DNA from: Rhizobium sp. SEMIA4064
GTDB taxonomy: Bacteria; Pseudomonadota; Alphaproteobacteria; Rhizobiales; Rhizobiaceae
Direction of reading: 5' to 3'
Assembly: GCF_003025035.1 (NCBI RefSeq)
Contig: NZ_PYJN01000016.1
Coordinates: forward strand, 124,001-188,000
DNA: 64,000 nt
The notes beneath the pieces are model-generated. The model made no database searches. It saw nothing but the letters and a program-made list of their open reading frames with translations, and had not been told where the DNA came from. Positions 1 through 64,000 of this stretch are shown in pieces (within the stretch, counting starts at the first letter, position 1; each line of letters begins with the position of its first letter). Position numbers and translations under genes: made by a program.

Positions 1-661
1 CGGTGTTGATATACCGGATGCCATCGAAATCCTCGATGATGGCGTGATGGATGTGGCCGCAGATGACGCCGTCGGCATCGTTGCGCTTGGCCTCTTCGAC
101 CACAACGCGCTGGAACTCGCCGATGAAGTTGACCGCATGCTTGACCTGAAGCTTCGCCCAGGCCGAGAACGACCAATAGGGCATGTTCAGGCGGCGGCGA
201 ACCGCGGCGAGGCCGACATTGATGAGGATCGCCATATCGTAAGCCCAATCGCCGAGATAGGCGAGCAGACGCGCGTTGCGGACGACGACGTCGAATTCGT
301 CGCCGTGCAGGACGAGGTATTTCTTGCCGTCAGCGGTCTCGTGGATCGCCCGCTGCGCCACTTCGATGCCGCCGAAATGCATGCCGGGGAAATCGCGCAG
401 GAATTCGTCGTGATTGCCGGGGATATAGACGATGCGGGTGCCCTTGCGCGCTTTACGCAGCAGCTTCTGCACCACGTCGTTGCAATCCTGCGGCCAGTAC
501 CAGGTGCGCTTCAGCCGCCAGCCGTCGACGATGTCGCCGACAAGAAAGATGGTGTCCGCTTCGTGATGGCGCAGAAAATCGATCAGATAGTCCGCCTTGG
601 CTGCTTTCGAGCCGAGGTGCACGTCAGAAATGAATAGCGTTCGAAACCGCCTGACATTCAT
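1..661 (-). CDS. metallophosphoesterase, UDP-2,3-diacylglucosamine diphosphatase (LpxH)-like, C-terminus cut by window edge
   Basis: Reading the minus strand from ATG 661 gives 220 codons before the left edge. All calcineurin-like metal-binding motifs are in order: SDVHLGS (about residue 12), GDIVDGW, GNHDE, LHGDEFD and GHIHH. This is the COG2908 arrangement, which includes LpxH, the enzyme that hydrolyses UDP-2,3-diacylglucosamine in lipid A synthesis. Many alphaproteobacteria use LpxI for that step, so the exact substrate is not certain. An in-frame GTG at 673 is an alternative start; neither start has a strong ribosome binding site. The gene lies downstream of, and on the same strand as, the glycerophosphodiesterase gene, with a gap of about 110 bp. 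Confidence 0.85.
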   Translation of the reverse strand, partial: MNVRRFRTLFISDVHLGSKAAKADYLIDFLRHHEADTIFLVGDIVDGWRLKRTWYWPQDCNDVVQKLLRKARKGTRIVYIPGNHDEFLRDFPGMHFGGIEVAQRAIHETADGKKYLVLHGDEFDVVVRNARLLAYLGDWAYDMAILINVGLAAVRRRLNMPYWSFSAWAKLQVKHAVNFIGEFQRVVVEEAKRNDADGVICGHIHHAIIEDFDGIRYINT

Positions 662-773
662 GTTTTCATTCACGAACTCTATGTCCGTGCCCTATCCTAC
701 GTTGGCTATTCCAAAACCAGACTCGTGTTTCAGGATGATGACAAATCCTGTGCGATAGGACTATCGCGCAAGA

Positions 774-1529
774 TCAGCCGCGCTTTGCAGCTATGGCGAG
801 ATCTGGGCGATCGGTTGTGAAACTTGCGACACCGAGGCGAAACATCGCCTTTGCTGCCTCGCTGGTGTGAGCCGCCCAGCCGTGCACCGTCACGCCGTTT
901 TTCCGAAAGAACTCCGTTACTTCGGCATCGATGGACTCGGCCCGCAAGGCAATCTCGCGGACGCCAAACCGGCCGAGTGCGGCAATGACGCCTCTCCAGC
1001 CGATTTGCGCGACCATCAAGGGCGAACAGAGAAAGATAAGGCCCAGAAGTTCGCCGGCATTCAGGCCACGCTCCTCCAGCGCGACGCTGAAAACCTCCAG
1101 GCGCGGGAGCGCGAAACTGGTCACCATTGTCCGCTGCAGCATGTCGGTCGCCAACAGCTCGTCCGCAATACGGCCTTCCATGCCTTCATAGGGTTTTCCG
1201 TCCGGCCTCGCCTTGATCTCCAAGCGAAGGTCGACCGCGGACGGCCCGAAGATATCGATGGTCTGGGCAAGTGTCGGAATGGTCTCGCCGCCACTGCCGA
1301 TGACGATATGGCGCATCAGTTCGTCATAGCTGAAATCGGCGATCGCGCCCTTGCCATCCGTCATGCGGTCGATCAACGCGTCGTGATGGATGACAAGCTT
1401 GTTGTCACGCGTCTGGTGCACATCGAATTCGACGAGATCGACATCGAGCTTGGCGGTTTCGGAAAAGGCGAGCCGGGTGTTTTCAGGCCACAGATGCGTA
1501 CCGCCGCGGTGGGAAGCGATGAGGGTCAT
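774..1529 (-). CDS. glycerophosphodiester phosphodiesterase family protein
   Basis: A 251-residue protein of the GDPD TIM-barrel family, which hydrolyses glycerophosphodiesters to glycerol-3-phosphate and an alcohol. The family signatures are near the N-terminus: SHRGG, PENT, the acidic pair in EFDVHQTRD, and LVIHHD. The frame stays open upstream to 1784, but ATG 1529 is chosen because GGAGGA lies just upstream and the family normally begins a few residues before HRG. There is no signal peptide from this start, so it is probably cytoplasmic. It is divergent from the malic enzyme gene across about 235 bp that should hold both promoters. Confidence 0.88.
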   Translation of the reverse strand: MTLIASHRGGTHLWPENTRLAFSETAKLDVDLVEFDVHQTRDNKLVIHHDALIDRMTDGKGAIADFSYDELMRHIVIGSGGETIPTLAQTIDIFGPSAVDLRLEIKARPDGKPYEGMEGRIADELLATDMLQRTMVTSFALPRLEVFSVALEERGLNAGELLGLIFLCSPLMVAQIGWRGVIAALGRFGVREIALRAESIDAEVTEFFRKNGVTVHGWAAHTSEAAKAMFRLGVASFTTDRPDLAIAAKRG

Positions 1530-1765
1530 GAGCGTTCCTCCGTTTTTGCCCTCATAGGCCAGCGCCGTGACCCCCATGTGACGCATTTTCGCCCTTCGCT
1601 TACCATCGGGTCCGGAAGTCAGCGTTTGCGGACCGGAAAAACAATTCTGAAAACGACGCGACAAAAAACCTTCTGTCCGCGTCAATTGCATACTGTGCAC
1701 CCTGGGTGATTGATGTATGCAGGGGGAATCAAACGCGAGCGCGCAAGCAGGAATGGAGGAGCGTA

Positions 1766-4078
1766 ATGGATACGCACGACACATCGAAGGCAGCCAAGAA
1801 CATGGCGAGTGGCAATCTCGACGACCAGGCTCTCTTCTTTCATCGCTATCCCCGTCCCGGCAAGCTGGAAATCCAGGCGACGAAGCCGCTCGGCAACCAA
1901 CGCGACCTGGCGCTTGCCTATTCTCCCGGCGTTGCCGCGCCCTGCCTTGCCATCCGCGACAATCCGGAAACGGCCTTCGACTACACCTCGCGCGGCAATC
2001 TCGTCGCGGTCATCTCCAACGGTTCGGCCGTCCTCGGTCTCGGCAATATCGGTCCGCTTGCCTCCAAGCCCGTAATGGAAGGCAAGGCTGTACTCTTCAA
2101 GAAATTCGCCGGCATCGATGTCTTCGACATCGAAGTTGCCGCACCCACCGTCGATGAGATGGTCAGCGCGATTTCCGCGCTGGAGCCGACCTTCGGCGGC
2201 ATCAATCTGGAAGACATCAAGGCGCCCGAGTGCTTCGACGTCGAACGTCGTCTGCGCGAAAAGATGGAGATCCCGGTATTCCACGACGATCAGCACGGTA
2301 CCGCCATCATCGTTGCCGCCGCTATTCTCAACGGGCTTGAATTGGCCGGCAAGAAGATCGAAGACGTCAAGATCGTTGCTTCGGGCGCCGGCGCGGCGGC
2401 GCTTGCCTGCCTCAACCTGCTGGTCATCCTCGGCGCCAAGCGTGAAAACATCTGGGTCCACGATATCGAAGGCCTCGTCTATGAAGGCCGTACCGAGCTG
2501 ATGGACGAATGGAAGTCCGTTTATGCCCAGAAGAGCGATAAGCGCGTGCTTGCCGAGTCGATCCCCGGCGCCGATGTTTTTCTCGGCCTCTCTGCCGCCG
2601 GCGTATTGAAGCCTGAGCTGTTGGAGCAGATGGCGGAGAAGCCGCTGATCATGGCGCTCGCCAATCCGACACCAGAAATCATGCCGGATCTCGCCCGTGC
2701 CGCCCGACCGGACGCGATGATCTGCACCGGCCGTTCGGACTTTCCGAACCAGGTCAACAACGTCCTCTGTTTCCCCTATATCTTCCGGGGCGCGCTCGAC
2801 TGCGGCGCCAAGACGATCAACGAGGAAATGAAGATGGCCGCAGTGCGCGCCATCGCGTCGCTTGCCCGCGAGGAGCCGTCCGATGTTGCCGCACGCGCCT
2901 ATACCGGCGAAACGCCGGTCTTCGGGCCGAATTACCTGATCCCCTCGCCCTTCGACCCGCGTCTGATCCTGCGCATTGCGCCCGCCGTTGCGAGAGCCGC
3001 GGCCGAAAGCGGTGTGGCCCTGCGCCCGATTGCCGATTTCGACGCCTATATGGACGAACTCAACCGCTTCGTCTTCCGCTCCGGCTTCATCATGAAGCCG
3101 ATTTTCGCCGCAGCCAAAACCGCGGAGCGCAAGCGCGTCGTCTTCTCCGAAGGCGAGGATGAGCGCGTGCTGCGCGCTGCCCAGGTTCTTCTTGAAGAAG
3201 GCACTGCGGTTCCGATCCTGATCGGACGTCCGTCCGTTATCGAGACCCGCCTGAAGCGCTATGGCTTGAAGATCCGGCCGAATACCGATTTCGCCGTCAT
3301 CAATCCGGAAGACGATCCGCGCTTCCGCGAATATGTCGAGCTCTATTTCTCGCTGGTCGGCCGCAGCGGTGTCATTCCGGAAGCAGCGCGAACGATCGTG
3401 CGCACCAACACCACCGTCATCGGCGCCCTGGCGCTGAAGCGCGGCGAGGCCGATGCGCTGATCTGCGGCCTCGAAGGCCGTTACGAACGCCATCTGCGCG
3501 TCGTACGCCAGATCATCGGCAAACGCCCCGATGTTCGCGATTTCTCGGCGCTCAGCCTGCTGATCTCGCAGCGCGGCGCGACCTTCTACACCGACACCTA
3601 TGTCACCTTTAATCCGAATGCCGAGGAGATCGCCGAGTCGGCGGTGCTGGCAGCCGAAGAAATCAAACGCTTCGGCATTTCGCCGCGGGCCGCTCTCGTT
3701 TCGCATTCGAATTTCGGGTCGCGGGAATCGGAAAGCGCGACCAAGATGCGCAATGCCCTGGCGCTTGTCCGCGAAATGGCACCGGAGCTGGAAGTCGACG
3801 GCGAAATGCATGGCGACAGCGCCATCTCCGAAAGCCTGCGCCGTCACGTCATGCCGGACAGCACGCTTACCGGCGAAGCAAACCTGCTGGTCTTCCCAAA
3901 TCTCGACGCCGCCAACATCACCCTCGGCGTGGTCAAGACCATGACCGACGGCCTGCATGTCGGCCCGATCCTTCTCGGCACGGCGCTCCCCGCCCACATC
4001 CTGTCGCCGTCCGTCACGTCGCGCGGCGTCGTCAATATGGCGGCCCTTGCTGTGGTCGAGGCTTCCCAGCCGAATTGA
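1766..4078 (+). CDS. malic enzyme with C-terminal phosphotransacetylase-like domain (maeB/dme/tme type)
   Basis: A 770-residue protein that decarboxylates malate to pyruvate with NAD(P). The N-terminal half carries malic enzyme motifs: [28 protein letters not shown] and the nucleotide fold [10 protein letters not shown]. From about residue 440 ([18 protein letters not shown]) to the end it resembles phosphotransacetylase, a domain that in characterised large malic enzymes is regulatory rather than catalytic. Rhizobia have NAD-specific (DME) and NADP-specific (TME) versions of this length, and I cannot tell them apart by eye. ATG 1766 is chosen over an upstream in-frame start at 1706 because GGAGGA lies at 1755-1760. 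Confidence 0.95.
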
Positions 4079-4090
4079 GGCAACAACCTT

Positions 4091-4118
4091 GTCGGACCGT
4101 CTTCTGAGGCGGTCCGAC
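4091..4118. terminator. hairpin after the malic enzyme gene
   Basis: Perfect 9-bp inverted repeat (GTCGGACCG with CGGTCCGAC, 10-nt loop) starting 13 bp after the malic enzyme stop. There is no T-run after it, so it may be a weak terminator or a 3'-end stabilising structure. Confidence 0.4.
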
Positions 4119-4318
4119 GGGCTCATGGCGGTCGGTTTCCGATTGTGTCGAAAATTTGCCTGGCAAAGTCACCAAACGGCGACAAGAGGCGAAGCCATGC
4201 TCCGTCTTTGATCATTTCGCAGGAATCCTCCTACCAGAAGTGTATTTCTGATAGGGACGTTGTTAAGCTCCACGCTGTATTCTTTCTCAAAGTCGAACCG
4301 CTTTCGAAGAGCAAAATC

Positions 4319-5080
4319 GTGAACCGCGGCAGAAATTCCTTCTCCTGTCTTTTGTTGTCCCTCTTGGTTGCATCGCCGGCTTCGGCGCAGACGAATACGC
4401 TCTGCGACGAACTGCACGGCCGGTTTGCCAATATCACGCAGGTTGTCGGTGCCAGCGCCGAGACACGGCAGCTTTCGCGCGCTATCGCCCAACAGAATCT
4501 CATGATCCGGCAGCTAAAGAGCGATATGCGCAATCAGGGCTGTGCTTCCGACAGCAGCGTGGTGATCTTCGGTTCCGGCTCCGGGGATAGTGGCGCCTGC
4601 GATGAGATGCAGACGTCGCTGGACCGGATGCAGCAGGACCTTGGTTCACTGATGGATGAGCGCGAGTTGAGCTTGACCCGCGTCGACGCCGAAGGGGCAC
4701 AACGCCGCCAATTGCTCGCTACCATGCAACGCAATGGCTGCAACGCTCCCGCGTCAGCCGAGCCGGACACTGTTATCAACACCCGGTTGAAGCAGGAGCC
4801 TTACACACCTGAAGAGCAGTCGCTGGCGCAACCCGAAAGCTCGGTCACGTCAATCGAGACGCGGAAGCCCCAGCCGGACGCGACGTTGCCGCAACGGCAG
4901 ATGCCGACGACCTCGGCGCCGGCAGTCACCCAGATTCAACCCAGACAAATGCCGGCGGACCGGCCTTACGATCCCTCGGCAAACAAGGTGCGCCAGGTCG
5001 GACCGCAATTCCTCGCGACCGACCAAGGTGGCATCGATCTCAAACATCCGAAAGCGGCCGGTCCGCAGCCGGCACAATAG
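4319..5080 (+). CDS. secreted DUF2865-like protein lacking the usual C-terminal half
   Basis: From GTG 4319 the product is 253 residues with a signal peptide ending near SPASAQ (about residue 25). The frame is open back to 4145, but those residues are polar and would bury the signal peptide; GAAGAG lies about 8 nt upstream of the GTG. The mature N-terminal region has spaced cysteines (TLCDEL, NQGC, GACDEM, RNGC) with helical Gln/Arg-rich segments between them, which resembles the first half of DUF2865 proteins. The conserved C-terminal half of that family is absent. It is replaced by a Pro/Gln/Thr-rich tail, probably disordered. Its last 41 bp overlap the convergent ankyrin gene. Confidence 0.6.
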   Translation: MNRGRNSFSCLLLSLLVASPASAQTNTLCDELHGRFANITQVVGASAETRQLSRAIAQQNLMIRQLKSDMRNQGCASDSSVVIFGSGSGDSGACDEMQTSLDRMQQDLGSLMDERELSLTRVDAEGAQRRQLLATMQRNGCNAPASAEPDTVINTRLKQEPYTPEEQSLAQPESSVTSIETRKPQPDATLPQRQMPTTSAPAVTQIQPRQMPADRPYDPSANKVRQVGPQFLATDQGGIDLKHPKAAGPQPAQ

Positions 5081-6815
5081 CCGCTTTGAGCAGCGAGACG
5101 ATCGCCTCATCGCCCGTTTCCCGCGCCAGATCCCGGTACGAGAGGCCGGATGCATCTCTCACCGAACGATCGGCGCCGCGCTCCAGCAGAAAGCGCATCG
5201 CATCGACCTGAGCATTGAGGATGGCAAAGCCGAGCGGCGTCAACCAGTCGCGGTCTGCGCTCGCCTGCCCGTGTGGACGAAAATCGCCGAAGCGGACGTT
5301 GATCTGATGAGGATGTTTTTTTAGACGCGCGGCCAATTGCTCAACTTGGCCAAAGGCGGCAGCCGCAAAGACATCGAGCGGCTTCGTCTTCAGGAATTCG
5401 ACCATCTCCTCCTTGCCGTTGTATTCCGCCCAATCGATCGGCGGTGAATAGTAATAGGGATCGCGGATGGTGGTGTCGGCCCCATGTTCGATCAGCAGCT
5501 TCGCCATGTCGATATAGCCATGCAGGGCAGCCTCATGCAGCGGCGTGCGGCTGGTCATGGCGTTGACGTCGAAGCCGAGAGCAAGCATCCGGCGGACCGG
5601 CTCGAAGGCATTGTCCCCCGCCGCTTCGTGCAGCATCGCGGGGTAAATCCGCTGCATCGCTTCGGGAATGTCGAGCTCACGCGCTATTCTCTTTATGTGA
5701 TCTGCAAATATCCCGAGATCGACGGGCATATTACCGGTCATAATCTGGATATAAACCCAGTCCTCCGTCTTGAGCCGAACGGCAACAGCGCCCTTTTGCA
5801 CAAGGTACAGCGCAAGATCCTTGTCGCCACCGATCCGTGCCCATTCAAAAGGCGTTCGGCCATTGACCGGCTTGTTAACGTCAGCCCCATGCTCGACCAG
5901 CAGCCTGACGCGCGCGCCAATGCGTTTCTCGCAGGCCCAAGCCAGTTGATAGTCGAACACCGTCTGCGAATTCGCCACCATCAGACCGTCTTCGCGCACC
6001 AGCCAATTGTTCTTGTCGACAGCGGAAAGCCCGTACTCAAGCAGCAATTCCAGGCAGGAATTGTCGGGCTCGAACATCCGGTTATAGAGCGCCTGGCTGT
6101 CATTCACCTCCGCGCCGGCGTCGAGCAAAAGGCGCGCGAAAGCCTCGCAGTCGGGATGCGGCGGCTGCCTGACCTTGCCGGCTTCTCCCTCTCCGAAAAC
6201 ACCGGTCAATGCCGTGAAGCGATATTGACCGCCGTCGAGGAAGAAGGCGTTGGGATCCGCTCCACGCTCTATCAGGACCCGCGCCGCCGGCAAGCTGGAG
6301 TGGCCAGGCAGGCGAGCATAGGTGGCATAGAGCAAGGGCGACCAATCGTAAGGCCCGCCTTTCCGATCAAGAAGCTGCGGCTGCCGATCGAGCCAGCGCG
6401 CCACACCGGCGGCGTCGCCAAGTGCCGCGGCAATGTAGATACTGTCCTCGGCAAGCTCAGGGTTACCCTCCAGCAATTGCCGCGCCTCATCGAAGCGTAC
6501 CGGATCAGCCGGGATATGAGGGAAGTAGGAAACCGTCGCCAGCGACAGGAATTGGTTGGCGAGCTGATCGCGAGGCGTTTGCTCGCGATTGGCGCTTTCC
6601 AGATGCGCTTTGAGTTTTGTCCAGCTTGAGAAGCCATACTCGCGGGCAAGAACAAGCTGGATCTCCTGAAGCCCGACTTCGGCGGCATTGGCGAAATACG
6701 GCTGGACACGACTGCGTGCCGCTGCCTCGCCGGAATGAACGGCTTTCAGAAAGGCCTTGGCCTGTTTTTTCAGGGAATCGACGGTGGCATTGCCCGCCAG
6801 AGAGCGCGTGGTCAC
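5040..6815 (-). CDS. ankyrin repeat protein
   Basis: A 591-residue cytoplasmic protein. After an N-terminal helical region (about residues 10-70, including EYGFSSWTKLKAHLE, common in bacterial ankyrin proteins) it holds many ankyrin repeats, such as ARVLIERGADPNAF, VRLLVEHGADVNKP, TPLHEAALHGYIDMAKLLI and AMRFLLERGADRSV. Such repeats mediate protein-protein contacts; the partner is unknown. The frame is open to an ATG at 6836, but AAAGGAGGT lies at 6820-6828, inside that extension and just before GTG 6815. GTG 6815 is therefore the likely start. The 3' end overlaps the opposite gene by 41 bp. Confidence 0.85.
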   Translation of the reverse strand: MTTRSLAGNATVDSLKKQAKAFLKAVHSGEAAARSRVQPYFANAAEVGLQEIQLVLAREYGFSSWTKLKAHLESANREQTPRDQLANQFLSLATVSYFPHIPADPVRFDEARQLLEGNPELAEDSIYIAAALGDAAGVARWLDRQPQLLDRKGGPYDWSPLLYATYARLPGHSSLPAARVLIERGADPNAFFLDGGQYRFTALTGVFGEGEAGKVRQPPHPDCEAFARLLLDAGAEVNDSQALYNRMFEPDNSCLELLLEYGLSAVDKNNWLVREDGLMVANSQTVFDYQLAWACEKRIGARVRLLVEHGADVNKPVNGRTPFEWARIGGDKDLALYLVQKGAVAVRLKTEDWVYIQIMTGNMPVDLGIFADHIKRIARELDIPEAMQRIYPAMLHEAAGDNAFEPVRRMLALGFDVNAMTSRTPLHEAALHGYIDMAKLLIEHGADTTIRDPYYYSPPIDWAEYNGKEEMVEFLKTKPLDVFAAAAFGQVEQLAARLKKHPHQINVRFGDFRPHGQASADRDWLTPLGFAILNAQVDAMRFLLERGADRSVRDASGLSYRDLARETGDEAIVSLLKAAIVPAADRPLSDV

Positions 6816-6981
6816 GAAAGACCTCCTTTCATTCACGTCCGGTATCCGCGCCCACAGACTGAAAAGAGGTGTGGCAGTCTTACGTTCTATGCATCAGGTG
6901 GGCCTTGCCCTTCCCGCGGATCGGATGCGCCCTGCGAACGATCCGGAACTTATAGCGAGCCATCTGACCTGTCCAGAGAGA

Positions 6982-7809
6982 TCAGGCCGGCTCGTAGCGG
7001 ACATAGGCGAACTCGTCACCATCCGGTGACCAGTTCGGCACATTGATCGTCCCCTGTCCGCCGAAAAGCTCGAACAGCGTTGTGAGATTGCCGCCATCCA
7101 TATCCATCAGCCGCAGCCGGACATGGAGATCGCGCGGATGGTCGAAGACATCGGGGTCGTAGGAGATCAGCACGACCTTGTCGTTCTTCGGCGACGGATG
7201 GGCGAACCAGTTGCCGTAATTGTCGTTGGTTATCTGCTGCAGCCCGGTACCATCGGGATGGATGCGCCAGATCTGCATCAGGCCGGTGCGGCTGGAGTTG
7301 AAATAGATCCATTGCCCATCGGCGGAATAGTCAGGCCCGTCATTGCGGCCTTCGCCATGCGTCAGCCGCGTCTCTTCGCCGCCATCGATAGAGATCGTGT
7401 AGATATCGAAGACATCGTCGCGAATGCCGCAATAGGAAAACCGCTGCCCATCGGGCGACCAGCCATGCCAATAAGAGGGCAGATTGCGCGTCACTTGCCG
7501 TGGCGTGCCATCCTCGGCGGGCAGGACATAGATGCAGGACTTGCCATGTTCCGTCTTGTCGGAAATGGCGATCAGCGAACCGTCGGGCGATATGCCATGG
7601 TCGTTGTTGCAGAGCGTCGCAAAACCGGTATCGACTTGAACGGCCTCGGCCTTGCCATCGAGCGCGAGCCGATAAAGCAGGCCATCGCCATTCAGCAGCA
7701 GATAGCGCCCATCCGGCGAAAAATTCGGCGCCTCGACCAGCCGCTCAGTCTGCCAGACGACCCGGCTTTCACCGGTACGGATGTTGTAGATCTCGACCGA
7801 ACTGCGCAT
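6982..7809 (-). CDS. TolB-like WD40/PD40 beta-propeller protein
   Basis: A 275-residue protein made of repeated PD40-type blades with the motif SPDG: NFSPDGRY, GISPDGSL, GWSPDGQRF, DYSADGQW and NWSPDGDEF. Unlike true periplasmic TolB it has no signal peptide, and no peptidase or hydrolase domain follows. It therefore stands alone as a small cytoplasmic propeller of unknown ligand. GGAGAG just upstream supports ATG 7809. It lies 30 bp downstream of the nadE start, on the same strand, and upstream of the ankyrin gene it shares no obvious function with. Confidence 0.8.
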   Translation of the reverse strand: MRSSVEIYNIRTGESRVVWQTERLVEAPNFSPDGRYLLLNGDGLLYRLALDGKAEAVQVDTGFATLCNNDHGISPDGSLIAISDKTEHGKSCIYVLPAEDGTPRQVTRNLPSYWHGWSPDGQRFSYCGIRDDVFDIYTISIDGGEETRLTHGEGRNDGPDYSADGQWIYFNSSRTGLMQIWRIHPDGTGLQQITNDNYGNWFAHPSPKNDKVVLISYDPDVFDHPRDLHVRLRLMDMDGGNLTTLFELFGGQGTINVPNWSPDGDEFAYVRYEPA

Positions 7810-7839
7810 TGGCTCTCCACTTGCCGCGGGGCGTAGCGA

Positions 7840-9519
7840 TCAACGATCGCGGAACCGGTTGGTGATCGGATAGCGTCGATCGCGACCGAAATTCTTCTTG
7901 GTAATCTTCACGCCTGGCGCCGACTGGCGGCGCTTGTATTCGGCGAGATAGAGCAGATGCTCGACGCGATGGACAGTGGCAACATCATGCCCACGCGCAA
8001 CGATCTCCTCGACCGCCATCTCCTTTTCCACCAGGCATTCCAGAATATCGTCGAGCACCGGATAGGGTGGCAGCGAATCCTGGTCCGTCTGGTTAGGCCG
8101 CAGCTCGGCGGACGGCGCCTTGTCGATGATGTTGAACGGGATCACCTCACCCGATGGGCCAAGCGCGCCCGGCGGCACATGCAGATTGCGCCAGCGCGAC
8201 AGCGCATAGACCTGCATCTTGTAGAGGTCCTTGATCGGATTGAAGCCGCCGTTCATGTCGCCATAGAGCGTGGCATAGCCGACCGACATTTCCGACTTGT
8301 TGCCCGTGGTCACCACCATCGAGCCGAACTTGTTGGAAATCGCCATGAGAATGGTGCCGCGGGCACGGCTCTGCAGATTTTCCTCGGTGATGCCGCTGTC
8401 GGTGCCTTCGAACAGATCCGAAAGCGCTGAGGTGAAGCCGGTCACCGGCTCCTCGATCGGCACGATGTCGTAGCGGCAGCCGAGCGCCTTGGCACAATCG
8501 GCCGCATCCTTCAGCGAATCCTGCGAGGTATAACGGTAAGGCAGCATAACGGTGCGCACCCGCTCTTCGCCGAGTGCGTCGACGGCGATGGCGGCGCAGA
8601 TCGCCGAGTCGATGCCGCCGGAAAGGCCAAGCACGACCGATTTGAAGCCGTTCTTGTTCACGTAGTCGCGGAAGCCCAGCAGGCAGGCGCGGTAATCCGC
8701 CTCCTCACCCTCCGGAATATGGGCCATCGGGCCTTCGGCGCAGTGCCAGCCATTGCCGTTCTTCTTCCAGGTCGTCACCGCCAATGCGGTTTCGAACTGG
8801 CTCATCTGGAAGGCCAAGGACTTGTCAGCGTTGAAGCCGAAGCTTGCGCCGTCGAAAACCAGTTCGTCTTGACCGCCAACCTGGGCGGCAAAGATGAGCG
8901 GCAGGCCTGACTCGATCACCTGCCGTAGCGCAACCTGATGACGGACATCGACCTTGCCGCGATAATAGGGAGAGCCATTCGGAACGAGAAGAATTTCCGC
9001 TCCGCTTTCAGCCAGCGTTTCGCAGATGCCGAGATCGTTCCAGATCTCCTCGCAAATGGGAATACCGATGCGAACGCCGCGAAAATTAACCGGTCCCGCA
9101 ATGGTCCCTTCGTCGAAGACCCGCTTCTCATCGAACTCGCCATAGTTCGGCAGATCAACCTTGTCCCTGACGAAGATAATCTTGCCGCCATCGAGCACGG
9201 CCACCGAATTGTAGCGACCGGTCTCGTCCTGACGCGGAAAGCCGATGACGACGCCCGGCCCGCCATCGGCGGTATCGGCCGCAAGGCTCTCCACAGCCTT
9301 CCGGCAGGCGCGGATAAAGGCCGGTTTCAACACCAGATCCTCCGGCGGATAACCGGAGATGAACAGCTCCGTCAGCAGCACAAGCTGAGCGCCCTCGCGC
9401 GCCGCCTCAGCCCGCGCTTCCCGCGCTTTTGCAAGGTTGCCGGAGACATCGCCGACCGTCGGGTTAAGCTGGGCGACAGCGATGCGGATGGTCTGGGTGA
9501 TGGGGCTTTGTTCTGTCAT
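7840..9519 (-). CDS. nadE: glutamine-dependent NAD+ synthetase
   Basis: A 559-residue two-domain enzyme catalysing the last step of NAD synthesis, amidation of deamido-NAD using glutamine. The N-terminal nitrilase-type glutaminase domain has the catalytic triad candidates Glu51 (LTELFISGYPPEDL), Lys120 (RDKVDLPNYGEFD) and Cys156 (IPICEEIW). The C-terminal synthetase has the ATP-pyrophosphatase loop SGGIDS at residues 300-305 and TGNKSE further on. The length matches the alphaproteobacterial glutamine-dependent form. No strong ribosome binding site is seen before ATG 9519, but no better start exists. Confidence 0.95.
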   Translation of the reverse strand: MTEQSPITQTIRIAVAQLNPTVGDVSGNLAKAREARAEAAREGAQLVLLTELFISGYPPEDLVLKPAFIRACRKAVESLAADTADGGPGVVIGFPRQDETGRYNSVAVLDGGKIIFVRDKVDLPNYGEFDEKRVFDEGTIAGPVNFRGVRIGIPICEEIWNDLGICETLAESGAEILLVPNGSPYYRGKVDVRHQVALRQVIESGLPLIFAAQVGGQDELVFDGASFGFNADKSLAFQMSQFETALAVTTWKKNGNGWHCAEGPMAHIPEGEEADYRACLLGFRDYVNKNGFKSVVLGLSGGIDSAICAAIAVDALGEERVRTVMLPYRYTSQDSLKDAADCAKALGCRYDIVPIEEPVTGFTSALSDLFEGTDSGITEENLQSRARGTILMAISNKFGSMVVTTGNKSEMSVGYATLYGDMNGGFNPIKDLYKMQVYALSRWRNLHVPPGALGPSGEVIPFNIIDKAPSAELRPNQTDQDSLPPYPVLDDILECLVEKEMAVEEIVARGHDVATVHRVEHLLYLAEYKRRQSAPGVKITKKNFGRDRRYPITNRFRDR

Positions 9520-9707
9520 GCCATATATTTAGCGAGCGCAACCCCGTTCCGCAACCGCCTTCCGCCCTCTCCATGTGTCAAAGATCGCGGTGCTCGCAAA
9601 GGACGTATTTTACCACCGAAAAATACTAAGGGAGCCTTGCGGTTCACCTGCCGTTCATGACAGAGAGGTGACAATTATATAAAGGTTTTATTAAATTGGA
9701 GAGACCT

Positions 9708-11636
9708 TTGGTCGCGCTGGTCCCCAGTTCTGCGTTGGCAGGCAGATTTGCCCCTCTACAAAAGCTTGGTGCCGCGAGCCGACAACAGACGGCTTTACGT
9801 CAGCTTCTCAGCCTTATTCTGACCTTCCTGCTCGCACTTTCCACCATCGTCGTGGTCGAATGGGTCGCGCGCGGTGAGCTGACGGATCTCCCCGACTATT
9901 TCATGTCGCCGATCCATCCCGGCTTCACCACGGTCGGCATCGTCATGTTGCTGATGCTGGTGCTTGACGCCATGTTCGGCCGGGCGCACCAATCGATCTT
10001 GTTGGTTGTGCCCCTCGTCCTGGTTCCGGCCTTTATCTCCAATCAGAAGCAGCATTATCTTTCCGATCCGCTCTATCCTTCGGACTTCCTTTTTGCGCAT
10101 CAGATCCTGGAACTCATGCCGGTGATCGTGCGCGAGCGGCCGTGGACGGCGGTTGCCGTCGCTCTCGGGATTATCGCCTCGATCGTCGGACTCGCCCTTC
10201 TCTGGCGCTATACTTGGCGACATGCGACAGCGCTTTCGCGCAATGCAAGGATCGCGCGGCTGTCCGTCTGCCTGCCATTCATGGCCGTCTTCGTCTCGCA
10301 GATGGATCCGACGCAAAATTCCTTCATCAGGGAAAAGCTGCGCATCATCCCCATCGTCTGGGATCAGAAGGAAAACTACGGTTACAACGGCTTCATCATC
10401 GCCTTCTCGCTGAACCTGCCGATGGCCGACGTCAAAGCGCCTGCGGGCTATGGGCAAAATGTGATCGATGCCATACCTGCCCGCAACTATGGCTATCTTT
10501 CCGGCCCACGCGAAAAACCTGACATCATCATGCTGATGAGCGAGTCTTTCTGGGACCCGACCAGGCTTTCCGGTCTGACCTTTACGCCCGACCCCATGCC
10601 GAACATCCGCGTGGCGCAGTCGGGCTATGTCTTCTCCCCCGAATTCGGCGGCATGACCGCCAATGTCGAGTTCGAAGCTCTGACCGGCTTCTCCAACGCT
10701 TTCCTGCCCTATGGCAGCATCCCCTATCAGCAATATGTCCGCCGGCCGATGCCGTCGCTGGCCACCTTCTTTCGCGGCGAAGGCTATGCCGCGCGTTCCA
10801 TCCATCCATTCAGCGGCTGGTTCTGGAACCGCAACGAAGTCTACAAGGCTTTCGGTTTCGAGGAGTTCCGCACCGAGGAGACCATGCCACCCATGGAGAA
10901 GCGCGGCCTTTTCGCCTCCGACGACTCGCTGATGAAGGAGATCATGCGCGAGGGCGATGCCATGGAGCGGCCGTTCTTCTTCTTCGCCGTCACACTACAG
11001 GGCCACGGCCCGTACGAACCGCATCGCTATGCGGAAAACACGGTCGATATCAAAGGCGATCTGAGCGACGCCGATCGAGACACGCTTGCGACCTATACGC
11101 AAGGCGTGCGGGAAGCCGACCAGAGCTTGAAAATGCTGATGGATTGGGCGTCTAAGCGCGACCGTGAGACCATCATCGTCCTCTGGGGCGATCACCTGCC
11201 GCCGCTTGGCACGGTCTATCCGGATACGAATTACATGCCCGAGCAGGTGGCGACCCGAAAAGCGCCACTCGACATCATGAAGCGTGAGCACGAAACGCCA
11301 CTGGTCATCTGGTCGAGCAAAAAGGGCGTGCGCAAGGATGTCGGGACGATCAGCCCGTCGCAACTGCCCTATCACATCCTCAAGACCGCCGGCTACGAGC
11401 ACCCGTTCTACACCGGCTTTCTCGGCCGCCTGCAGAAGAAATACACCATCGTCGACCGTTACCAATTGGCGACGCGCGACAATCAGGCTTTTCCGGATTG
11501 GGCTCGCAAGGAGCAAAATCTCGATCCGCTGATGCGCGAGTATCGCTATCTACAGCATGACGCGATGTTCGGACACGAATATGGGCTCGACCGGTTCTTC
11601 CCGTCGCATGTCTTGCTGGCAGACCAAAGCAGCTAG
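9708..11636 (+). CDS. LTA synthase family (sulfatase-fold) phosphoglycerol transferase-like membrane protein
   Basis: About 642 residues. Several membrane helices occupy the first 210 or so residues. A periplasmic sulfatase-fold domain follows from about residue 270, with DIIMLMSESFWDPTRLS, the candidate nucleophile region GGMTANVEFEALTG, and WGDHLPPLG. The family moves phosphoglycerol from phospholipid to an acceptor. In Gram-negative rhizobia the likely acceptors are periplasmic cyclic glucans (MdoB/CgmB-like role); this is inference. There is no ATG at the 5' end. TTG 9708 with GGAG at 9698-9701 looks best; TTG 9696 is the alternative and adds four residues. Confidence 0.82.
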   Translation: MVALVPSSALAGRFAPLQKLGAASRQQTALRQLLSLILTFLLALSTIVVVEWVARGELTDLPDYFMSPIHPGFTTVGIVMLLMLVLDAMFGRAHQSILLVVPLVLVPAFISNQKQHYLSDPLYPSDFLFAHQILELMPVIVRERPWTAVAVALGIIASIVGLALLWRYTWRHATALSRNARIARLSVCLPFMAVFVSQMDPTQNSFIREKLRIIPIVWDQKENYGYNGFIIAFSLNLPMADVKAPAGYGQNVIDAIPARNYGYLSGPREKPDIIMLMSESFWDPTRLSGLTFTPDPMPNIRVAQSGYVFSPEFGGMTANVEFEALTGFSNAFLPYGSIPYQQYVRRPMPSLATFFRGEGYAARSIHPFSGWFWNRNEVYKAFGFEEFRTEETMPPMEKRGLFASDDSLMKEIMREGDAMERPFFFFAVTLQGHGPYEPHRYAENTVDIKGDLSDADRDTLATYTQGVREADQSLKMLMDWASKRDRETIIVLWGDHLPPLGTVYPDTNYMPEQVATRKAPLDIMKREHETPLVIWSSKKGVRKDVGTISPSQLPYHILKTAGYEHPFYTGFLGRLQKKYTIVDRYQLATRDNQAFPDWARKEQNLDPLMREYRYLQHDAMFGHEYGLDRFFPSHVLLADQSS

Positions 11637-11717
11637 ACTGCGACCCTTTTTGCATTGCATTTCCTGCGGGCAGTCGAATACTTGCGGCCAAATTGACCAA
11701 GTCTTCGGAGTGTTCCC

Positions 11718-12254
11718 ATGTATAATCTACCCAATTTCGTTCATCAGCATTTCGACAAGACGGCCGAGGAGCTCGGCGAGATCGAAAAACGCGTATTGAA
11801 AAAGGCGCATGAGCGGAAAATCGTTTCCACCGATATCAACGCCGCCTTTTCAGCCGAGGCATCCACCGGCGAACGCCTCGCAGACGGTATTGCACGCGTG
11901 GGCGGCTCCTGGTCCTTCATTCTGGCGTTCCTCGCCTTCCTCGTCGTCTGGTGCGTCGTCAACACCATCGTGCTCATGACCCGCGCCTTCGACCCCTACC
12001 CCTTCATCTTCCTCAACCTCGTCCTCTCCATGCTCGCCGCCATCCAGGCCCCGATCATCATGATGTCGCAGAACCGCCAGGCCGAACGCGACCGCTTCGA
12101 AGCTGCGAAGGATTACGAAGTCAATCTCAAGGCGGAATTGGAAGTGCTGTCCCTGCATCAGAAGATCGACTTGCATGTCCTGACAGAGCTGTCGGCGGTG
12201 CGAGAGGAAATAGCGAAACTGAACAGGCTCGTCGCACAGAAGAACGGGATTTGA
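11718..12254 (+). CDS. DUF1003 family membrane protein
   Basis: A 178-residue protein. An N-terminal cytoplasmic part is followed by two membrane helices (about 65-85 and 92-115) and a C-terminal coiled-coil-like segment (EAAKDYEVNLKAELEVLSLH). The block MMSQNRQAERDR after the second helix is typical of DUF1003. The function of this family is unknown. CGGAGTG precedes ATG 11718. It stands alone, 81 bp after the phosphoglycerol transferase gene. Confidence 0.85.
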   Translation: MYNLPNFVHQHFDKTAEELGEIEKRVLKKAHERKIVSTDINAAFSAEASTGERLADGIARVGGSWSFILAFLAFLVVWCVVNTIVLMTRAFDPYPFIFLNLVLSMLAAIQAPIIMMSQNRQAERDRFEAAKDYEVNLKAELEVLSLHQKIDLHVLTELSAVREEIAKLNRLVAQKNGI

Positions 12255-12282
12255 TGTCAAAGGCCATACTCAGGATCGGAAA

Positions 12283-12320
12283 TTGACTTTCAGCGATCTT
12301 CTTCTATTTTGTAATACAAA
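12283..12320 (+). promoter_or_regulatory. promoter and dyad operator of the toxin-antitoxin pair
   Basis: TTGACT (12283-12288) and TATTTT (12305-12310) with a 16-bp spacer form a sigma70-like promoter. The near-perfect dyad TTTGTAATACAAA (12308-12320) overlaps the -10 element, where an autoregulating ribbon-helix-helix antitoxin would be expected to bind. GGAGGT at 12322-12327 is the ribosome binding site of the antitoxin. Confidence 0.6.
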
Positions 12321-12334
12321 CGGAGGTGAAATAG

Positions 12335-12598
12335 ATGAAAAATCAAAGAGAGCTTTCCGACCCCATCACCTTGCGGGTTCCCGCTGACATTCTTGCAGAG
12401 ATTGAGGAGATCGCTGAGGTTTGCGAGCGGACGCGCAGTTGGGTTTTTGTCCGCGCGCTTAAATCATATCTCGCATCCGAAGGTCGTGAAGTATTGGAGA
12501 TCGCCAAGGCTCGCCGGGAGATGGCGAATGGCGAAGCATACGATCTCGACGATGTCATCAGTGAAGTGGCGAAGGTCGTCAAAGGGGCGGCCGCTTGA
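12335..12598 (+). CDS. ribbon-helix-helix antitoxin (CopG/RelB-like)
   Basis: An 87-residue protein whose N-terminal 45 residues fit a ribbon-helix-helix DNA-binding fold: the short strand PITLRVPADIL, then helix IEEIAEVCERTRSW, turn, and helix VRALKSYLASEG. The C-terminal half (EIAKARREMANGEAYDLDDV) would wrap the toxin. It is followed by a RelE/ParE-like gene with a 4-nt overlap, the classic antitoxin-toxin order. It probably represses its own promoter through the dyad just upstream. Confidence 0.85.
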   Translation: MKNQRELSDPITLRVPADILAEIEEIAEVCERTRSWVFVRALKSYLASEGREVLEIAKARREMANGEAYDLDDVISEVAKVVKGAAA

Positions 12599-12918
12599 AA
12601 CGAGTTCGCCTTTCGGCTGGCGCCAGAGCATACATCAGGTCGGAGGCGCAATATCTGAAGGATAGAAGTCCGGCTGCAGCTCTCCGTTTTCTCGACGACC
12701 TGAATCGGCTCAAAACCAACCTGCTTCTTTTCCCGTTAATGGGCTTTCAGAGCGACGAATTACCGATCCCCGGCGTTCTGAGATTCACTATGGGAGATTA
12801 TCTGGTCGACTACGAAGTCGCTGGTGATCTGATAGAGATCAGAGCTATTCGCCATGGCCATCAAAGACCTCCGGGTCTCGCGATCGATGATGATTTCGAT
12901 TTCGAGGGTTCCGAATAA
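12595..12918 (+). CDS. RelE/ParE family toxin
   Basis: A 107-residue protein with the RelE/ParE pattern: basic N-terminus MKRVRLSAGARAYIRSEAQY, central RFLDDLNRLKTNLLLFPLMG, and C-terminal strand YEVAGDLIEIRAIRHGHQRP. The family either cleaves mRNA on the ribosome or poisons gyrase; which one applies here cannot be said. It starts with TTG overlapping the antitoxin stop (TTGA), which couples its translation to the antitoxin. An acidic tail (DDDFDFEGSE) extends past the usual end. The last 58 bp overlap the convergent GFA gene. Confidence 0.85.
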   Translation: MKRVRLSAGARAYIRSEAQYLKDRSPAAALRFLDDLNRLKTNLLLFPLMGFQSDELPIPGVLRFTMGDYLVDYEVAGDLIEIRAIRHGHQRPPGLAIDDDFDFEGSE

Positions 12919-13364
12919 ATTGACTGCTCACCCTCTGGTCGGTCCGAAGGCCCTGCCGTCAGCAATCCCGGCCGCCCTTGCTTGTATTGCGGCAATCCAT
13001 CGCCGATCTCGTAAAAATCGCCCTTGTCGGCACAATAGATATGGTAGGCCAGCTTTAGGTCACTTGGATTATCGAAGAGGCCAGCCATGATCGAGATTTC
13101 CCCGGCGTCGTCGGCGACCCAGAAAAGTGCCGAACCGCAGGTTCGGCAGAAGCCCCGACGGGCAAAGGAGCTGGCGCGATACCAGGTGATCGCGTCTTCG
13201 CCTTCGATCGTGATGTTGTCGAGGGGAACATTGGTCGCGGCGTAGTAGAGCCCCGTCTGCTTGCGGCACTGCGAGCAGTGACAGGCGACCACCTCCCGCA
13301 ATGGGCCACGTGTTTTGAAACGCACGCTGCCGCAGAGGCAAGCGCCGGTGTGATCGTCATTCAT
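12861..13364 (-). CDS. GFA family (glutathione-dependent formaldehyde-activating-like) zinc protein
   Basis: A 167-residue protein with the zinc-binding cysteine pattern of the GFA family: CLCGSV, CHCSQCRK and CRTCGS. The fold is shared with glutathione-dependent formaldehyde-activating enzyme, but most members have no proven activity. It is cytoplasmic. The C-terminal 20 residues (Ser/Lys-rich) are encoded in the region that overlaps the toxin gene, so that tail may be poorly constrained. Confidence 0.88.
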   Translation of the reverse strand: MNDDHTGACLCGSVRFKTRGPLREVVACHCSQCRKQTGLYYAATNVPLDNITIEGEDAITWYRASSFARRGFCRTCGSALFWVADDAGEISIMAGLFDNPSDLKLAYHIYCADKGDFYEIGDGLPQYKQGRPGLLTAGPSDRPEGEQSIYSEPSKSKSSSIARPGGL

Positions 13365-13460
13365 GCTGATCCCCTCTCTTTTCGCGACAACTTCGACGAC
13401 GATGTCCGTCGCGTCAAATGCAAAGAAGTGAAGGACGCTTCAGCAGGATTGATTTGCACA

Positions 13461-13490
13461 AAAAACGGGCCGGTATGAGCCGGCCCGTTT
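13461..13490 (-). terminator. rho-independent terminator of the DAHP synthase gene
   Basis: Perfect 11-bp stem (13463-13473 with 13480-13490, 6-nt loop), followed on the minus strand by a T-run, about 25 bp after the stop at 13515. The flanking TTTGCA/TGCAAA sequences extend the dyad. Confidence 0.85.
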
Positions 13491-13514
13491 GCAAATGATG
13501 ATGACAGCTTTCGA

Positions 13515-14888
13515 TCAGCCGTGCGCGCGCATACGCTTCTCGTCCCGGCCGCCCTTCATGCGTTCGGCGAGCAGGAAAGCAAGCTCCAGCGCCTGGTCGG
13601 CATTCAAGCGCGGATCGCAATGGGTATGGTAGCGATCCTGCAGATCCTCTGCACCGACGGCGCGAGCGCCGCCTGTGCATTCGGTCACATCCTTGCCGGT
13701 CATCTCGATGTGGATGCCGCCAGGATGCGTGCCCTCGGCGCGGTGAATCTGGAAGAAGCTTTCGACTTCCGACAAAATCCGCTCGAACGGCCGGGTCTTG
13801 TAGTTGTTGAGCGTGATCGTGTTGCCATGCATCGGATCGCAGGACCAGACGACCTTGCGGCCTTCGCGCTCGACAGCGCGAATGAGACGCGGCAGATTGT
13901 CGGCGACCTTGTCATGGCCGAAGCGGCAGATCAGCGTCAGGCGACCTGCTTCATTCTCCGGGTTCAGAATATCGATCAGGTTGATGAGATCGTCCGCCTG
14001 CAGCGAAGGACCGCACTTCAGACCGATCGGGTTCTTGATGCCGCGGAAATATTCGACATGGGCGTGATCGGCCTGACGCGTGCGGTCGCCGATCCAGAGC
14101 ATGTGCCCGGAGGTGGCATACCAGTCGCCGGTGGTGGAATCGACGCGGGTGAAGGCTTCTTCATAGCCGAGCAGCAGCGCCTCGTGGCTGGTGAAGAAAT
14201 CGGTCTCGCGCAGACTCGCATTGCTCTCGGCAGTGATGCCAATCGCGCGCATGAAATCCATGGTCTCGCCGATGCGATCGGCAAGCTTGCGGTAGCGCTC
14301 GCCCTGCGGGCTGTCCTTGACGAAGCCGAGCATCCACTTCTGCACGTTTTCGAGATTGGCGTAGCCGCCCATGGCGAAGGCGCGCAGCAGGTTCAGCGTC
14401 GCGGCAGACTGGCGGTAAGCCATCATCTGACGGTCCGGATTGGGAATGCGTGCTTCTTCGGTGAACTCGATGCCGTTGATGATGTCGCCGCGATAGCTCG
14501 GCAGCGACACGCCATTCTGCGTTTCGATGTTCGAAGACCGCGGCTTGGCGAACTGACCGGCAATACGGCCGACCTTCACGACGGGCAGTTGCGCACCAAA
14601 GGTCAGGACGACGGCCATCTGCAGGAAGGCGCGGAAGAAGTCGCGGATGGTGTCGGCACCATGCTCGGCGAAGCTTTCGGCACAGTCGCCACCCTGAAGC
14701 AGAAAACCGTTGCCTTCGGCGACATTGGCAAGATGCGCCTTTAAACGACGAGCTTCACCGGCAAAAACGAGCGGAGGATAGCTTGCAAGCTGCGCTTCGG
14801 TAGCCGCCAGCGCTGCCTGATCCGGATATTCCGGCACCTGCTGGATCGGTTTTTGCCGCCAACTATTCGGTGTCCAATTCTGTGCCAT
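13515..14888 (-). CDS. 3-deoxy-7-phosphoheptulonate (DAHP) synthase, class II
   Basis: A 457-residue plant-type (AroA II) DAHP synthase. It condenses phosphoenolpyruvate and erythrose-4-phosphate, the first step of the shikimate pathway. Characteristic segments are [31 protein letters not shown], the Arg/Lys-rich active site around [23 protein letters not shown], and [11 protein letters not shown] 14888 is chosen over an in-frame start at 14909 because AGGTGAG precedes it and class II enzymes start close to this WTPNSWR block. It has its own terminator. Confidence 0.95.
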
Positions 14889-15037
14889 CTCACTCACCTG
14901 TTTTCGCACTCGGTCTTTGCCAAGTGTCTCGCCGTCATAAATAACGCGCGCTTATAAACCTTTGCCGGCTGCTTGCAAAGGCGAACCATCTATTCAAGAT
15001 GGTCTTTTGTGCGCGGTTGGAATTGCTGCCTAATTCT

Positions 15038-16423
15038 TTATACGCGCTCGCCGTTACGGATGCGATAGCTCGGCGTATACATCGTCACCAACTCTTCGGA
15101 CGCCGTCGGGTGAACGGCCATGGTGCGGTCGAAATCTTCCTTGGTGCAACCGGCCTTCACGGGAATGCCGAGCAACTGCGCCATCTCGCCGGCGTCATGG
15201 CCGAGAATATGCGCGCCGATCACTTTGCGGTCGGCGGCATTGACGATCAGCTTCATGATTATCTTCTCGCTGCGGCCCGACAATGTTGCCTTCATCGGCC
15301 GGAACTGGGCACGATAAATTTCGAGGTCCCGAAACCGCTTCGCGGCGTCCTCTTCGGTCAGGCCGACCGTGCCGATCTCCGGCTGCGAGAAGACGGCGGT
15401 CGGGATCAGTTCATGATCCGGGCGGGTCGGATTGTTCTTGTAGACGGTTTCGATGAAGCACATGGCCTCATGGATCGCCACGGGGGTCAGTTGTACCCGA
15501 TCTGTGACATCGCCAAGCGCGTAGATGTTCGGCACCGATGTCCGCGAATATTCATCGACGATGATGGCACCGAGTTCGTTGACCGCGACGCCGGCAGCCT
15601 CAAGCCCGATATTCTTGGTGTTCGGCGTGCGGCCGAGCGCCAGCATCACCGTGTCCACCGTCAGCCGCTTATCGTTCTTCGTCAGAACGCTCAGGCCATC
15701 TTCCGTCTTCGTCACCCGCTCGATGATGTCGTGGCAGAGGATACGGATGCCCTTGGCCTCCATCGCCTCATGCAGGCCCTTGCGCAGGTCCTGATCGAAG
15801 CGGGATAGGATCTCGGCGCCGCGATAGATCAATGTCGTCTCGACACCGAGCCCGTGGAAGATGTTGGCGAATTCCACGGCGATATAGCCGCCGCCGGCAA
15901 TCAGGATCGATTTCGGCAGCTCTTCCAGATGGAACGCCTCATTGGAAGAGATGCAGAGCTCGTGGCCGGGAAGCGCCAGATGCAGGTTCGGCGTACCACC
16001 GGTGGCAACGACGATCGTTTCGGCCGTGACGGTTTTGCCAGTCTTCAGCAGGCGGATCGTATGGGCATCGACCAGCTCGGCGCGCGTATCGAAGATCTCG
16101 GCCTTGGCATTGTCGAGCCCCTTGCGATAGAGCCCTTCCAGGCGGGCGATTTCCTTGTCCTTCGCTTCGATCAGCTTCTTCCAGTCGAATGTGCTTTCGC
16201 CCACCGTCCAGCCGAAACCGGCTGCGTCCTCAAAATGCTCGCTATATTGCGAAGCGTAGACGAAGAGCTTCTTCGGAACGCAGCCGCGGATAACGCAGGT
16301 GCCGCCATAGCGGTATTCCTCGGCGATGCCGACCTTCTTTCCGAGGGACGCGGCAACGCGTGCGCCGCGCACGCCGCCGGAACCGCCGCCAATGACGAAA
16401 AGATCGAAATCGAAGGAAGACAT
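15038..16423 (-). CDS. gor: glutathione-disulfide reductase
   Basis: A 461-residue FAD-dependent disulfide reductase. An N-terminal FAD-binding GGGSGG (about residue 12) and the redox-active pair Cys43/Cys48 (GGTCVIRGCVPKK) are followed by an NADPH-binding domain (AGGGYIAVEFANIF), ALGRTPNT, and the dimerisation domain with catalytic His in HPTASEE. PKKLFVYAS after the cysteines fits glutathione reductase better than lipoamide dehydrogenase. ATG 16423 has CAGGAGT upstream; a longer frame to 16468 lacks such a site. It lies downstream of rpiA and the DUF2059 gene but is separated from them by a terminator. Confidence 0.93.
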   Translation of the reverse strand: MSSFDFDLFVIGGGSGGVRGARVAASLGKKVGIAEEYRYGGTCVIRGCVPKKLFVYASQYSEHFEDAAGFGWTVGESTFDWKKLIEAKDKEIARLEGLYRKGLDNAKAEIFDTRAELVDAHTIRLLKTGKTVTAETIVVATGGTPNLHLALPGHELCISSNEAFHLEELPKSILIAGGGYIAVEFANIFHGLGVETTLIYRGAEILSRFDQDLRKGLHEAMEAKGIRILCHDIIERVTKTEDGLSVLTKNDKRLTVDTVMLALGRTPNTKNIGLEAAGVAVNELGAIIVDEYSRTSVPNIYALGDVTDRVQLTPVAIHEAMCFIETVYKNNPTRPDHELIPTAVFSQPEIGTVGLTEEDAAKRFRDLEIYRAQFRPMKATLSGRSEKIIMKLIVNAADRKVIGAHILGHDAGEMAQLLGIPVKAGCTKEDFDRTMAVHPTASEELVTMYTPSYRIRNGERV

Positions 16424-16503
16424 TCGAATACTCCTGCAGAAATGAAACGGCACGCAACGCACCGACAAAGGATCGGCACTGATATAGGATTTCGAAGGGC
16501 AAA

Positions 16504-16533
16504 AAGAAAAGCCCGGAACGATATCCGGGCTTT
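16504..16533 (-). terminator. rho-independent terminator of the rpiA-DUF2059 operon
   Basis: Perfect 10-bp stem AAAGCCCGGA/TCCGGGCTTT (16508-16517 with 16524-16533, 6-nt loop), followed on the minus strand by a T-rich run. It lies about 60 bp after the DUF2059 stop and upstream of gor. Confidence 0.85.
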
Positions 16534-16593
16534 GAAATTCGAAGGTCTAGTCCGCGATCCCGAAAAATGTGGAGATCGTGGAAAGGATCAAGC

Positions 16594-17187
16594 TTACTTC
16601 TGCTTCGCTGCCGGCTTCTGTGCTGGAGCCGTCGCCGGTGCCTGCTGAGCGTTGTCGGTGGCGTCCGTCGGCACGGGAGCGATCGGGGCCTTCACAACCT
16701 TCTGCAGAGCGTCACTGCTTTGGTTGGCGAGATCCCGCGAGATGCCCTGCCCCCAGATATCGGCAGCCTTGTAAAGCGCGCGCGTTGCGATCGGGCCGTC
16801 CTTGAGAAGCTTCTTGCCAGCCGGCGAGTTGTAGAAATCGGCAATCGCTTTCAGTTCGTCGGTGCTAAAAGCCTTCGCATAGGTCACGGCAGCTTCCCGC
16901 TCGAGATCGGCGCGGCGCGGCGCCAGAGCAAGTGCGGTTGCATCGACGGACGAATTGATGGCGTCACCGAAGTTCGGGTTCGCCTGGATCATCGTGCTCT
17001 TCAATTGCTCGGCGAGATTCGGCAGGATGTTGTCGAACTGGTTCGTGATGCCGAGCGCGGTGATTGCCGCCCGCGCGGCCTTGATCTGCTCTTCCGAGAC
17101 TTCCTGAGCGCTGGCGGAACCGAGCGCGATTCCCGAAAGAACGATGGTCGCAGCGGCAAAACGGCCAAGACCCGCTATTTTGATCAT
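16594..17187 (-). CDS. secreted DUF2059 domain protein
   Basis: A 197-residue protein with a clear signal peptide (cleavage near GSASAQ, about residue 28) and a DUF2059 domain: YAKAFSTDELKAIADFYNSPAGKKLL, with a C-terminal Ala/Pro/Gln-rich tail. Function is unknown; periplasmic location is predicted. The frame stays open far upstream to 17550 but that region is rpiA; ATG 17187 is the start of the signal peptide and lies 13 bp after the rpiA stop, so the two form an operon. Confidence 0.88.
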   Translation of the reverse strand: MIKIAGLGRFAAATIVLSGIALGSASAQEVSEEQIKAARAAITALGITNQFDNILPNLAEQLKSTMIQANPNFGDAINSSVDATALALAPRRADLEREAAVTYAKAFSTDELKAIADFYNSPAGKKLLKDGPIATRALYKAADIWGQGISRDLANQSSDALQKVVKAPIAPVPTDATDNAQQAPATAPAQKPAAKQK

Positions 17188-17200
17188 GAGTTCAGTGCTC

Positions 17201-17902
17201 CTATGTATTGTTCGCCTGCAACGTGCGTGCGCCGGCAGGACCGGCAATGATCGCAAGTGTCGCCATGTTGATGAAGAGCCCGTGTTCGACAACACCGGGA
17301 ATCGAATGCAGCTCAATCGACAGCGCCTCTGCATCAGGAATGCGGCCAAAAGATGCGTCGATAATGAAATGCCCACCGTCGGTAAGGAAGTTACCATCGC
17401 CCGACTGGCGCAGGCTGAGCGCCCCGGAGAGGCCAAGGCGGGATGCCGCCTTCTCGATCTTGATACGCGTGGAAACGAGGCCGAACGGATTGACCTCGAT
17501 CGGCAGCGGAAACGCGCCAAGCGTCTCGACGACCTTGCTCTGGTCGGCAATGACGATCATCCGGGCCGATGAAGCTGCGACGATTTTTTCCCGCAGCAAA
17601 GCACCGCCGCCGCCCTTGATCAGCCGCAGCGCGCCGTCCAGTTCATCGGCACCGTCGATGGTAAGGTCAAGCTCGGGAAGCTCATCGAGCGACTTCAGCG
17701 GCACGCCGAGTTCGACGCAGAGCTTTGCCGTACGCTCGGAGGTCGGAACGCCCTCGATCACGAGGCCAGCCTCAACCTTCTCGGCAAGCAACCGAACGAA
17801 TTCTTCCGCCGTGCTGCCCGTGCCAATCCCGAGCCGCATGCCGCTTTCGACATGGGCCAGAGCCGCTCTAGCAGCTTCGATCTTCAATTGGCGGGCGTCC
17901 AT
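17201..17902 (-). CDS. rpiA: ribose-5-phosphate isomerase A
   Basis: A 233-residue enzyme interconverting ribose-5-phosphate and ribulose-5-phosphate in the pentose phosphate pathway. RpiA motifs are present: [29 protein letters not shown], the glycine loop [12 protein letters not shown], and the C-terminal [11 protein letters not shown] 17902 gives the normal family length; the open frame to 17986 adds unrelated residues. It is first in the operon with the DUF2059 gene and divergent from the phosphoglycolate phosphatase gene. Confidence 0.95.
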
Positions 17903-18097
17903 GCGCCACCTGCTCCCGATTGTTACGTTGGAGTGCTGTTTACACGGCTCTCCCCGCAAACGAAAGCCAAAATAACGGCGCCTCATAGAAATCCGCGACC
18001 ATATTCGGCAGGGCTTAAAGAGGCTTTGGTTGCAATTGCCAGCCTGATCTTTTAACTCGAAAAGACCTGCTTCTTCTTACCCAAAGGCTGATTGCTC

Positions 18098-18772
18098 GTG
18101 AAATCTCCCCTTGTCGTATTCGATCTCGACGGCACATTGATCGACACCGCGCCCGATCTCATCGCGAGCCTCAACCATACGATCGCCAGCCTCGATCTCG
18201 CTCCAGTCAATTACGAAAACCTGACGCATCTCGTCGGGCACGGCGCGCAAGCCATGATCGAACGGGCCTGCCGCCTGCGCGGCCATCCGCTCGAATCCGG
18301 CGATCTGCCGCCGCTGCTGCAGCGCTTCATCGCTTTTTATACCGACACCATGCCCGGCGACAGCAAGCCTTTCCCCGGCATCGTCAACGCCATGGATGCG
18401 CTGAAGGCCGCAGGCTTTGGTCTGGCGGTCTGCACGAACAAGCTGGAAAAACTGGCGGTGACGCTGATCGAGCGGCTGAACCTGACGCATTATTTCGACG
18501 TCATCACCGGCGGCGACACCTTCACCGTCCGCAAGCCGGATGCACAGCATCTGATCGGCACCATCGAGCGCGCCGGCGGAACACTTTCCCGCACAGTCAT
18601 GGTCGGCGACAGCGCCAACGACATATTGGTCGCCCACAATGCCGGTGTGCCTTCGATCGCCGTGCCCTTCGGCTATTCCGATGTCGGCGTCGAAACATTG
18701 GGACCGAGCCGGGTCATCACGCATTACGACGAATTGACACCCGACCTCGTTCGCGGACTGCTGGCTGCATAG
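18098..18772 (+). CDS. gph: phosphoglycolate phosphatase (HAD superfamily)
   Basis: A 224-residue HAD hydrolase: motif I VFDLDGTLIDTAPDL, motif II in CTNKLEK, motif III Lys in RKPDAQH, and motif IV VGDSANDILVAHNAG. A helical cap lies between motifs I and II. The family removes 2-phosphoglycolate made by oxygenase activity or DNA repair. GTG 18098 is used; TTG 18092 with AAAGG 4 nt upstream is an equally possible start and adds two residues. Divergent from rpiA. Confidence 0.88.
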   Translation: MKSPLVVFDLDGTLIDTAPDLIASLNHTIASLDLAPVNYENLTHLVGHGAQAMIERACRLRGHPLESGDLPPLLQRFIAFYTDTMPGDSKPFPGIVNAMDALKAAGFGLAVCTNKLEKLAVTLIERLNLTHYFDVITGGDTFTVRKPDAQHLIGTIERAGGTLSRTVMVGDSANDILVAHNAGVPSIAVPFGYSDVGVETLGPSRVITHYDELTPDLVRGLLAA

Positions 18773-18977
18773 AGCAGCGAAACGTCAGATCGTAAAATCG
18801 CCAGCGCTGTCTTTTTTCTTAGAGTTGTAGCGGGTCTTGCGTAATTCGCGCTCCTGCGCCACAACTCATTCACGCCTCAGCTCAAACGAAACGATCGGCC
18901 GGTTTTGCAACAGATGATCCGGCTTGGTGTGCGTCGAAGATGAAGTGTACAACGCATCTCGACAGCGGAGCGCACGC

Positions 18978-20147
18978 TTGCTCATAGCAGACCCAGAAGA
19001 CCGCAATGCCGGTAGACTGCCCTCTCGCAAAGGGCCTTTCGCACCCATCTTCCGCACCGTTCTAATTTGCATCGCGCTCTGCGCCGGCATTGCATCTTAC
19101 ATCTATGGCGATCGCATTATTGGTTACGCCGAGAAGGTGGTAGCAGCGAAGCCGGATCCGGCGTTGCTGGCCGTCTATAAGCAGTACGATATCGATCCGC
19201 TGCCGAATGTCGTTGCCGGTCGTAACCCGATGTCCACCTATCTTGACATGCTGCGTCGCGAGCCATGTGATTGGAACGCGCTCTACCAATTCGGCACGGA
19301 ATTACAGGCACAGGGTTATCGCCACGAGGCTGCGATCGTGCTTGTGGCGTTTTCCAATAAGTGCACCCCCTCCAATGTTGCCCTTCAGAGTGCGGCGAGC
19401 ATTCTTCTTAATCTGAGCGAATTCGACCAAGCGCTGAAGGTCGCCAATGACTTGATCACGATGACGCCGGGCGTGCCGGATTACCATTTCCTGCGAGCGC
19501 AAATCCGGCAAAGAGCAAAGAAATATCGCGACGCCATCGGCGACTACTATTCAGTTATCGGCCTCACAGAGAACGTGGCAAACCTGAACAGCCTCACCTA
19601 TGAGGGCATTTCCGACAGCTACCGTGCGCTCGGCGACTATTGCGCGGCGATCACTCCGCTGGAGAGCTGGATCTCGATCAACCCTGATCGGAACGACACC
19701 CCTGTCGTGCGTGGCATCATCAAGAACTATGCCGCACAAGGAAAATGTACGTCCACCTATGCGACAGGCAGCGATCGTTTCCCAACGCAGGGCAAGAACG
19801 TCATCGTTGCCAAAGTGTCGATCAATGGCGTCAGTGGCAATTTCATAGTCGACACCGGCGCCGGATTCGTCAGCGTCACCAAGGCGTTCGCGTCCCGCGC
19901 CAACCTGCAAGTCGATTCCGCCAACGACATCTTGCTGCAGACGGCCAACGGCGTATCGCAAGGCACGCGAACGTCTGCGGCTCTGGTGAAAATTGGACGC
20001 GTCGAGGCTAATGACGTCGCCACCGTCGTCTTCAACGACGATATGGCACTTGGCGGTGCCATCGACGGTCTGCTCGGCCGTTCGTTCCTCTCGCGCTTTG
20101 ACGTCACCTTCGGCGCCCATGAATGGCGGATCGAAACAAAGGAATAG
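18978..20147 (+). CDS. membrane-anchored TPR protein with retropepsin-like aspartic protease domain
   Basis: About 389 residues. One membrane helix near the N-terminus (FRTVLICIALCAGIASYIYG) is followed by a helical TPR-like region (about 100-270). A C-terminal single-domain aspartic protease fold (about 280-389) has the catalytic motif FIVDTGAGFVSV and the LLGRSFLSRFD loop. Such TIGR02281-like proteins would dimerise to form one active site. TTG 18978 is favoured because GGAG lies 7 nt upstream; TTG 18924 and GTG 18927 in the same frame lack a site. A second protease of this family lies at 55166-55867. Substrate unknown. Confidence 0.72.
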   Translation: MLIADPEDRNAGRLPSRKGPFAPIFRTVLICIALCAGIASYIYGDRIIGYAEKVVAAKPDPALLAVYKQYDIDPLPNVVAGRNPMSTYLDMLRREPCDWNALYQFGTELQAQGYRHEAAIVLVAFSNKCTPSNVALQSAASILLNLSEFDQALKVANDLITMTPGVPDYHFLRAQIRQRAKKYRDAIGDYYSVIGLTENVANLNSLTYEGISDSYRALGDYCAAITPLESWISINPDRNDTPVVRGIIKNYAAQGKCTSTYATGSDRFPTQGKNVIVAKVSINGVSGNFIVDTGAGFVSVTKAFASRANLQVDSANDILLQTANGVSQGTRTSAALVKIGRVEANDVATVVFNDDMALGGAIDGLLGRSFLSRFDVTFGAHEWRIETKE

Positions 20148-20240
20148 CGCCAGCCAGCCTTTTTTTTATTTACCTCGGCTTTACACGAAACCTCTTCGCG
20201 TGCATCCACGCGAGGATTGCAGGTCCAAGCACTTAAATGA

Positions 20241-20265
20241 CAAAAGGCGGTCCAATGGACCGCCT
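20241..20265 (-). terminator. rho-independent terminator of the L,D-transpeptidase gene
   Basis: Inverted repeat AGGCGGTCCA/TGGACCGCCT (20245-20254 with 20256-20265), followed on the minus strand by TTTTG, about 30 bp after the stop at 20293. Confidence 0.75.
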
Positions 20266-20292
20266 CTCGGTATTCTTAAAGTTCATCCGCAA

Positions 20293-22191
20293 TCAAATCT
20301 GTGCGGTGCGCGCCTTGGTCGTCGCGTCGAGCGCCTTCTGCGTTGCCGCATCGCGATCGTAGACGTCGTTGAAATACTGCACGACGCCATCCTTGTTCGG
20401 CCAAGCCGTGAAGTAGGCGATGTAGATCGGGAACTTCTGCGGCACGGGCACGGCTTTGTTCTGGCCGGTGGCGATCTGCTTTGCGATATCATCGACCGTC
20501 GTGTTCAGCACGGCAGCAGCCATGGCACGCGGATCTGCAAGACGGACGCAGCCGTGGCTGAGCGCGCGCATATCCTTCTTGAAGAAGCTCTTCTGCGGTG
20601 TGTCATGCATGTAGATCGCATGCGAATTCGGGAAAAGGATCTTCAGCTCGCCCAGCGCATTGTCGCTGCTCGGCGGCTGGCGGACGGAGACGTTCTTCGT
20701 CGAGCCATACCAGTCAACGCTGGTGGACGCGACGGCATGGCCACCAACTTCGACCTGGTAACCCATGCGATCGAGATAGTTCGGATCGGCGCGCAGCTTC
20801 GGCAGCATTTCGTTGATGATGATCGACTGCGGAACGCCCCAGAACGGGTTGAACTCGACCGTCTGGACCTGATCTTCGAAGAAGAAGGTCTGATGCTCCT
20901 TGCCGCCCACGACGACGCGCATCGACAGTTGTTCGTGATTGTTGTTGTGGTAGTAGACCATGAAGGCCGGCTGGTTGATGAAGACGTAGCGCGGGCCGAG
21001 TTCAGTCGGCAGCCAACGCAACTGCTCCATGGCGATGACCAGTTTCTGGATCTTCGAGTCGTTGTTTTCGCCAACCATGGCGCGAACGGAAGACTGGCCG
21101 ATGACGCCATCAGACGTCAGGCCCTTTTCCTTCTGGAAGTCTTCGACGAGCGTGACGAGCTCCGGCGTATAGTCCGGCGTGCCCTTGTAGGCAGCGAGCG
21201 TCACGGCGTTCTTGACCTTCAGCGCATCCGAGCCGCGATGCTGGATAGCCTTGACGATGTTGGCCATTTCCGGCGAACTGCCGCCCGGCTTTAGGGTGCC
21301 GCTCAACGAGATGGAGATGTGCGTGCTGTCATTGCCGCTTTCGGCGCGAAGCTTGGCAAGCTCAGCCTTCAGCTCCCCGAACTCCTGGTTCGAAGGGCTA
21401 CGGCTGTTGAGATAGGCGGCGACATCCGGGCTTGCACGCAGCAGGCCGAGAACCGGCGTCAGATTGACGTCCTTGCGCTTGAAATCGTGATAACCGGAGA
21501 TCTTGTTCGGGTCGAGACGGCCGCGGATCGTGTCCTGAACGAACATCAGCACCTTGCCGGAAAGTGCAAGTTCGAATTGCATCAACGCGCGGTCACGCAT
21601 CGTCGGATCGACGCTTGCCGGATCGAAGCTCGGCGCTTGGACAGCATAGTCGGCAGGATCAAGGCCAACGGAGCCGGCATCGGCCAGAACAGCCATGGCA
21701 GCCTTCGCCTTGTCACCGACTGCGTTGTCGGCAACCCAAACGAGCGGCTTGCTCTGATCGGCATAGTAAGCCTCGAGCGCCTTGGCGACGTCATTCGTCG
21801 CCATCACGCGAGCTTCGGTCAGATAGCGACGCTGCGAAGCGCTGGTGTCGACCGCAACCGGCGTAGCGGATGCGTCGGCGACCGCGCCAGTTACCACCGG
21901 ATCGGCAAAGCGGTTCGATGCCACGAGGCGCATGGGATCGGGTTTGTAGGTATAATATTTAGGCGCACTGACGCTGGGCAGCGGCTCTTTTGCCTGTACT
22001 GGCGCATCGGCGCCAAGACCAGTCGGTGCCTGATTGGCCGTGACCGGGGCGGAGATTTGCGTGCTCTGCTGGCGTCCCTGCCCGCCGCGAATGAAGTCCA
22101 TGAGAGACATTGCATTTGCGGACGTCGCGCCGGCGGCGATGCAGCAGGAAAGAGCCAGAACGGATGCTGCGGCTTTGGTGACAAGTTTCAT
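20293..22191 (-). CDS. L,D-transpeptidase, YcbB-like
   Basis: A 632-residue periplasmic enzyme that cross-links peptidoglycan stem peptides through 3-3 bonds. A signal peptide (about residues 1-27) and a Gln/Pro-rich linker precede a scaffold region. A peptidoglycan-binding domain (LVTLVEDFQKEKGLTSDGVIG, about 340-380) and a YkuD catalytic domain follow, with HDTPQ and SHGCVRL, catalytic Cys548. The order is that of the YcbB/LdtD group. L,D-transpeptidases are important in polar-growing Rhizobiales. A CtrA-like half site lies upstream. Confidence 0.92.
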   Translation of the reverse strand: MKLVTKAAASVLALSCCIAAGATSANAMSLMDFIRGGQGRQQSTQISAPVTANQAPTGLGADAPVQAKEPLPSVSAPKYYTYKPDPMRLVASNRFADPVVTGAVADASATPVAVDTSASQRRYLTEARVMATNDVAKALEAYYADQSKPLVWVADNAVGDKAKAAMAVLADAGSVGLDPADYAVQAPSFDPASVDPTMRDRALMQFELALSGKVLMFVQDTIRGRLDPNKISGYHDFKRKDVNLTPVLGLLRASPDVAAYLNSRSPSNQEFGELKAELAKLRAESGNDSTHISISLSGTLKPGGSSPEMANIVKAIQHRGSDALKVKNAVTLAAYKGTPDYTPELVTLVEDFQKEKGLTSDGVIGQSSVRAMVGENNDSKIQKLVIAMEQLRWLPTELGPRYVFINQPAFMVYYHNNNHEQLSMRVVVGGKEHQTFFFEDQVQTVEFNPFWGVPQSIIINEMLPKLRADPNYLDRMGYQVEVGGHAVASTSVDWYGSTKNVSVRQPPSSDNALGELKILFPNSHAIYMHDTPQKSFFKKDMRALSHGCVRLADPRAMAAAVLNTTVDDIAKQIATGQNKAVPVPQKFPIYIAYFTAWPNKDGVVQYFNDVYDRDAATQKALDATTKARTAQI

Positions 22192-22608
22192 TCTCTAATC
22201 AGTCCCTGTATCAAGCGGTAGTTTCGAGACAGATGGTGCTGTTTTCCAATCAACTCGGCCGCGATGTTCCAAACACCGTTTAACCATTAGAATTAAAACG
22301 GCCAGACCCCGTCTTTCGTTCAATGCCTCAACTTTGTGTGAAAAAGCGAAAGCGAACTTCGCGGTTTAGTTCACACAAAATTATGAAATTATTAGTTAAT
22401 TTTTTATTGAATTTTCGCGCGGTTTTTGAGTGGCAATAAAGACGCTCTGAAGAATATCTATCGAGCGTGTTAAAAAGAACACGGCCTTCCTTATCGTGTC
22501 AAAAACATGATAGAAACACTCATAAAATCTCCTTCCGCTGTTTCCTTGCGCATTGTTCGGACCTATATGACAGCTATCCTTTTCAACGGAAAAGCAGGAC
22601 CAGGGACA
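22192..22608. other. AT-rich divergent intergenic region (L,D-transpeptidase / fumC)
   Basis: This 417-bp stretch has no convincing gene. It carries a CtrA-like site (22280-22296) and a 6-bp dyad CGTGTT/AACACG (22466-22483). The fumC frame is open back to 22507 but that part is unlike fumarase. The low GC fits promoters for both flanking genes. Confidence 0.6.
22280..22296. promoter_or_regulatory. candidate CtrA-type site
   Basis: TTAACCAT (22280-22287) matches the half-site of the cell-cycle regulator CtrA, and a second TTAA follows at 22293-22296. The spacing is 9 bp instead of the canonical 7, so this is only suggestive. It lies about 90 bp upstream of the L,D-transpeptidase start. Confidence 0.35.
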
Positions 22609-24000
22609 ATGACCTCCACCCGCACCGAAACCGACACTTTTGGCCCGATCGAAGTGGCAAGCGACCGCTATTGGGGCGCGCAGGCACAGCGCTCGCTCGG
22701 CAACTTCAAGATCGGCTGGGAGAAGCAGCCTCTGTCGATCGTACGTGCCCTCGGTATTGTGAAGCAGGCCGCCGCCCGCGCCAATGTGGAGCTTAGCCAG
22801 TTGGATCCCGCTCTCGGTAAAGTGATCGCCGAGGCGGCGCAGGAAGTGATCGACGGCAAGCTCAACGAGCATTTCCCGCTGGTCGTCTGGCAAACAGGCT
22901 CCGGCACGCAGTCGAACATGAATGCCAATGAGGTGATCTCGAACCGCGCGATTGAAATGCTGGGCGGCGTCATGGGCTCGAAGAAGCCGGTGCATCCGAA
23001 CGATCACGTCAATATGAGCCAGTCGTCGAACGACACCTACCCGACAGCGATGCATATCGCCTGCGCCGAGCAGATCGTCCATCATCTGCTGCCGGCTCTG
23101 CGGCATCTGCATGCCGCCTTGGAAAAGAAGGTTTCGGACTTCGCCCACATCATCAAGATCGGCCGCACCCACACGCAGGACGCCACGCCACTGACGCTTG
23201 GCCAGGAGTTTTCCGGCTATGCCGCCCAGGTTGCGTCTTCGATCAAGCGGATCGAACTGACACTGCCGGGCCTTTGCGAACTCGCACAGGGCGGCACGGC
23301 CGTCGGAACGGGCCTCAACGCGCCGATCGGCTTTGCGGAAAAGGTGGCGAACGAGATCGCCGAGATCACCGGCCTGCCCTTTGTCACCGCGCCGAACAAG
23401 TTCGAGGCCTTAGCCGCCCATGATTCGATGGTCTTCAGCCATGGCGCCATCAATGCCGCTGCCGCCGCTCTCTTCAAGATCGCCAACGATATCCGCCTGC
23501 TCGGCTCCGGCCCCCGCTCCGGCCTTGGCGAGCTGGCTTTGCCGGAAAACGAGCCTGGCTCGTCGATCATGCCGGGCAAAGTCAATCCAACGCAGTGCGA
23601 GGCGCTAACGCAGGTCTGCATTCACATCTTCGGCAACAATACCGCGCTGACCTTTGCCGACAGCCAGGGTCATTTCGAGCTGAACGTCTACAATCCGATG
23701 ATGGCCTATAACTTCCTGCAGTCGGTCCAACTGCTCGGCGACGCCGCCGTTTCCTTCACCGACAATTGCGTCGTCGGCATCGAGGCGCGCGAGGACAATA
23801 TCAAGGCCGGCCTGGAGCGTTCACTGATGCTGGTGACAGCGCTCGCTCCGAAAATCGGCTACGACAATGCCGCCAAGATTGCCAAGACGGCCCATAAGAA
23901 TGGTACGACGTTGAAGGAGGAGGCTTTGGCGAGCGGTCTGGTCTCGGCAGAAGATTATGATGCAATTGTTCGTCCGGAAACGATGATTGGGCCGAAGTGA
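22609..24000 (+). CDS. fumC: class II fumarate hydratase
   Basis: A 463-residue oxygen-stable fumarase of the TCA cycle (fumarate to malate). Family features: [27 protein letters not shown], the active-site TYPTAMH and [16 protein letters not shown] segments, and the signature [14 protein letters not shown] 22609 is the usual family start ([16 protein letters not shown]) and is preceded by AGGG; an upstream in-frame start at 22507 adds 34 residues unlike any fumarase. A second, unrelated fumarase gene lies 362 bp downstream. Confidence 0.96.
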
Positions 24001-24050
24001 ATTCCCCGTTTATTGATCGTCAGGCAGGTTTCCGGCTGACGCAATGGTCT

Positions 24051-24195
24051 GCCGGCCCCCTCACCCCAACCCTATCCCGCTCATGCGGGGCGAGGGAGTT
24101 TACCTCGTTAAACTATGAATTTCCCAACGCCATTGTCTTGCACGGCCGTCCCCTCTGCCCGCATGCGGGCAGAGGGCTAGGGTGAGGGGGCCGGC
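24051..24195. repeat. composite palindromic intergenic repeat (RIME-like)
   Basis: A 145-bp element between the two fumarase genes. Its outer arms (24051-24073 and 24173-24195) are inverted copies matching at about 21 of 23 positions. Inside each arm lies a smaller palindrome: CCCGC..GCGGGG near 24077-24090, and the near-perfect CTGCCCGCATGCGGGCAG at 24155-24172. The form, two large palindromes with GC-rich arms, resembles rhizobial intergenic mosaic elements (RIME) and REP-like repeats. No ORF is involved; transcripts through it would fold strongly. Confidence 0.75.
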
Positions 24196-24361
24196 ACAAG
24201 ATTTCCCCACCGGAAAATCCACCCGACCCGCGTATGCCCTATGACAACCTCCCTTTTGAAATTTCGAGATAGCATCCAACCAATTGCATTTGACCCTTGC
24301 CGGATTTAGACCGTTCGCAAACGTCTCCTCCGCCACATCAAGGCATTGAAAGGTCCCCCGC

Positions 24362-25969
24362 ATGGCTGACGATCTCTTTCCCCTCGGCGACGACGCCACT
24401 CCCTATCGCAAGATTTCCGGCGACTACGTCTCCGTAGACACGTTCAAGGGCCAGGAAATCCTGACTGTGGACCCGGAAGGCATCCGCCTGCTCGCCGAGA
24501 CGGCTTTCGCGGATATCAATCACCTGCTGCGCCCCGGTCACCTGAAGCAGTTGGCCTCGATCCTAGAAGACCCCGAAGCCACCGATAACGACCGCTTCGT
24601 TGCCTATGATCTGCTGAAAAACGCCAATATCGCCGCCGGCGGTGTGCTGCCCATGTGCCAGGACACCGGCACCGCGATCATCATGGGCAAGAAAGGCCGT
24701 CGCGTCTGGACCGAAGGCGGCGACAGCGCGGCTCTGGCAAAGGGCGTGCTCGACGCCTACGAGAAGAAGAACCTGCGCTATTCGCAGCTCGCGCCCATCA
24801 AGATGTTCGAGGAAAAGAACACCAAGAACAATCTCCCCGCCCAGATCGACATCTACGAAGAAGGCACCGACGCCTACGAATTCCTCTTCGTCGCCAAGGG
24901 CGGCGGCTCGGCCAACAAAACCTTCCTCTATCAGGGCACGCCGTCGCTGCTCACCCACGATCGCATGCTGGATTTCCTCAAGGAAAAGATCCTGACGCTC
25001 GGCACGGCTGCCTGTCCCCCCTACCATCTGGCGATCGTCATCGGCGGCACGTCGGCGGAGATGAACCTCAAAACGGTCAAGCTTGCCTCGACGCGCTATC
25101 TCGACTGTCTTCCCGCGGAAGGCTCCGAAAGCGGGCACGCCTTCCGGGATATCGAAATGGAAAAGGAAATCCATAAGCTGACGCAGAGCCTCGGCGTCGG
25201 TGCGCAGTTCGGCGGCAAATATTTCTGCCACGACGTCCGCGTCATCCGCCTGCCCCGTCATGGCGCTTCTCTGCCGATCGGCCTTGGCGTCTCCTGTTCC
25301 GCCGATCGTCAGGCCAAGGGCAAGATCACGCGCGACGGTATCTTCATCGAGCAGCTCGAAACCGATCCGTCGAAATACATGCCCGAAATCGACGAGGCCA
25401 AGCTTTCCGAATCGATGGTCCGCATCGACCTCAACAAGCCGATGGCCGAGATCCTGGCGGAACTGTCGCAGCATCCGGTCAAGACCCGCCTCTCGCTGAC
25501 CGGCACGATCATCGTCGCCCGCGACCTTGCGCACGCAAAGATCCGCGAGCGCCTGGAAAAGGGTCAGGGCATGCCGGACTATCTGAAGAATCACCCGGTT
25601 TACTACGCTGGCCCTGCCAAGACGCCCGCCGGCTACGCCTCCGGTTCCTTCGGCCCGACGACGGCCGGGCGTATGGACAGCTACGTGGACCAGTTCCAGT
25701 CCTTCGGCGGCTCCATGGTAATGCTCGCCAAGGGTAACCGCTCGCGCGCCGTGCGCGAGGCCTGCAAGGCACATGGCGGTTTCTATCTCGGCTCGATCGG
25801 TGGCCCGGCCGCCCGTCTCGCTCAGGACTGCATCAAAAAGGTCGAGGTGTTGGAATATCCCGAGCTCGGCATGGAAGCAGTCTGGAAAATCGAAGTTGAA
25901 GACTTCCCGGCCTTTATAGTTATCGATAACAAGGGCAACGATTTCTTCCAAGAACTCAATCTCGGCTGA
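24362..25969 (+). CDS. class I fumarate hydratase (iron-sulfur)
   Basis: A 535-residue [4Fe-4S] fumarase catalysing the same reaction as FumC but oxygen-sensitive. The cluster cysteines are visible in [21 protein letters not shown] and [13 protein letters not shown]. The [13 protein letters not shown] loop and the C-terminal domain ([28 protein letters not shown]) are typical of the FumA/FumB single-chain type. AAGG precedes ATG 24362. A strong terminator follows. A tartrate dehydratase-like specificity cannot be excluded by eye. Confidence 0.94.
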
Positions 25970-25990
25970 CCTTTATCACTAATCACATAA

Positions 25991-26020
25991 AAGAAGGCGC
26001 CATCTTGGCGCCTTCTTTTT
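25991..26020 (+). terminator. rho-independent terminator of the class I fumarase gene
   Basis: Perfect 11-bp stem AAGAAGGCGCC/GGCGCCTTCTT (25991-26001 with 26007-26017, 5-nt loop), running into a T-tract, 22 bp after the stop codon. Confidence 0.92.
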
Positions 26021-26162
26021 GCAAGCATTTCTTCTTCACAGTAAAGTTATTTCTCTGTCCGATTTCATGTAAGATTTTATATTCATTGCCTTAATCTTTT
26101 TCAAAGAATCTTAGGCTAAGTAAAAACAGTGCTTTCATGAAATCATTTAATGGAGTTCGCCG

Positions 26163-27227
26163 ATGAGTACGGTGGTTGCGCCCAAGGCGCAAGTTCCCGA
26201 CGTGGCAGGACAGATTACCTATGCCATGCGATCCATGGGGGTCGCGCCGATCCCGCGCAATTACGAACTTTTCTATGAAGCCTATATTGGTTCCAATCCT
26301 GCCTTGACCCGCGAGCTTGCCGCGCTTGGCAGCAACGCCACGCAGGAAGAATTGGACGCACTCGGCGCCCAGCACTTCGCCCACCATGCCGGCCGGATTT
26401 TCGACGACGCTCACACCCGCCTGATCACGGAGCTCGATGCTGTACTGCGCACGCTGCGGCAAGAACAGACTTCACTCGAAAGCTACAATCGGCTGCTGGG
26501 CGAAACGTGCGAACGTATCACGTCCAAGAACAACAACAGCGTCGACCTGCTACGCAGCGCCATCGACATGCTGGCGGAAGCGACCGGCGACACCATGGCG
26601 CACGGCGAAAAGACCGTCGAGAATGTCGCCCAGCGCAGCCACGAAATGGACCAGGTGCGCAAGGAGTTGGACGAATACAAGCGTATCGCCAATACCGACT
26701 CTCTGACGCGACTCTCCAATCGCCGCGCCTTCGATGATCGCCTGGCCACCATCTTCGACAATCAGATGGCCCGCCCCGTCACTGCGCTAGTGCTGGCCGA
26801 TATCGATTACTTCAAGAAGATCAACGACACCTACGGTCATCCGGTCGGCGACAAGATCCTCGCGACCGTCGCCTCTCTCATCCGTGCCAATGTCCGCCGC
26901 GACGCCTTCGTCGCCCGTACCGGCGGCGAGGAATTCGCGCTGATCCTGGAAGGCACGCGGGAAGAGGTCATGGCGGTCTGCGAACGTATCCGCCGTGCAC
27001 TCGAGGCAACGCCGTTCAAGAACTCCCGCACCGGAGTCAACTACGGGCCGATCACTCTTTCGCTCGGCATCTGCATGGCCTCGGAAGCCGGAGATCCCGG
27101 CGAACTCTACAGCAAGACCGACATTGCGCTCTATAGCGCCAAGAACGCCGGCCGTAACTGTAGCAGTATCTACCAAGACGGTATGCAGAAAGACTTCACG
27201 AAAAGCTGGCTAATCTACAAAAGCTAG
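26163..27227 (+). CDS. GGDEF-domain diguanylate cyclase
   Basis: A 354-residue cytoplasmic protein. The N-terminal half (1-170) is helical, ending in a coiled coil (KTVENVAQRSHEMDQVRKEL). The GGDEF domain runs from about 178 to 345 with TDSLTRLSNRRAF, metal-binding Asp213 (VLADIDYFKKIN) and the intact active site GGEEF at 254-258. Cyclic di-GMP synthesis is therefore expected. I see no RxxD inhibitory site at the standard spacing before GGEEF, so product inhibition may be absent. GGAG precedes ATG 26163. Confidence 0.92.
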   Translation: MSTVVAPKAQVPDVAGQITYAMRSMGVAPIPRNYELFYEAYIGSNPALTRELAALGSNATQEELDALGAQHFAHHAGRIFDDAHTRLITELDAVLRTLRQEQTSLESYNRLLGETCERITSKNNNSVDLLRSAIDMLAEATGDTMAHGEKTVENVAQRSHEMDQVRKELDEYKRIANTDSLTRLSNRRAFDDRLATIFDNQMARPVTALVLADIDYFKKINDTYGHPVGDKILATVASLIRANVRRDAFVARTGGEEFALILEGTREEVMAVCERIRRALEATPFKNSRTGVNYGPITLSLGICMASEAGDPGELYSKTDIALYSAKNAGRNCSSIYQDGMQKDFTKSWLIYKS

Positions 27228-27249
27228 AGCTGAAATCAGAACTAGAGCC

Positions 27250-27291
27250 AATCCGCCGGCGCCGCTCTTCCTGGCGCGCCGGCGGATTTTT
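27250..27291 (+). terminator. rho-independent terminator of the GGDEF gene
   Basis: 13-bp stem AATCCGCCGGCGC/GCGCCGGCGGATT (27250-27262 with 27276-27288) followed by T residues. It ends at the stop codon of the convergent gene. Confidence 0.85.
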
Positions 27292-27292
27292 A

Positions 27293-27901
27293 TTACCACA
27301 TGCTTTTGGCGGCTCGCGCCGGCCATTCGCGGTCATAGGTCTCTTGATCGAAATCGCCCTTCGCCGCCTTCAGCAACATGCCGGGCGTCGGCAGGCTCGC
27401 CGGATCGATAAATGTCTCCGTCTTCCAGAGTTCGGCACGCATCACGGCCCGCGCGCATTGGAAATAGACCTCGTCGATGGTGATCACCACGACGCTGCGC
27501 GGATGCTTGCCCTCCATCTCGAAGCTCGCCAGCAGGCTTTCCTCGATGGAGACGACCGCACGGCCATTGAGGCGCATCGTGGTGTTCGAGCTGGGAATCA
27601 GGAACATCAGCGCTATGCGGGGATCCCTGACGATATTGGCCAGTGAATCGACACGATTGTTGCCGCGCCAGTCGGGAAGCAAAAGCGTCTTGTCATCCTG
27701 CACGCGCACGACACCGCCCAAGTCACCGCGCGGTGAGCAATCCAACCCTTCCGTGCCTACCGTCGCCAGCGCCATGAAGGGCGATGCTTCGATCATCCGG
27801 CGATAAAGTGGCGTCAACGCAGTGGTCACCTTGGCGATCGATGCTTCGCTCGTGCCGCCATAGAGCTCATTCAATTCTTCAACGGAAGTGATGATCCGCA
27901 T
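27293..27901 (-). CDS. pyridoxamine 5'-phosphate oxidase-like FMN-binding protein
   Basis: A 202-residue split-barrel flavoprotein: FMALATVGTEGLDCSPRGD, then LLLPDWRGNNRVDSLANIV, RIALMFLIP and GRAVVS form the PNPOx-like FMN fold. The DCSPRGD and WRGNNR blocks match the MSMEG_1061-type subfamily rather than true PdxH, which makes pyridoxal phosphate; the real substrate is unknown. GAGGTAAC before ATG 27901 is a good ribosome binding site. It stands alone. Confidence 0.82.
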   Translation of the reverse strand: MRIITSVEELNELYGGTSEASIAKVTTALTPLYRRMIEASPFMALATVGTEGLDCSPRGDLGGVVRVQDDKTLLLPDWRGNNRVDSLANIVRDPRIALMFLIPSSNTTMRLNGRAVVSIEESLLASFEMEGKHPRSVVVITIDEVYFQCARAVMRAELWKTETFIDPASLPTPGMLLKAAKGDFDQETYDREWPARAAKSMW

Positions 27902-27959
27902 GTTACCTCACGTCATTTTGATCCGGATACCGGCGGGTTAGACGCAAGGCGTGACGCTG

Positions 27960-28931
27960 CTATGACACGCGCCTCACCGAGGTCCGAAGTAAGGATATAA
28001 CCGTTTCACCGTCGGTTTCGAACGCATTTTCTTGAAGTGACGCCGGCGCTTCCGCCAGGAACTCGCCGATCGCGGCCAGCACGGGAGCGGCGCTGACGAT
28101 ACGGCGATGACCGAAGCCGTTTGCCCAGAAAAGGCGAACATGATCGCCCGCGGTGGCATAGGCGCGGGCATGATCGGCGCTGACTTCCTTGTCGTCTTCC
28201 GCATGGATGATCAGCACGGGCCTGCCGAGATCGTGAACGCTGCGTCCGGCGGCATAATCCCCGAGCGGCCTGCCGGTGACGCGACCGACCTCCGCCTCAA
28301 GCGCTGCCTGTGCCGCGGCATCAAGCTTCATCATCCCGCCGAAATCCGTGAACAGCCAGCCCATCGCGCTCGGTGCGCCGATCAGCACTAGGCGACCCGG
28401 CAGAACCGGGGCGATGCCCGGCAGAAAGCCGGCCGCGGCCAGTGCGATAGAAGCTCCGCCGAAGGAATGGCCGATCATGGCATCGAAGGCGCCAAATCGC
28501 TCCGCCGCCGCAGCGATAGCCGAAACGGCGAGGCGTACATTGAGGAAGCGCCCTGGCGAGCGGCCATGGCCCGGCAGATCGAGCGAGATCACTTCGGCAC
28601 CGGTATTTGCGAGAAAGACGGCGAGTTCCGACATGTATTCGCTGCTCGATCCCCAGCCATGGACCACAAGAAAGCGCTTACGCTCGCCCTTGGCACCACC
28701 GTTTAAGCGATGGCTCATCGCCTGTCCGCCTTGGAAAGACAGCATGATCTGCTCGGCGGAATTCAGACGCGCTCTGCCCTGTGCGTGCGCAGCCTCCGCC
28801 TTGGCGCCTTGCGGCCGGCGCGACGCCGTCAGGCAGAAAAGCTTGAAAGCGGCCTTGCCGGCAAGTCGCGGCGAAATCCTGCCAAGGCTGGATAGGCCCA
28901 GCCGGGTGACCTTAAGCGCAAAGGATGGCAT
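27960..28931 (-). CDS. alpha/beta hydrolase
   Basis: A 323-residue alpha/beta-hydrolase fold protein. The oxyanion region FLVVHGWGSSSEYM, nucleophile elbow IGHSFGGAS (Ser), acid in IIHAEDDKEVS and His in GFGHRRI complete the triad. It has no signal peptide; an N-terminal stretch of about 80 residues before the hydrolase core is unusual. ATG 28931 is used; ATG 28958 in the same frame lies inside the divergent operator and lacks a ribosome binding site. It is divergent from a MarR regulator that probably controls it. Confidence 0.85.
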   Translation of the reverse strand: MPSFALKVTRLGLSSLGRISPRLAGKAAFKLFCLTASRRPQGAKAEAAHAQGRARLNSAEQIMLSFQGGQAMSHRLNGGAKGERKRFLVVHGWGSSSEYMSELAVFLANTGAEVISLDLPGHGRSPGRFLNVRLAVSAIAAAAERFGAFDAMIGHSFGGASIALAAAGFLPGIAPVLPGRLVLIGAPSAMGWLFTDFGGMMKLDAAAQAALEAEVGRVTGRPLGDYAAGRSVHDLGRPVLIIHAEDDKEVSADHARAYATAGDHVRLFWANGFGHRRIVSAAPVLAAIGEFLAEAPASLQENAFETDGETVISLLRTSVRRVS

Positions 28932-28947
28932 AGTGGGAATCCAATAA

Positions 28948-28963
28948 TGTTCAATCATGAACA
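28948..28963. promoter_or_regulatory. palindromic operator between hydrolase and marR-like gene
   Basis: TGTTCA-ATCA-TGAACA is a perfect 6-bp dyad with a 4-bp centre. It lies midway in the 45-bp gap between the two divergent starts, where a MarR dimer would block both promoters. Assignment to this regulator is inference. Confidence 0.55.
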
Positions 28964-28976
28964 ATAAAGTACAACG

Positions 28977-29462
28977 ATGAATAAAAATCAATCCCTGCCC
29001 TGGGACCATCCGCGTTTTCGTAGCTGGATTGCCGTTGCCCGCGCCTGCCAGCTCATGCAGCAGTCGCTCGGTCGGGCGCTCGCCCATCTCGATATCAAGC
29101 CGCCGCATCTCGACATTCTCGTCAATCTCTTCCGCTTCGAAGGCATCTCGCAACAGGAATTGGCCCGCAAGCTGCTGGTCGGCCGCTCCAACATGAGCAT
29201 GCTATTGCCGCAAATGGAGAAACGCGGCCTGATCGAACGTCGGGGCGACAAGCACGACAAGCGCGTATTGCGGCTTTATCTGACCGGCGAAGGCCGGCGC
29301 GTGACAGAAGAAGCGATGGCCATCCAGACCGACCTCATCGACCGCATGCTCTCGGACGCGCCGCTCAACGAATGCGAAATCATGACGGCGCACATGGAGC
29401 GGATCGTCAGCCTGTTGCTGCAGGACGAGCGCGAGCCGCTGGAAACAATCGGCGATCAGTGA
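28977..29462 (+). CDS. MarR family transcriptional regulator
   Basis: A 161-residue winged-helix protein: helices AVARACQLMQQSLGRAL and PHLDILVNLFRFEGISQQEL, recognition helix LLVGRSNMSMLLPQME, and wing LIERRGDKHDKRVLRLYLT. These proteins act as dimers, often releasing DNA on binding phenolic or oxidising ligands. It is divergent from the hydrolase gene across a palindrome. Its last 7 bp overlap the convergent ltrA-like gene. No strong ribosome binding site precedes ATG 28977. Confidence 0.92.
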   Translation: MNKNQSLPWDHPRFRSWIAVARACQLMQQSLGRALAHLDIKPPHLDILVNLFRFEGISQQELARKLLVGRSNMSMLLPQMEKRGLIERRGDKHDKRVLRLYLTGEGRRVTEEAMAIQTDLIDRMLSDAPLNECEIMTAHMERIVSLLLQDEREPLETIGDQ

Positions 29463-30655
29463 TTGCTTGACCGGCGGCCCAACGGCACTGTACGGTTCAG
29501 CGAGGCGAATTCCCATATTGCCACGACGAGAAGTACGGCCGTGGCGAGGATGCCGAGTTGGTAGACATCGATCTGGGAGAGCGCGAGAACCAGTAGCGCT
29601 AGCCCCGCAAGACCGGCAATGTGCGACAGCGGAGGTCGGCCGGTCGTCGCCCCTTTGAACCAGAGATTACCGATCAGGAACACCGCCGGCCCGCCAAGGA
29701 TCGCCGCTCCCGCATTCATGTCGGCCGGGTCATGGGGATGGGAGAATAAGAACTCATGGCCGACGACGCTCAGAATGATGCCGGCCAGAATTGGAATATG
29801 CGCATAGGTAAAAGCCTGTCGCGCCAGGCTGCCGGGTGTCTCATCCCGTTCGATACGCTGGGCGGCGCGTTCATGGCCGAATCGGAAATAGATCCACCAC
29901 ATGGCGACCGTGCCGACGAAGACGGTGACGAATACCGCAACGATCAGCGGCGAAAGCGGCTGTTCGGCAAATGTCTTGCCCGCCTGCAGGATCGCCTCGC
30001 CGAGGCAGATGATGATGAAGAGCGCACAGCGCTCGGCGAGATGTGCACCGGAAACATCCCAATCCGCAGCGGTCGACTTGCCAAGGCCAGGCACGGCGAA
30101 GCCGAAGGCGGGTGCGGCATATTCGATCGCGAGTGCTGCGAGCCATAGCGCCACCCGCGTCTCGCCTTCCGTTACGGCGCCGGAAACCCAGAAGATGCCA
30201 GACAGTATCAGCCAGCAGGTGATACGGACGAAATTCCGATGATTGGCAGGGCTGACGTCCTTGAGGGCATAGACGGTAAACAGCGAGCGGCCAACCTGCA
30301 TGAACACATAGGCGCCGACGAAGAAAACGGCCTTCTCACCAAAGGCATCCGGAATAGAAGCTGAGAGAACCAGCCCGGCGAACATCAGCACGAAAAGCAT
30401 GATGCGCACCGGCATACGATCGGGATCGAGCCAGTTCGTCACCCAGACGGTGAATATCCATACCCACCAGACGGCAAAAATCAGCATGCCTGCTTCGAGA
30501 GCGCCGAGGGGCGTGAAATGATCGCCGAGCGCATGCGAAAGCTGGGAGATGGAGAAGACGAAGACCAGATCGAAAAACAACTCGACGAAAGAGACCCTGC
30601 TTTCGTTTTTGCTGCCTTTGGCGCGCAACCAGCTTCCCGGATCCCCACCTGCCAT
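29456..30655 (-). CDS. low temperature requirement protein A (LtrA) family membrane protein
   Basis: A 399-residue integral membrane protein with about ten hydrophobic helices. The N-terminal SFVELFFDLVFVFSISQLSH segment is the LtrA family hallmark, and HLAERCALFIIICLGEAIL is a second conserved helix. LtrA was named from a Listeria cold-growth mutant; the molecular role is unknown. GGGGG before ATG 30655 is a plausible ribosome binding site. It overlaps the MarR gene by 7 bp tail-to-tail. Confidence 0.88.
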   Translation of the reverse strand: MAGGDPGSWLRAKGSKNESRVSFVELFFDLVFVFSISQLSHALGDHFTPLGALEAGMLIFAVWWVWIFTVWVTNWLDPDRMPVRIMLFVLMFAGLVLSASIPDAFGEKAVFFVGAYVFMQVGRSLFTVYALKDVSPANHRNFVRITCWLILSGIFWVSGAVTEGETRVALWLAALAIEYAAPAFGFAVPGLGKSTAADWDVSGAHLAERCALFIIICLGEAILQAGKTFAEQPLSPLIVAVFVTVFVGTVAMWWIYFRFGHERAAQRIERDETPGSLARQAFTYAHIPILAGIILSVVGHEFLFSHPHDPADMNAGAAILGGPAVFLIGNLWFKGATTGRPPLSHIAGLAGLALLVLALSQIDVYQLGILATAVLLVVAIWEFASLNRTVPLGRRSSNH

Positions 30656-30680
30656 GCCGGCCCCCTTGCTACTGACAGTG

Positions 30681-31055
30681 CTAGTGCGGCTTACCCGCCA
30701 CGTCGCGGCTCAAGCCCTTTTCCTTCAGTTCAGCCTCATAGGCAGCGAAAAGCTCGGAAGCTTTTTCGCCAAGTTCGCGAAGATAGGCCCAGGTAAAAAT
30801 GCCGCTGTCATGCATATCGTCGAAACCGATGCGGACGGCATAGTTGCCGGTCGGCGTCATGGACATGATGCCGACATTGCGTTTGCCGGGCACGGTGATC
30901 TTTTGCCCCGGCCCATGTCCCTGCACCTCGGCCGATGGCGACAGCACGCGCAACATTTCCGCCGACAGATCGAAGCTCGCGCCGTCATTGAAGCTCACCA
31001 CCAAGTGATGGCGGTCCTTCGACACTCTCAATTCGGTTGGCCAGACGTCGCTCAT
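30681..31055 (-). CDS. DUF971 domain protein
   Basis: A 124-residue protein matching DUF971 (the N-terminal domain also found in gamma-butyrobetaine hydroxylases): [36 protein letters not shown], and [20 protein letters not shown]. Stand-alone members have been linked to iron-sulfur or Moco-related loci, but no activity is established. ATG 31055 is used; ATG 31067 and 31076 are alternatives. It is divergent from moaA, which may be meaningful. Confidence 0.85.
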
Positions 31056-31189
31056 CGATTTTCCCATGCGTTTCAATGCGTCCAGGAGAAGTAGGCCGCC
31101 AGTCGCTCACGCGCAAGTGCATTCGAAAATGCATTTCCCTTGACGCAACAATCGCCTATGCACACATTAACATGACAACGGAGGTTTTC

Positions 31190-32239
31190 GTGAACAGCAT
31201 TGTCGGTACGATAGGCAACGGATCGCCGCTGGTGGCGGATGCGTCACCGATGATCGACCCCTTCGGGCGGGCGGTCACCTATCTGCGCGTCTCCGTGACC
31301 GACCGCTGCGATTTCCGCTGCACCTATTGCATGGCGGAACACATGACCTTCCTGCCGAAGAAAGACCTGTTGACGCTGGAGGAGCTGAACCGGCTCTGTT
31401 CCGCCTTCATTGCCAAAGGCGTCCGTAAGATTCGACTGACCGGCGGCGAGCCGTTGGTGCGCAAGAACATCATGTTTCTGGTGCGCGAGCTCGGCAAGCG
31501 CGTTCAAAACGGTGGGCTCGAGGAGCTCACGCTGACCACCAATGGTTCGCAGCTCTCCCGCTATGCCGAGGAACTCTATGATTGCGGCGTGCGTCGCATC
31601 AATGTCTCGCTCGACACGCTCGACCCGGACAAATTCCACGCCATCACCCGCTGGGGCGATTTCGCCAAGGTGATGGAAGGGATTGACGCCACCCAGAAGG
31701 CCGGCCTGAAGATCAAGCTCAATGCGGTGGCGCTCAAGGACTTCAACGAGGTGGAGATACCCGAGTTGCTGCGTTTCGCCCATGGCCGCGGCATGGACCT
31801 GACCGTCATCGAGACGATGCCGATGGGCGAGATCGAGGAGGACCGCACAGACCGGTACTTGCCGCTCTCCAAAGTGCGCGCCGATCTCGAACAGCAATTC
31901 ACGCTGACCGATATCCCCTACAAGACCGGCGGTCCGGCCCGTTATGTCGAAGTTGCCGAAACCGGCGGCCGTCTCGGCTTCATCACGCCGCTGACCCATA
32001 ATTTCTGCGAGAGCTGCAATCGTGTCCGCCTGACCTGCACCGGCACACTTTACATGTGCCTCGGCCAGAACGATGCCGCCGACCTGCGCACGGCGCTACG
32101 CGCCACCGAAGATGATGCGCTTGTCTATGCCGCCATCGATGAAGCCATCACCCGCAAGCCGAAGGGTCACGATTTCATCATCGACCGCACCCATAACAGG
32201 CCGGCTGTTGCCCGCCATATGAGCGTAACGGGCGGCTGA
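31190..32239 (+). CDS. moaA: GTP 3',8-cyclase (molybdenum cofactor synthesis protein A)
   Basis: A 349-residue radical-SAM enzyme starting Moco synthesis: GTP to 3',8-cyclo-GTP. The first cluster site is CDFRCTYC; the second, substrate-binding cluster is [15 protein letters not shown]; the C-terminal tail ends in the required Gly-Gly (VTGG). GTG 31190 is favoured because GGAGG is at 31180-31184; an upstream in-frame ATG (31172) would put that site inside the gene. mobA and mobB lie about 4 kb away on the same strand. Confidence 0.96.
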
Positions 32240-32258
32240 ATCCATCCGATACAAAGAT

Positions 32259-32287
32259 GAAGCGCCGGACAGGACATCCGGCGCTTC
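32259..32287. terminator. hairpin between convergent moaA and chemoreceptor genes
   Basis: Perfect 11-bp stem GAAGCGCCGGA/TCCGGCGCTTC (7-nt loop), 19 bp after the moaA stop. The T-run is weak on both strands; it may serve both genes. Confidence 0.65.
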
Positions 32288-32319
32288 AATCGTTTATCGT
32301 TATCGTCTCAAATATGACT

Positions 32320-34869
32320 TCAGGCGGCGCGATACCGGTCCATGCCGTTATGGTGGCCTTCATACGCCCCGTCGCCATCGCCGGTGCGGAAACGATCGAT
32401 CTTGTCGGAGAGCATGTCGACGCGTTGGCGCAGGCCATGGATTTCGGCGTTGTTTTCTTCCACCATCGCCGCATTTCTTTGGGTGATCAGCTCGACCTCG
32501 CCGACCGCCCGCGTCACCTCTTCGATGCCCGTCGACTGCTCGGCCGTTGCGGAGGAAATGTCGGCCACAAGCTTCTGGACGCCGGTCACATGCCCGATGA
32601 TTTCGCAGAGCGCAGCGCCGGTCTGCTCGACCAGATAGACGCCATTCTGCACCTGCGAGGAGCTTGCCGAAATCAGGCCCTTGATCTCCTTCGCCGCGTT
32701 GGCGCAGCGCTGCGCCAGTTCCCGCACCTCTTGGGCAACGACGGCGAAACCTCGACCGGCCTCTCCGGCGCGAGCCGCTTCGACACCGGCATTCAGTGCC
32801 AGCAGGTTGGTCTGGAACGCGATCTCGTCGATGACGCCGATGATCGTAACAATCTTTTCGGACGAACGATTGATCTCACTCATGGCGCCAACGGCCTTGG
32901 CGACGACTTCGCCGGATTGGGTTGCATAGGCCTGGGTCTCGTTGACCGAGACCGCCGTCTGCTTCGCGCGGTCGGCGGTGGAGCGCACGACCTCGCTCAG
33001 ACGGTGGAGAGCCCGCGAGCTTTCCTCAAGGGCCGCCGCCTGCTGCTCGGTGCGGCGTGCGAGATCGTCGGCAGAAGCGGCGAGATTACCTGTGCCGCCC
33101 TTGATCTCCTCGGCCGTGTAACGGACATCCGTCAGCGTCTCGCGTAGGGCTTCGACAGCGTGATTATAGGTGAAGGCCATTTCGACGAAATCAGCGGAAA
33201 GGTCCTCGCGCATGCTCTCTTCCAGATTGCCGTCGGCAAGCTTGGCAAGAACATCGGCCAGCGCATTCAGCGCCTGCTTCTGTTCAGCTTCAATGCGGGC
33301 GCGATCGGCGGTGCGCCGTGCGTTTTCCTCCGCCGACAAAGCGCGGGCGCTTTCGGCCTCCCGCTCCAGCCGGACATTTTCCAAGGCGGCATCGCGGAAG
33401 ACGGTAACGGAGCGCACCATATCGCCGATCTCGTCGCCACGATTGCGGCCGTCGATCGCCACTTCCAGGTCGCCGCTGGCAAGCCTCGTCATGATTTCCG
33501 TAACCCGCTTCAGCGGTCCACGCAGCGTCTCGACCAGCATCAGACCGCCGACGATGGCCAGCAGCGTGCCGAGGATCATGGCAATGACGGAAACATTGGC
33601 GGAGCGCTCGCTGTCTTCCTTGCCGATCTCCTGCGCTTGGGCAACGAAGCTGCGCAGCGACGTCATCGCATCCGCCAGCAGCGTGTTGGAATCGACCCGC
33701 GTCTTTTTCCAGTCGGACGCGGTCTGCAGTAGATCCGCCGAACCCTTGGTCACGCTATCGATCAGAGGCTGAGTATGGCTAGCAAAATCGCGCATGGTGG
33801 CATTGGTCGGGCCGAGCGCCGAGATCTTCGCTCCGACGTCGTGCAGATCCTTCAAATCGGCGACAACGGCATCCCGCGAGGCGCCGTCCCGCACATTCTC
33901 CATCCGGGCGGCATGCAGCGTCAGGTGATCGATCATGACAAGCGCCTGGTCGACATGATCCAACAACTCTTTCTGGCTGTCGATGATCTTGTCGAGGCTG
34001 ACGAAGCGGTCCGCAGCCGTGTCGCTGTTCTTGGCCGATTGCAGGGTCATATCCCCTTCGATCTTCACGAAGCTCTGCAGGATCGGTCCCATGGCCTCGA
34101 CCTTCTGGTCGGCCGTGTCGCTGCCCTTTAGGACAGCGTCGAGTTTATTGGCTGCATCGGCCGCGCTGTCGACCAGCGCGGCACCGCGCTTGGAAACCAG
34201 GGCTTTCGACGTGGCGACCTGCTTGAGGATCGCATCGGTATAGGTACGGGCATCCGTGATTTCCTCATTGGAATCGGTGGCCATCTGCACCTGGATGCGC
34301 AACTTGCTCATCTTGTCCGACAGGCCCTTGAAGGCCGCGGCATCATAAAGCAGTTCCTTGGCAAAGGTTTCCTTGTCGCCAAATTCCTTGCGGATGATGT
34401 CGATCTGTTTTCCGGCTGCCTTGCCGCTGGCATCGATGCCCGACACGGCCTTCTGGATCGCATCGACATCGCTGTCCTGCTTTTGCTTGATATTCCAGAG
34501 AGCGGTCGTCTGATTGCGCATCTGGTCGGCCAGAGCGCTGACGGCGGAAATCTTGGCGCGCTGATTATTGCTGAGCAGGCCACCCAGGCGCTGCACGCCC
34601 GCGGCCTGCGCATCGATCTTGTCAGTCAGTGCCTTACGCGTCTCATCGGATGGCGACGTGGTGAACTCCTGCAGAGCAGCCTGCAAATTCTCGAAATCGC
34701 TGATGTTTTCGATCGTCGCCCGAGTCACGGTCATATGGCCGTTGAGGATATTGGCCGTGTGATAGCCGACCAGGCCGATACCGGCGATCAGCACCACCAG
34801 CGGTATGACGAAGATAAGAACCTTGGTCACGATACGGCGGCTTTGCAGAAGACGATCAATGAAGAACAT
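32320..34869 (-). CDS. methyl-accepting chemotaxis protein
   Basis: An 849-residue transmembrane receptor. TM1 lies at about 14-36 and a long, mainly helical periplasmic sensor region (about 390 residues) follows. TM2 is at about 426-448, then a HAMP domain, a second HAMP-like segment, and the signalling domain. Its hairpin tip IAFQTNLLALNAGVEAARAG binds CheA/CheW. There is no C-terminal NWETF-type CheR/CheB tether; the tail is Asp/Gly/His-rich. ATG 34869 is used. The ligand is unknown, and no che genes are nearby. Confidence 0.93.
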   Translation of the reverse strand: MFFIDRLLQSRRIVTKVLIFVIPLVVLIAGIGLVGYHTANILNGHMTVTRATIENISDFENLQAALQEFTTSPSDETRKALTDKIDAQAAGVQRLGGLLSNNQRAKISAVSALADQMRNQTTALWNIKQKQDSDVDAIQKAVSGIDASGKAAGKQIDIIRKEFGDKETFAKELLYDAAAFKGLSDKMSKLRIQVQMATDSNEEITDARTYTDAILKQVATSKALVSKRGAALVDSAADAANKLDAVLKGSDTADQKVEAMGPILQSFVKIEGDMTLQSAKNSDTAADRFVSLDKIIDSQKELLDHVDQALVMIDHLTLHAARMENVRDGASRDAVVADLKDLHDVGAKISALGPTNATMRDFASHTQPLIDSVTKGSADLLQTASDWKKTRVDSNTLLADAMTSLRSFVAQAQEIGKEDSERSANVSVIAMILGTLLAIVGGLMLVETLRGPLKRVTEIMTRLASGDLEVAIDGRNRGDEIGDMVRSVTVFRDAALENVRLEREAESARALSAEENARRTADRARIEAEQKQALNALADVLAKLADGNLEESMREDLSADFVEMAFTYNHAVEALRETLTDVRYTAEEIKGGTGNLAASADDLARRTEQQAAALEESSRALHRLSEVVRSTADRAKQTAVSVNETQAYATQSGEVVAKAVGAMSEINRSSEKIVTIIGVIDEIAFQTNLLALNAGVEAARAGEAGRGFAVVAQEVRELAQRCANAAKEIKGLISASSSQVQNGVYLVEQTGAALCEIIGHVTGVQKLVADISSATAEQSTGIEEVTRAVGEVELITQRNAAMVEENNAEIHGLRQRVDMLSDKIDRFRTGDGDGAYEGHHNGMDRYRAA

Positions 34870-35202
34870 GCCACGCCCCAATGAAATTGGTTGGTATCCG
34901 GCGTAGGCGGGACAGTCATTCCCTGCTGCGCTGCGGTAGATGCTTCTGCCTCATGCAAAACTGAGCCGAGCGTCCGGAAATTAGATTGAATAAGGATTAA
35001 TCGCGAACCTAAAAGATTGTACCATCTGCCAAAAATCAGCAATTCTGTCCCATTTTCGCGATTTCGGCATAATGGTTGGCGCGGTCAGCTCACATTTTCA
35101 TTGCAACGCACCATCGAATTTGATCATCCCCTACACCGTGAACGATTCCCATTTGCGGAAAACCGCAGTAGAGCGAGCTCATATATCTAGGGAATCGCTT
35201 TT
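34870..35202. other. divergent intergenic region (chemoreceptor / DMT transporter)
   Basis: A 333-bp region with no ORF I can support. It should contain the two divergent promoters. AGGGA before ATG 35203 is the only signal I am sure of. Confidence 0.5.
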
Positions 35203-36114
35203 ATGCCGCTGACGAAGAATACGCAGGGCGCGCTATACATGGCCGCAGCAATGGCCGGTTTTTCCTGCAGCGACGCACTTTCCAAATCAGTCATCGTGGT
35301 GATGAACGCCGGTGAGATCATGTTTCTCCGCGGGCTTTTTACCAGCGTCTTCGTCTATCTACTCGCATGGCAGATGGGCGCCTTGCGCTCCTGGAAAGTT
35401 ATTCTGCAGCCGATGATCGCGCTGCGCGTCGTCTGCGAAGCGATCGCGGCCATAACCTACATCACCGCGCTCGGCATGATGCCGATTGCCAACGCCTCCG
35501 CCATCCTGCAGGCCCTGCCGCTCGCCGTCACCCTAGGCGCGGCCCTGTTCCTGAAGGAGCCGGTCGGCTGGCGGCGCTGGACGGCGATCACCGTCGGCTT
35601 TGTCGGCGTGCTCATCATCATTCGCCCCGGCCCCGATGGCTTCACGACGGCTGCCCTGCTCGTTGTCGCCAGCATGTTCGCCACCGCCGCCCGCGATCTG
35701 GCGACGCGTTGCGTCAGCAAGGATGTGCCGTCGCTGATGGTGACGGTCATAACCGCGATTTCGATCTCCATCTTCGGCGCTTTGTCGATCACCCCGCTCG
35801 GCGGCTGGCAGCCAATCAGCTTCACGCCGTTCTCGCACATCCTGCTCGCGTCGATCCTGGTGCTCGTCGGCTATCAATCGGTGATCCAGGCGATGCGCAC
35901 GGCCGAGATCTCCTTCGTCGCACCGTTCCGTTATCTAAGCCTCATTTGGTCCGCATTGCTCGGCTTGCTGTTCTTCGGCGAGACGCCGGATGCCTGGACC
36001 ATGATCGGCTCCGCCATTGTCATCGCCTCGGGTCTCTATACATTCTATCGGGAGAGCAAACGGCAAGCGGCCGAGCGTGTCGCCCAGGAATCCGAGCCGC
36101 GTGTGCCCGCCTGA
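35203..36114 (+). CDS. DMT superfamily (EamA) transporter
   Basis: A 303-residue membrane protein with ten predicted helices in two EamA repeats (about 10-140 and 150-290). Typical features are ASAILQALPLAVTLGAALFLKE in the first repeat and FRYLSLIWSALLGLLFFGE in the second. It is probably an inner-membrane exporter of small metabolites; the substrate is unknown. It is followed after 10 bp by mobA, so the two may be co-transcribed. Confidence 0.88.
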   Translation: MPLTKNTQGALYMAAAMAGFSCSDALSKSVIVVMNAGEIMFLRGLFTSVFVYLLAWQMGALRSWKVILQPMIALRVVCEAIAAITYITALGMMPIANASAILQALPLAVTLGAALFLKEPVGWRRWTAITVGFVGVLIIIRPGPDGFTTAALLVVASMFATAARDLATRCVSKDVPSLMVTVITAISISIFGALSITPLGGWQPISFTPFSHILLASILVLVGYQSVIQAMRTAEISFVAPFRYLSLIWSALLGLLFFGETPDAWTMIGSAIVIASGLYTFYRESKRQAAERVAQESEPRVPA

Positions 36115-36124
36115 GGTCGCCAGC

Positions 36125-36775
36125 ATGCCCGGCTTCATCACAAATCCCGCCGATATCCCGCCCTATCTGCTCGCCGGCGGCCGCTCCAGCCGCATGGGCG
36201 CGAATAAGGCGCTTGTCCTTCTCGGCGGCGAAAGCCTTCTGGCGCGCATAGCGACTCGCATTGGACAGCAGCAGAGAAAATCGATCGTGCTCAATGCTGA
36301 TGCCGATTGGTCGGATACGGTAGGGCTGCCGCTTCTTCCCGATACCCTCCCCGGCAAGCTCGGCCCGCTTGCCGGCGTGCTCACCGCCATGCGTGATGCG
36401 GCGAAAAAGCACCCGCAGGCTTCGCATATCGCCACCGTGCCGATCGACAGCCCATTCTTTCCGAGCGATCTCGTCGCGCGGCTGGCCAAAACGATTGAAG
36501 GCCGAGACGAAATCGCGATAGCTGCGTCGTCGGGCCGCGATCATCCCGTGTTCGGCCTATGGCCCGTCTCGATTGCCGACGATCTCGAAACCTGGATTCT
36601 TGGTGATGATAAGCGGCGCGTCAGGGATTTTCTCGCCCGCCATATTGTCCGAAAGGTCGACTTTGCTATGATCCAAACGCCGATCGGTCCCCTCGATCCA
36701 TTCTTCAACGTCAACACGCCCGATGACCTGATCGCCGCAGAAACATGGCTCGCGGCATTGGAGCAGACACCATGA
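36125..36775 (+). CDS. mobA: molybdenum cofactor guanylyltransferase
   Basis: A 216-residue enzyme attaching GMP to molybdopterin to make the bis-MGD cofactor. The nucleotide-binding signature LAGGRSSRMGANKALVLLGG is at about residues 17-36, and VPIDSPFFP carries the metal-binding Asp. GAGGTC precedes ATG 36125; an in-frame start at 36017 lies inside the transporter gene and is rejected. It overlaps mobB by 4 nt (ATGA), indicating translational coupling. Confidence 0.93.
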   Translation: MPGFITNPADIPPYLLAGGRSSRMGANKALVLLGGESLLARIATRIGQQQRKSIVLNADADWSDTVGLPLLPDTLPGKLGPLAGVLTAMRDAAKKHPQASHIATVPIDSPFFPSDLVARLAKTIEGRDEIAIAASSGRDHPVFGLWPVSIADDLETWILGDDKRRVRDFLARHIVRKVDFAMIQTPIGPLDPFFNVNTPDDLIAAETWLAALEQTP

Positions 36776-37302
36776 CAACGATGCGACCCAAAATCTTCGG
36801 CATCGCCGGCTGGAAGAACTCCGGCAAGACCGGCCTTGCGGTGCGGCTTGTCACCGAGTTCACCCGCCGCGGCTACAAGATTTCGACGATCAAACATGCT
36901 CACCACGACTTCGACATCGACAAGGTCGGCGCCGACAGCTTTCGTCATCGCGAAGCCGGAGCGCATGAAGTCACCATCGTCTCCGGCACGCGCTACGCCA
37001 TCATGCACGAACTGCGCGGCGAGCCGGAACCAAGCTTCGAGGAAATCCTGGCGCGGCTCGCCCCTTGCGACCTCGTCCTGATCGAAGGCTACAAGCGCGA
37101 GCCGATCCCCAAGATCGAAGCCCGTCGCCTGGAGGCCGCCAACCGAGCGCCCTTGGCGCCGCAGGATCCGCATATCGTCGCCATAGCCGCTGATCATCCA
37201 GTGGAAGACACTGGCGCGCTGACCGTTTTCGATCTCGACGATACGCTTGCGATCGCCGATTTCATCGCCGCGACGGTTGGCCTCAGCGAACCGGCAAAAT
37301 GA
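36772..37302 (+). CDS. mobB: molybdopterin-guanine dinucleotide biosynthesis adaptor protein B
   Basis: A 176-residue P-loop GTPase that assists MobA. GIAGWKNSGKT is the Walker A loop at about residues 9-19; FDIDKVGADSFRHREAGA and LVLIEGYKREPIPKIE are further MobB signatures. Start ATG 36772 overlaps the mobA stop. A hairpin just downstream ends the operon against the convergent OmpA-family gene. Confidence 0.93.
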   Translation: MTTMRPKIFGIAGWKNSGKTGLAVRLVTEFTRRGYKISTIKHAHHDFDIDKVGADSFRHREAGAHEVTIVSGTRYAIMHELRGEPEPSFEEILARLAPCDLVLIEGYKREPIPKIEARRLEAANRAPLAPQDPHIVAIAADHPVEDTGALTVFDLDDTLAIADFIAATVGLSEPAK

Positions 37303-37304
37303 AA

Positions 37305-37332
37305 AGGCCGCCGGACAAAGATCCGACGGCCT
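37305..37332 (-). terminator. terminator hairpin between mobB and the OmpA-family gene
   Basis: 11-bp stem with one mismatch (37305-37315 with 37322-37332, 6-nt loop). On the minus strand it runs into TTTTCATTTT, so it best serves the OmpA-family gene (stop at 37356); it also lies directly after mobB. Confidence 0.75.
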
Positions 37333-37355
37333 CACGCGTTTGAGACAGGAAAAGC

Positions 37356-39827
37356 TTACTGAGTTGAAGCGACCGGACGTACCAGCGCCGTAACACGGCG
37401 GATGGTAACGCGACGGTTTTCCTGCTCGGGCCCCTGCGTATTCACCTTGAGATATTGCTCGCCGTAACCCTGGGTCACCAGGTTTTCCGGCGGAATGCCG
37501 TAGACATCGCTGAGGACGTTGGCGACGGATTCGGCACGCTGGTCGGAAAGAACCAGGTTGCTTTGCGCAGTGCCGACGGCATCCGTATGACCTTCGATCA
37601 GGAAGGTCTCGGTTGGGTCCTTCTTGACGATCTTGCCCATGGCGTCGGCAACGCCGCGCAGCGAACTTGCCTGCGACATCGGGATTTCCGCACTACCCGT
37701 CGCAAAGGTGATCGTATCGAGGTCGATACGGCGCACCTTGTCGCGGATGCGGGCGGAATAACGCACTTCGTTCAGCGAATAGACCCGCTCGACCGGCTCG
37801 ACCGGCGGTTCGCGCAAGAAGCCGTAATAGTCCGCCTGGCGGTCCGTGCCAGTATCGATGATGTACTGGTTCACCGGAATGCGCAGGCGCATCGGCGGCA
37901 ATTCGTCACCGGGATCGCGGAAGTAGTCGTCCTGGTCCGGCTGATCCTCCAGTTCCGGCGAATAGAACAGCACATATTCGCGGCCGCGCGCGTCGATGCG
38001 CGAGCGCTGAATGACGTCGCCATAGCGATTGCGCACCGTGATAATGCGATCGCCATCCGGCCGGTCGATCGTTTCGCGATAACGGTCGCGCGGAAGCTGC
38101 TCATAGGTCGGACGTTCGCCGTCGCGAACGAAGCGCTCGCTGTCATCGTGACGGACCACAAAGTTGTTGTCGATATTCAGGATGACGCGATTGTCCTGAG
38201 TGCCATTCGGCTGAACGGCGACACCTTCCGGCGCCGCGAAATCCGGCCGGCGATCAAGCCGTCGGCCCTGCTCGCTGGTAATGGCTTCGATCCTCACAGG
38301 CTGTTGCTGCTGTCCGCCGAGCGCGCGTTGCGCTTCGGCATCGGAGGTCGGTGGCTTGGCATAGGCCGGCTGCGGTTGCACCGGGGCGTTCTGCCCTTGT
38401 TGCGTCTGAGGCTGGGCCTGACCTTGAACCGGCGCCTGACCCGCCTGACCGCCGGCGGCTTGGCCACCCTGACGAAGGCCGCGCCGTGCCGTGTCCTTAT
38501 CGCTATCCAGCACGGCAGCGCCGTTCTGCACCGGCAGAATGACGGTTTCGTTGGTGGCCGCAGGATTTTCCGCGATCTTCTTTCGGCGCTCGAGTTCCTG
38601 AGGCGAGACCGGTGCGGCGGCGGGAGCTGCTGTCTGGGCGCCCTGCTGTACGGCACCATTGGCCGGTGCCTGCGCGGCGTTACCCTGGGCGGGAGCACCG
38701 GTTTCGACGTTCGGCTGCGCTTGTTTGCCAGTCTGCGGAGCGGCCTGATTCTGCGGCTGAGCCTGCAGTCCCTGGCTTTTCTGAACCGGCTGCTGTTCGG
38801 GAGCGGCAGCAGGCTGCTGTCCGGTCTGCTGCTCATTCAGCGGCAGCTTGTGGCCCGGCTTCTGTCCCTGCTGCGTGCCGGGCTCGACCTGCGTTCCCGG
38901 CTGAGCCTGGGTATTCGGCTGGGCCTGCGCTGCGGAAGGAGCTTGTTTCAGGGCTGGCGCTGCCTGCTGCTCAGTGGAAGGAGCCTGCTTCGGGGCTGGC
39001 GTTGCCTGCTGTTCGGCCGGTTGCTGTGCCGGCGCTGCCGATTGATCTTGCTTCTTCTGATGCTTCTTTGGCTCGGGCTGGCCTTGTGTCTCCGGCTGAG
39101 CCTGTTGGCTCTGAGACTGTTGCGTGGCCGGGGCCGGTTGCTGTGCGGGCGCGGCCTGCTTTTCCGCTGGTTGCTGAGCAGGCACCGCCGGCTTTTCTGC
39201 CGGCTGCTGAGCGGGTGCCGCCTGCTTTTCCGCCGGCTGCTGTGCCGGTTCAGCCGCCTGCCCCTGCGACTTCTGATGCTTCTTCAGTTCGGGCTGGGCT
39301 TGCGGTTGCGCTTCAGGGGCAGCCTGTTGCTGAGCGGCCTTCGTCTGCGGCGTTGCCTCCGGCTGCACCGCTGGCTGTTGCTCCGCATTCTGCTTAGGCT
39401 TCTTTTGCTCCGGCTGAGCCTGCTGGGTTTCCGGTGCGGCCGCCTTGGGCTGCTGCGTTTCCTGTTGCTGCTGCTTGCCCGGCTTCGCCTGTTCAGGCTG
39501 AGCTTCGGGCTGCGCTTCTTTCATCTTGTGTTGCGGCTCTGCCCCGCCCTGCTGTGCCGGCTTCTGGCCTTGCGGTTCTCCCTGCTCGGCAGCACCTGGC
39601 TTCTTGTGCTTGCGCAGTTCTTCCTCGGATTGTCCGTCCGGAGCCGGCTGCTCCTGGGCAACTTCGAAACTTGCATTGCCGTCGATGGCCGCCGATTTGG
39701 CGGCATCATTGCTCAACGGTGCGATGGGCTGTTCGCGCAGCGCTGTGGCGGCGGCGGGCTCAAATGCCAGTGTTAAGGACAGCAGCGGAAATGCTGCACT
39801 GGCAAATAGTCTGGATCGCTTTCCCAT
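37356..39827 (-). CDS. OmpA-family protein with long Gln/Pro/Ala-rich region
   Basis: An 823-residue envelope protein. A signal peptide (1-28) is followed by about 430 residues of very low complexity (Gln, Ala, Pro, Lys, Glu), including an 11-residue tandem repeat and recurring KKHQK blocks. An ordered region (about 520-690) comes next, then a C-terminal OmpA peptidoglycan-binding domain (about 700-815) with TITFATGSAEIP, IEGHTDAVG, LSDQRAESVANVL and YGEQYL. AGGAGA precedes ATG 39827. It probably links outer membrane and wall; the repeat region is likely disordered. Confidence 0.88.
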   Translation of the reverse strand: MGKRSRLFASAAFPLLSLTLAFEPAAATALREQPIAPLSNDAAKSAAIDGNASFEVAQEQPAPDGQSEEELRKHKKPGAAEQGEPQGQKPAQQGGAEPQHKMKEAQPEAQPEQAKPGKQQQQETQQPKAAAPETQQAQPEQKKPKQNAEQQPAVQPEATPQTKAAQQQAAPEAQPQAQPELKKHQKSQGQAAEPAQQPAEKQAAPAQQPAEKPAVPAQQPAEKQAAPAQQPAPATQQSQSQQAQPETQGQPEPKKHQKKQDQSAAPAQQPAEQQATPAPKQAPSTEQQAAPALKQAPSAAQAQPNTQAQPGTQVEPGTQQGQKPGHKLPLNEQQTGQQPAAAPEQQPVQKSQGLQAQPQNQAAPQTGKQAQPNVETGAPAQGNAAQAPANGAVQQGAQTAAPAAAPVSPQELERRKKIAENPAATNETVILPVQNGAAVLDSDKDTARRGLRQGGQAAGGQAGQAPVQGQAQPQTQQGQNAPVQPQPAYAKPPTSDAEAQRALGGQQQQPVRIEAITSEQGRRLDRRPDFAAPEGVAVQPNGTQDNRVILNIDNNFVVRHDDSERFVRDGERPTYEQLPRDRYRETIDRPDGDRIITVRNRYGDVIQRSRIDARGREYVLFYSPELEDQPDQDDYFRDPGDELPPMRLRIPVNQYIIDTGTDRQADYYGFLREPPVEPVERVYSLNEVRYSARIRDKVRRIDLDTITFATGSAEIPMSQASSLRGVADAMGKIVKKDPTETFLIEGHTDAVGTAQSNLVLSDQRAESVANVLSDVYGIPPENLVTQGYGEQYLKVNTQGPEQENRRVTIRRVTALVRPVASTQ
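39132..39245 (-). repeat. in-frame tandem repeats in the OmpA-family gene
   Basis: Three and a half copies of an 11-codon unit of the form QPAEKQAAPAQ (residues about 195-232). Degenerate relatives of the unit continue on both sides. Such in-frame repeats can change number by slippage without a frameshift. Confidence 0.8.
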
Positions 39828-40198
39828 AGTTGGGGTCTCCTTTTATTATCATTATCCGCCGAGGTGCGGATCCCAGCCCATGGAGCTGATGCCCGATGAT
39901 CCCGGCCAATTTTCGGTGCCCATAGGGCTGAATCGCGGCAGGCAGTGATATGTTCCGAACAATTAGGCACGCAAAATTAACCCCGCCTGAACGCGCCGGA
40001 AGGCTTCCGTTCAGCTTTGCGGGATCACGCAAGCGCTTTGGAGATCGTGTGTGCGACGCAATGCGGCTTTGTAATTCCAGTTGCAATTTGTGAAAAAAAA
40101 GTACGAATATCCGCAGCAGGCGGGCCACGCACCCGCTCCATTCTGGCCGGTCGCCAATGAAGAAAAATAGCCGCCGGTCGTCAACAGAGAGGATCAAA
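39828..40198. other. divergent intergenic region (OmpA-family / ABC binding protein)
   Basis: A 371-bp region. I see no gene and no strong promoter match; short A-tracts lie near 40094-40101, and GAGAGGATC before ATG 40199 is the binding-protein ribosome binding site. Confidence 0.5.
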
Positions 40199-40981
40199 AT
40201 GCGCATCTCCACTCGTCTTTTCGCCGCTGCGTCGCTTGCCGCGATGTCGCTTTTCGCCGGGGCAGCACTCGCTGACGGCGATTCGATCGTTATCGGCACC
40301 GATGCCACCTATCCGCCGTTCGAATCCCTCGACTCAGCCGGCAAATTCGTCGGCTTCGACATCGATATAGCCAATGCGCTTTGCGATCAGATGAAGGTCA
40401 AATGTACCTTCGTGAACCAGGATTTCGACGGCATCATCCCGGCCCTGCAGGCCAAGAAGTTCGACGCCATCGTATCGTCCATGTCGATCACGCCGGAGCG
40501 TGAAAAGACGATCGACTTCACCAACAAATACTACAACACCCCACCGGCGATCGCCGTGCCGAAGGATTCGACCGTGACCGCCGCAACCGATGAGGCCCTG
40601 AAGGGCAAGACCATCGGCGCGCAGTCCTCGACCACGCACGCAAACTACGCCACCGCACATCTGAAGGATGCCGAGCTGAAGCTCTATCCGTCGCCGGACG
40701 AATACAAGCTCGACCTCGCCAACGGCCGTATCGACGCTGTCATCGACGACGTCGTGGTTCTTTCCGAATGGGTTAAGTCCGACTCCGGCAATTGCTGCAA
40801 GATGCTCGGCACGCTGAAGACCGATCCGCAAATCAACGGCGTTGGCGCCGGCATCGGCCTCCGCAAGGGCGACACCGCGCTGAAGGACAAGCTCAACGCT
40901 GCGATCGCTGCGATCCGCGCTGACGGCACCTACAAGAAGATCCAGGACAAGTATTTCGACTTCGACGTCTACGGCGAGTGA
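40199..40981 (+). CDS. polar amino-acid ABC transporter, periplasmic binding protein
   Basis: A 260-residue HisJ/ArgT-family protein. A signal peptide ends near AALADG (about residue 22). The mature domain has IVIGTDATYPPFESLD, FVGFDIDIANALC, DFDGIIPALQAKKFDAIVSS and the hinge MSITPEREKTIDFT, typical of lysine/arginine/ornithine/histidine binders. Two cysteine pairs may form disulfides. ATG 40199 follows GAGAGGATC. It is the first gene of a cluster with two permeases, separated from them by a hairpin. Confidence 0.92.
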   Translation: MRISTRLFAAASLAAMSLFAGAALADGDSIVIGTDATYPPFESLDSAGKFVGFDIDIANALCDQMKVKCTFVNQDFDGIIPALQAKKFDAIVSSMSITPEREKTIDFTNKYYNTPPAIAVPKDSTVTAATDEALKGKTIGAQSSTTHANYATAHLKDAELKLYPSPDEYKLDLANGRIDAVIDDVVVLSEWVKSDSGNCCKMLGTLKTDPQINGVGAGIGLRKGDTALKDKLNAAIAAIRADGTYKKIQDKYFDFDVYGE

Positions 40982-41008
40982 TCGCCGTCGATTCCTTGGG
41001 AAAAGACG

Positions 41009-41038
41009 ACGGCGGAAGCTTGCTCTTCCGCCGTTTTT
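41009..41038 (+). terminator. intra-operon terminator/attenuator
   Basis: Perfect 9-bp stem ACGGCGGAA/TTCCGCCGT (41009-41017 with 41026-41034), 8-nt loop and TTTTT. It lies between the binding-protein gene and the first permease, where partial termination would keep binding protein in excess over permease. Confidence 0.8.
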
Positions 41039-41098
41039 GTTTGACAACTAATAGAATTATAAGAGAGACGCGGCAAAAGCTGCGAGGGGAAATACGGT

Positions 41099-41902
41099 AT
41101 GGGCGGATTGTTTTCCGCGTTTGGTTCCTTGTGGACCTGGATGAGTGACGCCTTCGATCCACTGTGCGGCCCCGTGGGGCTATTCACCCTGTTCGGCCAG
41201 AACACTGTTATCGCCTGCGGAGACACCGGCTGGGGCGACGAGATCGCGGGCGGCCTCAAAATCACGATAACGGTGGCCGTCCTGACATTGCCGCTCGGCT
41301 TGATCGTCGGCTTCCTGGTGGCGCTCGCGCAGCAATCCGAAGAAAAGTCCCTGCGGCTCGCTGCCGGCGTATTCACCACCATCTTCCGCGGCCTGCCGGA
41401 GCTTCTGACGCTCTTCATCATCTATTACGGCATCCAGATTCTGCTGCAAACGGCACTCGCCTACGTCGGCTACACCGGGCAGGTCGAAATCAATGCCTTC
41501 GTCGCCGGCATGGTCGCGCTTTCGATCGTCTTTTCCGCCTATTGTTCGGAAGTTCTGCTGTCAGCCTTTAGAGCGATTCCCAAGGGACAGTATGAAGCGG
41601 GCGATGCTCTCGGCTTTCACCGCGCCCGCACGATGCGTCTTATCATCCTGCCGCAATTGATCCGCATCTCGCTTCCCAATCTTGGAAACCTCTGGATGAA
41701 CCTGCTGAAGGACACATCCTACGTTTCCGTCATCGGACTCGCTGACATCATCCGCCAGACGGGCCTTGCCGTACGCGCGACCAAGGAACCGTTCTTCTTC
41801 TACCTGGTTGCCTGCGGCCTTTATCTGGTGCTCGCCATCATCTCTTCGGCCGGGTTGCTTTATCTCGATCGCTGGGCCAAACGCGCGGAGTTTCGCCGAT
41901 GA
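41099..41902 (+). CDS. polar amino-acid ABC transporter permease (HisQ-like)
   Basis: A 267-residue inner-membrane permease with about five helices and the conserved cytoplasmic ATPase-contact (EAA) loop: AFRAIPKGQYEAGDALGFHR. FRGLPELLTLFIIYYG is another hallmark of the HisQ/HisM family. GAGGGG precedes ATG 41099. Its stop overlaps the next permease by 4 nt. Confidence 0.93.
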   Translation: MGGLFSAFGSLWTWMSDAFDPLCGPVGLFTLFGQNTVIACGDTGWGDEIAGGLKITITVAVLTLPLGLIVGFLVALAQQSEEKSLRLAAGVFTTIFRGLPELLTLFIIYYGIQILLQTALAYVGYTGQVEINAFVAGMVALSIVFSAYCSEVLLSAFRAIPKGQYEAGDALGFHRARTMRLIILPQLIRISLPNLGNLWMNLLKDTSYVSVIGLADIIRQTGLAVRATKEPFFFYLVACGLYLVLAIISSAGLLYLDRWAKRAEFRR

Positions 41903-42729
41903 GCTATGCTGAAGTCTTGATCCCGGCGCGCCCGGCGCCACCGGAGACGATGAAGCGCCTCTCCAAGGCCCGCCTCGCCGGTTATTTCTTCCTGGCGCTC
42001 TGGGCACTGCTCGGCATCGCGCTCATCACGATGATGATCACCAATTGGGACAACGCGAAATTCTTCAAGTTCGGTCCGCGCTTTCTTCACGGCCTCTGGA
42101 TTACAGTGAAGCTCGTCGGCCTTTCCTTCATCCTCGGTGCGATCCTCTCCATTCCGCTCGCCTTCGCGAGAATGTCGAAGAACAGGATTCTCAAAGGCCT
42201 GACCTATTGCTATGTCTATCTCTTCCGCGGCACGCCGCTGCTGGCGCAGATCTTCATGGTCTATTACGGCTTTCCGCAGGCGCGCGGCTTCATTGACAGC
42301 ATCGGTCTCTGGTGGTTCTTCCGCGATCCCTTCAATTGCGGTCTGTTTGCCATGACGCTGAACACGGCGGCCTATCAGACCGAAATTGTCCGTGGCGCCA
42401 TCCAGAGCGTCCATCACGGCCAAAGCGAGGCTGCGGCGTCGCTCGGCCTTCACAAGCTCGTCACCTTCTACAAGATCATCTTGCCGCAGGCGTTGATCGT
42501 GGCGTTGCGCCCTTACGGCAACGAGATCATCCTCCTGATCAAGAGCTCCGCGACCGTCTCGATCATCACCGTCTACGATCTGATGGGCGAGACACGCTAT
42601 GCCTTCTCACAAACCTACGACTACCAGACCTATCTCTGGGCGGCGATCTTCTATCTTTCCATCGTCGAGCTGATGCGCAACGGTTGGGCGCACATAGAAG
42701 CCTATCTGACGCGCCATCTAAGACGTTGA
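41899..42729 (+). CDS. polar amino-acid ABC transporter permease (HisM-like)
   Basis: A 276-residue partner permease: FRGTPLLAQIFMVYYGFPQ in the early helices and the EAA loop AIQSVHHGQSEAAASLGLHK. It starts at ATGA overlapping the HisQ-like stop, so the two are coupled. No ATP-binding subunit gene follows; the next gene is usg, so the ATPase must be encoded elsewhere. Confidence 0.93.
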   Translation: MSYAEVLIPARPAPPETMKRLSKARLAGYFFLALWALLGIALITMMITNWDNAKFFKFGPRFLHGLWITVKLVGLSFILGAILSIPLAFARMSKNRILKGLTYCYVYLFRGTPLLAQIFMVYYGFPQARGFIDSIGLWWFFRDPFNCGLFAMTLNTAAYQTEIVRGAIQSVHHGQSEAAASLGLHKLVTFYKIILPQALIVALRPYGNEIILLIKSSATVSIITVYDLMGETRYAFSQTYDYQTYLWAAIFYLSIVELMRNGWAHIEAYLTRHLRR

Positions 42730-42926
42730 TCCTCACCCGGACGGCGTCACCCTTTCGCCGTCTGCGCTTGGCAGCACTCACCTGATAAGGCTGCTATCAT
42801 ATTGATCTTCGTGACAAAATTTCTTTTTTGCAACACTTTTGTAAAGCTTGGGTTTACCATGAGGTGTTTCCATTTTCCTGTGACCTCCGAGTCACGAAGA
42901 ACAGTGGGAACAGAAAGAGAGACCTC

Positions 42927-43193
42927 ATGCACAACGACATGCAAAAGCAGTTGCAAGGCTATGGGCTGACCACGGCGCAGATCCTCTATCGCCTGCCCGA
43001 TCATCCGCAATTTCTACAGACCTACATCTGGCAGGACTATGATCTCGCTCCGAATTTCCCGGAAATGCGCGGCTTCCTGAAATTCTGGCAGGAGAAGCTC
43101 GACGGGCCGTTACATTCGGTGCGCTACGTTCACCGCCGGCTGATCTCGGCGACCGAGTGGCGGGCGGTGAAGGGAGAGTTCATCCTGCATTAG
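42927..43193 (+). CDS. Usg family protein
   Basis: An 88-residue protein of the Usg family, originally described as an open reading frame next to trp genes in Caulobacter and of unknown function. Conserved blocks are LTTAQILYRLPDHP, LQTYIWQDYDLAPNFPEM, LKFWQEKLDGPLHSV and YVHRRLI. ATG 42927 follows AAAGAGAG; an in-frame start at 42828 would add 33 residues unlike the family. No trp genes are nearby. Confidence 0.9.
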   Translation: MHNDMQKQLQGYGLTTAQILYRLPDHPQFLQTYIWQDYDLAPNFPEMRGFLKFWQEKLDGPLHSVRYVHRRLISATEWRAVKGEFILH

Positions 43194-43211
43194 TCTGGGC
43201 TTTGCCAACGA

Positions 43212-43937
43212 TCAGACATGTGCTTCGCCATGGGTGAAATCGCCGTCATCCGGCCCGCGGCGTAATGTGCCATAGAGAATGACGGCGTAGAACACAGCGA
43301 CGATTGCGATCACCGGCCAACCGGGGATCGGTCCAAGCGCGGCGTTGTCGGCAATATAGCTCCACGAATGCACAAAATCTTGCGGCACACCTTCCGCCTG
43401 TAGCTTGGGCGTCGAAATCTTCAATACCCACGCCAACAGCAGAATCGCATACATCCAGCAATAATTCCGCCGCAGGCGCCGCTGCATTGCTTCGAAATAG
43501 CTGAGCAGAAACCGTGGTGCACGCAGGCTTTTGGCAATCGACAGTGCCCAATCGGGATTGAGCTCGGCTTCGGGCGCCAGGATCTGCGCAAAATAGCTCC
43601 GCTCCAGTTGCCGTATCCGCGCCCGGTAGACATCGAAGAAGCGATAGCGCCGCGCCTCGATCATCAGCAGCAATGTGATCAGCATGATGCCGAACAACAG
43701 CACGCCATGATGCGACGTCGGCGATGAGAGCGATACGGAAAGCAAAGCCGCGACGACGGTAATTGCCCAATTCGAGGTCCGGTCGATGCGGTCGCGCCAA
43801 CTCGTCATCCGCCCAAGCTCGCCACGGTAATAATGGGTCAACGTGTTGGTGATCTCTCCCGTCGTCGTCGGCATGGGCGGCGATTTCCGATCCGTGGCAC
43901 TGTCCATGAGATGGGGCGTGGTGAGCTCGGTGGCCAT
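43212..43937 (-). CDS. DUF2270 family membrane protein
   Basis: A 241-residue protein with a short cytoplasmic N-terminus. HYYRGELGRMTSWRDRIDRT marks the DUF2270 family. A pair of helices (about 60-95) and another two near the C-terminus follow, with a basic stretch between (YFEAMQRRLRRNYCWMY). Function is unknown. ATG 43937 is chosen because AGGAGG lies 8 nt upstream; the frame runs on to 44027 without such a site. Confidence 0.85.
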   Translation of the reverse strand: MATELTTPHLMDSATDRKSPPMPTTTGEITNTLTHYYRGELGRMTSWRDRIDRTSNWAITVVAALLSVSLSSPTSHHGVLLFGIMLITLLLMIEARRYRFFDVYRARIRQLERSYFAQILAPEAELNPDWALSIAKSLRAPRFLLSYFEAMQRRLRRNYCWMYAILLLAWVLKISTPKLQAEGVPQDFVHSWSYIADNAALGPIPGWPVIAIVAVFYAVILYGTLRRGPDDGDFTHGEAHV

Positions 43938-44084
43938 GGTTTTTTCCTCCTTTTTTCTTCTTTCGCGCAACGGCCTTATGGCCCGACCCTGCTGCGAACG
44001 AATATTTTGCTCCTTCAACGCGGCCATTGCAAAAGCCTTTCAAGCACCTTAATGCCTCCCTAACGAATGAAGGACCGAACACTC

Positions 44085-44909
44085 ATGGCAAAGAAAAAGA
44101 TCGACGAAGATGCGCTGGCGGAAGCCTACAACCGCGCCCTTGCGCTCGAAAAAGCCGGCGATATCGACGCTGCGGTCAAGGCCTATGAGGATGTGCTGGC
44201 GATCGATCCCGAGGACCACGGCGGCGCAGCCGTGCGCATCGCCTCGATGGGCCGCGGCGAAACGCCGGTGAAAGCGCCGGATGCTTATGTCGAAACCCTC
44301 TTCGATCAGCATGCTGAAGTCTTTGAGGACGTGCTTGTCGAGCAGCTTGGCTACCATGTTCCCGTTCTCGTGCGGCAGCGGCTGCAGGCACTCGGCCTCG
44401 GCCCCTTCAAGCGCATGCTCGATCTCGGCTGCGGCACCGGCCTGACCGGCGGCACGCTACGCGACATCGTCGAGGACATCACCGGCATCGATATTTCCGA
44501 AAACATGGTCGAAGTCGCCCATGAGAAGGATCTCTATGAGACGCTAATCGTCGCCGAAGTCGAGGATTTCCTCGACGACAATGACGAGGAGGCGTTCGAT
44601 CTGATCACCGCCACCGATGTGCTGCCCTATCTCGGCGCGTTGGAGCCTCTGTTCTTCGGCGCCGCCGAAAACATGACACAGGGCGGCCTCTTCATCTTTT
44701 CATCGGAAACCCTGCCCGAGAGCGCAATGGCAGGCCGCCCTTACATGGTCGGTCCGCATCAGCGCTTTGCCCATGCGGAAAGCTACGTGCGCGAACGGCT
44801 AACCGCGACCGGCTTCGAACTGATCGAAATCACCGACATCAATGTCCGCATGGAAGACGGCCACCCGACGCCGGGCCATCTGGTGATTGCGCGTCTCGTT
44901 GCGGCGTGA
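44085..44909 (+). CDS. SAM-dependent methyltransferase with N-terminal TPR
   Basis: A 274-residue protein. The N-terminal TPR unit is AYNRALALEKAGDIDAAVKA (about 10-45). A class I methyltransferase fold follows, with SAM motif LDLGCGTGLTGG (about 112-123), acidic loop TGIDISENM and motif IV DLITATDVLPYLG. The substrate is not known. ATG 44085 is favoured by GAAGGA 9 nt upstream; ATG 44067 is the alternative and puts that site inside the gene. Confidence 0.87.
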   Translation: MAKKKIDEDALAEAYNRALALEKAGDIDAAVKAYEDVLAIDPEDHGGAAVRIASMGRGETPVKAPDAYVETLFDQHAEVFEDVLVEQLGYHVPVLVRQRLQALGLGPFKRMLDLGCGTGLTGGTLRDIVEDITGIDISENMVEVAHEKDLYETLIVAEVEDFLDDNDEEAFDLITATDVLPYLGALEPLFFGAAENMTQGGLFIFSSETLPESAMAGRPYMVGPHQRFAHAESYVRERLTATGFELIEITDINVRMEDGHPTPGHLVIARLVAA

Positions 44910-44932
44910 TCTGACTTATTGAAACCGGCCCG

Positions 44933-44958
44933 AATAGTTATCCAATTGGATAACTATT
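44933..44958. promoter_or_regulatory. perfect 26-bp palindrome, candidate operator
   Basis: AATAGTTATCCAA followed directly by its exact reverse complement, with no spacer. It lies just upstream of the putative -35 (TTGCAC 44961-44966) and -10 (TTACTT 44983-44988) of the GST-ArsR-SRPBCC operon. The ArsR-type protein encoded in that operon is the likely ligand, by inference. Confidence 0.7.
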
Positions 44959-45039
44959 CATTGCACTCGATCGCGCGATCTGTTACTTAGCCATTTAGGT
45001 AAGTTTCAGCATAAGCCCCGATGCAGGAAAGGTCGTTGC

Positions 45040-45732
45040 ATGTCTCTCATCCTCTATCAGCATCCCCTCGCCTCCTTCTGCCATAAGGTCTTGATCGCGC
45101 TTTATGAGAACGGTACGCCCTTCGAGAGCCAGATCATCGATCTCGCCAACGAGGAGTCGCGCGCATCGCTGCTGCGCCTCTGGCCGATCGGCAAATTCCC
45201 TGTGCTGCGCGACGAGGCGCTCGACAGCACCATTCCTGAAACCAGTATCATCATCGAATATCTCGACCGACACTATCCCGGCCCGACGCCACTATTGCCG
45301 CTCGATCCGACGGATGCGCTCTGCGTCCGCCTCTGGGATCGTTTCTTCGATCTCTATGTGCAGGAACCAATGCAGGCGATCGTCGCCGATATTCGTCGTC
45401 CGGAAGAGGAGCGGGATCCCAGAGCCGTCGCGCAGGCGCAGGCGTTGTTGCGCACCGCCTACGGTATGATCGAGCAGCAACTGGGCGAAAAACGTTGGAT
45501 CGCGGGTGACGCGTTGACAATGGCGGATTGCGCCGCGGCCCCGGCATTGTTCTACGCCGAAACACTCGTCCCCTTCGACGACCAGCAGGTCCGGCTGCAG
45601 CAATATTACCAACGCCTACTCGATCGTCCGTCTTTCGCGCGCGTGCTCGAAGAGGCGATACCCTACTTCCATTTCTATCCCTATAGCCAAAAGCTGCCCG
45701 CCCGTTTCCGTCCGGAACAGCCGCATGCTTGA
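45040..45732 (+). CDS. glutathione S-transferase family protein
   Basis: A 230-residue two-domain GST. The thioredoxin-like N-terminus has YQHPLASFCHKVLIALYENG, with the active-site Ser/Cys region, and the cis-Pro loop FPVLRDEALDSTIPETSIIIEYL. The helical C-domain contains WIAGDALTMADCAAAP. The substrate is unknown. AGGAAAGG precedes ATG 45040. It is the first gene of an operon with the ArsR regulator (8-nt overlap) and an SRPBCC protein. Confidence 0.9.
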   Translation: MSLILYQHPLASFCHKVLIALYENGTPFESQIIDLANEESRASLLRLWPIGKFPVLRDEALDSTIPETSIIIEYLDRHYPGPTPLLPLDPTDALCVRLWDRFFDLYVQEPMQAIVADIRRPEEERDPRAVAQAQALLRTAYGMIEQQLGEKRWIAGDALTMADCAAAPALFYAETLVPFDDQQVRLQQYYQRLLDRPSFARVLEEAIPYFHFYPYSQKLPARFRPEQPHA

Positions 45733-46069
45733 CGATCCTCTTGCGCTCGATCGCATGTTCCAGGCCCTATCGGATCAAAGCCGGCGCGGCATGATCGACC
45801 GTCTCGGCCGCGGTCCCGCCTCGGTAATGGAATTAGCCCAGCCGTTCGCCATGGCACTGCCGACCGTGATGAAACATCTGCACGTATTGGAGACGAGCGG
45901 TCTGGTGCATTCGGAAAAGATCGGCCGGGTGCGGACCTACCAACTCCGGAAGGAGGCGTTGGATTCGGTCGAGCGCTGGATCGCCGAGCGCAAAGCGGGA
46001 TGGAACAGGACCTTCGACCGGCTCGACCAATTCCTAGCCGACAATTCCGAGGAGACAGCGGTGAAATGA
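45725..46069 (+). CDS. ArsR family transcriptional regulator
   Basis: A 114-residue winged-helix repressor: FQALSDQSRRGMIDRL, recognition region LPTVMKHLHVLETSGLVHSEK, and wing KIGRVRTYQL. It lacks the CxC metal-binding motif of metal-sensing ArsR proteins, so it belongs to the non-metal subgroup that is often paired with SRPBCC proteins. It overlaps the GST gene by 8 nt and the SRPBCC gene by 4 nt. Confidence 0.92.
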   Translation: MLDDPLALDRMFQALSDQSRRGMIDRLGRGPASVMELAQPFAMALPTVMKHLHVLETSGLVHSEKIGRVRTYQLRKEALDSVERWIAERKAGWNRTFDRLDQFLADNSEETAVK

Positions 46070-46542
46070 CCGGGAGAACGACGGAACATACGACACTGAC
46101 CATAGAGCGCCACTTCAAGGCGCCGCTGTCACGCGTCTTCGGCGCATGGGCGGTGGCTGAGAACAAGCGCCAGTGGTTCGCTTGCCATGGGGATTGGACA
46201 CCACTGGAATTCCAGCTCGACTTCCGTCCCGGCGGCAATGAAAGCAACCGCGTGGCTTCGACGGACGGCGTGATACACGCCTATCAGGGCCGCTACATCG
46301 ATATCGTACCGAACGAACGCATTATCTACGTCTTTGACATGATGCTCGACGACAAGCGCATCTCGGTGTCGCTGGCCACTGTTACCTTCGCTCCGGCGCC
46401 CGGCAGCACGATAATGCTGTTCACCGAGCAGGTGGTTTTTCTCGATGGCTACGGCGACAATGGCTCGCGGCTGATGGGTACGGAAATCGGCTTTGACAAC
46501 CTTCGACTCTATGTCGAGGGTGATGAAAGCAGGCCGAACTAG
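46066..46542 (+). CDS. SRPBCC (AHSA1-like) domain protein
   Basis: A 158-residue helix-grip protein of the AHSA1 branch: IERHFKAPLSRVFGAWAVAE, WFACHGDWTPLEFQLDFRPG, IVPNERIIYVFDM and the C-terminal FTEQVVFLDGYGDNGSR. The fold binds hydrophobic ligands in a cavity. It starts at ATGA overlapping the ArsR stop, and this ArsR-SRPBCC pairing is widespread. Its ligand is unknown. Confidence 0.9.
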   Translation: MTGRTTEHTTLTIERHFKAPLSRVFGAWAVAENKRQWFACHGDWTPLEFQLDFRPGGNESNRVASTDGVIHAYQGRYIDIVPNERIIYVFDMMLDDKRISVSLATVTFAPAPGSTIMLFTEQVVFLDGYGDNGSRLMGTEIGFDNLRLYVEGDESRPN

Positions 46543-46629
46543 CCTGCTCGCGCATCCCCCAGGATCGTCGCCGGCAACTGGCCTTCACCTCGGCCAGCGC
46601 CGGATCACCGTGCCGATTGCTTGGTCGCG

Positions 46630-47805
46630 TTACGAGCCGGAAACGACCTTCAGATTGCCGCCATGGCTGCCGCCGGCAAAAATATGCTTCGCCCCGAATT
46701 CATTGCGGAAGCCGGCTCGCTGTTCCTCGCGGGATAACCCAAGCTCCGGAAACAGCAGTTCAGCGACGCGATAGGCCTCTTCCAGATGCGGATAGCCGGA
46801 GCCGATCACGGTTTCGATGCCGATATCCTGATACTCGCGCAGCCTTGCCGCCACGGTCTTCGGCGACCCGACCAGGGCCGTGCCGGCACCGGCGCGCACG
46901 AGGCCGACGCCCGCCCAAAGGTTTGGCGAAACCTCCAGCTTGTCGCGGCGGCCGCTATGAAGAGCCGCCATGCGCCTCTGACCAACGGAGTCGGATTGAT
47001 TGACGAATTGCTCCTGCGCTTCCCGGATCGTCTCATCGTCGAGCTTGGAGATCAGTCGGTCGGCGGCCGCCCACGCCTCCTCGTCCGTCTCGCGGACAAT
47101 GAAGTGCAGGCGGATACCGAAGCTGACTTCACGACCCTTACGGGCGGCGGCGGCGCGTACCTTCTTCACTTTCTCGGCCACTTGCGCCGGCGGCTCGCCC
47201 CAAGTCAGATATTTGTCGACGCGGCCGACCGAAAATTCGATGCCGGCATCCGAGGAGCCGCCGAAATAAAGTGGCGGACGCGGCGCCTGTACCGGCGGCA
47301 ATCCCAGCCTTGCGTTGGTCGCCTTGATATACTTGCCATCGAACGTCGAGCTACCCTTCTCCAGCAGCTCTTCCCACACGGTAAAGAACTCGTCGGCATG
47401 GGCATAGCGCTCATCATGCTCGAGATGGATACCGTCACCGGCCAATTCGGCGGGGCTGCCGCCAACCACGATGTTGAGCAGCACGCGACCGTTGGAAACG
47501 CGATCGAGCGTCGAGGCGAGACGAGCATAATAGGCCGGCGACGCCGTGCCCGGACGGATGGCGACCAGGAACTTCAGCTTCTGTGTGTGCGCAGACAGGG
47601 CCGCCGCGGTGACGAAGGACTCCTCGCAGGAGACGCCGGTCGGCAGCAACACGCCGGAAAAGCCGAGCCGATCGACCGCCTGGGCGATCTGCGTCAAATA
47701 GCCAATTTCCGGCCCACGATTGAGATCGTTCGAGCCGAGATAGGTGCCGTCGCCCGAGGTCGGAATGAACCACAGGAAGTCGATGGGTTTGGCGGTTGCG
47801 GTCAT
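46630..47805 (-). CDS. ssuD: FMNH2-dependent alkanesulfonate monooxygenase
   Basis: A 391-residue bacterial-luciferase-fold enzyme very like SsuD, which releases sulfite from alkanesulfonates. Segments: [66 protein letters not shown], and [21 protein letters not shown] precedes ATG 47805. The usual partners (SsuE flavin reductase, SsuABC importer) are not next to it. A related LLM-class enzyme with another sulfonate or flavin-dependent substrate is possible. Confidence 0.88.
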
Positions 47806-48059
47806 GATATGTCGTGTCTCCTGGACGCGTTTGATCGGGAGCCCACCTGCGGAGGCCTGTATCGGAATATTGGCATAGACTACCGATTATATCGACAATA
47901 TGGATTTTCATTTGTGGTCGGCTTGGCGGAATATTTTTCCCGGCGCTGCCCACTCCATCACGTTTCGGCCGCGAGCCATGTCGGTGACAAATCGGCCTTT
48001 CGCCCCCTTCGCCTTTCCGCTAAGCCTTCAGGCAAAATTTTTGGAAGGAGTCTTCGCGA

Positions 48060-48932
48060 ATGGCAAAGGTCGCTTTTATCGGCATGGGCGTCATGGGCTA
48101 TCCCATGGCGGGGCATCTGAAGGTCAAGGGCGGTCATGACGTCACCGTCTATAACCGTACCGTCGCCAAGGCGGAGGCCTGGGCCAAACAATTCGACGGC
48201 AAGTTTGCCTCGACACCTGCTGCTGCGGCCGAAGGCGCGGATTTCGTATTCACCTGCGTCGGCAATGACGAGGACCTGCGTTCGGTAACGATCGGCAAGG
48301 ATGGCGTTCTCTCCGGTATGAAGGCGGGCGCCGTCCTGATCGACAATACGACGGCAAGCGCCGAAGTCGCCCGCGAACTCTATGCCGCAGCCAAGGAAAA
48401 AGGCGTGGACTTCATCGACGCCCCCGTCTCCGGCGGTCAGGCCGGCGCGGAAAACGGCGTGCTGACCGTCATGTGCGGTGGCGATGAGGCGGTCTTCGAA
48501 AGAGCAAAGCCCGTGATTGACGCCTATGCCCGCATGGTCGGCCTCATGGGTGCCGTCGGCGCAGGCCAGCTCACCAAGATGATCAACCAGATCTGCATCG
48601 CCGGCATCGTTCAGGGCCTCGCCGAAGGCATCCATTTCGGCAAGCAGGCGGGCCTGGATATCGAAAAGGTGGTGGAGGTCATCTCCAAGGGCGCGGCCGG
48701 TTCCTGGCAGATGGAAAACCGTCACAAGACGATGAATGTCGGCAAATACGACTTCGGCTTTGCCGTCGACTGGATGCGCAAGGACCTCGACATTGTGCTG
48801 GCGGAAGCGCGCCGCAACAAGGCCAAACTGCCGCTGACCGCCCTGGTCGATCAGTTCTACGGCGACGTCCAGGCCATGGGCGGCAACCGCTGGGACACGT
48901 CGTCGCTGCTGGCACGCTTGGATAAGAAGTGA
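48060..48932 (+). CDS. beta-hydroxyacid dehydrogenase (3-hydroxyisobutyrate dehydrogenase family)
   Basis: A 290-residue NAD(P)-dependent dehydrogenase. The Rossmann N-terminus is VAFIGMGVMGYPMAGHL, DAPVSGGQAGAENG binds substrate, the catalytic Lys lies in GQLTKMINQ, and KDLDIVLAEARR is in the helical C-domain. Possible substrates include 3-hydroxyisobutyrate and 2-hydroxy-3-oxopropionate. GGAAGGAG precedes ATG 48060. It is divergent from ssuD. Confidence 0.88.
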   Translation: MAKVAFIGMGVMGYPMAGHLKVKGGHDVTVYNRTVAKAEAWAKQFDGKFASTPAAAAEGADFVFTCVGNDEDLRSVTIGKDGVLSGMKAGAVLIDNTTASAEVARELYAAAKEKGVDFIDAPVSGGQAGAENGVLTVMCGGDEAVFERAKPVIDAYARMVGLMGAVGAGQLTKMINQICIAGIVQGLAEGIHFGKQAGLDIEKVVEVISKGAAGSWQMENRHKTMNVGKYDFGFAVDWMRKDLDIVLAEARRNKAKLPLTALVDQFYGDVQAMGGNRWDTSSLLARLDKK

Positions 48933-48946
48933 AACGACTTGGCGTC

Positions 48947-48981
48947 GGAAGCGATGATACCAACCGGGAAATATCGCTTCC
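48947..48981. terminator. weak hairpin between convergent genes
   Basis: 9-bp stem GGAAGCGAT/ATCGCTTCC with a 17-nt loop and no T-run, between the dehydrogenase and Lrp-type genes. It may act as a bidirectional end. Confidence 0.35.
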
Positions 48982-49002
48982 GCGCTATGCTACCAGCCGA
49001 AC

Positions 49003-49491
49003 TTAATCGTCGCTCGACTTCGCGTTCTCCAGGAGCATGTAATCCAGCGGCAGTTCCGTCGAATACTTGATCTGTTCCATGGCGAATGCCGAGGATACGT
49101 CGCGAATTTCGATCTTGGCGATCATGCGCTTGTAGAACGCGTCATAGGCGGCAATATCCGGCACGACGACGCGCAGCAGATAATCGACATCGCCGCTCAT
49201 GCGATAGAATTCCACCACTTCCGGGAAGTCGGCGATCACTTCGGAAAAGCGCTTCAGCCACTCGATCGAGTGACTGTTGGTGCGGATCGAGACGAAAACG
49301 GTGACCTTGGTGTTGACCTTTTCGGGGTCCAGCAGAGCGACGCGACGGCGGATGACGCCATCCTCTTCCATCTTCTGGATACGGCGCCAGCATGGTGTCG
49401 TCGACAGTCCGACCTTTTTGGCGAGATCGGCCACGGCCAGAGTGGAATCCTCCTGCAGCAGGCGCAGGATTTTGCGGTCAAGACGGTCCAT
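49003..49491 (-). CDS. Lrp/AsnC family transcriptional regulator
   Basis: A 162-residue feast/famine regulator: N-terminal helix-turn-helix LDRKILRLLQEDSTLAVADLAKK with recognition helix VGLSTTPCWRRIQKME, and C-terminal RAM ligand-binding domain (VTVFVSIRTNS, FYRMSGDVDYLLRVVVPD). These proteins sense amino acids as octamers. It stands alone. The target is not shown by the sequence. Confidence 0.93.
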   Translation of the reverse strand: MDRLDRKILRLLQEDSTLAVADLAKKVGLSTTPCWRRIQKMEEDGVIRRRVALLDPEKVNTKVTVFVSIRTNSHSIEWLKRFSEVIADFPEVVEFYRMSGDVDYLLRVVVPDIAAYDAFYKRMIAKIEIRDVSSAFAMEQIKYSTELPLDYMLLENAKSSDD

Positions 49492-49557
49492 TTCGAGTGC
49501 CCTTTCGAATTATATTCTCTCTATAGCGCATTTTTGCCAGAGGAAAAGAAACTTGTT

Positions 49558-50190
49558 TCACAAAACAAGGATTTTCACACGTTCTCGCAAAACGGGCAGC
49601 AGCTCCGCTTCGAACCAAGGATTGCGTTTTAGCCAGCCGCTGTTGCGCCAACTCGGATGCGGCAATGGCAAAACGGCCGGCGATTGGTTGGTGAGGAGAT
49701 AACGCCGCCACTCCGAAACGGTTTCCGTCATCGACGCCATTCGCGCCGGGCCGAGATGCCATGCCTGGGCATATTGGCCGATCGTAAGGACGAGCTCGAT
49801 TTGCGGCATCGCGTCGATAGTCTTTTGACGCCAGAGCGGCGCGCATTCCTTGCGCGGCGGCAAATCGCTGCCTGCATCGTCGTAGCCGGGAAAGCAGAAC
49901 CCCATCGGCACAATGGCGAAATGATCAGGATTGTAGAAACTATCGCGATCGACGCCCAACCATTGCCGCAGCCGGTCGCCGGAAGCGTCATTAAATGGCA
50001 AGCCGCTCTCATGCACCCGCAGCCCCGGTGCCTGCCCGGCAATCAGAATACGCGCGGTCGCCGACAATACGGCAACCGGCCTCGGCTCATGCGGCAATCG
50101 GTCGGCCTCCCCGCGCAGTGGCGTGTCCCGGCAGACGCGGCAAGCGGCGATGGCCTTGTCCAGCGCCTGCAACTCTTCCTGCCGCGCCAT
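49558..50190 (-). CDS. uracil-DNA glycosylase family protein (iron-sulfur type)
   Basis: A 210-residue protein of the family 4/5-like uracil-DNA glycosylases. Motif A is GQAPGLRVHESGLPF and motif B LPHPSWRN. Four cysteines, Cys17-x2-Cys20 and Cys99-x16-Cys116, fit the [4Fe-4S] pattern of this group. It probably removes deaminated bases from DNA. ATG 50190 overlaps the stop of the upstream nuclease gene (TGATG); an in-frame ATG at 50202 would overlap it more. Confidence 0.85.
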   Translation of the reverse strand: MARQEELQALDKAIAACRVCRDTPLRGEADRLPHEPRPVAVLSATARILIAGQAPGLRVHESGLPFNDASGDRLRQWLGVDRDSFYNPDHFAIVPMGFCFPGYDDAGSDLPPRKECAPLWRQKTIDAMPQIELVLTIGQYAQAWHLGPARMASMTETVSEWRRYLLTNQSPAVLPLPHPSWRNSGWLKRNPWFEAELLPVLRERVKILVL

Positions 50191-50756
50191 CAGCGATCCC
50201 ATCCAATAAATCGTCGAAAATAGTCGCCCAACCCGGCCAGCGGATCACCGCCGCCCGCCATCCGCTCCTCGCGCCGATAGTCGCGCGGCCGCTCGAAATC
50301 GCCGGCCCACAGCCCCGCCTTCGCCTGCCGCGCCTCAGCTTCCTCGGCAGCATAACCGCCGTACGAAACCGCCATGCCGCTGCGCACCATCGCGCCATTG
50401 ATGTCGACGTCGCCGGCTTTACAGGTCACCAGCGGCCGGCCGTACCGATCATGTTCGCTTCCCCGACATTCTGCCGCGCCCGTCTTCATTAATTTATCAA
50501 GCGCCTTGCGAGCCTCTTCACCGCAGGCCCAATTCACGTCGGCGCGCTGACATTGCTGCCGATATTCCGGCGCATCGATACCGAGCAGACGAAAACGATC
50601 ACCATCGCGGGCGAGCGTATCGCCATCAACGACATAAAAACTTCCAGTTTGAATGAGTTCCGGGCGATTGTTCATCTTCAACGCCAGCAAACCGAGCAGT
50701 GCCAGCAACGCGAATGTGGTCACGCCGTCACGAAAAAGCCGGCCAGACCGCGTCAC
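50190..50756 (-). CDS. thermonuclease (SNase-like) family protein
   Basis: A 188-residue protein with an N-terminal membrane anchor or signal (FALLALLGLLALKM, about 14-28) and a staphylococcal nuclease-like domain: VVDGDTLARDGDRFRLLGIDAPE, GEEARKAL and HDRYGRPLV hold the calcium and catalytic residues. It is therefore exported or membrane-anchored. It starts with GTG 50756 after AAGGAGG. The uracil glycosylase gene begins on its stop codon. Confidence 0.88.
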   Translation of the reverse strand: MTRSGRLFRDGVTTFALLALLGLLALKMNNRPELIQTGSFYVVDGDTLARDGDRFRLLGIDAPEYRQQCQRADVNWACGEEARKALDKLMKTGAAECRGSEHDRYGRPLVTCKAGDVDINGAMVRSGMAVSYGGYAAEEAEARQAKAGLWAGDFERPRDYRREERMAGGGDPLAGLGDYFRRFIGWDR

Positions 50757-50879
50757 GCTTTTGCCTCCTTAAAGAACAAACCCTTGGCAAAGATGGCAAA
50801 CAAATCATTTCTGAGCAGCATCTTCTTAAGGTTTGGCCGCTAGTCTGTAACCCTTGGCAGGCCAAACTTCAACGTAGCT

Positions 50880-52409
50880 ATGAGCACCGGCGTCAGCACA
50901 TCGACAGATAAAATCATCGTCGACCGATCGCGCAGTCACCGTAACCGGGCTGTATCGAAAGCGGTGCGGCAGACGCGCGAGCGCCTGCAATCCGGCCACA
51001 GCAGCAGCTTCGACCGAGAAGTCATGATGATGCATGTCGACACCCTCCTGCAGGGTGCCTCGGTCATGCCGATCTTCGTCGTCCTCGTCGCCGCGATCGG
51101 CGTCTATCTCGCAGGCGACGCGCATATCTTTATCTGGGCCATCCCGACCCTCTCGGCACATGCCGTCAACATGCTGCTCGGCCGGCGCGCAAAAAAACGC
51201 GAAATGACCGCCGAGAGTGCCAGAAAATGGCGCCAATTGCTATTGCTCGGCCAACTCCTCATCGGCTTTTGCTGGGCATACTTCGCCATGCAGACCTGCC
51301 CGACCTGCGGCGGCGACGGTTTTGCGCTCTATAAAGGCGCGACGCTGCTGGTGGGGATCTGCGTCACGGCGATGGCGAATTTCATGCTGCCGCGCGCCGT
51401 GCCCTTCTCCTTCGGGCCGGCCATCGTGGTGCTTGCCGTCAGAGCGGTGCTGACGCGCAATCCGATCGATGTTGCCCTCACCGCCGCCGTCGCCGTCGCC
51501 GTCATCTTCTTCACCTTCATTACCAACCGCATGTTTCAGTCGAACCTCAAGATCCTCTCCTTCCAGTCGGAAAAGGACGATCTGATTGCCGAGCTGGAAG
51601 TCGCGAAATCCATGTCGGATGAAGCACGTCGGCGCGCAGAAGAGGCAAACCTCGCTAAATCGCGCTTCCTGGCCTCGATGTCGCATGAACTCAGAACACC
51701 GCTCAACGCCATCCTCGGCTTCTCCGAAGTCATGTCGGCGGAGGTGATGGGACCGCTGAACAACGCCACCTATCGCGAATACACCACTGACATCCATCGC
51801 TCCGGGCAGCACCTTCTCAACCTGATCAATGAGATCCTCGACCTCTCCCGCATCGAGGCCGGCAAATATGAGCTGAACGAGGAAGCAATTTCGCTGCTGG
51901 ATGTGGCGGAGGATTGCATCGGCATGGTGCAGTTGCGCGCGCGTGGCAAGAACATCTCCATCGCGTCGCAGTTCGAGCCGCAACTTCCCTCGGTCTGGGC
52001 GGATGAGAAATCCATGCGCCAGGTGATCCTCAATCTTCTCTCGAATGCGGTAAAATTCACCCCGCAAGGCGGAGAGATCAGCGTCAAAGTCGGTTGGACT
52101 GCCGGCGGCGGTCAATATGTGGCGATCAGGGACAACGGTCCGGGCATTCCCGAAGAAGAGATACCGGTGGTTCTTTCCGCTTTCGGCCAGGGCTCGATCG
52201 CCATCAAAAGCGCCGAACAAGGCACCGGCCTCGGCTTGCCGATCGTTCAGGCGATCCTCGCCAAACATGACGGCCAGTTCATGCTGAAGTCCAAGCTGCG
52301 CGAAGGCACGGAGGTCATCGCCATTCTGCCAGCCAAACGAGTGCTGCAAAGCCTGCCAGCCGTCGAGGACGCGCCCTTGGTCGAACGCCGCAAGAAGAGC
52401 TTCGCGTGA
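50880..52409 (+). CDS. membrane sensor histidine kinase (PleC/PdhS-like catalytic core)
   Basis: A 509-residue kinase. About six membrane helices lie between residues 55 and 215, without a large periplasmic domain. A coiled coil (LIAELEVAKSMSDEARRRAEEA), the phosphoacceptor His269 (FLASMSHELRTPLNAILGFSE) and an ATPase domain follow, with N-box NLLSNAVKFTP, DNGPGIPEEEI and the GTGLGLPIVQ lid. The HisKA sequence resembles the PleC/DivJ/PdhS cell-cycle kinase group. No response regulator gene is adjacent, and the start has no clear ribosome binding site. Confidence 0.9.
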   Translation: MSTGVSTSTDKIIVDRSRSHRNRAVSKAVRQTRERLQSGHSSSFDREVMMMHVDTLLQGASVMPIFVVLVAAIGVYLAGDAHIFIWAIPTLSAHAVNMLLGRRAKKREMTAESARKWRQLLLLGQLLIGFCWAYFAMQTCPTCGGDGFALYKGATLLVGICVTAMANFMLPRAVPFSFGPAIVVLAVRAVLTRNPIDVALTAAVAVAVIFFTFITNRMFQSNLKILSFQSEKDDLIAELEVAKSMSDEARRRAEEANLAKSRFLASMSHELRTPLNAILGFSEVMSAEVMGPLNNATYREYTTDIHRSGQHLLNLINEILDLSRIEAGKYELNEEAISLLDVAEDCIGMVQLRARGKNISIASQFEPQLPSVWADEKSMRQVILNLLSNAVKFTPQGGEISVKVGWTAGGGQYVAIRDNGPGIPEEEIPVVLSAFGQGSIAIKSAEQGTGLGLPIVQAILAKHDGQFMLKSKLREGTEVIAILPAKRVLQSLPAVEDAPLVERRKKSFA

Positions 52410-52428
52410 CGCTCAGCCCATAAATTTG

Positions 52429-52821
52429 CTAGCGGAAAAACAGATGGCTGGCGATCGTATAGAGAAGATAGAGGCCGGAAGCGACCAGCATGCAGAGGAC
52501 GGCAAAGGAGCCGAGATCTTTGGCATGCTTGCCGACGTTGGAAATCTCCGGTGAAATCCGGTCGATGACTTCTTCCACTGCCGTATTCATCGCCTCTACG
52601 GCAAAAACGCCGAGAAACAGCACGACGGCAATCATGAGTTCCGCAAGCGTTGCGCCAACCGCGACGAGCAGGATCAATCCAACGGCTGCGAACAGCAGTT
52701 CCTGCCGGAAGGCCGATTCCTGCAGCAGGCGCTGAAAGCCACCCCAGGAATAACCGGCAGCGGCAAAGAAATGCCGGATACCCGTTTCCTTGGTTACCGC
52801 TGATTTCGAAAACTCGGCCAT
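52429..52821 (-). CDS. dgkA: diacylglycerol kinase
   Basis: A 130-residue integral membrane kinase recycling diacylglycerol to phosphatidic acid; rhizobia generate diacylglycerol while decorating periplasmic glucans. Three helices and the signature AVEAMNTAVEEVIDRISPE are present. ATG 52821 gives the usual family length; the open frame to 52923 adds 34 unrelated residues. It is convergent with the histidine kinase gene (19-bp gap). Confidence 0.93.
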   Translation of the reverse strand: MAEFSKSAVTKETGIRHFFAAAGYSWGGFQRLLQESAFRQELLFAAVGLILLVAVGATLAELMIAVVLFLGVFAVEAMNTAVEEVIDRISPEISNVGKHAKDLGSFAVLCMLVASGLYLLYTIASHLFFR

Positions 52822-53005
52822 CCCTGCCCCGCTGCAATGTCCAAACCGCAATTTAGCAGCCTTGCGAATACCGTCTCGCCATTCCCAAGGCAAGCCGGCA
52901 ACCGACTCGGCCAGAAAAATCATTACAGTTTTATGACATAGATCGAAAGTCGGTCGGAATTTTGGAGGCGGAACGCTTAATTACGCGTTCCGCCGTTTTC
53001 GTTCG

Positions 53006-54022
53006 TCAGTGCTTGTTGGCGACGCCGGCGCTTTCGAAGGTCGCCATGCCGGAATGGCAGGCAGCGGCAGCCTTGACGATGCCGGCGGCAAGCGCTGCAC
53101 CCGTGCCTTCGCCAAGCCGCATGCCAAGCGCCAGCAGCGGCGTCTTGCCGAGCTTGTCGATGGCTTTGATGTGCCCCGGTTCGGCCGAAACGTGGCCGAT
53201 CAAGCAATGGTCGAGAGCCGACGGATTGGCGGCCTTGAGGATCGAAGCAGCAGCAGTTGCGACATAGCCATCGATAATGACGGGGATACGCTCCATGCGG
53301 GCGGCGAGGATGGCGCCAGCCATGGCAGCGATCTCGCGGCCGCCGAGGCGGCGCAGCACTTCCAACGGATCGGAAAGATGGTCGCGGTGCAGCGCCACAG
53401 CCCGTTCGACGGCGTCGACCTTGCGCTTCAGCATCTCGCCTTCCGAACCCGTTCCGGGTCCAACCCATTCCGCCGCCGAGCCGCCGTAGAGCGCATAGTG
53501 GATGGCAGCCGCGATCGTCGTGTTGCCGATGCCCATTTCGCCGACGCAGAGCAGATCCGTGCCGCCGGCAATCGCCTCCATGCCGAAGGCCATGGTCGCG
53601 GCGCAATCGCGTTCGCTGAGAGCCGGCTCTTCGGTAATGTCGGCGGTCGGGAAATCCAGTGCCAGATCGAAGACCTTCAGGCCGAGATCATAGGCCACAC
53701 AGATCTGGTTGATGGCTGCGCCGCCAGCGGCGAAATTCTCCACCATCTGCCGTGTTACGGCTGGCGGAAACGGCGTGATGCCCTGCTTGGTGACGCCATG
53801 ATTGCCGGCAAAGATCGCCACGAGCGGCCGGTTGACGGCCGGCGCACGGCCGGTCCAGGCAGCGAGCCAAAAAGCAATCTCTTCCAGACGGCCAAGAGCA
53901 CCCGGCGGCTTGGTGAGCTGTGCGTCACGCTCGCGCGCAGCGACAAGCGCCCGGGAATCCGGACCCGGAAGGTCGCGCAGCAGCGTGCGGAAATCGTCGA
54001 ATGGCAGGCCGGTAACGCTCAT
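53006..54022 (-). CDS. cobT: nicotinate-nucleotide-dimethylbenzimidazole phosphoribosyltransferase
   Basis: A 338-residue enzyme making alpha-ribazole phosphate, the lower ligand of vitamin B12 (called CobU in some alphaproteobacterial naming). Signatures: [19 protein letters not shown] near residue 40, [13 protein letters not shown], and the C-terminal [13 protein letters not shown] with the catalytic Glu. AAGGAACGG precedes ATG 54022. It is divergent from cobS, the next pathway enzyme, with 123 bp between. Confidence 0.95.
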
Positions 54023-54145
54023 GAATGCCGTTCCTTGTCTTTTGGTCTCAAATCAGGTTCTTTGCGTGCGACTCTATTAGTCTTCGGCACCGGCGCGAAC
54101 AACTCCAAAAACGTCCGATGCTGTCGCAGGAATAGCGGGGAGAGG

Positions 54146-54928
54146 ATGAATATTCGGGAATACACAGGCGATACCGCGCGCGCCGTCGCTTTTTTGAGCC
54201 GTATTCCCGTGCCGCCGTCTTTCTTTGAGAACTATGACGGCAAGCTTACCCGCGTCTCGCGGACCTTTCCCCTCGCCGGCCTGCTGATTGCCCTGCCCGC
54301 AGCAATAGTCTTCGGCACCCTGCTTGCTTTCCACGCCGATCCGCTGATGGCGGCGCTGCTGGCGCTTACAGTTCAGACGATGACGACAGGCGCTCTGCAT
54401 GAGGATGGCCTGAGCGACATGGCGGATGGTCTTGGCGGCGGCAAGGATCGCGACAAGGCGCTCGCCATCATGAAGGATAGCCGGATCGGCACTTATGGCG
54501 CGGTAGCGCTGATTCTCTCTTTCGGACTGCGCGCAGCAGCCCTTGCCGCCATCGCTCGCGGCCTTACACCCTTTGCCGCAGCCCCTGTTCTGCCGGCCAC
54601 CGCCGCGCTCAGCCGGGGCGCCATGGTCTGGCATTGGTATATTCTGCCTGCCGCCAAGCCGGATGGAATTGCCGCCTCGGCCGGCAAACCGGACTACGGC
54701 GCAATGCAGGTGGCACTCATCACCGCGCTGGTACTTTCGGCTTTTCTGCTCTGGCCGGGCCTCAGGCTTCCCGCCTTCATCCTGTACCTTTTGGTCGCCG
54801 CAGCCGCGACATTTCTACTCACCCGCCGCGTGCGTGAAAGGCTTTCCGGCCACACCGGCGACACCATCGGTGCGACGCAGCAGATTTGCGAGATCGCCGC
54901 CTTCTGTACCCTTGCCATGTGCGTTTGA
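54146..54928 (+). CDS. cobS: adenosylcobinamide-GDP ribazoletransferase (cobalamin synthase)
   Basis: A 260-residue inner-membrane enzyme joining adenosylcobinamide-GDP and alpha-ribazole (also called CobV). The conserved acidic motif [19 protein letters not shown] and DSRIGTYG are present, with several hydrophobic helices around them. ATG 54146 follows GGGGAGAGG; the frame is open far upstream but that is the antisense of cobT. It is followed after 19 bp by the DUF1289 gene. Confidence 0.95.
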
Positions 54929-54947
54929 AGCATCGATATATGCCACT

Positions 54948-55169
54948 ATGCTAACACCCTGCATTCTTGTCTGCTCCATCGATATGAACACCGGCTTTTG
55001 CTTCGGCTGCGGACGCACGCGCGAAGAAATCGGCGCATGGATGAACTACAGCGACGATCAGCGACGAGAGATCATGCAGGTCCTGCCGGAACGCCTCGCA
55101 ACCGTCGAACGCAAGCCGCGTCGGGAAACCCGTCGCCAGCGGTTGGCGCGGGAGCGCAACCCCGTATGA
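54948..55169 (+). CDS. DUF1289 small cysteine-rich protein
   Basis: A 73-residue protein with the DUF1289 cysteine pattern PCILVCSIDMNTGFCFGCGRT, which suggests a bound metal or iron-sulfur site, and then a basic helical C-terminus ending in RETRRQRLARERNPV. Function is unknown. ATG 54948 is needed to keep the first two cysteines. Its stop overlaps the start of the aspartic protease gene (ATGA). Confidence 0.88.
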   Translation: MLTPCILVCSIDMNTGFCFGCGRTREEIGAWMNYSDDQRREIMQVLPERLATVERKPRRETRRQRLARERNPV

Positions 55170-55867
55170 ACCGGCTGAACGTTGCCCTCGCCATCATTGG
55201 CATCGGTCTCGCGCTTCTCGTCTTCAACAATAGCAGCGGCACGACCTTCGGCATGAACAATGACGACTTTGCCGGCGTCGTCTACCTAGTGCCGCTTGCC
55301 CTAGTCATGGGCGCAGGCATTTGGGCGAGCCGCCATACGGCCAGCCAGTCGCTACGCAATCTGCTGATCTGGCTGGTCATCATCATGGCGCTGGCGACCG
55401 CCTATATTTACCGCCGCGATGCGCAGCAGGTCGGTGACCGGCTGATGGCCGGCCTTGTGCCCGGACACGCAGTCGTCGTCACGACCAGCGAAGGCGGTCA
55501 GGAAGTCATTCTCCACAAGCTGATGAACGGTCATTTCGAGGCGCAAGTGATGATCAACGGCCAGCCGATCGACATGCTCGTCGATACCGGCGCCAGCGCC
55601 ATCGCATTGTCACAGAAGGACGCCGAGCGCGTCGGCATCATCCCCGAAAACCTTACCTATTCAATGACGGTCATCACGGCCAACGGCCGGGCCAGAGCTG
55701 CTCCCGTCCAACTCGGCTCCGTCGCCATCGGCCCGATCCAGCGCCGCGATGTCCAAGCGACCGTCGCCGAAGAGGGCAAGCTCGACCAGAGTCTGCTCGG
55801 CATGAGCTTCCTGGAAACACTGGGCTCTATGCAGATGCAGACGGACGAGCTGCGGTTGCGGGATTGA
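55166..55867 (+). CDS. membrane-anchored retropepsin-like aspartic protease (TIGR02281 family)
   Basis: A 233-residue protein with three hydrophobic segments in the first 90 residues (MNRLNVALAIIGIGLALLVF, VVYLVPLALVMGAG, LLIWLVIIMALATAYIY). A single-domain aspartic protease fold (about 125-233) follows, with catalytic MLVDTGASAIALS and LLGMSFLETLG. It would need to dimerise to be active. It is translationally coupled to the DUF1289 gene by a 4-nt overlap. It is a distant paralogue of the C-terminal domain encoded at 18978-20147. Confidence 0.87.
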   Translation: MNRLNVALAIIGIGLALLVFNNSSGTTFGMNNDDFAGVVYLVPLALVMGAGIWASRHTASQSLRNLLIWLVIIMALATAYIYRRDAQQVGDRLMAGLVPGHAVVVTTSEGGQEVILHKLMNGHFEAQVMINGQPIDMLVDTGASAIALSQKDAERVGIIPENLTYSMTVITANGRARAAPVQLGSVAIGPIQRRDVQATVAEEGKLDQSLLGMSFLETLGSMQMQTDELRLRD

Positions 55868-55977
55868 GGGCTTTGAGGGCTTGCGCGGCATACTTCGACG
55901 AGGCCCGAAGCATCACGCACCCATTGAACGCTAGGCATGATGCATATGCCATCACAGATCTCGAAAGTTCGACCGTC

Positions 55978-56883
55978 ATGTCGCCAACCAAAACCAACAC
56001 GACGACGGAGCTTTTGCTCCTGCTCCTGCTCGCGACCTTGTGGGGCGCCTCCTATACTTTCATCAGGATCGGCGTAGCGACGATTCCGCCGATCACCCTG
56101 ATCGCCGCGCGCACGCTCATCGCCGGCTGCGTACTGTTTGCAATCGTGCTCTGGCGCGGGTTAGAGCTTCCGCACGATCCCGCCACATGGCGGCGCTTCC
56201 TCATTCAGGCCTGTTTGAACAGCGTCATTCCCTTCACCCTGATCGCCTGGGCCGAGCGAACGGTGGATGCCGGTCTGGCGACCATACTGAATTCCACCAC
56301 ACCGATCTTCACCTTCCTGCTGGCGGCGACCCTGCTGCGCAATGAGCGCGTCACCGCACGCAAGCTCTTTGGTATCGCGGTCGGATTGACGGGCATCTGC
56401 TTCATCATCGGCGTCGACGCGTTGAACGGTTTCGGCCAGCAATTGCCGGCACAACTTGCCGTGATCGCGGCATCGATTTGCTATGGCGGTGCCGCTCTGT
56501 TCGGCCGCAATTTCAAGGGCCTCGATCCGATGATGCCTGCAGTCGGCTCGCTTCTTTGCGGCGCCGTCATCCTTATTCCGATCAGCCTCGTTGTGGATCA
56601 GCCATGGACGCTTGCGCCTTCGACGGCGTCGATCGCCGCTCTCTTCGCGCTTGCGATCCTGTCGACTGCCCTTGCCTTCTCGATCTATTTCCGGCTGATC
56701 CAGACCCTTGGTTCGATCGGCACGACGGCGCAAGCCTACCTGCGCGTCCCGATCGGCGTCGCGATCGGTGCCGTCTTCCTCGGCGAGCCCTTGACCCCGA
56801 CCGCCGGCATCGGGCTGGTCTGCGTCATCATCGGCGTAATGGCCATGACGATGACACCCCTAAGGAAAGCCGCGCAGGGATGA
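55978..56883 (+). CDS. DMT superfamily (EamA) transporter
   Basis: A 301-residue ten-helix transporter with two EamA repeats: LWGASYTFIRIGVATIPP in the first, and ALAFSIYFRLIQTLGSIGTT with YLRVPIGVAIGAVFLGE in the second. The substrate is unknown. ATG 55978 marks the start of the family-like region; the frame is open to 55864, and the ribosome binding site is weak. It is convergent with the GNAT gene (16-bp gap). Confidence 0.87.
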   Translation: MSPTKTNTTTELLLLLLLATLWGASYTFIRIGVATIPPITLIAARTLIAGCVLFAIVLWRGLELPHDPATWRRFLIQACLNSVIPFTLIAWAERTVDAGLATILNSTTPIFTFLLAATLLRNERVTARKLFGIAVGLTGICFIIGVDALNGFGQQLPAQLAVIAASICYGGAALFGRNFKGLDPMMPAVGSLLCGAVILIPISLVVDQPWTLAPSTASIAALFALAILSTALAFSIYFRLIQTLGSIGTTAQAYLRVPIGVAIGAVFLGEPLTPTAGIGLVCVIIGVMAMTMTPLRKAAQG

Positions 56884-56899
56884 ACGGGCCGGCTCGAAG

Positions 56900-57424
56900 C
56901 TAGATCAACAACGACAAATCGTCCCAAACGAAGATGATGTTGTCCGAGCGCCAAATCGGGCCGGGATCGATATAGCGTCCTGCCATCCGTCCGCCCAGCG
57001 ACCAGTAAAACGCGATTGCCGGTTCGTTGCCGGCAACGACGCCCAGGGCGGCGCCGGGATAGTGGAGATCGGCAAGATGCCGCGCCAGTTCCCGCATCAA
57101 ACGACGGCCGAGGCCCTGACGTTTCAGGGAGGGATCGATGTAGAGAGATCGTATTTCCCCGCGCCCTTCGAAGAAGACATACGACGGTGCACCAACCGCG
57201 CCGATGCCAACCAGCCGATCGCCTTGCTCTGCAAGCAGCACCAATTGATCACGGCCGGGCTCGGCCAATGTCGCCGCCCATCTGGCTTGCCGATGGGCCT
57301 CATCGAGCCTGCGAAAAGCCTCGGGGGATGCCAACGTCCGATAGGTTTCTCGCCATACGGTGACATGCAGATTGGCCATCGCTGCCGCATCTTCGGGAAG
57401 AGCCGATCGAATATTGACGTCCAT
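56900..57424 (-). CDS. GNAT family N-acetyltransferase
   Basis: A 174-residue acetyltransferase. N-terminal VNIRSALPEDAAAMANLHV, the acetyl-CoA loop IRSLYIDPSLKRQGLGRRLM (about residues 90-110), and LGVVAGNEPAIAFYWSLGGR in the last strand-helix unit are typical. The acceptor is unknown. It is followed upstream by the FolC-type gene on the same strand with a 6-bp gap, so they probably share a transcript. AAAGGCGG lies before ATG 57424. Confidence 0.9.
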   Translation of the reverse strand: MDVNIRSALPEDAAAMANLHVTVWRETYRTLASPEAFRRLDEAHRQARWAATLAEPGRDQLVLLAEQGDRLVGIGAVGAPSYVFFEGRGEIRSLYIDPSLKRQGLGRRLMRELARHLADLHYPGAALGVVAGNEPAIAFYWSLGGRMAGRYIDPGPIWRSDNIIFVWDDLSLLI

Positions 57425-57430
57425 CCTCGA

Positions 57431-58759
57431 TCAGCCGCCTTTCAATAAGACGCTTCGCAGCGCTCCCACAAGATAGAGCGACCCGGTCACGAGAACCCAG
57501 CCGTTATTCTGCGCCGCCATCGCCGCGGCGCGGTCCAACGCCTTTCGCACATCAGGCTCGGAGTCGCACGCCATTCCCATGGAGGTTGCCACTGCCTCCA
57601 GCTCATTGGCCGGATGAAACCGGCCGGCCCCACCCGCTTCCGTGAACAGTGCATAGGCAGCGTAGCGAGACAGCACGGTCAAGAACCCAGTGGCATCCTT
57701 GTCGGACCCCAGCGCAACAATAGCGATACACCCGCCGCTGAACTCGCTATCGCGGCTGATATCCCGCAAAACGGCCTCGATATTGAATGGAACATGCGCG
57801 CCATCCATCACCATCGGTACCGTTCGCGGAGCCGCGTTCGGAGCTGCGGGCAGTTCGAAGGCAAACCGCTCCATTCGTCCCGGCAGATGCGCGCTATCCC
57901 TGACCGCCTGATCAAGCAGCCGTGCACTGACTGGAATGTCTGGTTGAGCACCGTCGCGCACGCATTCACCACGCTGTCCCAAATAATCCAGAACTAGGCC
58001 GGCCAATGCAGCATTCCGGTCCTCTATCGTTGCATCATCGGGAAAATCAGTGCGCAATACGGGACAACCAAGCTCGTCTGCGCGCTGCTGCACAACCTGG
58101 CCCGCAGCATCGGAGACAGGAAGTGTCGTCGCGAGCGCCGCGCCGGGCTTCAATATACCCACCTTCTCGCGGGCGATCGCCTCGCGTGTGCTGCCGAGGA
58201 TCTCCGTATGCTCGAGCTCGATATTGGTGACGACGGCGACCTCGCCAAAGACGATATTGGTGGAGTCCAGCCGGCCGCCAAGCCCGACTTCCACAACCAC
58301 CCAATCCAGACCGGCGTCTCGGAATGCAAGAAAGGCGGCAGCCGTGATCACGTCGAACCATGTGGCGTCTTCGCCGGCCGTCGCTTCCCGCTTTGCAGAC
58401 TCGTAGCAATCCAGCGTCTGTTCCACTGCGCTCGCCAGCGCATCGTCTTCGACCGCTCGGCCCAAAACGCTGATCCGCTCGTTCACACGGTCGACATGCG
58501 GCGAGCCATAACGACCGACCTTCCATCCTACATGCAGCAAGGCAGCCTCGATGAGTGCAGAAACGGACCCCTTGCCTTTGGTCCCGCCGACATGAATGGC
58601 GCGGAAACTTTTGTGGGGGTTACCTAGCCTCTGCATGAGATCGAGGATCGGGTCGAGACCGACACGCATCTCTCCGCGCGGCTTACGCTCCCAATTGGTC
58701 AGCAGATCGAGGCGCGAGAGGACATCAGATAGTGAACGGGGCTGGGGGATTGTGGGCAT
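57431..58759 (-). CDS. folC: folylpolyglutamate synthase/dihydrofolate synthase (FolC) family Mur ligase
   Basis: A 442-residue ATP-dependent ligase adding glutamate to folates (and to dihydropteroate in bifunctional forms). The P-loop signature is HVGGTKGKGSVSAL (Lys in place of the common Asn), followed by GSPHVDRVNERI, and the second FolC signature VVEVGLGGRLDSTNIV matches fully. The C-terminal DGAHVPFN differs from the usual DGAHNPxA. ATG 58759 follows CAGGTG. It is followed by the GNAT gene and preceded by ABC exporter genes on the same strand. Confidence 0.82.
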   Translation of the reverse strand: MPTIPQPRSLSDVLSRLDLLTNWERKPRGEMRVGLDPILDLMQRLGNPHKSFRAIHVGGTKGKGSVSALIEAALLHVGWKVGRYGSPHVDRVNERISVLGRAVEDDALASAVEQTLDCYESAKREATAGEDATWFDVITAAAFLAFRDAGLDWVVVEVGLGGRLDSTNIVFGEVAVVTNIELEHTEILGSTREAIAREKVGILKPGAALATTLPVSDAAGQVVQQRADELGCPVLRTDFPDDATIEDRNAALAGLVLDYLGQRGECVRDGAQPDIPVSARLLDQAVRDSAHLPGRMERFAFELPAAPNAAPRTVPMVMDGAHVPFNIEAVLRDISRDSEFSGGCIAIVALGSDKDATGFLTVLSRYAAYALFTEAGGAGRFHPANELEAVATSMGMACDSEPDVRKALDRAAAMAAQNNGWVLVTGSLYLVGALRSVLLKGG

Positions 58760-58899
58760 GGAACACCTGCAGCAAGGCTCGCATTGGTCGCCCAGGCGCG
58801 CGGCTTGCCATCTTGTTTCGCCAGTGACGTGGACATCAAATCTATGAACCGCGGAGATGGCGATTGCAACCCATGTGCTTGCGGGAAAGCGCCTATCAA

Positions 58900-59661
58900 T
58901 CAGTTCCTTAACCGATATCCCGTTTTGAAAATCCACCCGAGGGTCGCCAGGCAGATCAAGAGGAAAAACGTGATCATCGCAAGGCTCAGCACCGGGTTGA
59001 CGTCGGCGATGCCAAAGAAGCTCCAACGGAAACCACTGACGAGATAAAGAACAGGATTGAGGTGACTGACGGCCTGCCAGAAGGGCGGCAGCATGTTGAT
59101 GGAATAGAAGCTGCCGCCAAGGAAGGTCAGCGGCGGCACGACCAGCATGGGAATAAGGTTGAGCTGCTCGAAATTCCCCGCCCAAATGCCGATCATGAAG
59201 CCGAACAGGCTGAAGGTCACCGCCGTCAGCACGAAGAACAGGATCATCATGAATGGATGTTCGATGGTGATGTGCACAAAGAAGTTCGCCGTCAGCAGGA
59301 TGATCAGCCCGATCAGCATCCCCTTGGTCGCAGCAGCGCCGACGTAGCCAAGAACGATTTCCGTCATGGCGACGGGTGCGGAAAGAACCTCGTAGATCGT
59401 GCCGGTGAACTTCGGGAAATAGATGCCGAAGGAACCGTTGCTGATGCACTGGCTAAGCAGCGTCAGCATGATCAGGCCCGGTGTGATGAAAGCCCCGTAG
59501 GATACGCCCTCCACCAGTTGGATGCGCGAGCCGATCGCGGCGCCGAAGACGATGAAATAGAGCGAGGTGGAAATGACCGGCGAGACGACGCTCTGCAGCA
59601 GCGTGCGGCGCGTGCGGGCCATCTCGAACGCATAGATGGATTTGATCGCCTCGAAGTTCAT
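58900..59661 (-). CDS. ABC-2 type exporter permease
   Basis: A 253-residue permease with six helices of the ABC-2 (YadH/NodJ-like) type: N-terminal [19 protein letters not shown], then [15 protein letters not shown], and the terminal [21 protein letters not shown]. It exports a small hydrophobic or saccharide substrate that the sequence does not reveal. It starts at ATGA overlapping the ATPase stop. Confidence 0.92.
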
Positions 59662-60584
59662 TTGTCTTCTCCCACCAGCGATACGAAGATGTCTTCGAGC
59701 GAGCTCTGCCGCGTCGACAGGTCTTTGAAATGAATACCCGCGGCCGCCAGACGCGACAGCAAGGCGGCAATGCTCGACTGCTCGTGTTCGGCATCGTAGT
59801 CGTAGATCAACGTCGTGCCATTCGGCCCCAGCGACAGGCCATTGCCATCGAGATGATGCGGAACGGCATCCAGTGGCTGCAAGAGATCGAGGATGAGCTG
59901 TTTGCGGCCGAGCTTGGCCATCAAGGCCTTCTTCTCTTCCACCAACAGTAGCTTGCCGCCATTGATGACGCCGACACGGTCGGCGATCTCCTCGGCTTCC
60001 TCGATGTAATGCGTCGTCAGGATGATGGTGACGCCGGAAGCCCGCAGCCGCTCGACGACGTGCCACATATCTTTGCGCAGCGTCACATCGACGCCCGCCG
60101 TCGGCTCGTCCAGGAAAAGGATCTCGGGCTCGTGCGACAGCGCCTTGGCGATCAGGACGCGCCGCTTCATGCCTCCGGAGAGCTGACGCAGCATATTGTC
60201 TCTCTTATCCCAGAGCGACAGGTCACGCAGCACCTGCTCGATATGCGCGGGATTCGGTTTCTTGCCGTGCAGGCCGCGTGAAAAGCTGACTGTGTTCCAC
60301 ACGGTTTCGAACTGATCGGTCGTCAGCTCCTGCGGCACAAGGCCGATCATGGTGCGCGTGGCGCGGAACTCCTTGACGACATCGTGACCGCCGACGGTCA
60401 CCGTGCCGCCGCTCGGATTGGTGATTCCGCAGACAATGGAGATCATCGTCGTCTTGCCCGCGCCATTCGGCCCGAGCAGCGCCAGAATCTCGCCTTTCTC
60501 GACGTCGAGATCAACGCCCTTCAGTGCCTGAAACCCATTAGAATAGGTTTTGGTAAGATTACGGATGGAAATGATCGGGGCCAT
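59658..60584 (-). CDS. ABC exporter ATP-binding protein
   Basis: A 308-residue ATPase partner of the ABC-2 permease. Walker A is [13 protein letters not shown] (about 37-49), signature [16 protein letters not shown], Walker [14 protein letters not shown], and the switch His in [14 protein letters not shown]. The accessory C-terminal segment (about 215-308) is typical of the CcmA/DrrA/YadG branch. It is the first gene of the two-gene operon. Confidence 0.94.
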
Positions 60585-60856
60585 GATGGAGGCGAAGTCC
60601 GGCTTTTCTGGTTAGTTTTGCGGCGTTTGCCCGCTATATAGCCGTGTCTGAGGCTTTTATCACCCAGCCGAAATGAAACACTGTGTTCGCCCAAAGGAAA
60701 GAACCAGACAACAGGCTGTCATTAAACCGTGACCTTCCTCGGGCATATCTTCCCTAGGTGAGCAACGACTGTCGCACTCCGCCCAACGCCTCTTGGCGAC
60801 AGCGTCGGCGCCGATGATATTTGCAGATTGATTGCCTTAGCATTCATATTGCATGC

Positions 60857-60951
60857 GCCATTGCGACATAGAATTCTTTTTCTGGAGCCAGCAAAGATCC
60901 CCTGTCGTTGCTGTGCGCCACTCCAGCCGGCCCTGCGCCGGCTTTTCTTTT
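60857..60951 (+). ncRNA. candidate small RNA with its own promoter and terminator
   Basis: TTGCAG (60821-60826) and CATATT (60845-60850) give a plausible promoter with an 18-bp spacer. About 95 bp later comes a strong terminator (60925-60951). No open frame with a ribosome binding site lies between, so a short RNA is the simplest reading. The start is approximate. I do not recognise it as a known rhizobial sRNA family. Confidence 0.4.
60925..60951 (+). terminator. orphan rho-independent terminator
   Basis: Stem AGCCGGC/GCCGGCT (60925-60931 with 60937-60943, 5-nt loop) followed by TTTTCTTTT on the plus strand. No plus-strand gene ends here: the neighbours at 60584 and 60989 are both on the minus strand. 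Confidence 0.75.
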
Positions 60952-60966
60952 GCCGGCGATCGATCC

Positions 60967-60997
60967 CCAACTACCAGGCGCCCACCAACTACCAGGC
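60967..60997. repeat. 18-bp tandem duplication over a stop codon
   Basis: CCAACTACCAGGC occurs at 60967-60979 and 60985-60997 (18-bp period). On the minus strand the second copy encodes Ala-Trp-stop of the small membrane protein, and the first repeats those codons just beyond the stop. Confidence 0.8.
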
Positions 60998-61243
60998 ACC
61001 GTTGACGCCGCAGCCTGCCGGCGGCAGGGTCTTGTTTTCGAAGCGCGCCTTCAACATCTCGCAGCCCTTTTCACGTATCGGGCCTGGCATCATCGAGTTA
61101 AGGCCGATGCCGACCTCATCGAACGGATCGTTGGCATAGGCAACATAGGCATACCAGCGCCCGCCGATGACAAGAACGATCGCAATGAGAGCGGCGACCA
61201 AGGCCTTCCCCAGGCCTCTCTTCCTTCTCGGCGCTTCTTCCAT
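60989..61243 (-). CDS. small single-pass membrane protein, unknown function
   Basis: An 84-residue protein: a basic N-terminus (EEAPRRKRGLGKAL), one membrane helix (about 13-33, VAALIAIVLVIGG), and a short periplasmic tail with two cysteines (KGCEMLKARFENKTLPPAGC) that could form a disulfide. I do not recognise a family. ATG 61243 follows GGGGAG; an in-frame GTG at 61270 is the alternative start. Its stop codon lies within the 18-bp duplication. Confidence 0.68.
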   Translation of the reverse strand: MEEAPRRKRGLGKALVAALIAIVLVIGGRWYAYVAYANDPFDEVGIGLNSMMPGPIREKGCEMLKARFENKTLPPAGCGVNGAW

Positions 61244-61361
61244 AAACAACTCCCCCACTTTGGCTGGCACGGTTATAGGGAACTACAAGAATGCAGGTAA
61301 ATGCAACTTCTTGCCCACAGGATTCCGCAGTGAGCCATTGCGATTTTTCTCGCAACGCTCC

Positions 61362-61805
61362 TCAAGCGCTTTTTGATTTTTTCTGAGAGCGGGCCGGACG
61401 AGCGGCACGCGCCGCCGTATTCAGTGCCACCGCCGCGCGAATGAGTGCCTTCAATGCCTCTTCATCGATCTTGTCGCCCTCGTGGAAATCGATGGCACGC
61501 CTAGTATTGCCTTCCATGCTGGAGTTGAAAAGGCCTGATGGGTCCTCCAACGAGGCGCCCTTAGCGAAGGTCATCTTCACGACATTCTTGTAGGTCTCGC
61601 CGGTGCAGATGATTCCATCATGCGACCATACCGGGACCCCTCTCCACTTCCACTCCTCGACCACTTCGGGGTCCGCTTGCTGAATGAGAGTTCGGACCCG
61701 AGCGAGCGTTTCGCCCCGCCAATCACTCAGCTCCTTGATTCTTCCATCTATCAGAAGAGAGGGAGAGTCCTCTGCCGTTCCTTCCTTCGGATCACTCTTC
61801 GCCAT
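61362..61805 (-). CDS. DUF1801 domain protein
   Basis: A 147-residue protein of the DUF1801 (YdhG/frataxin-like fold) family: LIQQADPEVVEEWKWRGVP, VWSHDGIICTGETYKNVVKM, LFNSSMEGNTRRAIDFHEGD and DEEALKALI. A basic Lys/Arg/Ser tail follows. Function is unknown. A second member lies 75 bp upstream on the same strand, suggesting an old duplication, although the two are clearly diverged. Confidence 0.87.
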   Translation of the reverse strand: MAKSDPKEGTAEDSPSLLIDGRIKELSDWRGETLARVRTLIQQADPEVVEEWKWRGVPVWSHDGIICTGETYKNVVKMTFAKGASLEDPSGLFNSSMEGNTRRAIDFHEGDKIDEEALKALIRAAVALNTAARAARPARSQKKSKSA

Positions 61806-61880
61806 GCTTGTCGTCGCTTTCTTAATGGATATCGTCCCCCTGTCATTTGAGCATACAACACGCTTATGCCGCAGTGCCCA

Positions 61881-62348
61881 TCACATTCGTTCGCCGGATA
61901 ATTGGCTGGCTTGCTTTATCCAGGCAGCAAGCTGAGCTTCGTCAAGCTGATCGCCCTCGTGGATGTTGAGATAGCGCGTGTCGTTGCTCTTGGAATCGCC
62001 GGGAGGGACGGGAGCGAGCGACGTGCCACGGAAGAAGGCAACTTTAATGTATTTCGTGAAGCAATGGATACCGAGGAACCAGCCTTGGCCTTCCATCCCA
62101 TAGAGCGGCGAGTTCCATTTGACCGCCTTCTGCACACCCGGAACGGTGCGCTCGATGAGCGCATCGAGACGGCGGCCGACGTCGCTTTTCCAGTCCGGCA
62201 TGGCGGCAATATAGGCCTGTACGGGGGCGTCACCCTCACCCTTAGCGATCTGCGGATTGCCACCTGCAAGAAGAGTGGCGCCAGCGTTGCTCGGCTTGGC
62301 CGTCTTCTCCGCGACTTTCTTTGACCTGATGGACGTCTTCTCAGTCAT
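61881..62348 (-). CDS. DUF1801 domain protein
   Basis: A 155-residue DUF1801 protein with a basic 35-residue N-terminal extension (SIRSKKVAEKTAKPSNAG) and the family blocks YIAAMPDWKSDVGRRLDALI, AVKWNSPLYGMEGQGWFLG, FTKYIKVAFFRG and YLNIHEGDQLDEAQLAAWI. Function is unknown. ATG 62348 is chosen because GGAGTG lies 9 nt upstream; GTG 62357 is in frame. It is a tandem neighbour of the DUF1801 gene at 61362. Confidence 0.87.
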   Translation of the reverse strand: MTEKTSIRSKKVAEKTAKPSNAGATLLAGGNPQIAKGEGDAPVQAYIAAMPDWKSDVGRRLDALIERTVPGVQKAVKWNSPLYGMEGQGWFLGIHCFTKYIKVAFFRGTSLAPVPPGDSKSNDTRYLNIHEGDQLDEAQLAAWIKQASQLSGERM

Positions 62349-62515
62349 TGCGTTCACTCCATCGATAGACGGACAACTATCAAGATTGCTTGATTTTGTA
62401 ACGGCGACCTGCTCGGCGTAGTGGCAAACACGCTCGAGATAACAGCTTCTGCGACAACTAGCCTCCCAACCAACGCATTGCCACTATTTGCAGTTCCCGC
62501 AAGGTAAGATCTGCA

Positions 62516-63775
62516 TCACAGGCTGCAGTAACGCCGCCCGCCCCTGCGATCCCTCAGATCGAAGTGGAAATGGTTCCAGTGTTCGGCGTTGCTGCCGGGG
62601 CCGAGCACAGTGTCGAAATAGTTGCAGCTATCGCTGCGCACCGCCTTCAGAAGCCGGCCCTCACGGAAGGAGAACAGCCCCTTCTTGCGGACATCGATGA
62701 CGTGTCCGTTTTTCAGGACGAAGGTGCCGACGTCGATGGCATTGCCATGGGCATGTTCCGACATCGGATTGTAGCGTTGCCGGCTATTGTTCATCCGGCG
62801 GCAGGAATAACCGCCGAGTGGCACGATCGTGCCGATACCCGTCCAGTAGCGCGTACGGGCCGCCGGGGCCAATTCGTTCTTCACCCATTTTGCAAAGGCA
62901 AGCGTTACCTGACAGTTCAATGTCACCGCCGGCTTGACGGCGATATTGCCAGAAAGTCCGCTCAGCGAAACCGGGTAAGGAACCTGGCAGGCCGGGCCAT
63001 CGGAAATCGGCGGCTTGTCGTTGTAGACGACGCCCATGCGCTGCAATTCCTGCCGGCAGGCGATTTCCGAAGCAGGCATGGCACCGCCGGGCGACGATTG
63101 CGGCACTTCCTCCTGCTGTTCGATCCGTGGCATTGGGTTGCCGACACGCGGCAACATGGCGACCTGCACGTTGGGTTGCTGCCGGCGGATCGGCGACTGA
63201 TTGAGTTCAGCCTGAGCGCTCGGGCGTTGAATAATGGAGCGATTGGCCTGCACGGGCGTATCCGAGCCGATCCCGTCGACGACAGGCTGATCGGTTTCGC
63301 CCTCAGCAATATTCTGCCCTTCCTCCTGCGCCAGTCCAACGACCGGTCCGGACTGCGCTTCCTCGCTTGGTCCAACGCCAAGTTCCGCATCCATATTGAC
63401 GCCCTGAGAGGCCGCATCCGACTGCTGTGCTAAGCCCTGTTCGACGTCCGTGGTCGTCACAGCCTCATTGGCACCAGCCATCGGCAAGCGGCCCTGTTTG
63501 GCGGCGGCAGAGGCAGGCATCTTCGCGGCACTCTGCCGGCTGCCGGAGAGATTGTAGGTATTGGCGTAATTGGCTGAGGCGGAGTTAACCGGAGCTTGGT
63601 CACCTTGGTAGGTGAACTGCCGCTGCGCCATGCTGCGATGTGGCTTGATCGAGCCGACACGGGCGCTGCTGTCGATGTTCGACGGCGGTACGAGGCTATC
63701 AGCCGTGCAGGCGACCAGCGCCGACGACATGAGCAGCGGCAGGACAGCCCGCCGTAGAAAGGACAAATACGCCAT
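62516..63775 (-). CDS. extensin-like domain lipoprotein
   Basis: A 419-residue envelope protein. ATG 63775 begins a lipoprotein signal (FLRRAVLPLLMSSALVAC, lipobox Cys about residue 24), so it is probably lipid-anchored. A variable, Gln/Ser-rich middle (about 30-240) precedes the extensin-like C-terminal domain (about 250-419), with CRQELQRMGVVYNDKPP, LNCQVTLAFAKWV, and the metal-binding-type residues of MSEHAHGNAIDVG and AEHWNHFHFDLRD. A role in wall or polysaccharide contact is inferred. The open frame to 63877 is not part of it. Confidence 0.87.
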   Translation of the reverse strand: MAYLSFLRRAVLPLLMSSALVACTADSLVPPSNIDSSARVGSIKPHRSMAQRQFTYQGDQAPVNSASANYANTYNLSGSRQSAAKMPASAAAKQGRLPMAGANEAVTTTDVEQGLAQQSDAASQGVNMDAELGVGPSEEAQSGPVVGLAQEEGQNIAEGETDQPVVDGIGSDTPVQANRSIIQRPSAQAELNQSPIRRQQPNVQVAMLPRVGNPMPRIEQQEEVPQSSPGGAMPASEIACRQELQRMGVVYNDKPPISDGPACQVPYPVSLSGLSGNIAVKPAVTLNCQVTLAFAKWVKNELAPAARTRYWTGIGTIVPLGGYSCRRMNNSRQRYNPMSEHAHGNAIDVGTFVLKNGHVIDVRKKGLFSFREGRLLKAVRSDSCNYFDTVLGPGSNAEHWNHFHFDLRDRRGGRRYCSL

Positions 63776-63882
63776 ACTCCAGATCCGCTCCTGCTGCCCC
63801 AGCCACGGTCGGCAACTATTACGAATCTTAAATAAAAACGGTGAATGAATGCTTACCGCCCCACGAAAGCGGGACATTCGCG

Positions 63883-64000
63883 ATGGTCAGAAAAAGCGTG
63901 AGGCATTCGAAAGAGCTGTTGTCGAGCGCAGACGAAGCCTTCCCCATCGAGATTCGATTGCGTAGGCTGAACGCCGGAATCAAAGTCTTTGTCGATTGGA
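63883..64000 (+). CDS. partial open frame at the right edge, unknown
   Basis: From ATG 63883 a 39-codon frame runs off the window (MVRKSVRHSKELL... to ...KVFVDW). It contains no stop, but there is no clear ribosome binding site and no recognisable motif. Frames on the other strand are also open over short stretches, so this is tentative. Confidence 0.3.
   Translation, partial: MVRKSVRHSKELLSSADEAFPIEIRLRRLNAGIKVFVDW

Follow-up and report, generated by a model that had tools for sequence, protein, structure and literature searches.

We describe a predicted gene for a small RNA (sRNA) in the window, by which we mean the whole 64-kb stretch of Rhizobium DNA analysed here. On comparative sequence evidence, positions 60716-60951 are an independent gene, predicted to yield a non-coding RNA of ~195 nt, with a promoter-like box, a structured body and a terminator, and with no conserved reading frame. 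We put the probability at about 0.9 that Rhizobium and some sister genera share a real family of sRNA genes here, one that has no Rfam entry. A sequence-only reading of the same DNA had proposed an orphan promoter-terminator unit and candidate sRNA at this place; the candidate is now well supported by comparative evidence, whereas the promoter and the ~95-nt length proposed for it are not.

The locus and its terminator

The gene lies in a gap with the following neighbours and signals:

60585-60988, gap of 404 bp, flanked by two minus-strand open reading frames (ORFs)
59658-60584, minus strand, divergent neighbour, ATPase of an ABC transporter (ABC_tran, PF00005), the anchor for synteny
60989-61270, minus strand, convergent neighbour, ORF of 93 aa without a Pfam match at E 0.001
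60716-60733, plus strand, promoter box CTGTCATTAAACCGTGAC, a Pho-box-like direct repeat or, alternatively, a GTCA-N8-TGAC inverted repeat
60744-60749, plus strand, predicted -10 element CATATC, 10 bp beyond the box
60756-60951, plus strand, predicted small RNA of ~195 nt, with the start placed ~7 nt past the -10 element
60925-60951, plus strand, intrinsic terminator conserved in relatives, with stem 60925-60943 (AGCCGGCCCTGCGCCGGCT) and tail 60944-60951 (TTTCTTTT)

The orphan plus-strand terminator is as the sequence-only reading had described it, a hairpin and tail in a gap between two minus-strand ORFs. Its hairpin (60925-60943) heads a list of seven terminator-like sites in 4 kb, where shuffled sequence gives 3.3 +/- 1.6. 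The 3' part of the unit in the window (60855-60951) folds with a z-score of -2.7, a stability equalled in 4 of 200 shuffles, and 17 of the 27 terminator columns are invariant among 18 clade-A rows.

A stretch with 90% identity to the terminator is found elsewhere on the same contig (L029 1501-1531, G000:C8:72180-72210). Because the GCCGGC hairpin is reused, terminator similarity alone is not proof of homology. That stretch, together with the fact that the hairpin faces a minus-strand gene, favours a reading in which the hairpin merely stops stray plus-strand transcription between convergent genes and no functional RNA is made. This we consider very unlikely, since 130-200 bp upstream of the hairpin there are a conserved box with a constant -10 spacing, stems that covary and a loop that hardly varies, and the unit is kept when DNA is inserted beside it.

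Several other features of the neighbourhood were recorded. The 93-aa ORF adjoins the sRNA in clade A and is also found beside the ATPase in sRNA-less gaps (L049, L051, L052, L053, L069 and L070). Two adjacent minus-strand genes, at 61362-61805 and 61881-62357, each code for a DUF1801 protein and are possibly an old duplication. A near-palindrome at 60676-60688 (AACACTGTGTT; GAACA-N3-[TC][AG]TTC in relatives), placed between the sRNA box and the start of the ATPase gene, is kept across the aligned same-genus genomes, sRNA-less ones included, and is a likely operator of the ABC exporter. The stretch 60634-60641 (CTATATAG) is kept with small changes across the same aligned genomes and likely serves as the minus-strand -10 element of the divergent ABC exporter operon.

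A conserved promoter-like box upstream of the predicted RNA

The sequence-only reading had placed the promoter at a TTGCAG/CATATT pair. Both hexamers are present (60821-60826 and 60845-60850, with a spacer of 18 bp), but they agree with only 7 of 12 sigma-70 consensus positions by manual count, and a promoter scan with a 9-of-12 threshold reported no promoter-like site, against 1.5 expected by chance. In clade A, 10 of 30 columns are invariant over this stretch (60822-60851), compared with 14 of 18 at the upstream box. We therefore rejected the pair for its weak match and poorer conservation. Conservation, covariation and the covariance model instead put the promoter ~105 bp further upstream and lengthen the RNA from ~95 to ~195 nt.

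The 14 invariant columns of the box, counted over 18 clade-A rows, stand out from the spacer ahead of it (60680-60714), where 7 of 35 columns are invariant in the same rows. We also examined two alignments of 26 rows each, with 3 rows in common, for which the terminator rather than the box had served to select the rows. Both show GTCAT and GTGA unchanged throughout, and the T preceding GTCAT is present in all rows but one. Beyond the box, the first [CG]ATA starts at a distance of 10 bp in 47 of 48 sequences, and the remaining sequence has none within 16 bp. The pattern TGTCATN6GTGA occurs 69 times in the 1,097,330 strand-bases of the best 80 named loci, once per locus in 69 loci; 67 of these sites are within ~1.1 kb upstream of the ATPase, and the other two, at the corresponding position, belong to L096 and L152, which are truncated loci. 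The unit thus has a conserved promoter signal of its own, box and -10 element together, as is looked for in an independent intergenic sRNA.

Structure and non-coding character of the RNA

The predicted RNA contains the following elements:

60757-60812, plus strand, 5' domain, closing helix GGUG 60757-60760 / CGCC 60809-60812 enclosing stem-loop 1
60769-60802, plus strand, stem-loop 1, CUGUCGC 60769-60775 paired with GCGACAG 60796-60802
60776-60795, plus strand, loop of stem-loop 1, C/U-rich, candidate pairing (seed) region
60884-60919, plus strand, stem-loop 3, paired in 98.2% of cells (14 clade-A sequences)

Over 60756-60807, within the 5' domain, 37 of 52 columns are invariant in the 18 clade-A rows. 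The clade-A fold comprises the closing helix, stem-loop 1, stem-loop 3 and the terminator; the fold of clades B and C has the same elements plus a stem-loop 2 between stem-loops 1 and 3. MAFFT misregistered the right arms of stem-loop 1 between clades, and models were therefore built clade by clade.

The stem of stem-loop 1 covaries between clades. In an alignment of 34 sequences (A6), 91.4% of cells are paired and 13 of 17 pairs show two-sided changes, counts that are biased towards the model structure, as A6 was fitted to a covariance model. None of 500 shuffles reaches the observed values, and slid versions of the structure are 36-53% paired. Support within clade A alone is thinner: two-sided changes are seen in 4 of 32 pairs, a number matched by 4 of 500 shuffles, and further pair types are no more numerous than in shuffles. 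One pair of stem-loop 3 is A-U in seven and G-C in six of the 14 clade-A sequences. The conserved secondary structure that marks an sRNA is thus present, with the proviso that A6 leans towards its model.

No conserved reading frame was found: the ORFs listed for 12 of the 48 sequences that carry the unit differ, and gaps are out of frame. Gap lengths are divisible by three in 1 of 34 cases in clade A (14 sequences) and in 8 of 111 in clades B and C (21 sequences), counted pairwise against the first row and so not as independent events. We rejected a coding reading on the grounds that gaps ignore the frame and ORFs vary among members. A short peptide, or a dual-function RNA, would be suggested by a GTG-started ORF of 19 codons at the 5' end, which occurs in four of the six clade-A members listed (L031, L032, L034 and L036). 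The frame and length differ, however, in the other two (L041 and L044), even the L036 peptide differs, the ORF is absent from six listed members of other clades, and 33 of the 34 gaps in clade A have a length not divisible by three, so that we regard this possibility as very remote.

A search of the window and eight related loci with Rfam 15 gave no match at the gathering thresholds, scores otherwise being far below the cut-offs. Membership of known Rfam sRNA families (AbcR, SuhB-like and others) was rejected, as no gathering score was reached.

Conservation in Rhizobium

We examined 60 genomes of the genus, counting the window's own, and all have the ATPase orthologue. A hairpin not conserved in related genomes had been named beforehand by the sequence-only reading among the outcomes that would refute it, and synteny with the ABC exporter had been named as a check. 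Both came out in favour of the candidate. In 48 of the 60 genomes, counted by pattern detection of both box and terminator, a box TGTCAT...GTGA is followed 220-235 bp on by a GCCGGC-type terminator, upstream of the ATPase and on the opposite strand, so that the plus-strand hairpin recurs at the syntenic place.

Three further same-genus genomes keep the unit. In G012 and G058, intervening DNA separates it from the ATPase start by ~1 kb, and its terminator is present; to judge from these two loci, the unit persists when DNA is inserted between it and the ATPase. In G030 (locus L045), the terminator is present and the box differs at a single base, and this copy was matched by covariance model R1 (described below) with E 0.0039 on chosen loci, although R1 missed it genome-wide at E 0.1. 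The remaining nine genomes (G015, G022, G028, G032, G037, G038, G043, G049 and G057) have a shortened gap without the unit, and R1 did not find it elsewhere in them in a genome-wide search.

Among the best 80 named loci, 62 have the box and the terminator within 300 bp, including those of R. leucaenae, R. tropici, R. lusitanum, R. leguminosarum and R. johnstonii 3841. In R. johnstonii 3841, the stretch from box to terminator is at about 2945608-2945831 of NC_008380, on the plus strand. Another five loci have a box but no match to the terminator, and in 13 the 700 bp searched contain no box. Box-like sequence remains at four loci in which a complete unit was not found (L052, L070, L138 and L143); L052 also has a terminator-like remnant, and all four are apparent relics of the unit.

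In the 48 genomes the box stands 118-265 bp from the start codon of the ATPase, a position that would suit a regulatory region of the divergent ABC exporter, in which case the conserved block would not be an RNA gene at all. We think this most unlikely. A separate conserved CTATATA region (60634-60641) belongs to the ATPase and is kept in the nine sRNA-less genomes; the covariation and the terminator require an RNA reading; and in two genomes the unit is whole at a distance of ~1 kb.

Covariance models and other genera

A blastn search of 199 family genomes at E 1e-8 matched only the window's own genome, and covariance models were therefore built. A search of a plasmid collection found no homologues. 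Model R1 was made from 21 sequences of clades B and C and holds no sequence of clade A, the window's clade, while model R2 was built from clade A, which makes its match in the window's own genome a matter of construction.

Searched against the 64-kb window at E up to 1, R1 gave a single match, at 60716-60842 (E 2.1e-4). At E 0.01 over the 199 family genomes, which represent 109 genera, it matched six: three of Rhizobium, G275 (genus g146), and G145 and G237 (both g87). In the last three the match is directly upstream of the ATPase orthologue, and a terminator is present. Under the stricter filters of this search, R1 missed the copy in the window's own genome (G000), so its misses mean little. 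R2 matched the own genome, G275 and G237 over the same 199 genomes and missed the other three Rhizobium genomes. On 41 chosen loci, R1 matched 34, among them all the clade-A loci given, and found nothing in L240, L251 and five unit-less loci.

A box and terminator are present at 6 of 26 ATPase loci from other genera (L234, L240, L242, L245, L251 and L259). These six span five genera (g146, g143, g87, g115 and g94), and at L240 the two signals are only ~130 bp apart. The other 20 loci are without the unit; among them is, for each of g146, g143 and g94, the locus of a second genome that was examined.

A candidate pairing loop

A most-conserved stretch that lies in an unpaired loop is the usual sign of a pairing seed. 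Here, 14 of 15 columns are invariant in clade A over 60780-60794, in the unpaired loop of stem-loop 1, making it the top 15-base bin of the gap. The loop is rich in C and U (CUCCGCCCAACGCCUCUUG in the window's clade; CCGCCGCCCA..CCUUU in other clades). The sequence-only reading had noted the lack of CCUCCC-type loops, which is literally true, but the 5' hairpin beyond the interval it considered carries this conserved C/U-rich loop.

With such a composition, purine-rich ribosome-binding regions would be the natural targets. Tested against the canonical Shine-Dalgarno sequence, the loop was equalled by 52, 350, 318 and 481 of 500 shuffles for clade A, clade C, clade B and g87, respectively. Canonical anti-Shine-Dalgarno pairing did not rise above composition shuffles, and the variants that scored better had been picked with the loops already in view. 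A search with a 16-base seed in 15 genomes gave 95 places beyond the 15 sRNA copies, against 105 for a reversed control, and the seven recurrent places that were checked are all inside ORFs.

Candidate regulators of the box

The accessible part of PMC2573895 gives as the criterion of a rhizobial Pho box CTGTCATN4CTGTCAT with at most four mismatches. The window box agrees at 11 of 14 positions, with three mismatches, and so falls within this definition. Of the 48 sRNA boxes, 33 have three mismatches, 13 have four and 2 have five. In 12 genomes, the regions ahead of pst genes have best matches of 10-13 of 14. The phnC upstream regions reach 9-11 of 14, about the level that chance gives in regions this large, and the phnC promoters were set aside as uninformative controls.

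We also built a matrix from the boxes of pst promoters in 12 same-genus genomes, 21 boxes that are orthologous and so not independent. Its scores for its own control boxes are 20.1-31.0 for 20 of the 21 and 7.0 for one. The window box scores 14.1, a value reached by 11 of 1,094,449 positions in a background that includes the sRNA sites. For the 48 sRNA boxes the median is 6.4 (92 positions score as high) and the minimum is -1.8 (829 of 1,094,449). The second half of the box (CCGTGAC or CGGTGAT) has a fixed G at a position occupied by C, A or T in the listed pst boxes. PhoB is uncertain as the regulator because this fixed G departs from the pst boxes and because the matrix scores fall in other clades.

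In PhoB promoters such as that of E. coli phoA, the box lies 10 bp from the -10 element and there is no -35 element. The 10-bp spacing and absent -35 element predicted here fit a PhoB-type activator. We give PhoB itself a little less than an even chance of being the regulator.

A real possibility, though one short of probable, is that the sRNA gene is the same but its box is bound by a dimeric regulator other than PhoB through GTCA-N8-TGAC, the RNA answering another signal. The GTGA second half, unlike that of pst boxes, is identical in the two alignments that were not selected by the box, and a perfect GTGTCA-N8-TGACAC is seen in two loci without a terminator match, L138 and L143. The zero-mismatch 17-base form is, moreover, restricted to the sRNA site in five genomes: no other zero-mismatch site was found in them, and their two-mismatch sites include none that recurs at one sequence between genomes. 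The inverted repeat is broken, however, in most clade B and C boxes (TGTCA..TGATA), and TT almost always occupies positions 20-21, directly past the second half, in keeping with the A/T-rich spacer that OmpR-family sites should have. A repressor would also make little sense at a box that ends 10 bp from a -10 element and has no -35 element.

Relation to known systems

PhoB-activated pst promoters have an 11-bp period, ~10 bp to the -10 element and no -35 consensus. The predicted sRNA promoter shares all of these and the TGTCAT half-site; it differs from them in a second half (CCGTGAC/CGGTGAT) that departs from the same-genus pst boxes and in that the product is an RNA. Putative PhoB sites have been reported at predicted S. 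meliloti sRNAs, sm14, sm25 and sm30 among them (PMC2573895, accessible part), which, as described, resemble the present unit in being orphan units with a PhoB-like box found in silico.

The AbcR1 and AbcR2 sRNAs of Rhizobiaceae have an unpaired C/U-rich motif proposed to pair at ribosome-binding sites (PMC7143759). As far as the available text describes them, they are similar in being intergenic and in having this motif in an unpaired region. They are 120 and 114 nt long, compared with the ~195 nt predicted here, and are encoded at the SMc01226-lsrB locus rather than beside an ABC ATPase; our unit has no Rfam match, and its motif is non-canonical (CCUCUU / CCCCUUU). The SmelA075/SmelA099 family, which has CCUCCUCCC loops according to the consulted portion of PMC3927594, is similar in that a C-rich hairpin loop is more conserved than its own stem, but it has three or four such loops where the present RNA has one. 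Membership of that family was rejected, as CCUCCUCCC occurs in none of the 48 units.

Among the papers listed in a literature search, none was recognised as a description of this RNA, and nothing on the locus was found in the available part of PMC8829014. The RNA may already figure in a transcript table for R. etli or R. leguminosarum, for instance under a ReC name among the 89 R. etli ncRNAs of PMC2881028.

Proposed mechanism and significance

In the mechanism that we propose, RNA polymerase would start near 60756 with the help of an activator bound at the box, help that is suggested because no -35 consensus is present. The activator would most likely be PhoB or another OmpR-family regulator. 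The RNA would act in trans: the loop of stem-loop 1 would pair with mRNAs at their purine-rich ribosome-binding regions and reduce translation of those mRNAs. We regard this mechanism, taken whole as a trans-acting sRNA with a seed loop and an activator-dependent promoter most likely served by PhoB or a relative, as fairly probable.

The most specific version is a tentative and rather doubtful one: a PhoB-activated family of trans-acting sRNAs in Rhizobium and several sister genera, whose C-rich loop would repress a set of mRNAs under phosphate scarcity, and which would have been overlooked with surveys centred on Sinorhizobium meliloti and Agrobacterium.

As a new sRNA family, the finding is ordinary in kind, and its interest is in the possible phosphate control. 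It provides a precise sRNA gene in rhizobia that are crop symbionts, with a predicted promoter, ends, structure and candidate pairing loop, and the nine unit-less same-genus genomes offer natural comparisons. If PhoB binds the box, phosphate status would be linked to post-transcriptional control in Rhizobium, and the sRNA, if indeed activated by PhoB, would be an RNA arm of the phosphate-starvation response.
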